A stretch of DNA of 23,314 nt from positions 1-23,314 of the IMG/VR virus record IMGVR_UViG_3300021598_000285. One strand, written 5' to 3'. This document shows positions 1 through 23,314 of the stretch, piece after piece. A program made the position numbers and the translations under genes. The notes below the pieces were generated by a model, which saw nothing but the letters and a program-made list of their open reading frames with translations, was not told where the DNA came from and ran no database searches. Numbering within the stretch: the stretch's first letter is position 1; each line of letters starts with the position of its first letter. This stretch comes from a virus.

Positions 1-346
1 TGTTTAGTCGCGCCGTAATACTAGAATTATATATCCCCGCCATACCACCACCGATTTGGTCGTTTCGTACTTCTTTACGTATGCGCGTAACGATGGTTGA
101 AAATCTTTTATATCTATTATTTGAATTCGCAAAATAATTAGATAGGTCTTGAATTATTCCTAAATCTGCGCAATAGCATTCGAAGCCCTCTATGGTTAAA
201 GGTCGTTCTAGTTCGCTATATTCGCTTCTTCCTTCCTTACCTACGAAAGTGTGCTTTAAGATAGGGTTGTTCTTTACTTGACTTTTATAGTCGGTAAATA
301 GTTCCCAAAGGTGTTCGGGACTATGTATTTTATTCGGTCTTCCCAT
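1..346 (-). CDS. Terminase small subunit, partial (runs off left edge)
   Basis: The reading frame opens with ATG at 344-346 and stays open to the window edge, giving about 115 codons. It begins MGRPNKIHSPEHLWELF and later contains IVTRIRKEVRNDQ followed by GGMAGIYNSSITARLN. That last stretch matches the signature of P22 gp3-like small terminases, where a helical DNA-binding subunit recognises the packaging site and loads the large ATPase subunit. The start overlaps the end of the upstream 130-residue gene by 17 nt, so the two are probably co-translated. The large terminase would be expected just beyond the left edge. The call rests on recalled family resemblance and on position; the C-terminus is missing. 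Confidence 0.75.
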   Translation of the reverse strand, partial: MGRPNKIHSPEHLWELFTDYKSQVKNNPILKHTFVGKEGRSEYSELERPLTIEGFECYCADLGIIQDLSNYFANSNNRYKRFSTIVTRIRKEVRNDQIGGGMAGIYNSSITARLN

Positions 347-722
347 TTTCTTGTTCGTCTTTATATACTGCGTAAAGTTGATTTAGTTTGTTTACTACTT
401 CCCGTAGACAACTACCGCACGAAGTCGGTTGCATTCTTTGTTTTAATACTCGGTTGTAAATCTTTAATAATTCCCTTTGCTCACTTGGTGCAACTGAATT
501 TCTACCCTTCTTAAAGAATTCGTCTAGGTAAATGTATTCGTCTTCCGTTAGGCATTCGGGTTTGGTGTATCTCCAAAGGTCGTTAAGTTTTTGTTTGCGT
601 TCTTCGCAGCCGCAGTCTTCGCCCATTACCCACTTTGCTACTTTTGCGATTCCTGTAGTTTCTAAAATGTTTTCTACCGTGTCGCCTAATCCTTCGGCTT
701 GTTTTTTCTTTGGTCGTCCCAT
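330..722 (-). CDS. Cys-motif protein upstream of terminase
   Basis: A 130-residue protein with no function I can name. It starts MGRPKKK, as does the terminase small subunit downstream (MGRPNK). It has a CGC motif at residues 37-39 followed by a charged helix, a single Cys at 57, and SCGSC at 101-105. The CxC and CxxC pairs could bind zinc. The gene starts 7 nt after the sigma-like gene and overlaps the terminase gene by 17 nt, so it belongs to the same transcript and may help packaging or DNA binding. Proteins of this kind are, as I recall, common beside terminase genes in Bacteroidota phages. It could also be an accessory terminase subunit; that is inference from position only. Confidence 0.65.
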   Translation of the reverse strand: MGRPKKKQAEGLGDTVENILETTGIAKVAKWVMGEDCGCEERKQKLNDLWRYTKPECLTEDEYIYLDEFFKKGRNSVAPSEQRELLKIYNRVLKQRMQPTSCGSCLREVVNKLNQLYAVYKDEQENGKTE

Positions 723-729
723 AGTTATT

Positions 730-1263
730 TTATTTAATTAATTCGTAATCCTCATTTTTGTAGTCTTCGTAGTCTTCCTTAAATTTCGTTCTTACTTTGC
801 TTTTGCAGTTCTTTAACGTGTTGAAAATTGAACTAGAACTTATTGTAGTTTCTTTTGCTATATCCCTTATTGATAAATCCGTGTCTTTGTAGATTGTGAA
901 TAGTTGCTTGTCGTACCAATGCCAACTATCAACCTCTTCGTGTATCTTACTGAGTAACCTTGTATATGCTTCTTCTTTAGTTAGGTTGGTGGGTTCGTCT
1001 TTTAATACGGCCAATTCGTTTAGGCTTACCATTGCGTTTTTCTTTTCGCTCTTAATATGTAATAAGTAAAGATTGCGTAGAACAAAATACATAAAACCTT
1101 TATTAATTTGACCATCCTGTATAATGTTTTCGGGTTTGCAATACTTATGTAATCTAAGATAAGATTCTTGAACGATGTCTTCCGCGAAGAAATCTTCGCC
1201 AAAACTTTTAACCAATTTTACCCATTCTTTGTGGTCTTTTGCCACGTCTTTAAGCCATTCCAT
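730..1263 (-). CDS. RNA polymerase sigma-70-like factor (ECF-type size)
   Basis: A 177-residue protein with two sigma-like regions. Residues 20-75 resemble region 2, with the core AEDIVQESYLRLHKY at 27-41, which is typical of the polymerase-binding helix. Residues 128-158 resemble the region 4 helix-turn-helix (LSIRDIAKETTISSSS then IFNTLKNCKSKVR). Length fits ECF-type sigma factors. The C-terminal tail is a run of Glu, Asp, Tyr and Lys. The gene has its own promoter-like element 17 nt upstream and is first in a unit leading into terminase. I infer that it redirects host RNA polymerase to late phage promoters, but it could be a DNA-binding protein of terminase type with a similar fold. Confidence 0.7.
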   Translation of the reverse strand: MEWLKDVAKDHKEWVKLVKSFGEDFFAEDIVQESYLRLHKYCKPENIIQDGQINKGFMYFVLRNLYLLHIKSEKKNAMVSLNELAVLKDEPTNLTKEEAYTRLLSKIHEEVDSWHWYDKQLFTIYKDTDLSIRDIAKETTISSSSIFNTLKNCKSKVRTKFKEDYEDYKNEDYELIK

Positions 1264-1279
1264 ATGCTTAGTTTGTTGT

Positions 1280-1287
1280 CAAATATA
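1280..1287 (-). promoter_or_regulatory. Bacteroidota-type -7 element TATATTTG
   Basis: On the minus strand TATATTTG matches the Bacteroidota consensus TAnnTTTG and lies 17 nt before the ATG of the sigma-like gene. A weak -33 candidate, GTTG at 1306-1309 or ATTG at 1309-1312, sits about 18-21 nt further upstream. The untranslated leader would be only some 10-13 nt. Confidence 0.55.
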
Positions 1288-1316
1288 ATGATTAATTTCT
1301 AATCACAACAATTATA

Positions 1317-1835
1317 CTATTTTAATGAAACAAAGTTCAAGTCGGAATCAAAGTTACATCCAAAACAAAACCAAGAAGTTTGAAACCACGCTCCACTATT
1401 TTTTTCAGGCTTAAAATTGAATCTTTTATTTGGTATTAATACTTGAATACCATTTTTATTAAACATTTTTCCGCGTTCAATTCCTTCCAATGTAGTTAAA
1501 GGAAGTAAAAACATAAAAGGTTTATCTAATTCATAAGCACGCTGCAAAAATTTATCTTTTAATGAATACGGTGGGTTTGTGATTATTATGTCATAATTTT
1601 CGGGATAATATTGAAAAAAATCTTGGCAGTTTTCAATGTGTGAAGTAATTACATTGTAACCTGCATTTTTTAATACTTTTACAATTTTACTATCTTTTAT
1701 TGCAGTACATTCCCAAATTGTTTTAACTTCTTTTGGAATGTAATTTAATATCATTTCAACGGCTTCCTCGGGTGTATATAGTTCGTCAAACGCACCTCTT
1801 TTGATAAAATCTTTTTTCTGTTCTAATAAACTCAT
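1317..1835 (-). CDS. Putative DNA N6-adenine methyltransferase (NPPY type)
   Basis: A 172-residue protein with the catalytic motif IV ITNPPYSL at residues 85-92, which in N6-adenine methyltransferases holds the flipped base. The AdoMet-binding motif I should lie near residues 38-48 but is degenerate (IWECTAIKDSK, without the usual glycines). Residues 105-135 (FMFLLPLTTLEG and IQVLIPNKRFNF) match the pattern of phage methyltransferase-like proteins. The gene is AT-rich and poor in CG dinucleotides compared with the sigma gene next to it, which suggests separate acquisition. It lies between a terminator and the sigma promoter, so it may depend on read-through. It may be a weak or inactive enzyme given the poor motif I. 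Confidence 0.6.
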   Translation of the reverse strand: MSLLEQKKDFIKRGAFDELYTPEEAVEMILNYIPKEVKTIWECTAIKDSKIVKVLKNAGYNVITSHIENCQDFFQYYPENYDIIITNPPYSLKDKFLQRAYELDKPFMFLLPLTTLEGIERGKMFNKNGIQVLIPNKRFNFKPEKNSGAWFQTSWFCFGCNFDSDLNFVSLK

Positions 1836-1857
1836 ATTTTTTATTTTAATTTTTAAT

Positions 1858-1883
1858 AAAAAAAGCCACCTTATTCGGGTGGC
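1858..1883 (-). terminator. Rho-independent terminator overlapping the end of the 71-residue gene
   Basis: Read on the minus strand, GCCACC, a 7-nt loop and GGTGGC form a perfect 6-bp stem followed at once by seven T residues. The loop contains the TAA stop codon of the upstream gene (1871-1873). It closes the early replication and modification unit. The next ATG is only 22 nt beyond it. Confidence 0.75.
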
Positions 1884-2086
1884 AATCCATTGTAAAAACG
1901 ATAAACAAACGCGTCTAATTTCTTTGCAGTTTCTAAACTTACAGGTTTACCGAGTAAGAACCTATCTAAGTTATATTGGTGCATTTTGTGTCCTCGTTCT
2001 TTTATTTCGGTTACTATTTGATTCCGTGTTTTCGTTTCTAGAATCTTACGTAAATAACTTCGTAAGGAGTAGTCGTCTATAAACAT
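1871..2086 (-). CDS. Small putative helix-turn-helix protein
   Basis: I chose the ATG at 2086, which begins MFIDDYSLRSYLRKI one nucleotide after the stop of the upstream methyltransferase; an earlier ATG at 2158 would overlap that gene by 71 nt. The 71-residue product has a helix pattern around residues 24-60 (RNQIVTEIKERG, then YNLDRFLLGKPVSLETAKK) in which the LGKPVSLETAKKL portion resembles the end of phage-repressor-like helix-turn-helix domains. No function is assigned. It could be a small regulator of the adjacent early or late transcription units. Its end is embedded in a terminator. Confidence 0.55.
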   Translation of the reverse strand: MFIDDYSLRSYLRKILETKTRNQIVTEIKERGHKMHQYNLDRFLLGKPVSLETAKKLDAFVYRFYNGLPPE

Positions 2087-2087
2087 A

Positions 2088-2690
2088 TTAAAATAATTTT
2101 GTTTGTGCTTTGTGGTTATTAATTCGTTCCATAGCCTTGTTAAAGTATTCCTCGTCAAGTTCGCAAGCTGTTAAATCAAAGCCATAATCGTGACACGCAA
2201 TCGCGATTGAACCTGAACCAAGATGTGTGTCAAGAATCTTGTCGCCTTCTTTCGCGTATTTGTCAAGAATCCATTTGTAAAGTGCAACGGGTTTTTGTGT
2301 TGGGTGAATTCTATCTAATTGAGTTGCTGTTGTTTTATAAATCTTCGCCCCGTTTTTAAAAGAAGTCCAAGCCATTTCACACATAGCAAAACTCATATCT
2401 TCAGCTATTTTTTTATCCCATACAATAAAACATTTACAATTTCCAAGTCTGTCGAAAAAATAATTACCACCCCAAATAATTTGGTTTTTACTTACTCTAA
2501 TTAATTCTATAAAATACTTATCACTTGGAGTTTCTTTATCCCAAACTTTAATATCGTATTTTTCTTTAAAATGTGTTCCGCTTGAATTAATATCAATCCC
2601 ATACGGCGGATCAACAATCGCCAAGTCAAAGTATTTGTCAGGATACCTTGACATCAATTCCATGTTGTCTTCGTTCGTTATTGTTAGCAT
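2088..2690 (-). CDS. DNA N6-adenine or N4-cytosine methyltransferase (DPPY)
   Basis: A 200-residue methyltransferase with motif IV DPPYGIDI at residues 27-34 and the AdoMet-binding motif I near the C-terminus (ILDTHLGSGSIAIA, followed by the acidic ACELDEEYF). Catalytic motif before AdoMet motif is the beta-class order. RIHPTQKPVALYKWIL is a family hallmark. It would methylate phage DNA, most likely to escape host restriction; no restriction enzyme lies nearby. The protein ends QTKLF, which fits the QxxLF pattern of bacterial sliding-clamp-binding peptides. It begins 2 nt after the stop of the upstream gene. Its DNA is more AT-rich than most neighbours. Confidence 0.85.
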   Translation of the reverse strand: MLTITNEDNMELMSRYPDKYFDLAIVDPPYGIDINSSGTHFKEKYDIKVWDKETPSDKYFIELIRVSKNQIIWGGNYFFDRLGNCKCFIVWDKKIAEDMSFAMCEMAWTSFKNGAKIYKTTATQLDRIHPTQKPVALYKWILDKYAKEGDKILDTHLGSGSIAIACHDYGFDLTACELDEEYFNKAMERINNHKAQTKLF

Positions 2691-2692
2691 AA

Positions 2693-2932
2693 CTAAAAAG
2701 GTAAATCGTCTTTTTCAATTATTTGAGTGTGAACTTGTTTCGGGGATTCGTTCACGTATGGTTCGGAAAATGAACACGAAAAGTATTTAGTTCCCTTGGA
2801 AGATTCTTTAAGCCAAAGCGCTATTTCCATTTCTTTTCCGTTAACGTTTACTTTACCCCTGTAATCGGGTTGCTTTTCGTTCGTCTTTTTGTCGTTCTTA
2901 AAAATTGCACCGCTGTTTGTTTTTGTTTCCAT
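2693..2932 (-). CDS. Small protein with SSB-like acidic C-terminal tip
   Basis: A 79-residue protein. The middle (DYRGKVNVNGKEMEIALWLK then GTKYFSCSFSEPY) reads as alternating beta strands, resembling the small OB-like or DUF736-like proteins of phages. It ends EKDDLPF, very close to the acidic tip DDIPF by which bacterial SSB proteins recruit partners. I infer single-strand DNA binding in replication or in ERF-mediated annealing. No full-length SSB is seen elsewhere in the window, which fits this role. The domain assignment is uncertain because the protein is shorter than typical SSB. Confidence 0.55.
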   Translation of the reverse strand: METKTNSGAIFKNDKKTNEKQPDYRGKVNVNGKEMEIALWLKESSKGTKYFSCSFSEPYVNESPKQVHTQIIEKDDLPF

Positions 2933-2933
2933 A

Positions 2934-3182
2934 TTACTTAATTAAATTTATTACTACTATTACTCCCGTTACATATCCAAAGGCTAACGAGAATGCCATT
3001 TTAATTCGTTCACTCCATAGTTTTGATTCTACCATATAACCTGCAAAGGGTAAACCAAGGAACGGACCTATAAACGCAAAGAATAACATTCCTAACGTGT
3101 TTGCTTCCGAAACGTACCTAATGTAAAACGTAGAACATATTTCGATAATTAAAGCGCTTAAAAAGATTATTCCGTATTTCAT
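2934..3182 (-). CDS. Small three-helix membrane protein
   Basis: An 82-residue hydrophobic protein with probable membrane segments near residues 3-23, 30-50 and 62-81, separated by short charged loops (YIRYVSEAN and VESKLWSERIKM). It starts inside the end of the previous gene by an ATGA overlap at 3179-3182. I know no function for it. Small membrane proteins inside early operons often affect host physiology or exclude superinfecting phage, but nothing in the sequence proves this here. Confidence 0.55.
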   Translation of the reverse strand: MKYGIIFLSALIIEICSTFYIRYVSEANTLGMLFFAFIGPFLGLPFAGYMVESKLWSERIKMAFSLAFGYVTGVIVVINLIK

Positions 3183-3400
3183 TTGTTTAGGTTTATTTCG
3201 TGGTCATTTAAGCTATCGTTTAGAAAATCCCGCATTCGTTCAACTATTAACATTTCGTCTTTGTTTAGTTCTTCGTACTTGTATAACTTACGTAGTTCCT
3301 GTTGAAGTTCCCAAAGAACGTTTAACATCGCAGTACCTTTGTTAGCGCAATAGTATTCTACTTCGTCTTCGGGTAAGTTAAATTCTAGTATTGCCTTCAT
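3179..3400 (-). CDS. Hypothetical early protein (MKAILEFNLPEDE family)
   Basis: A 73-residue protein beginning MKAILEFNLPEDEVEYYCAN, then a long amphipathic helical part with LWELQQELRKLYKYEE and a second helix rich in acidic residues. Proteins starting with this NLPED pattern are, as I recall, widespread and uncharacterised in phage early regions. It ends in an ATGA overlap with the membrane protein gene downstream. A short direct repeat, TAAGGGATA, occurs at about 3402-3410 and again 30 bp upstream. Confidence 0.6.
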   Translation of the reverse strand: MKAILEFNLPEDEVEYYCANKGTAMLNVLWELQQELRKLYKYEELNKDEMLIVERMRDFLNDSLNDHEINLNK

Positions 3401-3440
3401 AAGGGATAAATTTATAGGTTTTTGTTTCTTTTAAGGGATA

Positions 3441-3656
3441 TTATTTTATTTCCTTCTTTAGTTTTTCAATATATAAAGTAGCGTCCATTAGTTCCTCTTG
3501 TAAGTGGTTTAACCACCCTAATAAATCAACGTCTTTTCTATCTAGGTTCGTTCCGTATTTTCGTATGCCGCGTTTACTGCGTTCGTGGTATTTTGTCATT
3601 ACTGCCATTAATACCGTGTCTTCGTGTTTTATTTCGTTTTCGTGTGTTATATTCAT
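3441..3656 (-). CDS. MazG-like small protein
   Basis: A 71-residue protein with RGIRKYGTNLDRKDVDLLGW at residues 29-48 followed by LNHLQEELMDATLYIEKL. The EExxD pattern at 54-58 resembles the metal-binding helix of all-alpha nucleotide pyrophosphohydrolases (MazG-like), and the RGxxKYG block is typical of a phage subgroup. Such enzymes hydrolyse nucleoside triphosphates. This copy is short and carries only one recognisable metal-binding helix, so activity is uncertain. It lies between a methyltransferase and an unknown gene in the early operon. Confidence 0.55.
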   Translation of the reverse strand: MNITHENEIKHEDTVLMAVMTKYHERSKRGIRKYGTNLDRKDVDLLGWLNHLQEELMDATLYIEKLKKEIK

Positions 3657-3711
3657 ATTGTTAATTTAAATACATATCATCGCACCAAATAGGCGCCGCA
3701 CTTTTGTTTTT

Positions 3712-4539
3712 TCAAAACAATTTGGTTTTTTGTTCTCGTTCCCATTCAAGTATTCGTTTCAATCCTTTGTTGTAGTATTCCTTTTCCTTTTCCATTACAA
3801 TATATTTTCGGTTAGTTTGCAAACAAGCTATTGCCGTTGTAAATGAACCTGCTGTATTATCAAGCACAATATCATTTTCATTTGTGTAAGTTTTAATAAG
3901 GTAAGCAAACATTTCAACAGGTTTTTGTGTAGGGTGCAATCTATTCAAAGCATTTAATTCTCCTACTCTATTATCATAAACCAATCTATTTTTCGGGTAT
4001 CTTAAATCCTCGTTGTGATTATCGGAATTTTTAAAAATACCGCTTCCCATTCCATTTGAATTATCATCTTTCCTTTCATATTGCCTATCTCTTGGTCTTT
4101 TGTTTTTTTCTTCGGCTTGTTCCATTATTGGAAAATATTTCGTTTTACCTCCATTCTTTGAAAATATACAAACATCTTCAAAAACCGATAATGGTTTATA
4201 TTTAGCAGTTGCAAAGCTACCCGCGTTTAATTTATCCCAATACCAACAATATTTAAACCCTTTCAAATTACTGCTTATCAATGTAGTTGTAAATGGTTGT
4301 GAAGCAGTAAGTAAAATAACTCCATCAGGTTTTATTATTCTGTTGTATTCATTCCAAAGTTTATCCAATGGTAAAATGCTATCCCATTTGCAAGCAGTTG
4401 TTCCATACGGCAAATCGCAAAGTATCATATCAATACTTTCATCAGGTATCAATGGTATCAATTCTAAACAATCTCCTAAGTGTTCACTACTTCGGTTAGT
4501 GCTTATACTATACCATTCTTTTTGTTCTTCTTGGTTCAT
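3712..4539 (-). CDS. Beta-class DNA methyltransferase (DLPY)
   Basis: A 275-residue enzyme. Motif IV is CDLPYGTTACKWD at residues 41-53, the target recognition part lies in the middle (a variable, charged stretch around 125-190), and motif I is near the end (DIVLDNTAGSFTTAIA), preceded by LHPTQKPVEM. This order is the beta class seen in phage adenine or N4-cytosine methyltransferases. The AdoMet motif has SF where SG is usual. The start overlaps the exonuclease gene by ATGA at 4536-4539. The C-terminus is QKTKLF, matching the end of the second methyltransferase. The gene is AT-rich with few CG dinucleotides, unlike the recombination genes just upstream, suggesting later insertion. Confidence 0.85.
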   Translation of the reverse strand: MNQEEQKEWYSISTNRSSEHLGDCLELIPLIPDESIDMILCDLPYGTTACKWDSILPLDKLWNEYNRIIKPDGVILLTASQPFTTTLISSNLKGFKYCWYWDKLNAGSFATAKYKPLSVFEDVCIFSKNGGKTKYFPIMEQAEEKNKRPRDRQYERKDDNSNGMGSGIFKNSDNHNEDLRYPKNRLVYDNRVGELNALNRLHPTQKPVEMFAYLIKTYTNENDIVLDNTAGSFTTAIACLQTNRKYIVMEKEKEYYNKGLKRILEWEREQKTKLF

Positions 4540-5207
4540 ATCGTTTTCATTAATAGGTTATAGTATTCACGGCATAGCTCCACGCGTTCTTTAATCTGCT
4601 CAATTACGGATTCATCGCGTTGAACAAACCAATACTTTACCCTTCGGTTGTTTGGTATATGGCTAAATTTGTGTTTAGATTCTATTTCGTTTCTTACTTC
4701 CGTGTTTTCTTCGATTAGGTGTAACTTCCAATGCGCTCGCCTTACTTCGTCTTCAACCATTTCTAACGGGGTGTCTATTAAGCAATACGCTAACACGGAT
4801 TCCGTTTTACCCGTTAACCACATATACCCCTGTAATTGGTAAAAGTAATCTTTGTTTGGTATTTCAGTTTCAAAGAATGGAAACGTTGAAGCGTCCCAAC
4901 TACTTTTAACGTCTATTAATACTTCGTCCGTGTTTACGTCGGGCGTTCCTGTAACCCAATCGTTCGTAAAGTGTTCGTCGTTCTTGTATATAAACTTAAA
5001 ATTCAAAACATCGTTAACCAACGCTATCGAAAGGTCTTCTACTTCGTTACCTTTGTCCGTGTAACGTGAACTAAATTCCTTACGTATTCCATACTTTTCT
5101 AATAAGACAAGGTCTTGTACGTACGTTTTTGCGGTTTGGCTTAGGACTTCCCCCGACTTGCGGGGGTTAGTCATTATCTTACCAATTTGAGAACATCGGA
5201 CTTTCAT
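4536..5207 (-). CDS. Lambda-exonuclease-like/YqaJ recombinase nuclease
   Basis: A 223-residue PD-(D/E)XK nuclease. The candidate active site is E55 (KGNEVED), D90 in GTPDVN, and D99-V-K101 in VLIDVKSS, followed by the helix YFYQLQGYMW that in this family carries a conserved Gln. Such exonucleases chew back one strand of double-stranded DNA so that an annealing protein can pair the exposed strand. The partner is the ERF gene directly upstream, joined by an ATGA overlap (5204-5207), which strongly supports the role. Ends MKTI, then overlaps the methyltransferase. Confidence 0.8.
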   Translation of the reverse strand: MKVRCSQIGKIMTNPRKSGEVLSQTAKTYVQDLVLLEKYGIRKEFSSRYTDKGNEVEDLSIALVNDVLNFKFIYKNDEHFTNDWVTGTPDVNTDEVLIDVKSSWDASTFPFFETEIPNKDYFYQLQGYMWLTGKTESVLAYCLIDTPLEMVEDEVRRAHWKLHLIEENTEVRNEIESKHKFSHIPNNRRVKYWFVQRDESVIEQIKERVELCREYYNLLMKTI

Positions 5208-5731
5208 ACGTTTTCAAGTAATTTGATTTGAGAATCGGTTAAACTAAAGTTAGCTAATAGTTCTTCTTTAGTGTACTTACCCTCAGCGATTGCTTCTAAT
5301 GCTTTGCCTAAACGCTTTTGGTCTATGTTTGGTTTTTTAGGTTCGTGTTTTACTTGTTCGCCCGAAGCGTCCGTATCTTTGTCCGTTACTAATCCGAGCG
5401 CGGAACTCAAAGCGTATCGTCTAAAGTAAGTAACACCGCTTCCGAATGATTGGTAATCGTTCATACCTTTTAACGTAACTTGTGGAATGGCTACCTTTGA
5501 TTCTAAATTTTCGCCACTTTCAATATGAAAAATAACGGTAGCAATATAGTCCACACCTTCTTTAGTGTCTAACAACTGCGTAAACCCTAATCCGTGTTTA
5601 GCTAATAACGGGTTAATCTTTTCAAAAATAGCGGGTAAATCTGCGTAAGAATAACCGAAGCCTTGTGTACCCTTGTAAATTACGGGTACTTCTTGTTGGA
5701 AGGCTGCCAACGATTTAAATAAATGTTTCAT
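5204..5731 (-). CDS. erf: ERF-family single-strand annealing protein
   Basis: I chose the ATG at 5731 (MKHLFKSLAAFQQEVPVIYK); an earlier ATG at 5761 adds ten residues that run through a leader hairpin. The 175-residue product has the ERF hallmarks: GYSYADLPAIFEKINPLLAK near residues 25-45 and the block SFGSGVTYFRRYALSSALGL near residues 94-115, then TDKDTDA. ERF proteins anneal complementary single strands during phage recombination and genome circularisation. The C-terminal part after about residue 120 is a charged linker and a small helical domain. It is translationally coupled to the nuclease downstream and preceded by a leader hairpin shared with another early gene. Confidence 0.85.
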   Translation of the reverse strand: MKHLFKSLAAFQQEVPVIYKGTQGFGYSYADLPAIFEKINPLLAKHGLGFTQLLDTKEGVDYIATVIFHIESGENLESKVAIPQVTLKGMNDYQSFGSGVTYFRRYALSSALGLVTDKDTDASGEQVKHEPKKPNIDQKRLGKALEAIAEGKYTKEELLANFSLTDSQIKLLENV

Positions 5732-5782
5732 AGCGTATAAATTAAAACGTGCGTTAACCAAGTCGCACCCCTTGTTTTATTA
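5732..5782 (-). promoter_or_regulatory. Leader element with GTGCG/CGCAC hairpin (copy B)
   Basis: On the minus strand GGGGTGCG is followed by a 10-nt loop and CGCAC, pairing 5749-5753 with 5764-5768, then an AT-rich spacer and ACGCTATG. The element sits between the stop of the 76-residue gene and the ERF start. A closely similar element lies before the 54-residue gene near 10145-10163, with the same TAATAA at its 5' side and the same ACGCTATG at its 3' side. It may control translation of both genes. Confidence 0.5.
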
Positions 5783-6010
5783 CATTAATTCAGGGTCGTT
5801 TTCCCAAGTTTGTACTGCATTCATAACTCTACAAAAATCTTCGATTGTACTTTCCATTATTGAATGCTGCTCATTTCCATAGGCTTGATAACCTGCCTTT
5901 AACCAACCTTCCCAAACATTATCATAAACACACCACTCAATTCCATTTATTAAACGAGAATCTTTCATTAGGTCTGTTTTTGTTTTACATTTCTTAAATA
6001 CTTTTTTCAT
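5780..6010 (-). CDS. Hypothetical early protein with own promoter
   Basis: I chose the ATG at 6010 (MKKVFKKCKTKTDLMKDSRL) because a promoter-like element lies at 6035-6042, so the earlier ATG at 6064 would be outside the transcript. The 76-residue product continues INGIEWCVYDNVWEGWLKAGYQ in two overlapping short blocks and ends in a Trp-containing helix. No family is recognised. It has the start context AACGCTATG shared with the ERF and 54-residue genes, and is AT-rich relative to its neighbours. Confidence 0.6.
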   Translation of the reverse strand: MKKVFKKCKTKTDLMKDSRLINGIEWCVYDNVWEGWLKAGYQAYGNEQHSIMESTIEDFCRVMNAVQTWENDPELM

Positions 6011-6034
6011 AGCGTTTTCGTTTTTAATTATACA

Positions 6035-6042
6035 CAAATATA
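6035..6042 (-). promoter_or_regulatory. Bacteroidota-type -7 element TATATTTG
   Basis: The minus strand reads TATATTTG, matching TAnnTTTG, 25 nt before the chosen ATG at 6010. A partial -33 candidate (ATTG, 6062-6065) lies about 19 nt further upstream. It would start a transcription unit running through ERF, the nuclease and the methyltransferases to the terminator at 1858-1883. Confidence 0.55.
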
Positions 6043-6095
6043 AACATATTATTTCAATTAACAATACTTCGATATAATTTATTTGTTAAAAAATG

Positions 6096-6503
6096 TTAAA
6101 ATTTCTTTTCGATTAATTCCTTTGACCTATCAAAATAAGCCATTAACTCAATGTCATTAAATGAATGTTCACGCGGTTTTCTTCCTCCTATTCTTATTTC
6201 TCCTTTAAGTTTTTCTAGTTTTCCGTAAATAATACCGTCGTAACATTTCCAAATAATCACGGGGTTTATCTTTTTATCCATTAACTTAAGTAATTTTCTT
6301 ACGGCTATTGGTAGCGGGTAGGATTCCTGTATTGTTTTGTTTCTTCCTTTTACTTCTGCGTAACCTATTATTCGTTCGTCTTTGATTAGTTCAAAATCTA
6401 TATCGTTTTCGTCTAACTTCCTGCAACTTAATTCGTACTCATCGCAAAAAATTGCTATTGCCTCGTATTCGTTTTGCAGGTCTTTAAGTGTTTCAAACCT
6501 CAT
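6096..6503 (-). CDS. Putative PD-(D/E)XK nuclease (Hjc/VRR-like)
   Basis: A 135-residue protein. D36 in NDIDFELI, then E50-V-K52 in GYAEVKGRN, spaced 14 residues apart, fit the D...ExK active site of the PD-(D/E)XK fold. The following PLPIAVRKLLKLMDKK and PVIIWKCYDGIIYGKL match the helix and strands that complete the fold in small phage nucleases and Holliday-junction resolvases. Size suits a resolvase-like enzyme. It overlaps the upstream NinG gene by 11 nt, which places it in recombination. No sequence-specific target can be read from it, and a non-catalytic relative is possible. Confidence 0.6.
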   Translation of the reverse strand: MRFETLKDLQNEYEAIAIFCDEYELSCRKLDENDIDFELIKDERIIGYAEVKGRNKTIQESYPLPIAVRKLLKLMDKKINPVIIWKCYDGIIYGKLEKLKGEIRIGGRKPREHSFNDIELMAYFDRSKELIEKKF

Positions 6504-7008
6504 TTATTTTTTGTTTATAGCGTTTAATAATTTCGTTTAGTTCGTCTTTTGTCCACTTCTTAACATCGTGAGCGCGGGAATGTAATTCTATTAACCTATC
6601 CGCTCCTATTCGTTGTTGGATTCCTATTTGGTAGTTTAATAAGTTTCCGTGTTTATATTGGTTGCACGTTACGCATTGCGCGTGAACGTTGTCTTCGTCA
6701 AAGGTTACTGCCTTGTGTCCACCCATACTAAAATAATGTCCTGCGTCATATTTTGCCCCTAACGGCTTTTCGCAACTTACGCAAGGTTTATCCTTGTCGC
6801 GTAGTCGAATGTACTTGTTAAACGTTATTTGAGCCAATTTAAGTAACTCGGGTAGCGTTTGGAGTTCGTCTTTTAGTTGTTTTTTCTTTTTCTTCCATTG
6901 CTTTTCCTTTTCAGTTTCTACCCAAACACGAACGCAATCGGATTCTAGGCAATAACGTTGGTTAAACTTAACGGGAGTAAATACTTCTTTACAATTCTTG
7001 CAGCGCAT
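6493..7008 (-). CDS. ninG: NinG/Rap-like recombination nuclease
   Basis: A 171-residue protein with an N-terminal zinc-ribbon-like pattern (C3, C6, C20, C25), a Lys-rich linker, then the NinG core: LLKLAQITFNKYIRLRDKDK, PCVSCEKPL (C76, C79), YDAGHYFSMGGH and DNVHAQCVTCNQYKHGN (C112, C115). Lambda NinG (Rap) is a structure-specific nuclease that acts on D-loops and Holliday junctions in recombination. Length and motif order fit the family. It follows the 95-residue coiled-coil gene by one nucleotide and overlaps the small putative nuclease downstream, so branch-cleaving functions are adjacent. Confidence 0.85.
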   Translation of the reverse strand: MRCKNCKEVFTPVKFNQRYCLESDCVRVWVETEKEKQWKKKKKQLKDELQTLPELLKLAQITFNKYIRLRDKDKPCVSCEKPLGAKYDAGHYFSMGGHKAVTFDEDNVHAQCVTCNQYKHGNLLNYQIGIQQRIGADRLIELHSRAHDVKKWTKDELNEIIKRYKQKINEV

Positions 7009-7009
7009 A

Positions 7010-7297
7010 TTAAAATCTTATTGCGTTTAGTTCGGCTTTAAGCCTATTGTTTTCCTCTCGTAAGTCCAAGTTAATTAAGTCCGTTCTATATCCGTTTTGG
7101 CGCATTGCTCTAAATTCTTGCTCGAATTGATTCCACGATAACTTAACTTCTTGAATGTGTTCTAACGTTTCTTCCATTGAAGTAATTAAGTCCGTTCGTG
7201 TTGGGTGCTTCGTCTTTATTTCGTCTAAACTACTTTGAATCTTTGCGTAGGTAAACCCTAATAAAACTTGGCTTCGTAAAATTGTATAATCGTCCAT
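7010..7297 (-). CDS. Hypothetical coiled-coil protein
   Basis: A 95-residue protein, mostly helical. Residues 20-60 carry a long amphipathic helix (SLDEIKTKHPTRTDLITSME) and the end is a short leucine-zipper-like heptad run (LDLREENNRLKAELNAIRF). No catalytic motif is visible. It lies 2 nt after the ATPase gene and 1 nt before NinG, so it may be an accessory subunit of replication or recombination; that is inferred only from position. Confidence 0.55.
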   Translation of the reverse strand: MDDYTILRSQVLLGFTYAKIQSSLDEIKTKHPTRTDLITSMEETLEHIQEVKLSWNQFEQEFRAMRQNGYRTDLINLDLREENNRLKAELNAIRF

Positions 7298-7299
7298 AA

Positions 7300-8181
7300 C
7301 TAAAATTTAAAATTATTTGGTTTTGGTGTTCTCATTTCTTTTAACGGGTTGATTCCGTAAACTTCAAAACCTAACCCCGAGTTAAAATTACATAAAATTT
7401 GGTCGTTTATTCCCGTATGCTTCCCGCCCGTTTCCATATCTTTTACTTTTTCAACTCCTATCATTGTGTTATATTTCATCGTTTCGTGTTTAATTAGCCT
7501 GTGAATAACAAACATATCATCGCATCTATTTAGAAAAGCCTTCCCGCCTTCTATGTGGTCTTTAAGTGGTGGTTTTAAGTGTCCTTTAAAATCTCCGTCC
7601 GTGTATAAATTTGCGCTTCTTCCACTTTCAGTATTTGGGTGCGTGTTTATGTAGATAGTCATACCCGTTTTATTTACGAATTCCCGCGCCTTATTCATAA
7701 ACGTGTAATTACCTTCGTAAGTCATTTCGCGGTCTAATCCTGTGAACGGGTCTATTAAACCGACATCGCATTTGGACTTAGAAAAGATTTCCAAAAGTTC
7801 CAACGGCTTGTAAAGTTTGCTATTATCCACAAAGTAGAAAAATTGTTCTAGGTAAGCGGAATAGGAATGTATTTGGTTTGTCGTTAGATTCTTAAATGGT
7901 TCGCCACTATACATTTGTATTAAATCCCGCAGTATTTGTCCTTTTTGATTTTCTCCCGACCATATGCAGAATTTAAGTCCGTGTTTTAATGCAAGGACAA
8001 GGAAGTACCAAAACACCCAATAAGTTTTACCTACGTTATCGTGTCCGAGAATTATATTTAGTTGCTTAGGCTTGAATCGTAAATAATCGTCTAACACGCA
8101 GTCAATTTTTAAGCCTTGTTGAATCTTACCTTCTTTGTAATCTAGTAGGTATTGTAAGCTATCCCCTTGTTTAGTCAGCAT
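7300..8181 (-). CDS. RecA/DnaB-like ATPase, probable replicative helicase
   Basis: A 293-residue P-loop protein. Walker A is GHDNVGKT at residues 46-53 in ILGHDNVGKTYWVFWYFL, Walker B is VGLIDPFTG around 140-148, and YINTHPN near 175-182 is like the sensor strand of RecA-fold ATPases. The arrangement KPKQLNIILGHDNVGK resembles the core of DnaB-like and RepA-like hexameric helicases, but there is no DnaB N-terminal domain, so it may act as a small helicase or loader. It overlaps the DUF6291-like gene by 11 nt; phages of this group often pair the two in replication. A RadA-like recombination role cannot be excluded. Confidence 0.75.
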   Translation of the reverse strand: MLTKQGDSLQYLLDYKEGKIQQGLKIDCVLDDYLRFKPKQLNIILGHDNVGKTYWVFWYFLVLALKHGLKFCIWSGENQKGQILRDLIQMYSGEPFKNLTTNQIHSYSAYLEQFFYFVDNSKLYKPLELLEIFSKSKCDVGLIDPFTGLDREMTYEGNYTFMNKAREFVNKTGMTIYINTHPNTESGRSANLYTDGDFKGHLKPPLKDHIEGGKAFLNRCDDMFVIHRLIKHETMKYNTMIGVEKVKDMETGGKHTGINDQILCNFNSGLGFEVYGINPLKEMRTPKPNNFKF

Positions 8182-8770
8182 TTTTGTAGTCTTTAGTGTC
8201 CTTCCAATTTAACTTCGCTAATATGTTTGCGGTTTGTTGCAGGTCGTCCGATAGTTCGTTAGGGTTAATTTTGCGAATATAAGGTAACGTGTTTAAAATA
8301 GTTGATTTCCAATTTAGAATTTTTTTGTTCTTACCTTTTACGTTAGTACACCAATCGTTTACCTTCCAACTTTCATACTTTAATCGTAGTTCGTTTTTAT
8401 CTGCGGTTGGTTCTTTACTAATTGCATAAGCTATAAACTCTTCGCAAGAAGGTATAACATTTACATTATCATTTACATTATCATTTACATTAGCTTCGCT
8501 TTTGCTTATTTCTTGCTTCGGTTTTGCTTCGCTTTTGCTTTCGGTGTGCTTTGTTTTAGGTTTGCTTCCGTTTACGAATTTCTTGTAGTTTGCTTCTAAT
8601 TGGGGTGCAATCAACGTAAAGATAGTTTTACTAATTCCTTCTAACTGAATGGTTTTCCCGTTTAATCCTAACTCATAAACTGCGCTCCATACTTCGGCTT
8701 GGTTTTCTTTTGGAAGTTCCTTAATTGCTTCGTAGAAACTTCGGTAAATAATCATTGAATCTCTTTTCAT
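8171..8770 (-). CDS. DUF6291-like replication protein
   Basis: I chose the ATG at 8770 (MKRDSMIIYRSFYEAIKELP) because an in-frame ATG at 8821 would place the first 17 residues inside a strong terminator-like hairpin. The 199-residue product has an N-terminal helical domain with SFYEAIKEL and ISKTIFTLIAPQLEANYKKF, a Lys/Ser-rich linker, a tandem NVND repeat (about residues 94-105) and a C-terminal domain with WKVNDWCTN and NWKSTILNTLPYI. This build, a DnaD-like or DUF6291 head with a WKSTILNTL tail, is typical of phage replication initiators or helicase loaders. The ATPase downstream overlaps it by 11 nt. Function is inferred from context. Confidence 0.65.
   Translation of the reverse strand: MKRDSMIIYRSFYEAIKELPKENQAEVWSAVYELGLNGKTIQLEGISKTIFTLIAPQLEANYKKFVNGSKPKTKHTESKSEAKPKQEISKSEANVNDNVNDNVNVIPSCEEFIAYAISKEPTADKNELRLKYESWKVNDWCTNVKGKNKKILNWKSTILNTLPYIRKINPNELSDDLQQTANILAKLNWKDTKDYKNAD
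8456..8497. repeat. Tandem 12-bp microsatellite inside a gene
   Basis: The plus strand repeats ACATTATCATTT with slight end variation about three times. It encodes the NVNDNVNDNVN linker of the DUF6291-like protein. Because the unit is a multiple of three, copy number can change without breaking the frame. Confidence 0.8.
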
Positions 8771-8778
8771 AGGTACAT

Positions 8779-8828
8779 AAAAAAACCCCATTAGGTTTCG
8801 CGGTGCAGCACTACTCCCCAATGAGGTT
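8779..8828 (-). terminator. Terminator-like hairpin in the leader of the replication gene
   Basis: In minus-strand RNA, AACCUCAUUGGG (from 8828) can pair with CCUAAUGGGGUU (down to 8784), giving a 12-bp stem with two G-U wobbles. A 21-nt loop contains the self-complementary GUGCUGCAC. Seven U residues follow at 8779-8785. The ATG of the replication gene is only 8 nt past the U run, so this is either the end of the upstream DnaA-like transcript or an attenuator in the leader. Confidence 0.65.
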
Positions 8829-8846
8829 AAATAAGTTTTGTAAATT

Positions 8847-8860
8847 CGGTCTGCACACCG
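8847..8860 (-). promoter_or_regulatory. Small hairpin CGGT-GTGCAG-ACCG
   Basis: On the minus strand CGGT and ACCG form a 4-bp stem around the loop GTGCAG. The loop is the exact reverse complement of CTGCAC in the loop of the terminator-like hairpin 40 nt downstream. A loop-loop contact is possible; with a 2-nt bulge, CGGTGTGCAG could pair with CTGCACCG over 8 bp. Confidence 0.4.
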
Positions 8861-8864
8861 CTCA

Positions 8865-8872
8865 CAAATATA
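8865..8872 (-). promoter_or_regulatory. Bacteroidota-type -7 element TATATTTG
   Basis: The minus strand reads TATATTTG just after the stop of the DnaA-like gene. No convincing -33 TTTG lies 19-21 nt upstream, so strength is doubtful. If used, the transcript would begin almost exactly at the small hairpin at 8847-8860 and pass the terminator-like hairpin before reaching the ATG at 8770. Confidence 0.45.
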
Positions 8873-8877
8873 ACTAA

Positions 8878-9285
8878 TTAATTCAATATTTGTTCATTTT
8901 CGTAAAATTTTATTTGATATTCCCCGCGTCTTATTCGTTCTTGAATGTGTTCAAGGTCTTTTAAGCCTCCTGCGTTTTTAACGTCTAGGTATAAATCATT
9001 CATCGTTCTGTTAACCTTAAAGTTATTCATTGCTGCGCGAAGGTGTTCCGTATCGTTGTAAAAGTGCCTATCGTTTATAGATTCCCAAAGGTTCGCATTG
9101 TTAAAAGCGTGAATGCAGGTAGCGTGGTTAAGCCCTAACATTTCGCCGATTTCTATATACGAGAATCCGTACCCGCGCATTAATTTAATTAGGTAACCGC
9201 GTTGGTTTACATACTTTCGTTTTCTGCTCCGTTTGCGAAGGTCGTTTGTTTCTATTAAGTCCGTGAATTTGTTTTTTAGTTGCAT
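8878..9285 (-). CDS. DnaA domain-IV-like DNA-binding protein
   Basis: A 135-residue protein. Residues 20-66 resemble the C-terminal DNA-binding domain of DnaA: a basic stretch (RKRSRKRKYVNQRGYLIKLM) and then a helix-turn-helix core GFSYIEIGEMLGLNHATCIH with AFNNA, comparable to the DnaA signature in which an H-T/A-T turn contacts the DnaA box. The ATPase domain of DnaA is absent. Residues 67-135 are helical and charged (NDLYLDVKNAGGLKDLEHIQ and a YQIKFYENEQILN tail). It could recruit replication to a phage origin or act as a repressor. Its gene lies directly upstream of the replication genes, which supports an origin-binding role. Confidence 0.6.
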   Translation of the reverse strand: MQLKNKFTDLIETNDLRKRSRKRKYVNQRGYLIKLMRGYGFSYIEIGEMLGLNHATCIHAFNNANLWESINDRHFYNDTEHLRAAMNNFKVNRTMNDLYLDVKNAGGLKDLEHIQERIRRGEYQIKFYENEQILN

Positions 9286-9333
9286 ATCTCTTTAATGTTA
9301 ATTATTAATCCTTCCCAAATATCTAACACTAAC

Positions 9334-9567
9334 TTAGCGTGGTGTAGGGAATACGCTTTTACAACGGATTTTGTTCGTTTTCTTTGCGCCTTCGGAGTTT
9401 CTTGGTAATAATGGGTTATTTCGTATTTCTTCATATTTTGCATTTACTACGTTACAATAATGGTTAAAGTTAAAGTGTCCGTTTTTATGCACCCAACCTT
9501 CGCCGTTGAGCCACCACCGAACCTGCTCGGGTAAATTATATTCTTCGTGAGTTCTTGCCGTTGTCAT
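9334..9567 (-). CDS. Hypothetical early protein
   Basis: A 77-residue protein beginning MTTARTHEEYNLPEQVRWWL. It contains NGEGWVHKNGHFNFNHYCN, rich in His, Asn and aromatic residues, and ends in a basic tail (KKTNKIRCKSVFPTPR). It overlaps the preceding gene by 32 nt. No family is recognised. The frame is supported by its place in a tightly packed operon and an ordinary phage-like composition. Confidence 0.5.
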   Translation of the reverse strand: MTTARTHEEYNLPEQVRWWLNGEGWVHKNGHFNFNHYCNVVNAKYEEIRNNPLLPRNSEGAKKTNKIRCKSVFPTPR

Positions 9568-9844
9568 ATGCTATTTGGATTTTGTTATTATATTCTTGTT
9601 GTGTTACTTCGTCGTGTAAATCCGAATTCAATAAATCGTCGTAAATTTCGGTTGCGATTAATTGTAAGTCGTAATCCGTAAGTACGTGTTCTAGTTCGAT
9701 TTCTAAGTCGTTGCGGTAAGCTACGGCAGTGCAAATAGTTACGTTTAAGTCGTTGTCTTCGTCTACGGATAGTTCGAAGGTGCATTCTCCTTCAAAAGTT
9801 TCTGCGTAAAAGTACGCTAACGGGTAAAAAGTTTCGATTTTCAT
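9536..9844 (-). CDS. Hypothetical acidic early protein
   Basis: A 102-residue acidic protein beginning MKIETFYPLAYFYAETFEGE, with LSVDEDNDLNVTICTAVAY and a C-terminal helix ending RRI. The pattern suggests a mixed alpha/beta fold. Its ATG overlaps the stop of the 45-residue membrane protein gene (ATGA, 9841-9844). Acidic early phage proteins are often inhibitors or DNA mimics, but I see no specific support for that here. Confidence 0.55.
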   Translation of the reverse strand: MKIETFYPLAYFYAETFEGECTFELSVDEDNDLNVTICTAVAYRNDLEIELEHVLTDYDLQLIATEIYDDLLNSDLHDEVTQQEYNNKIQIAYDNGKNSRRI

Positions 9845-9978
9845 AAGATAATAAAATATGCGATTAATAAAAGGGACACGGAAAACAAGCCAACTAACGT
9901 TAAGGCTTCGATAATCGTGTTTAACATCATTTTGCCTTCGTTGTCTAGGTCGTTAAATAAGTTCTTAAATAGTTTCAT
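9841..9978 (-). CDS. Small single-pass membrane protein
   Basis: A 45-residue protein read from ATG at 9978: MKLFKNLFNDLDNEGKMMLN followed by one long hydrophobic helix (about residues 21-45, with ALTLVGLFSVSLLLIAYFII). It overlaps the 54-residue gene upstream by 14 nt and the acidic gene downstream by ATGA, so its place in the operon is convincing. Function unknown. A tiny inner-membrane protein in an early operon could be an exclusion or host-modifying factor. Confidence 0.55.
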   Translation of the reverse strand: MKLFKNLFNDLDNEGKMMLNTIIEALTLVGLFSVSLLLIAYFIIL

Positions 9979-10129
9979 CGTTCAAGTTTAAGCGGGTTAA
10001 TAATTCTTCCATAACCATCCATTCGCGGAATGCTTTTTGAGTTGCTTCGTCTAACGCGCCGAACGCGTCCCGTAGTTCATAGTAGTTGTCTTTTAACTCT
10101 TGTTCGTAGGCTTTAATAATTGTTTCCAT
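9965..10129 (-). CDS. Small helical early protein
   Basis: A 54-residue protein read from ATG at 10129: METIIKAYEQELKDNYYELR, then DAFGALDEATQKAFREW, then MVMEELLTRLNLNDETI. It is helical and acidic, with no catalytic motif. The start context AACGCTATG and the hairpin just upstream are shared with the ERF gene. It overlaps the next gene by 14 nt. Confidence 0.55.
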   Translation of the reverse strand: METIIKAYEQELKDNYYELRDAFGALDEATQKAFREWMVMEELLTRLNLNDETI

Positions 10130-10180
10130 AGCGTTTAATTAAATGTGCGTTACGGATGCGCACCCCCCGTTTTGTTATTA
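10130..10180 (-). promoter_or_regulatory. Leader element with GTGCG/CGCAC hairpin (copy A)
   Basis: On the minus strand, directly after the stop of the 92-residue gene, GGGGTGCG, a 9-nt loop and CGCAC pair 10145-10149 with 10159-10163. An AT-rich spacer and ACGCTATG follow. The layout and many bases are the same as in copy B before ERF, including TAACGCAC and the upstream TAATAA. Confidence 0.5.
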
Positions 10181-10456
10181 AAATCGTAATTCTATGTTTT
10201 GATTTACACCCATTGCAGGCAAAAAATTATATAACCCTTTTTCAAAATTATCATTTAATTTCGCTTCAATTTCTTTTTTTGTAAACCCTGTAAATTCATC
10301 TATTTGAGTTTCAAAAGTTTGCTGTATCATTGTTACATTTTCAGGAGTTCCAAATAAAGACCATAATAATTTTTCATTTGCAGATGGAATAAATAAAACA
10401 TCATTTTTATAATACTCTATTCCTGTTTCTACGTGTACTAATGTTGCTGTTTTCAT
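10178..10456 (-). CDS. Hypothetical first gene of the early operon
   Basis: A 92-residue protein beginning MKTATLVHVETGIEYYKNDV, with FIPSANEKLLWSLFGTPEN and TGFTKKEIEAKLNDNFEKGL. The mixed pattern gives no recognised family. It is the first gene after a well-formed promoter at 10493-10524 and a repeat-rich region, so it is probably the first protein made from this unit. The gene is AT-rich with few CG dinucleotides compared with the genes after it. Confidence 0.6.
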   Translation of the reverse strand: MKTATLVHVETGIEYYKNDVLFIPSANEKLLWSLFGTPENVTMIQQTFETQIDEFTGFTKKEIEAKLNDNFEKGLYNFLPAMGVNQNIELRF

Positions 10457-10492
10457 ATCGTTTTTTTTAATTGTTTAGTGAATAACTATACG

Positions 10493-10524
10493 CAAATATA
10501 AATACTAAGTTTGAATGTACCAAA
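10493..10524 (-). promoter_or_regulatory. Early promoter (TTTG, 20 bp, TATATTTG)
   Basis: On the minus strand TTTG (10521-10524) and TATATTTG (10493-10500) are separated by 20 bp, matching the -33 and -7 elements and spacing of Bacteroidota vegetative promoters. The start codon of the 92-residue gene lies 37 nt downstream. This is the best promoter in the window. Confidence 0.7.
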
Positions 10525-10572
10525 CTTTTTAACAAATTTTTTTCACTTTTCTACAAATTTATAATGATTCTA

Positions 10573-10633
10573 AATAAGGAATAAGGGAATAACCTTAAAT
10601 AATCTCAATAAAAATAAGGGGATAATCTTAAAT
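10573..10633. repeat. Imperfect direct repeats with internal dyads (possible operators)
   Basis: Two 21-bp repeats at 10580-10600 and 10613-10633 differ at two positions. Both read AATAAGGG at one end and CTTAAAT at the other, with start-to-start spacing of 33 bp, about three helical turns. Each holds an internal dyad; in the first, TAAGG and CCTTA are perfect. A partial third copy, AATAAGG, lies at 10573-10579. They sit upstream of the early promoter. Confidence 0.6.
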
Positions 10634-10676
10634 TAGGTGCGTTCGTGTATAAAAAAACGAATTCTTTTTACCTAAT
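10632..10676. repeat. Nested inverted repeat between operator-like repeats and late terminator
   Basis: ATTAGGT (10632-10638) is the reverse complement of ACCTAAT (10670-10676), and inside it TTCGT (10642-10646) pairs with ACGAA (10657-10661). It may form an RNA or DNA hairpin; there is no U run of terminator quality after the weaker inner stem. Confidence 0.4.
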
Positions 10677-10682
10677 GGATAT

Positions 10683-10707
10683 AAAAAAAGGGGATATTTC
10701 TATCCCC
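10683..10707 (-). terminator. Rho-independent terminator of the late region
   Basis: The minus strand reads GGGGATA, GAAA, TATCCCC, then TTTTTTT. The 7-bp stem with a stable tetraloop and seven T residues lies about 20 nt after the stop of the metallophosphoesterase gene (10728), closing the late unit. Confidence 0.85.
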
Positions 10708-10727
10708 CTAAACGCTATGTCGCTAAA

Positions 10728-11513
10728 TTACAACGGAAATTTAAAAGAATCTATGTTCTTTACTAATGAGTTATCAACTTCTTTACATTCAATTTTCAAG
10801 ATTCTACCGCCTAATGGCTTTGGCGGTGCGCCCCTTTCAACGTGCCAACCGAACGCGCCTTCGCCGTATTCTTCTTTGTATGTACCCGTGAGCATTAAAT
10901 GTAATTGACGTTGTTTAACTGAATAACCTTTTTTTGCGTTGTGGTTAACGCATTCTCTAACGTCGTTACGCGAACTATTTTCGTGTATGTGTCCCATACT
11001 AAACACGTCGAAATCTTCGTACATTTCAAGGGAACGAGTAAGGTTTAACGCTCCTTTAGTAACTACACCACCACCACCCGAGCCGTGGTAATATTTTACT
11101 TTAGTGGTTATGTTACAATTTCCGTAAATAGTTTGTTTAATAATTACCCAACCACCATACCCGCCCGTTTGAACGTTTGAAGAACATTTATAGTTAAGTA
11201 AATCAACGAACCTACGGAGTAAATCCGTTTCTTGATATTTGATTATGCTTGTTTCGTGGTTACGTGTATTATTATGTTCGGGACGTAGGTTTTTGCTTCG
11301 TCTTGCATCCCCACGGCCTTCCATTAAACAAAAGAAGTCCCCATTTATTATTACAGGAATCCCGTTATCGTTGCAAAAGTCAAGGTGCTTCCTTAATAGT
11401 TGCCAATCGCATTTAGGGTTATCCCAATGTAAATCCGAAAGCATAGCTACGTGCACTTGCGTACCCACTAATTGTAATTCGTGGATATTTTTTCCGTGTT
11501 TTATTACATTCAT
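10728..11513 (-). CDS. Calcineurin-like metallophosphoesterase
   Basis: I chose the ATG at 11513 (MNVIKHGKNIHELQLVGTQV), just after the u-spanin stop; an earlier in-frame ATG at 11630 would overlap that gene deeply with a non-coding-looking extension. The 261-residue enzyme has the metal-binding signature D27-L-H29 in MLSDLHWD, then PVIINGDFFC (GD motif), later KYYHGSGGGG and FSMGHIHENS (GHxH). An exact GNHE motif is missing; RNHETS may serve instead. Such enzymes hydrolyse phosphoesters, including nucleic acids. It is the last gene of the late region, after the lysis genes, an uncommon place. The substrate cannot be read from the sequence. Confidence 0.75.
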   Translation of the reverse strand: MNVIKHGKNIHELQLVGTQVHVAMLSDLHWDNPKCDWQLLRKHLDFCNDNGIPVIINGDFFCLMEGRGDARRSKNLRPEHNNTRNHETSIIKYQETDLLRRFVDLLNYKCSSNVQTGGYGGWVIIKQTIYGNCNITTKVKYYHGSGGGGVVTKGALNLTRSLEMYEDFDVFSMGHIHENSSRNDVRECVNHNAKKGYSVKQRQLHLMLTGTYKEEYGEGAFGWHVERGAPPKPLGGRILKIECKEVDNSLVKNIDSFKFPL

Positions 11514-11518
11514 AAATG

Positions 11519-11986
11519 TTAAATTTGCCCGAAATATCGGAAGAAAAGACGAACCCGCGAAATAAAGGTAGAATTTAGAATAAACCGAAGAACGAATCCG
11601 AGTACAAAAGCAATCAAAACTAACCACCACGAAGTACGATATTTAACCACTTGCGAAGCCTTTGCGGTCTTCCATTTTGTCTTACCTTCTATTCGTAACG
11701 TCTTTACTCGTTCTTTGTATTCTATTCTAGTTTGCCAACGGGTTTTAGGTATATAAACGTTCTTAAAATTTATTACCGTATCGCGATATGCGATAAACTT
11801 TTCCCAAACAATCGAATCGTGTTTTATTACGGGGAACGAATCCAATGTAGTTATTCTAATCGTATCGCTATCGTTAACCACCTTTAGCCCGTTTTTAAGC
11901 GCTTTTCGGTAGTGGTATTGTGCTTTGCGTTCACTTGAACACGAAAGTAGCGTTAAAACGCTTAAAATCGCTATTATTCGAATCAT
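11519..11986 (-). CDS. Probable unimolecular spanin (u-spanin)
   Basis: A 155-residue protein with an N-terminal lipoprotein signal, IIAILSVLTLLSCSS, in which LLSC forms the lipobox and C16 would be lipidated. A single C-terminal membrane helix, WWLVLIAFVLGFVLRFIL, at 120-137 is followed by a basic tail (SRVRLFFRYF). A lipid anchor at one end and an inner-membrane helix at the other are the defining features of u-spanins, which span the periplasm and fuse the two membranes at lysis. The middle, about 100 residues, would lie in the periplasm. The gene overlaps the endolysin by ATGA (11983-11986), completing a holin-endolysin-spanin order. Family similarity was not tested; the call rests on architecture and position. 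Confidence 0.75.
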   Translation of the reverse strand: MIRIIAILSVLTLLSCSSERKAQYHYRKALKNGLKVVNDSDTIRITTLDSFPVIKHDSIVWEKFIAYRDTVINFKNVYIPKTRWQTRIEYKERVKTLRIEGKTKWKTAKASQVVKYRTSWWLVLIAFVLGFVLRFILNSTFISRVRLFFRYFGQI

Positions 11987-12636
11987 AAACTTTGTAACAT
12001 TTTAATCATACGTGGACACGGGTAAATATCCGCTTTGTCTTTACGTACGGAGTTATGCGTATAAATTCCCTTAGAACCCTTAAATGCTTCGTTATCTAAA
12101 CTCCATATTTCTTTACGATAAGCCTTCGGGATTCCGTACGTTTCGCAAAGATATACGACAAGTTGGCGCGTTGCTTCTATTTGTGCGTCCGTATATTTAT
12201 ACCAATGTTTATAACCTTTGTACGGAGTTTCTAACGTGGTAACATACGAAGGGTTAATTTCCCCGCCTACGTAGTTGAAGAATTTTCCGTTTTTTTCTTT
12301 AAGCATTCCCCAATTACAAACTTCAATACCTACCGAAAGTTTATTTAGGTTCTTATATGGAAGTCCACGCGTTGTAAAATCCTGCGAATCTATTCCCAAG
12401 TGCCAAGCCCAATGCTTACTAGAAAAACATTGTACTATCGTTCCGTTTTCTCCTACAACGAACGCGGTTGCTATTTGTGAATCGTTGCTATTCCAAAAAC
12501 GTGCAACACCTTCCGCGTTTCCGTTGCCTGCGGTGTGGTGTAAATATATTTGCGTTTTGTCGCTTTGTTCTTCGAAGAATTGCCCTTTCGATAAACGCTT
12601 TTGTACTATCTTTTGAATGTCAAGGCTTGAACTCAT
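11983..12636 (-). CDS. Endolysin, N-acetylmuramoyl-L-alanine amidase (Amidase_2)
   Basis: A 217-residue amidase that would cut the bond between muramic acid and the stem peptide. YLHHTAG (H33 and H34) is the first zinc-ligand region; AWHLG lies near residue 79, and IEVCNWG near 104-110 holds a conserved Glu. Near the C-terminus, YTHNSVRKDKADIYPCPRMI supplies a second His (H194) and D203 as candidate ligands, as in AmpD-like enzymes. No signal peptide is seen, so release needs the holin. The gene overlaps the holin by 17 nt and the u-spanin by 4 nt. Confidence 0.85.
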   Translation of the reverse strand: MSSSLDIQKIVQKRLSKGQFFEEQSDKTQIYLHHTAGNGNAEGVARFWNSNDSQIATAFVVGENGTIVQCFSSKHWAWHLGIDSQDFTTRGLPYKNLNKLSVGIEVCNWGMLKEKNGKFFNYVGGEINPSYVTTLETPYKGYKHWYKYTDAQIEATRQLVVYLCETYGIPKAYRKEIWSLDNEAFKGSKGIYTHNSVRKDKADIYPCPRMIKMLQSL

Positions 12637-13042
12637 CCCACTCTTGTTTTTTCGCTGTTATGAACTCCTTAAACGATTTTAGAACGTCTTTTTTAGTTAC
12701 GTCGAAGTAACTTTCATTAATTGATTTTAACTCCGTGAAAACGCAGTAAAACGTAAACGCTTTTGTCAAGACAAGTTCAACGCTAATAAAGATTCCTATT
12801 AAATCCGCTAAAACGTATTTTTCCAAAAAGAAAACCGAAACGATACCACCCGCGTAAAGTAGTGTTTTAGAAATCGTACGGGCGAACCCTCTAGAACGTA
12901 AAGGTAACTTCAACTTTTTACTTCGCCATATACCCGCTATTAAATCAACCCAAATAAAAAAGATAGTAATAAGCACCATTCCTTTAACAGGTGCTAAAAT
13001 AGCAAGAAACGAAAGTAATAAAAGTTGTAGTTTAGTATTCAT
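12620..13042 (-). CDS. Phage holin
   Basis: A 140-residue protein with about three or four membrane helices: residues 4-37 hold one or two (LQLLLLSFLAILAPVKGMVL then ITIFFIWVDLIAGIW), with two more between about 60 and 105 (LLYAGGIVSVFFLEKYV and GIFISVELVLTKAFTFY). The motif TELKSINE after the last helix and the charged C-terminus are typical of the phage holin family 4-type proteins. It would form lesions in the inner membrane and release the endolysin. It overlaps the small membrane gene upstream by 11 nt and the amidase by 17 nt. Confidence 0.75.
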   Translation of the reverse strand: MNTKLQLLLLSFLAILAPVKGMVLITIFFIWVDLIAGIWRSKKLKLPLRSRGFARTISKTLLYAGGIVSVFFLEKYVLADLIGIFISVELVLTKAFTFYCVFTELKSINESYFDVTKKDVLKSFKEFITAKKQEWDEFKP

Positions 13043-13199
13043 TTTGGTAGTAGTTCAATAGCTCAAAGGCTAAGTAAGTTCCGTAAGCAACTGCAAATAA
13101 TTTGATAAATATGTAAGGCGCTTCAAACAACGTGAACACGATTCCTGTAAAAGAAAACAAATAATAAAGTAATGAAAGACCGCGTAAATGATTATCCAT
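13032..13199 (-). CDS. Small two-helix membrane protein of the lysis cassette
   Basis: A 55-residue protein read from ATG at 13199, beginning MDNHLRGLSLLYYLFSFTGI and ending in LLNYYQNEY. There are two hydrophobic stretches, about residues 9-24 and 29-47. It overlaps the upstream gene by 8 nt and the holin by 11 nt, so it is well embedded. It may be an antiholin or a second holin; the sequence alone does not decide this. Confidence 0.6.
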   Translation of the reverse strand: MDNHLRGLSLLYYLFSFTGIVFTLFEAPYIFIKLFAVAYGTYLAFELLNYYQNEY

Positions 13200-13392
13200 A
13201 TAATTCGGTTAAGAAGTCGTTTATATTCGTGTACGTGTTTTCGTTTACGCTCATCGTGGTATCGCAGAAAATTACTCCTTTGTCGGTTGGTACGTGCGCT
13301 TGCGTTTCGTCTAGAATTTCCGCTTCTCCTTCGAAAAGGTATTCTAGTTCGCGCATAACGAACCCGCCTTTAATGGTGGTTAGATTAATCAT
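13192..13392 (-). CDS. Hypothetical late protein
   Basis: I chose the ATG at 13392 (MINLTTIKGGFVMRELEYLF), which gives an 8-nt overlap with the preceding gene; an earlier ATG at 13428 would overlap it by 44 nt. The 66-residue product continues EGEAEILDETQAHV and DKGVIFCDTTMSVN. It is acidic, probably alpha/beta. It lies between a tail-type gene and the lysis cassette. No family is recognised. Confidence 0.5.
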   Translation of the reverse strand: MINLTTIKGGFVMRELEYLFEGEAEILDETQAHVPTDKGVIFCDTTMSVNENTYTNINDFLTELYG

Positions 13393-13999
13393 ATAATTGT
13401 ATGTTTGTTTTTTTCCACGCTGCAACATCAGTTAAAGACGTCGAATGTTGCACGGCAAAAATTAAATAATGATTTGTAGCGGGGTTAAATCCTATTAAAC
13501 TAATTGCACTTGCGCTGTAATCGTTTGACGCGCTTGTTCCCGTTAAGAATAAATTTAAGTTCGTTCCGTCATAGAAAATGTTTCTTTCAAATCTTTGAAA
13601 ACGTACAGTGCTTGCCATATTAGCACCCGAACCAAGAAAAGTCGCACCTGTTAAAGTATTCGAAGTGTTTACGTAAAAACGAAAATTAGTTGAACCCGCA
13701 CCACTAACAACCGTTCGGTCAATGAATGACTTGATATAAATTGTTTTGTTTGTTGAAATCGTTCCTGCAGGAATTAAAACGGACGCGCTAATTTGATTAG
13801 TCGTTCCCATTATTCCCGAACCAACAACGCTACCAATCATTTCGGGGTTTAACGTTGGAACGGGTATAGCGTTTATTATTTCCTCTCCTGTTATGCTTTT
13901 ACTTACATACCCGTCTGAAGTTGATTCCGAAATTTCGAGTAAGTCCATTGCTTCTAGGTTCGCGCCCTTTGGTGTTAATTCACTTATTTTGATTGCCAT
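13385..13999 (-). CDS. Tail or receptor-binding-type structural protein
   Basis: A 204-residue protein that opens MAIKISELTPKGANLEAMDL then LEISESTSDGYVSKSITG. This KISELTP...DLLEIS opening recurs, as I recall, in tail or fibre proteins of Bacteroidota phages. The rest is rich in Ser, Thr, Gly and Asn in a beta-strand pattern (SGIMGTTNQISASVLIPAG and GTNLNLFLTGTSASNDYS), as expected of an exposed shaft or head domain. It lies between the connector and lysis genes. I infer a virion surface role; receptor binding itself is not shown. Confidence 0.55.
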   Translation of the reverse strand: MAIKISELTPKGANLEAMDLLEISESTSDGYVSKSITGEEIINAIPVPTLNPEMIGSVVGSGIMGTTNQISASVLIPAGTISTNKTIYIKSFIDRTVVSGAGSTNFRFYVNTSNTLTGATFLGSGANMASTVRFQRFERNIFYDGTNLNLFLTGTSASNDYSASAISLIGFNPATNHYLIFAVQHSTSLTDVAAWKKTNIQLYD

Positions 14000-14065
14000 T
14001 GTTTAGCTTTTTAATTAATTTCTGCAACTTAATAACGTTGCTTTTCTTTGGTGTGTATTCCTTCT

Positions 14066-14566
14066 TTATATTACCCATCCTGTATAGTTTGAATCCGTGT
14101 TCGGGTATATATCCGAGTTCGTGTTTGTATAGTATTCAGGAAACGTATTACCCGAAAAAATCATATATTGAACAAAACGCTCGGTGTAGTTTTGAGCTAA
14201 ATACTTTTGTTTGTCTATTAAAAAGTCCACTTCGTTTTTATCCACGTTAGTAGCGTTTTCCGAACTATGTTTGAATATACCTTTATTCGCCATTGTATAG
14301 GCCATAAACGGAAGGTATTCAACCATTGCCCAATGTATCAACATCGGCTTTAAGTACGTTTCAACTAAATCTAAATACGGGTTAGCTAAGGTATTTGCGA
14401 TTATATCCGCTTTTATTTTATCTAGTAGTTGCGTTCCCGTGTATTGCTGTATATGGATATCCTGAGCAACTTTAATCCATTGTATGAACGTATCGGTGTC
14501 TATATTCCCGTTTAGTGCGGTAAAACGTACTAAATCGTCCCGTGTTATTAGTAATGCTTCTGCCAT
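14066..14566 (-). CDS. Head-tail connector-like protein (DUF6712-like)
   Basis: A 166-residue helical protein beginning MAEALLITRDDLVRFTALNG, with DTDTFIQWIKVAQDIHIQQY and GTQLLDKIKADI, then LKPMLIHWAMVEYLPFMAYT. The helical build and the place directly downstream of the portal fit head-to-tail adaptor proteins. I recall a family with this layout (DUF6712) in phages of Bacteroidota. It begins 1 nt after the portal stop. Function is inferred from position and fold pattern. Confidence 0.6.
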   Translation of the reverse strand: MAEALLITRDDLVRFTALNGNIDTDTFIQWIKVAQDIHIQQYTGTQLLDKIKADIIANTLANPYLDLVETYLKPMLIHWAMVEYLPFMAYTMANKGIFKHSSENATNVDKNEVDFLIDKQKYLAQNYTERFVQYMIFSGNTFPEYYTNTNSDIYPNTDSNYTGWVI

Positions 14567-14567
14567 T

Positions 14568-16370
14568 TTATTTAGGTAAAAATCCTCGGTTCGGCATATC
14601 TATTGGACGTGTCGAAACCAATGCATTGTTTTTAATTTTATATCCAAATTTTTCCGCTTTACGTACGGCAATTTGTTTAGCCTTTGGACTATTTACGTCT
14701 ATTCCAAAACGACTATCGAACTGCGCGTAAACTTGCTTATTCCATCTATGATGGCAATTTGGGCCGCCTTTGTATAACCAAATATCGTACGTTAAATTTC
14801 CTTTTGGTCCAAAACCTATTTGTTCGCCTTCAGCATTAACGTAGAATCCATTTACTATACTTTTACTCATTCGTAAAATGTCTTCTTTTCGGTAAATCTT
14901 TTTAGCGCTTTTCATTAGTTTACAAAACGGACGTGTCTTACCACTTTTCCCGCCGTCTTCGCCTTCGTAAACATATCTAGTAATAAATTTAACTCCTTCG
15001 ATAACTTCGTCTTGTTCGGACTTAGCGTTAGGGAATGCGATTCCTGTATTTACCAATTCAACTAAACGTGAGAATAAACTTTTTTCGCCTTTAAGCGCGT
15101 TGTTTTCTTCTTCGTCCGTGTCGTAATCTACGGGTGCTTCGTCTATTAATAGCCAATCCGCTTTAGGTTGTTCGCCGAATTCTTGTAACGCTAAGGCTAT
15201 TTGTTCTTCCGTGCTTTGTGCTTTTAACTCCGTTGTATCCGCTCCCGTTTCTTCCGTTACTTGTTCTTCCGTAGTTGCGTTTTCTAGGTCGGTAAATTCA
15301 AGTGGTTTTAACGTTCTAAAGAATAGTTTTAAGGCTATCCCGTTAAATGCTAATATCCTATCGAACGCTTCTAACATTTCGTCTTGAAATGGCTTAATAA
15401 CCATATTGTTAAACAAGATAAACGAGTTTTGCAATTCATCTGCGTTTGAGCTAAACCCGTTAGAAGAAGCAATACCGAAAAGTAACGGACTTGTTACGTT
15501 GTGTCCTAACATTATTTTTCTTAAGCATTCCTCGCTTAGGTACGTGTAATGGTCGGGCGCATCGTTTAATGGTATATCGTCTACCGTTGTTTTAGATTCC
15601 GAGTTTAGGTTAAAGGCTACAATTACTTTTTGGCCTTTCGAACCCGTTAACTTAGATAATACTTTTTGACTAATAAGGTCTTGCTGTTCTTCCGAAGGAA
15701 CTCCGTTATTAAAGTTAACTACTTTCGTTCCGCTGAATCCGTTTTGAACTTCATTTATTAGATAGTCCGATACCTCTTCTTCAAGAACGCAATATGGAAT
15801 ACAACCTTGGTAGTCGGGATAGGAATAGTACTTCATCCCAACTCCGTAAGGACGTACAAACATTATTTCTACCTTGTCTTTTGAGTGTCCAAACGCGGGA
15901 ATTCGCGTAGGTGGAAACTTGCGTACGTCTTCCCAATTATCCGAATAAAAATAACCCGTTATTTCGCCTTTATCGTTGCATTTTTCCGCACGTAAAAGAT
16001 TCACGGGCATATGGTAAACTTTTAAGATTTTATCGTGCTTATCGTTGTAATGAATTTGAATAGCAAACTGCCCGAATAGTTTTCTATCGAATACCATTTT
16101 ACGCAAACAATCCGCACTAAACAAGGTCATCATTTGAGCGTATTCGTTAGGCTTACGCGAAGCGTCTAAGGCGCTAAGACCTTTGCCGTAAATTAAACGG
16201 CTTACGTTATTTATTATCGCGCTGTTTGTAGTGGATTTCGTGTACCTATCTATTAAGTACCCGAAGTAGTTATTATCTTCCCCGAATTCTACCCACGCGT
16301 CGCGTTTAGATTCTTGGATAGTTGGTTGTTGGTATTCCGCGAGTTGAAGTATATGGACGTTATTACTCAT
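14568..16370 (-). CDS. Portal protein with a head-morphogenesis-like C-terminus
   Basis: A 600-residue protein. The N-terminal two-thirds has portal features: AWVEFGEDNNYFGYLIDRY near residue 26, INNVSRLIYGKGLSAL, GQFAIQIHYN, and SPLLFGIASSNGFSSNADEL with ILFNNMVIKPFQDEMLEAF around 300-340. Portals form the dodecameric ring through which DNA enters the head. After an acidic linker (about 365-440), residues 460-600 carry TRPFCKLMKSAKKIYRKED and YKGGPNCHHRWNKQVY, which resemble the MuF-type head-morphogenesis module usually encoded as a separate gene. It overlaps the 110-residue gene by 8 nt. Portal assignment is firm; the fused-domain call is by pattern. Confidence 0.8.
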   Translation of the reverse strand: MSNNVHILQLAEYQQPTIQESKRDAWVEFGEDNNYFGYLIDRYTKSTTNSAIINNVSRLIYGKGLSALDASRKPNEYAQMMTLFSADCLRKMVFDRKLFGQFAIQIHYNDKHDKILKVYHMPVNLLRAEKCNDKGEITGYFYSDNWEDVRKFPPTRIPAFGHSKDKVEIMFVRPYGVGMKYYSYPDYQGCIPYCVLEEEVSDYLINEVQNGFSGTKVVNFNNGVPSEEQQDLISQKVLSKLTGSKGQKVIVAFNLNSESKTTVDDIPLNDAPDHYTYLSEECLRKIMLGHNVTSPLLFGIASSNGFSSNADELQNSFILFNNMVIKPFQDEMLEAFDRILAFNGIALKLFFRTLKPLEFTDLENATTEEQVTEETGADTTELKAQSTEEQIALALQEFGEQPKADWLLIDEAPVDYDTDEEENNALKGEKSLFSRLVELVNTGIAFPNAKSEQDEVIEGVKFITRYVYEGEDGGKSGKTRPFCKLMKSAKKIYRKEDILRMSKSIVNGFYVNAEGEQIGFGPKGNLTYDIWLYKGGPNCHHRWNKQVYAQFDSRFGIDVNSPKAKQIAVRKAEKFGYKIKNNALVSTRPIDMPNRGFLPK

Positions 16371-16695
16371 ACATTATGAATTCGTTAGTTGTTTGGTTAC
16401 TAATATAACCGCCGTTATTTACTGAAAACGTGTCTATTGGTTGATTAGTGCAAAAGATTCGTTCCTTTAATACTAAATCTCCGTTCGCGTCTTTTAATAC
16501 CATCCAATAAAATCGGTTTTCTTCAGTTGGTAAGATAGCTGTAAATTGGTAAACGTAATCCCCTGCCGTAAACGTACCCGCAACCGATACAGGAACGTTC
16601 GTGTTTTCGTTAATTAATTCGCACGTTGTTGGTGTACCATAACGCGGAATAAAATTAAACGTTTGGCTTGTTAATTGTTCTTTAACTACTATCAT
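16363..16695 (-). CDS. Hypothetical virion-associated protein
   Basis: A 110-residue beta-rich protein beginning MIVVKEQLTSQTFNFIPRYG, with VSVAGTFTAGDYVYQFTAIL and ENRFYWMVLKDANGDLVLKE. It lies between the major tail protein terminator and the portal, and overlaps the portal by 8 nt. The place and beta pattern suggest a head-completion or tail-completion protein, but no family is firmly recognised. Its leader follows a terminator by about 35 nt, so its expression may depend on read-through. Confidence 0.5.
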   Translation of the reverse strand: MIVVKEQLTSQTFNFIPRYGTPTTCELINENTNVPVSVAGTFTAGDYVYQFTAILPTEENRFYWMVLKDANGDLVLKERIFCTNQPIDTFSVNNGGYISNQTTNEFIMYE

Positions 16696-16730
16696 ATATT
16701 AATAACTATTAATCCGTTTTTTTGTGCAAT

Positions 16731-16752
16731 AAAAAAGGGGTGTTTCCACCCC
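16731..16752 (-). terminator. Rho-independent terminator after the tail protein gene
   Basis: The minus strand reads GGGGTG, GAAA, CACCCC, TTTTTT: a 6-bp GC-rich stem with a stable tetraloop and a T run, 24 nt after the stop of the 191-residue gene. The next gene starts about 35 nt later, so termination is probably partial. Confidence 0.85.
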
Positions 16753-16776
16753 CTTAACGCATATGAAACAAAGTTC

Positions 16777-17352
16777 TTAGTTAGTAACTACTTGCGGAGT
16801 ACCTAATAACGCAACTAATTGCGCTTCAGTTGTACAATCCAAGAAGTTGGCAGGTACGGCTTCTTGTCCCGTAAAGGTCAAAGAATAACCGTTCATATCG
16901 CCTAACGCAGTTCCGTTAGAAATAGTACCCGCAGTTACGTCCATACCTCGTAAAAGACCCGCAATAAAGTATTGTCCCGCGTTCGTCTCAACGATAATGT
17001 TTGGACGTCCGTAAGATAATAATTTAATTTGTTTGTGGGTAATTCCGTCTTGCTTCTTTAATTGAACGCTTAATACTTGTTCGAAGAACGTAGTTCCGTT
17101 TTCACGTGAACTTGTAATAGTTGTTTCGAAGGAGTTTGTACCCTTTAATTCGAATTTGTAGATAAACGAAGTTAACGCAGGTGCAATAGGGGTTAAAGTA
17201 ATAGCCGTAATTACGTCTTCGTAACCTAACGCAGTGTCGTAAGTAATATCGGTTTCGTCATATTGCCCGTAATTCAATACGTAGATGTTTTTTAATCCAC
17301 CTACTACGTCTTTACAAGGTTCTAATCTACCGTGTGATATATCGCAACTCAT
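16777..17352 (-). CDS. Probable major tail protein
   Basis: A 191-residue protein beginning MSCDISHGRLEPCKDVVGGL, with SRENGTTFFEQVLSVQLKK, IKLLSYGRPNIIVETNAGQY and a C-terminal block GDMNGYSLTFTGQEAVPANF. The beta-strand pattern and the closing LTFTG...ANF block are like tail-tube or similar virion proteins of Bacteroidota phages as I recall them. A leader TAAAATAAAATG precedes the start, and strong terminators flank the gene on both sides, as for highly expressed structural genes. It follows the capsid gene directly. It could instead be a capsid decoration protein. Confidence 0.6.
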   Translation of the reverse strand: MSCDISHGRLEPCKDVVGGLKNIYVLNYGQYDETDITYDTALGYEDVITAITLTPIAPALTSFIYKFELKGTNSFETTITSSRENGTTFFEQVLSVQLKKQDGITHKQIKLLSYGRPNIIVETNAGQYFIAGLLRGMDVTAGTISNGTALGDMNGYSLTFTGQEAVPANFLDCTTEAQLVALLGTPQVVTN

Positions 17353-17374
17353 TTTATTTTAGTTTTTTAATGTT

Positions 17375-17406
17375 AAAAAAAAGGGTGGTAGTTTTATCCA
17401 CCACCC
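17375..17406 (-). terminator. Rho-independent terminator after the capsid gene
   Basis: The minus strand reads GGGTGGT, a 10-nt loop, ACCACCC and then eight T residues. The stem is 7 bp and GC-rich. It lies about 22 nt after the capsid stop codon and 22 nt before the next start codon. Confidence 0.85.
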
Positions 17407-17428
17407 CGTTATATTTTGGTTAGGTTGA

Positions 17429-18361
17429 TTATCCGTAAATTACGATGTCTTCAATAACTCCGTATTGCGCACCCGCAGCGTATCGCATAATTACACGTAC
17501 GTTGTCATCTCCTAAAGTAGCAGAAGTGTCAATTACTCTAACTTCTTGCGTGTCGCTCAATAAAGAACAACCAAAGTAAAGGTTAGAAGTAGTTGTAGCC
17601 ATCATAGAAGAAGTTGGTAATCCGTTAGCCATAAAGATAGGAACTCCGTTGAAAGTTACCATTCCGTTGTTATACCACATTGTACCCTGAGCGTTAACAC
17701 CCGAGTTAGACGTAGCCAATGCAGAGAAACCACCTAATGCAGCAACATACGCCTTAAGAACGTTTTGTGCAACATAGATTTTTAGGTCGGGCTTACCGAA
17801 CAAAGAAGCAGGGATAGCATCGTAAACCGATTGCAAAGCGGGAATAACGTTACCCGCGTTGATTACACCACCTGCGATATTTTGTGCGGGTGGTAATGCA
17901 GGGTCTGCTTGAGCGGTTGTAAACAAACCGTCAAATTGACCTGAAAGACCTCCGTTACCTTGCCAAATAGAAACCTCGTTAGCGGCTGCTACTTTTTCAG
18001 CGGCATAAGCTATAAGGTAATCAGCAAAAGATTTCGGTAAAGTGTCGAATGAAGAATAACCCATTTCGATAGATTGCCAAGTTGAATGGAACTCTTTTTT
18101 ACAAAGTGTCATATTCACTTGTAAGTCTTTAACTTCTAAGATACGCTCGGTTAAGTTAACTTGTCCCGCAGGGTTAAAGTCGCACGTTGCGTCCTGTAAA
18201 AAGTTAGTTGTTTCTAAACGTTGGATAACGCTTTTGAATTTAATGTTAGGCATAACGGTAACCCCGCCACCTTCGATAGTTGGTGCGCTTAATAAAGCCG
18301 CAGAAACGTACTTACCTGCCCATTGGCCTGCGTAAGTAGTTGTAATGTTTGGATTTGGCAT
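17429..18361 (-). CDS. Major capsid protein
   Basis: A 310-residue protein beginning MPNPNITTTYAGQWAGKYVS, with VTVMPNIKFKSVIQRLETTN, LQDATCDFNPAGQVNLTERI and LPKSFADYLIAYAAEKVAAA. These blocks match capsid proteins of Bacteroidota tailed phages as I recall them, presumably of the HK97 fold. The gene follows the protease and scaffold-like genes and is trailed by a strong terminator, as expected for the most abundant virion protein. There is no obvious N-terminal delta domain, in keeping with a separate scaffold gene. Confidence 0.75.
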   Translation of the reverse strand: MPNPNITTTYAGQWAGKYVSAALLSAPTIEGGGVTVMPNIKFKSVIQRLETTNFLQDATCDFNPAGQVNLTERILEVKDLQVNMTLCKKEFHSTWQSIEMGYSSFDTLPKSFADYLIAYAAEKVAAANEVSIWQGNGGLSGQFDGLFTTAQADPALPPAQNIAGGVINAGNVIPALQSVYDAIPASLFGKPDLKIYVAQNVLKAYVAALGGFSALATSNSGVNAQGTMWYNNGMVTFNGVPIFMANGLPTSSMMATTTSNLYFGCSLLSDTQEVRVIDTSATLGDDNVRVIMRYAAGAQYGVIEDIVIYG

Positions 18362-18377
18362 TTTTTCTTGTTTTTAA

Positions 18378-18971
18378 TTATTTATTAATTTTTTCTAGTA
18401 CGGAATCCATTATTCCGCGTGGTGCTTTTTTCCCGATTTTAGTAAACTCGGTTTTAGCTTCGTTTTCGGGGTTAAAAGAAATTGGGGTAGGTATTTCGCT
18501 AAGTTCGGTTGCTTCAGTTGCAACTACGTCAACTTTTGAAAGTTTAGCCAATTCTGCTTTTAACGCTTCATTTTCTTCTTTAAGTTTTTCCATTTCGCTA
18601 AAGAACGTTTCTTTAACTATGGATTCGATAGTTTTCTTTGGAGTAGATACGGGTGCGCTCATTTCTTCCTCGGGCATTGCTTCGGTAGTTTCCTCTTTTA
18701 CTTCCTCTTCTTCAACTTCTTCTACCTTTTCTTTGATTTCGGAAATAATTCCTTCTTCAACGATAACAAGAATTCTTCCGTCTTCTAATTCGTATTCTCC
18801 AACGGGAACGGCAATTTTTTGTTCGTCTTCAGTTACAACGAATACTTCTTTACCCGCTTCGAACATATCCGCTTCGATTTTGGTAACTCCATCGCCCATA
18901 AGCATTTGTTCTAACTTAATTTCGTTAGATAGCAAAGCCTTGATTTTTTCTAATAGTGTGCTATTTTTCAT
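18378..18971 (-). CDS. Scaffold-like head assembly protein
   Basis: A 197-residue, very acidic protein. A Glu-rich stretch (KEKVEEVEEEEVKEETTEAM around residues 80-100) is followed by a coiled-coil segment (FSEMEKLKEENEALKAELAK near 125-145) and a flexible tail ending RGIMDSVLEKINK. These are scaffold features: helical, charged, unstructured linker. The gene is just upstream of the capsid and downstream of the protease. Upstream of the start lies an A-rich TAAAATATAAAATG leader. Cleavage by the nearby protease is inferred, not shown. Confidence 0.65.
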   Translation of the reverse strand: MKNSTLLEKIKALLSNEIKLEQMLMGDGVTKIEADMFEAGKEVFVVTEDEQKIAVPVGEYELEDGRILVIVEEGIISEIKEKVEEVEEEEVKEETTEAMPEEEMSAPVSTPKKTIESIVKETFFSEMEKLKEENEALKAELAKLSKVDVVATEATELSEIPTPISFNPENEAKTEFTKIGKKAPRGIMDSVLEKINK

Positions 18972-18972
18972 T

Positions 18973-19314
18973 TTATATTTTATTTAATGTATTAATTGAG
19001 TTTTTAGAATACTTAATAAATTCATCTACTTTATTAAAAATAGTTAACGTTTCTTTAGGAATTTCAACACCTAAAGATTTTGCATCTACTAAAACTTTTT
19101 CAATTAATTTCTTTGCTTGTTCTAATGGTTTTAACGCATCAGCAAATTTTACCGCTGAACTATCTACCATTGAACCCGCAGTAGAAGCTAAATTTTGACC
19201 ATCGGAAAATAATTTTATAATGTCTTGAACTATCGCTAATTCTACTTCGTGTTTTGCTAACTTAGTTGCTTCAACTTCGTGAGCCTTATTGATTTTGTCT
19301 AAAATGTTTTTCAT
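18973..19314 (-). CDS. KHEVELA protein 2 (head module paralogue)
   Basis: A 113-residue helical protein beginning MKNILDKINKAHEVEATKLA then KHEVELA at residues 21-27 and VQDIIKLFSDG. It shares that motif, the N-terminal spacing and a later LGVEIPK block with the 129-residue protein at 19672-20061 (LGIDETKIP), so the two are paralogues. It is AT-rich with few CG dinucleotides. It lies between the Cys-motif gene and the scaffold gene, in the head module. It may be a minor head protein or assembly chaperone; no function is established. Confidence 0.6.
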   Translation of the reverse strand: MKNILDKINKAHEVEATKLAKHEVELAIVQDIIKLFSDGQNLASTAGSMVDSSAVKFADALKPLEQAKKLIEKVLVDAKSLGVEIPKETLTIFNKVDEFIKYSKNSINTLNKI

Positions 19315-19351
19315 AATCTAATAACTTATTTAATTTTTGTTTGTTGCATTT

Positions 19352-19534
19352 TTATGGTAGTGGATTCCAATTCGGTGCGGGTGGCACGGGTTGCGGTGGT
19401 GTTACATCGCTTCCTATCCCTTGGTTTTGTAGTTCGCCCGTACAACACTTAAGGCGGTATTTTCCGTCTTTACATAAACACGCTCTTTTTCCACTTGTTC
19501 GTGCTGCTCGTGGTTTGTTTCCGTTTTCGTTCAT
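19352..19534 (-). CDS. Small Cys-motif protein of the head module
   Basis: A 60-residue protein with RACLCKDGKYRLKCCTGELQ near residues 17-36, then NQGIG and a proline-rich end. The CxC and CC pairs may bind metal. The start overlaps the basic 44-residue gene by ATGA at 19531-19534. I recall a similar ACLCKDG...CC block in small proteins of Bacteroidota phages, but its role is unknown. Confidence 0.6.
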   Translation of the reverse strand: MNENGNKPRAARTSGKRACLCKDGKYRLKCCTGELQNQGIGSDVTPPQPVPPAPNWNPLP

Positions 19535-19665
19535 CCTTGACCTTTATTTAGTTTAACGTAATTCTTACTCGTTTTTAGTTTGCTCGTTTTACTTTTCGCG
19601 TGGACGTTAGGACGTTTTACTTTTGGTTTGCGAGTGTGAGTAGTTACGCTTGTTTGTTTAGCCAT
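19531..19665 (-). CDS. Small very basic protein of the head module
   Basis: A 44-residue protein read from ATG at 19665: MAKQTSVTTHTRKPKVKRPN then VHAKSKTSKLKTSKNYVK and a GQG end. It is rich in Lys, Arg and His with almost no acidic residues, so it probably binds DNA or the capsid interior. It overlaps the Cys-motif gene by ATGA. A similar VHAKTKTSK motif occurs, as I recall, in tiny proteins beside structural genes of related phages. Function unknown. Confidence 0.6.
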   Translation of the reverse strand: MAKQTSVTTHTRKPKVKRPNVHAKSKTSKLKTSKNYVKLNKGQG

Positions 19666-19671
19666 TAAAGT

Positions 19672-20061
19672 TTATTTTTGAAAATCTAAGCTATATTCTT
19701 TTCCTTTATTATATAAAGCAGTTACCCTTTTAATAGCGTCTTCATATTGTTTAGGTTGTGGAATTTTTGTTTCGTCAATTCCTAACGCTTTTACTTTTGT
19801 TATAAAATCTTTTTGGTCTGATGCTAATTCCGACATAATTTTGTTTAAATTTTCATAAGACGTATTTTTCTTTGCTTCTTGTTTTAAAGCGTAAATTCTA
19901 TTTGAATAATCAAGAATTTTTTTATATTCACTTTCGGCTCTATCAAGTTGTGTTTTAACATCTGCAAAACTTGCTAATTCCACTTCGTGTTTACCTAAAT
20001 TCGTTTCGTGAATTTCTTCGATTTTCCCTAGTTTGTTTAGGATTGTGTTTAAGTTACTCAT
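19672..20061 (-). CDS. KHEVELA protein 1 (head module paralogue)
   Basis: A 129-residue helical protein beginning MSNLNTILNKLGKIEEIHET, with the motif KHEVELA at residues 24-30, a coiled coil (VKTQLDRAESEYKKILDYSN) and KALGIDETKIPQPKQYEDAI. It is the longer paralogue of the 113-residue gene at 18973-19314. The leader reads AAAATAAAATG. The DNA is AT-rich relative to the protease gene next to it. Its place between the protease and capsid genes suggests a head role; it may be a protease substrate or scaffold-associated protein. Confidence 0.6.
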   Translation of the reverse strand: MSNLNTILNKLGKIEEIHETNLGKHEVELASFADVKTQLDRAESEYKKILDYSNRIYALKQEAKKNTSYENLNKIMSELASDQKDFITKVKALGIDETKIPQPKQYEDAIKRVTALYNKGKEYSLDFQK

Positions 20062-20062
20062 T

Positions 20063-20542
20063 TTATTTTATGTTTAATAATTTTTTAAGTTCGTTTACCA
20101 CCTCGGTGGCTTCGTCTTCTTCCGCGCTCATTTCGAATTTATCAGCAAAATAACCCTCTATTGAAAAGCCTTTTACTTTGCCTTCTTTAACATCGTTCCA
20201 AACTTCTTCGTTATTAACTTTCATCGAAATCATCCAAGTTCCTTTAGGTAGGTCGAATCCGTATAGTTTGCTTTTGTCTTTTTCTTCGTCTTCGATTATC
20301 CAACTTTCAACCACGCTTAAACCCGTTAACTTTTTCTCGTGTTCGTAAGTTGCGTTGTTTTGATTTGAACGCATTAAAAACAATTCACTTGCTTTTCTAA
20401 TCGTGTCCGAACTGAAATAAATATAGTATTCTTCGTTCTTTGCGTTTCGTCGGTAAATTTGTTTGTTAGGAAGAACTACACTAACCGCGTCTATTCCGCT
20501 TTGTTCGTCTTGTTCGTCTATAATCAATTCTATGATTCTCAT
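20063..20542 (-). CDS. XkdF-like prohead protease
   Basis: A 159-residue protein like the phage serine protease XkdF family. It begins MRIIELIIDEQDEQSGIDAV, then ATYEHEKKLTGLSVVESWII (H68 and S80 are candidate catalytic residues) and the hallmark FDLPKGTWMISMKV plus VKGFSIEGYF. Such enzymes mature the head by trimming scaffold and capsid proteins. The gene heads the head module, with scaffold and capsid genes shortly downstream, which supports the role. The C-terminal MSAEEDEATEVVNEL is an acidic linker. Confidence 0.8.
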   Translation of the reverse strand: MRIIELIIDEQDEQSGIDAVSVVLPNKQIYRRNAKNEEYYIYFSSDTIRKASELFLMRSNQNNATYEHEKKLTGLSVVESWIIEDEEKDKSKLYGFDLPKGTWMISMKVNNEEVWNDVKEGKVKGFSIEGYFADKFEMSAEEDEATEVVNELKKLLNIK

Positions 20543-20563
20543 AACTTATTAATTTAATTATTG

Positions 20564-22036
20564 TTAAAGTGTTGCGTTTTGTATTCTATTCCTATCCAAA
20601 CTTTGAGCCGTGGTTACTTGTCCACTCACTACGTAGGCTTGTGTAGGTTGTTGTTGAAGTTGAGCTAATTGGTTTAGTCCGTTATTACCTACAACGTTGA
20701 ATGAAGGCGCTTGTGTACCGCCACCCATACCACCCCCGCCACCTTCAGCGCCACCACCACCACCACCCGAAGCCGAACCACCGCCCTCGAACTTTTGCGA
20801 AGCTATTTTAGCAACTCCTACCAATCCCGTGGCAACTGCTAACCCCGCAGCGATACCACCACGAACGGGACTACTCGGGTCGGGAACGGGTGTAAACTGC
20901 GATAAATAAGCCGAACGCGCACTTAAGAACGTATCTATTAATGCGCTTGATATACTCGCCGCCTTTTTAATTTGAAACGCTTTCTTTGCTTGTTTTTCTC
21001 CTTTTTTACCAAACATTTCGGTAAGGTCGGAAATAATCGATAACCCTTGTTTAGCAAAATCCGCGTTACGTTGAATACTCGCTTCCCTTCGCGCTTTGTC
21101 TTCTTCATCGTACTTTTTGTTTATCGCGTCTAGTTCGCGCCCTTTGGCTTCGGCTATGGTCTTTTCTGCGTCCGCGTTACCTTTTGCCATTTGCTCCATT
21201 TCCGCGTACTTTTCGTCTAGTAAATAAAGTTCACGTTGTTGCTCGGTTAAACTTTGTTGGTAGTTTTGTTCTTGTAACTGCTCTATTTGCATATCGAAAT
21301 CTAACCGCCGTTTCTTTTCGTCTTCTTGCATTTTCTTTTGAAAATCCTCGGTACGTTTTTTAACTTCGGCTTGGTGCTTTTCGTCTATTGCTAATAAATC
21401 TTTATTCAAAAGGTCTTTAGCGTTTACAAGTATTTGTCGTTCTTGTTCCGTTAGTTTAGATTCAGCGTTTAAGCGTAATTCTTCTACTTGTTTATTGTAT
21501 TCCTCACGGCTTATTTTTCCGTCTTGGTATTGCTTATCTAACGCGGCTTGTTCTTCCTGTGTACGTTCCTTTAAGAAGTTGTCGCGGTAATCGTTAAACG
21601 CGTCTTGTCGAAGTGCTTTTTCTTTGTCTATTCCGTCTTGCATTAACGCAAGTTTTTGGTTTTCCGCTTCTTCTTCTAATTTAGCTTGGTCGTCGTTTTG
21701 TTTTTTTAAGTTGTCTATGTATGTTTTGCGGTTTTGTTCTGCGGTTTGCTTTGCATTATCCGCTCCTTGCTTAGCCTTATCCGCCATTTCCTTTTGGTGT
21801 TCGGCTTCCATTATTTCAATGGAGTGTTTTGTGTCTACGTTGTCTTTGTAGGTTTCGTCCATTATCTTGCGAATGGCTTCCGTTCGTTTTTTCAACTCCT
21901 TGTACCTATCGGAATCCTTGTCTTCGGTTTCTAGTAGTAAATCCATTTCGGCTTTTATTGCCTTCATTTTTGACTTTTGAACTTCTAAGTAAACGCGACC
22001 ACTTGCAAGATGTGATTTCGCCTTGGATAGTTCCAT
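20564..22036 (-). CDS. Tape measure protein, C-terminal fragment
   Basis: A 490-residue reading frame from ATG at 22036, but coding-looking sequence continues 40 codons further upstream in the same frame to the TAA at 22157-22159, with no ATG, GTG or TTG between. The product is a long coiled coil (KSHLASGRVYLEVQKSKMK then many Glu/Lys/Gln heptads). A hydrophobic stretch follows (IAAGLAVATGLVGVAKIASQ near residue 395), then a run of glycines, and it ends in QAYVVSGQVTTAQSLDRNRI. That ending is typical of tape-measure proteins in this phage group. In siphoviruses the tape measure sets tail length and takes part in DNA entry. With the upstream piece it would form about 745 residues. Whether it is made alone from the ATG is uncertain. 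Confidence 0.7.
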   Translation of the reverse strand: MELSKAKSHLASGRVYLEVQKSKMKAIKAEMDLLLETEDKDSDRYKELKKRTEAIRKIMDETYKDNVDTKHSIEIMEAEHQKEMADKAKQGADNAKQTAEQNRKTYIDNLKKQNDDQAKLEEEAENQKLALMQDGIDKEKALRQDAFNDYRDNFLKERTQEEQAALDKQYQDGKISREEYNKQVEELRLNAESKLTEQERQILVNAKDLLNKDLLAIDEKHQAEVKKRTEDFQKKMQEDEKKRRLDFDMQIEQLQEQNYQQSLTEQQRELYLLDEKYAEMEQMAKGNADAEKTIAEAKGRELDAINKKYDEEDKARREASIQRNADFAKQGLSIISDLTEMFGKKGEKQAKKAFQIKKAASISSALIDTFLSARSAYLSQFTPVPDPSSPVRGGIAAGLAVATGLVGVAKIASQKFEGGGSASGGGGGGAEGGGGGMGGGTQAPSFNVVGNNGLNQLAQLQQQPTQAYVVSGQVTTAQSLDRNRIQNATL

Positions 22037-22156
22037 TTCGTAAGTGGCCGTACCCGAAGCCTTTGCTAAATCTATTTCTCTTTGTGCTTTTAAGTCGTTT
22101 TGGGTTTGTTCTTTTTTAATTGCTTTTGCTCGTTTATCCGCGCTTTTAATAACCGA

Positions 22157-22159
22157 TTA
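22157..22159 (-). other. In-frame TAA splitting the tape-measure gene
   Basis: The minus strand reads CAC ACG TAA TCG GTT ATT AAA. The frame is the same on both sides of TAA and stays open through 40 further codons into the 490-residue frame. A single change, for example CAA or GAA to TAA, would explain it. It may be a real nonsense mutation, a sequencing error, or a site of read-through. Confidence 0.75.
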
Positions 22160-22801
22160 CGTGTGTGCTTCTGCGTTCTTTTTGAGTTTATCCGTCTTTA
22201 CATCGTCAATAACCCCCATAGCTTCGAGCGCTTTGGTTATTCCGTAAATAATACCCACAAAAGGAAACAAAATAGCAAGAACTATTTTAACGCCCGTACC
22301 TAATTTTTCAAAGCGTTCACGCGCATACATTACGGCTGCAGTTACCTTGTCAAAGTTGGCAATAAGTAACCCAACTACTACGTCTTTAATTACCGTACCA
22401 AATTGCTTAAAGGAATCCCGCGCCTCTAATACCCCTTGTAAACCTTGCGAAAAAGCCATAGCGCTTTGAACGCGAACCATTGCTTCTTGAACCGCTTCGC
22501 CTTCTACTCCGATTAAACCTAACCCACCTTCAACGGCTTGGAATCCGTCTAACACACCGCCAAAAGATTTGGTCATAGCGTTAAATTTCGCGTCGGGGTT
22601 AAATGAGTTTACCATATCGTTCGTGAATCCGATTTGGTCTTTAAGTTCTGCGGCTGCCTTAGCGGCTTTTACGGCTTCGGCGCTTGTTTCTCCGTAGGCG
22701 GCGCTTACCCTTTGTAATTCTACAACGGCTTCTTTATATTGCGCCTTAAGGCTTTTTACGTTGTCTTTAACCTCTAATTCAATCGTTCGTTTTTCCGCCA
22801 T
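22157..22801 (-). CDS. Tape measure protein, N-terminal fragment
   Basis: A 214-residue protein beginning MAEKRTIELEVKDNVKSLKA, the opening typical of tape-measure proteins of Bacteroidota phages, followed by Ala/Lys-rich helices, GFTNDMVNSFNPDAKFNAM and a hydrophobic segment (VKIVLAILFPFVGIIYGITK near residues 170-190). It ends at an in-frame TAA; see the separate entry. It overlaps the upstream 61-residue gene by 23 nt. Alone it would lack the long coiled-coil rod, so a functional tape measure would need the downstream frame too. Confidence 0.7.
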   Translation of the reverse strand: MAEKRTIELEVKDNVKSLKAQYKEAVVELQRVSAAYGETSAEAVKAAKAAAELKDQIGFTNDMVNSFNPDAKFNAMTKSFGGVLDGFQAVEGGLGLIGVEGEAVQEAMVRVQSAMAFSQGLQGVLEARDSFKQFGTVIKDVVVGLLIANFDKVTAAVMYARERFEKLGTGVKIVLAILFPFVGIIYGITKALEAMGVIDDVKTDKLKKNAEAHT

Positions 22802-22964
22802 TTCTATTTAGTTTTTTTATATATAACTCGCGAAGCATTTGTTTGTACGCGGGTTTGATTTTGTCGTTTAGTTTATATTTTCCTTTTGCGATTTCTATGT
22901 ATTCGTGTTCGCCTACGAATTCCGCTATTTGTAAAAGTTGGACTATTTGATTAATATAACTCAT
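22779..22964 (-). CDS. Small protein before the tape-measure gene
   Basis: A 61-residue helical, basic protein beginning MSYINQIVQLLQIAEFVGEH, then YIEIAKGKYKLNDKIKPAYK and ending KLNRNGGKTND. It overlaps the upstream gene by ATGA (22961-22964) and the tape-measure gene by 23 nt. In many siphoviruses the gene just before the tape measure encodes a tail assembly chaperone; the position fits, but no motif confirms it. Confidence 0.5.
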   Translation of the reverse strand: MSYINQIVQLLQIAEFVGEHEYIEIAKGKYKLNDKIKPAYKQMLRELYIKKLNRNGGKTND

Positions 22965-23305
22965 TGCCTTATAATTACTATTTCTTGCGTTTGTGTAGTT
23001 CCGTTTTGGTAAGTGTATTCAGCGGTTACGCTTATAACATCGTTTCTTCCTTCCGTTTCTAATTCTTGTCCCGCCTCGGTTGTTCTTAATAAATTATTTT
23101 GTGTTGCTCGGTTTATATTACCAATTACAGGCGGTAAACTTATTCTAATCGTTTGACTAGAACTTATCGAACTTGGTGTAATTACTACTCCCGTAGTTCC
23201 CGAAGAAAAATTACCCATTAATCCAAAATTCGGAAGCGTAATAGGCACGGTAACGTCTTCTTGGCTTGGACTTGTTTGTATAACCCGAATAGGGAAGACG
23301 GGCAT
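22961..23305 (-). CDS. Hypothetical beta-rich virion protein
   Basis: A 114-residue protein beginning MPVFPIRVIQTSPSQEDVTV, with LPNFGLMGNFSSGTTGVVIT and ISLPPVIGNINRATQNNLLR, ending in VTAEYTYQNGTTQTQEIVII. The beta-strand pattern suggests a virion or tail protein. Its frame is open to the window edge upstream of this ATG, so the true start might lie outside. It lies at the beginning of the visible late region. No family is recognised. Confidence 0.45.
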   Translation of the reverse strand: MPVFPIRVIQTSPSQEDVTVPITLPNFGLMGNFSSGTTGVVITPSSISSSQTIRISLPPVIGNINRATQNNLLRTTEAGQELETEGRNDVISVTAEYTYQNGTTQTQEIVIIRQ

Positions 23306-23314
23306 AAAATCGTT

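Follow-up and report, generated by a model that had tools for sequence, protein, structure and literature searches.

What is the role of two near-identical palindromic repeats that stand between the terminator of one phage operon and the promoter of the next? The sequence analysed here (the window) is the 23,314-base IMG/VR contig IMGVR_UViG_3300021598_000285, from a source called an uncultured Bacteroidota phage. Its likely genes lie on the minus strand, and no tRNA gene was found in it. Read along transcription, the metallophosphoesterase-like gene (10728-11513, minus strand; PHROG 7339, DNA repair exonuclease) ends at 10728 and is followed by a terminator (10709-10688), a nested inverted repeat (10676-10632), box 2 (10630-10615), box 1 (10597-10582), a 17-bp palindrome (10574-10558), an AT-rich stretch and a promoter (10524-10493). 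The initial annotation of this DNA had placed the repeats between a late terminator and an early promoter, and both were found: an intrinsic terminator on the minus strand at 10688-10709, at the end of the upstream (late) operon, and, beyond the repeats on the same strand, a Bacteroidota-type promoter composed of TTTG (10524-10521), 20 bp and TATATTTG (10500-10493), in which we take TTG to be the -33 element. The -7 element TATATTTG matches the TAnnTTTG box of F. psychrophilum as given in the accessible text of PMC9723704.

The first gene after this promoter encodes a protein of 92 aa (10178-10456, minus strand) with no PHROG and no Pfam family over the cut-off, and the viral collection has a close homologue of it at just 5 loci. 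The gene in this slot differs between close relatives, and a small family with the pattern AYExEL...AFGH recurs in it in many carriers of the repeats. The subsequent early genes encode a DnaA domain IV-like protein (8878-9285, minus strand; PF08299, E 1.7e-7), a DUF6291 protein (8171-8821) and a primase/helicase-like protein. Elsewhere in the window, 3712-4539 matches the N6/N4 DNA methylase family and 2088-2690 resembles a second methylase by reading of its sequence.

The pair consists of a first 21-bp repeat, AATAAGGGAATAACCTTAAAT (10580-10600, plus strand), and a second, AATAAGGGGATAATCTTAAAT (10613-10633, plus strand), which starts 33 bp further on and is identical to the first at 19 of 21 positions, as had been annotated. 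When the 271-nt intergenic stretch was dinucleotide-shuffled, none of 300 shuffles reached 19/21 within 60 bp (best match 14.5 on average and 18 at most), and TRF reports the 33-bp period at 10569-10633 with a score of 93. The internal dyads described earlier are also there: box 1, the 16-bp palindrome TAAGGGAATAACCTTA (10582-10597), is a perfect TAAGG-N6-CCTTA, and box 2, TAAGGGGATAATCTTA (10615-10630, its start 33 bp from that of box 1), reads TAAGG-N6-TCTTA with one mismatch. Taken singly such a dyad is statistically weak, with three matches of at most one mismatch in the window against 0.94 expected and 6 of 100 shuffles doing equally well, and a palindrome scan with TTTAGAATNATTMTAAATT proved too unspecific for use alone. 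As for the partial third copy once proposed, AATAAGG is present at 10573-10579 (plus strand), in a TRF row of 8-bp period (10573-10592), but it amounts to these letters only and is marginal.

Relatives were collected with three window proteins, the metallophosphoesterase-like one among them, which yielded 111 loci, many of them overlapping since the queries share contigs. With at most two mismatches the pair occurs in 26 of these 111 partly overlapping loci, and in all 26 the spacing is exactly 33. The intergenic region after the metallophosphoesterase gene, read in 70 distinct forms with the window included, is a patchwork: window-like forms (type A) retain the pair, type A′ forms carry TAAGTTTATACGCTTA-like boxes at a spacing that is still 33, type B forms have a conserved stretch around ACGCTTGAAAATCAACGAGTTA in place of the pair, and the remaining forms show unrelated repeats or nothing. 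In types B and C the pair is absent anywhere in same-clade contigs of 25-30 kb. Comparison with relatives, proposed earlier as the means of refuting a function, thus finds the repeats conserved as an element, which some close relatives have lost or altered. None of the 22 window genes compared across 19 loci tracks the site type. In the typing used for the comparison with the DnaA-like protein, 330 nt were examined; the pair of one locus (L076) lies beyond that length and was scored there as absent, although the mismatch-tolerant scan shows it.

The surroundings of the pair show further variation. A 17-bp palindrome (10558-10574; TTTATAATGATTCTAAA, sense TTTAGAATCATTATAAA) follows a pattern, TTTAGAATNATTNTAAA, that is retained in 27 of 70 homologous intergenic regions; palindromes of this type number 9 in the 1.05 Mb of pair-scan loci, 5 of them within 80 nt of a pair, among the matches listed. 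This palindrome, TTTAGAATNATTCTAAA, sits between the pair and the promoter, and we presume it to be shaped like a Fur/PerR 7-1-7 box. In L089, L017, L019, L093 and L063 an extra dyad, TGTCGCAA...TTGCGACA, lies between the boxes and the palindrome and resembles a small inserted cassette. Behind the metallophosphoesterase gene of L008 a different dyad, GTGATTATCAC / GTGATTTTCAC, 30 bp apart, replaces the pair, as if the module were exchangeable for another binding specificity, and the intergenic regions of L038 and L043 hold runs of 11-bp units (ATCTAAAGTTT type) at the pair's position. Bacterial genomes scanned with the metallophosphoesterase gave, among the matches listed, one phage-like contig, L232 (RFNS01000086.1), which belongs to an alphaproteobacterial genome bin, encodes a metallophosphoesterase relative (57%) and is probably a mis-binned phage fragment.

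Viral contigs were also scanned for two exact TAAGG-N6-CCTTA dyads at start spacings of 18-48, which gave at least 120 loci, a sample that is not random. Among the 120 matches listed, the spacing is 33 in 64, 32 in 36, 29 in 8 and another value in 12, and the flanks fall into 39 families mutually unmatched by blastn, the largest with 44 members. Pairs at spacing 32 or 33 lie outside any ORF of at least 100 aa in 93 of 100 listed cases. The number of matches alone proves little, because 100 loci were obtained with a control palindrome of equal composition as well. Of these, 97 are inside ORFs, 76 have a spacing of 39 with the rest also at multiples of three, and the loci translate to a repeat protein (LDGVTS). 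The control scan is hence not a clean negative, having met a coding repeat family, and it led us to measure coding overlap and flank families. The recurrence of the pair rests on its non-coding context, on the spacing of 32, which does not keep a reading frame, and on the unrelated flanks, and it is these that carry weight.

Every one of 45 records of 15-74 kb, drawn from 100 carriers among the matches listed, contains a single exact pair, and the flanking genes are co-directional in 89 of 100 listed loci. Of 70 unique oriented contexts of the listed matches, only 25 have the strict promoter motif TTG-N17-23-TAnnTTTG on the same strand no more than 250 nt downstream, as compared with 1 of 70 upstream; the opposite strand gives 0 and 2. 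Among these matches the -7 box lies between 60 and 209 bp from the site. Because the motif is biased to the downstream side over such a range, the site is tied to a promoter without keeping a fixed distance from it. Classical activators and repressors do not usually show such latitude.

The letters of the boxes are informative too. In 82 unique contexts (164 dyads) among the matches listed, N6 reads N-TATA-N, with 0.82-0.84 for each TATA base. Pairing at flank position 0 is somewhat above expectation (0.48 vs 0.35), whereas at positions -1 to -3 it is 0.30-0.34 against an expected 0.35-0.39, and N6 positions 6/11 pair below expectation (0.14 vs 0.32), all among the listed matches. Judged from sequence, this is what one expects of a DNA palindrome that binds a protein and not of an RNA stem.

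Carriers differ in gene content and in the place given to the pair. Among the 33 large carriers in the matches listed, which were read piecewise, the commonest protein cluster, a primase-helicase by its look, is present in 22. A cluster resembling the large terminase is found in 18, and one resembling portal proteins, which we take to be crAss-like, in 11. Depending on the lineage, the site stands before the replication genes, between TerL and the next gene, or beside the tape-measure gene. Since it adjoins late genes (TerL; tape measure) in two lineages, the promoter that it would control is not always an early one. We also considered a packaging site, given the adjacency to TerL in one lineage, and rejected it, as the carriers do not all have one terminase cluster in common; the top one is found in 18 of the 33 large carriers listed. 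None of 10 scanned records of cultured Flavobacteriia phages has the pair, which is therefore not a general feature of Bacteroidota phages. A DNA search with the window region matched no named phage, and plasmids gave no match. A seeming BLAST match to the pair in the gut phage record MT835565, the eleventh record scanned beside the cultured phages, was discarded, as only one dyad, with one mismatch, is present there. In the accessible literature on Flavobacterium phage early promoters, on Bacteroidetes phage origins and on the box strings, nothing could be linked to the element; the box string does occur within a PCR primer in the accessible part of PMC3799227.

Two minor groups stand apart among the matches listed. 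The eight pairs at spacing 29 (L245, L246, L255, L263, L307, L313, L336 and L347) are mostly the longer palindrome ATAAGG-N6-CCTTAT, possibly a second spacing class or the mark of another factor. Seven pairs are internal to ORFs: L256 and L286, which lie within a 277-aa ORF in records G017 and G044, and L267, L271, L318, L328 and L332. These seven stayed in the counts and may be chance or special cases.

The recurrence of a one-per-genome pair in many unrelated phages makes it probable that a DNA-binding protein lands there. Our preferred reading, to which we give close to even chances, is that the pair is a site for a dimer-of-dimers DNA-binding protein that acts on the adjacent promoter, the ligand being probably host-encoded. 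The two 16-bp palindromes of consensus TAAGGnTATAnCCTTA, with centres 32-33 bp (about three helix turns) apart, would form one bipartite binding site, to which two protein dimers, or one tetramer, would attach cooperatively from the same side of the helix. From its variable distance the bound protein would act on a sigma-A-type promoter by bending or looping rather than by overlap, and it may either activate or repress. In the window, this promoter would start the operon of the DnaA-like, initiator-like and helicase genes. The ligand would most likely be encoded by the bacterial host, because the same letters turn up in unrelated phages that have no protein family in common; alternatively it would be an undetected factor common to many phages, since carrier records are fragments in which a small or very divergent common phage protein could escape detection. 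A search of 10 early proteins near the site returned no DNA-binding Pfam family. What had been annotated as operator-like thus stands as regards a paired, promoter-side site at spacing 32/33, one per genome among the matches listed, where, as in operators generally, a palindromic motif adjoins a same-strand promoter, but not as regards its proposed DnaA ligand.

The closest known geometry is that of NrdR. In the accessible text of PMC12051234, each box of an NrdR pair is a 16-bp palindrome and the spacer measures 15-16 bp, 14-17 being tolerated, and the 16 + 17 + 16 bp of the window fit this spacer rule. The boxes have an AT-rich kinkable core and lie about three turns apart centre to centre (PMC12051234 and PMC9110341, as far as their accessible text goes), and GC pairs occupy box positions 4/13 in the accessible part of PMC9110341, which prints no orientation; here they are at 4/13 (G4/C13) and also at 5/12. 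Among the matches listed, spacers of 16-17 bp are found in 100 of 120 loci. The letters differ, however, with TAAGG..CCTTA here and ACAC..GTGT, with C4/G13, as the NrdR consensus. No RNR gene follows the window promoter, the first gene there being without a family over the cut-off. Furthermore, TIGR00244 (NrdR) is found in 9 of 14 control genomes and not in the single Bacteroidota control. In the accessible literature, NrdR in combination with phage brought up unrelated papers only. We therefore rejected NrdR as the ligand, since its geometry fits and its letters, gene context and phylum do not, and we keep it as a model of how the pair can work, not as a classification. The LexA-like SOS boxes of Bacteroidetes, GGA-N5-TCC and CTAA-N5-TTAG in the accessible text of PMC8565304, likewise are palindromic operators of a Bacteroidota host repressor, but their spacer length and letters misfit the pair and that text gives no tandem rule.

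The alternative that survives best is a replication origin, in which the pair would be two initiator-binding iterons beside an AT-rich promoter stretch that is melted or transcribed. We consider it unlikely, yet deserving of serious attention. As with plasmid or lambdoid iterons, short repeats occupy a single locus per genome beside AT-rich DNA, the downstream side being AT-richer than the upstream one (0.66-0.73 vs 0.62-0.70), and, of 16 large records with a DnaA-like gene, 10 have it 0.7-2.2 kb downstream of the site, in each respect among the matches listed. However, there are just two palindromic copies here and not an array of asymmetric direct repeats, the pair is dispensable, being lost from relatives of 25-30 kb, and no initiator cluster is common to the carriers listed. 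In L090 the boxes are the same and the initiator-like DUF6291 gene has been replaced (26% identity to 8171-8821). Sites within 5% of the record length of a GC-skew extreme number 8 of 33 among the matches listed, where we estimate about 6-7 at random. Replication iterons, the second function suggested in the initial annotation, thereby gain no positive support: there is no GC-skew association, the pair is missing from the 25-30 kb relatives and the initiator-like gene is swapped. That gene (8171-8821) also carries repeats of its own, tandem units of 12, 11 and 16 bp at 8458-8567, beside the helicase-like gene. An initiator gene with internal repeats that serve as origin is an arrangement known from lambda, and the repeats at 8458-8567 are a candidate for a lambda-like origin, or merely encode a low-complexity protein linker. 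If the pair were nonetheless the origin, it would provide a simple sequence signature for the origins of unculturable phages.

Could the boxes be bound by the DnaA domain IV-like protein that the phage itself encodes (8878-9285), as had been suggested? Its PF08299 match and the downstream position of such genes speak for it, as does the presence of PF08299 in 35 of the 100 carrier records listed, many of them short fragments. Nevertheless, the recognition stretch IGEMLGLNHATCIHAFNNAN is identical in loci with the site (the window, L089 and L093), in loci where the site is altered to TAAGTTTATACGCTTA (L107 and L013) and in loci without it (L094 and L091). Since IGEMLGLNHATCIHAFNNAN is the same across type A, type A′ and loci with no boxes, the DnaA-like protein does not follow the site. 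Moreover, 17 of the 33 large carriers listed have no DnaA-like homologue even by iterated profile, and the boxes read TAAGGnTATAnCCTTA, unlike the DnaA box, whose consensus, compared by eye, is TTATCCACA. The DnaA-like protein is an unlikely ligand, and we attach low probability to it. The small HTH-like protein (1871-2158), the other ligand put forward, fares no better: its homologues occur in 18 of 24 records irrespective of site type, 92-98% identical in type A′ and 55-59% in types A, B and C, so that all types carry it and it does not track the site.

Operators of a lysogeny-type phage repressor, of the CI/Cro kind, are very improbable. Such switches typically have paired dyads before an early promoter, and lambda-type tandem operators are repeated dyads by an early promoter that are bound cooperatively on one face. 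Among the matches listed, however, nearly all carriers are without integrase: PF00589 is found in 2 of the 44 records searched, the large carriers G017 and G044, both with ORF-internal pairs, and HTH_3 in 9 of 44 at E 0.01. The genes there are mostly co-directional, not divergent, and the boxes do not overlap the promoter but stand 60-209 bp from its -7 box. Near-constant letters recur in unrelated phages, unlike phage-specific operators. The window, itself a fragment, contains neither an integrase nor HTH_3.

The nested inverted repeat (10632-10676) described in the initial annotation is present in the window, where its RNA fold has z values of about -2.1 and -2.3 on the two strands, with 8 of 200 and 6 of 200 shuffles folding as well, strand by strand. 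In all 5 relatives that have the stretch, however, its arms are altered without compensation (inner TCCGT vs ACGAA, right outer arm changed), and it appears incidental and is probably non-functional as a hairpin. That the dyads act as hairpins in RNA or DNA, whether as tandem terminators, as put/nut-like antiterminators or as processing sites, is hardly credible. Two tandem inverted repeats do stand behind a terminator, and the adjoining nested repeat folds slightly better than shuffles, but the fold of the boxes does not surpass that of shuffles (z 0.18). Pairing past the 5-bp arms does not exceed expectation and is avoided at N6 positions 6/11, the loop is conserved as a TATA palindrome, no Rfam family was found in 14 sources, the nested repeat is not kept in relatives, and the boxes would be missing from the promoter's transcript because the promoter is downstream of them.

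A bipartite site for a probably host-encoded protein is hence the reading that we retain, and it can be taken a step further in a conjecture that we hold possible, though well short of an even bet. An undescribed regulator of Bacteroidota hosts may read TAAGGnTATAnCCTTA-N16/17-TAAGGnTATAnCCTTA, and unrelated, virulent-looking phages may each independently have placed one such site before a key operon; infection would then be gated by a signal from the host, be it nucleotide pool, stress or growth state. One-per-genome control sites common to unrelated phages are rare leads to host factors on which phages rely. If a host protein does bind it, the site would mark an unknown Bacteroidota regulator and, at the same time, a common choke point of many uncultured phages, some of them presumably with crAss-like gene sets.
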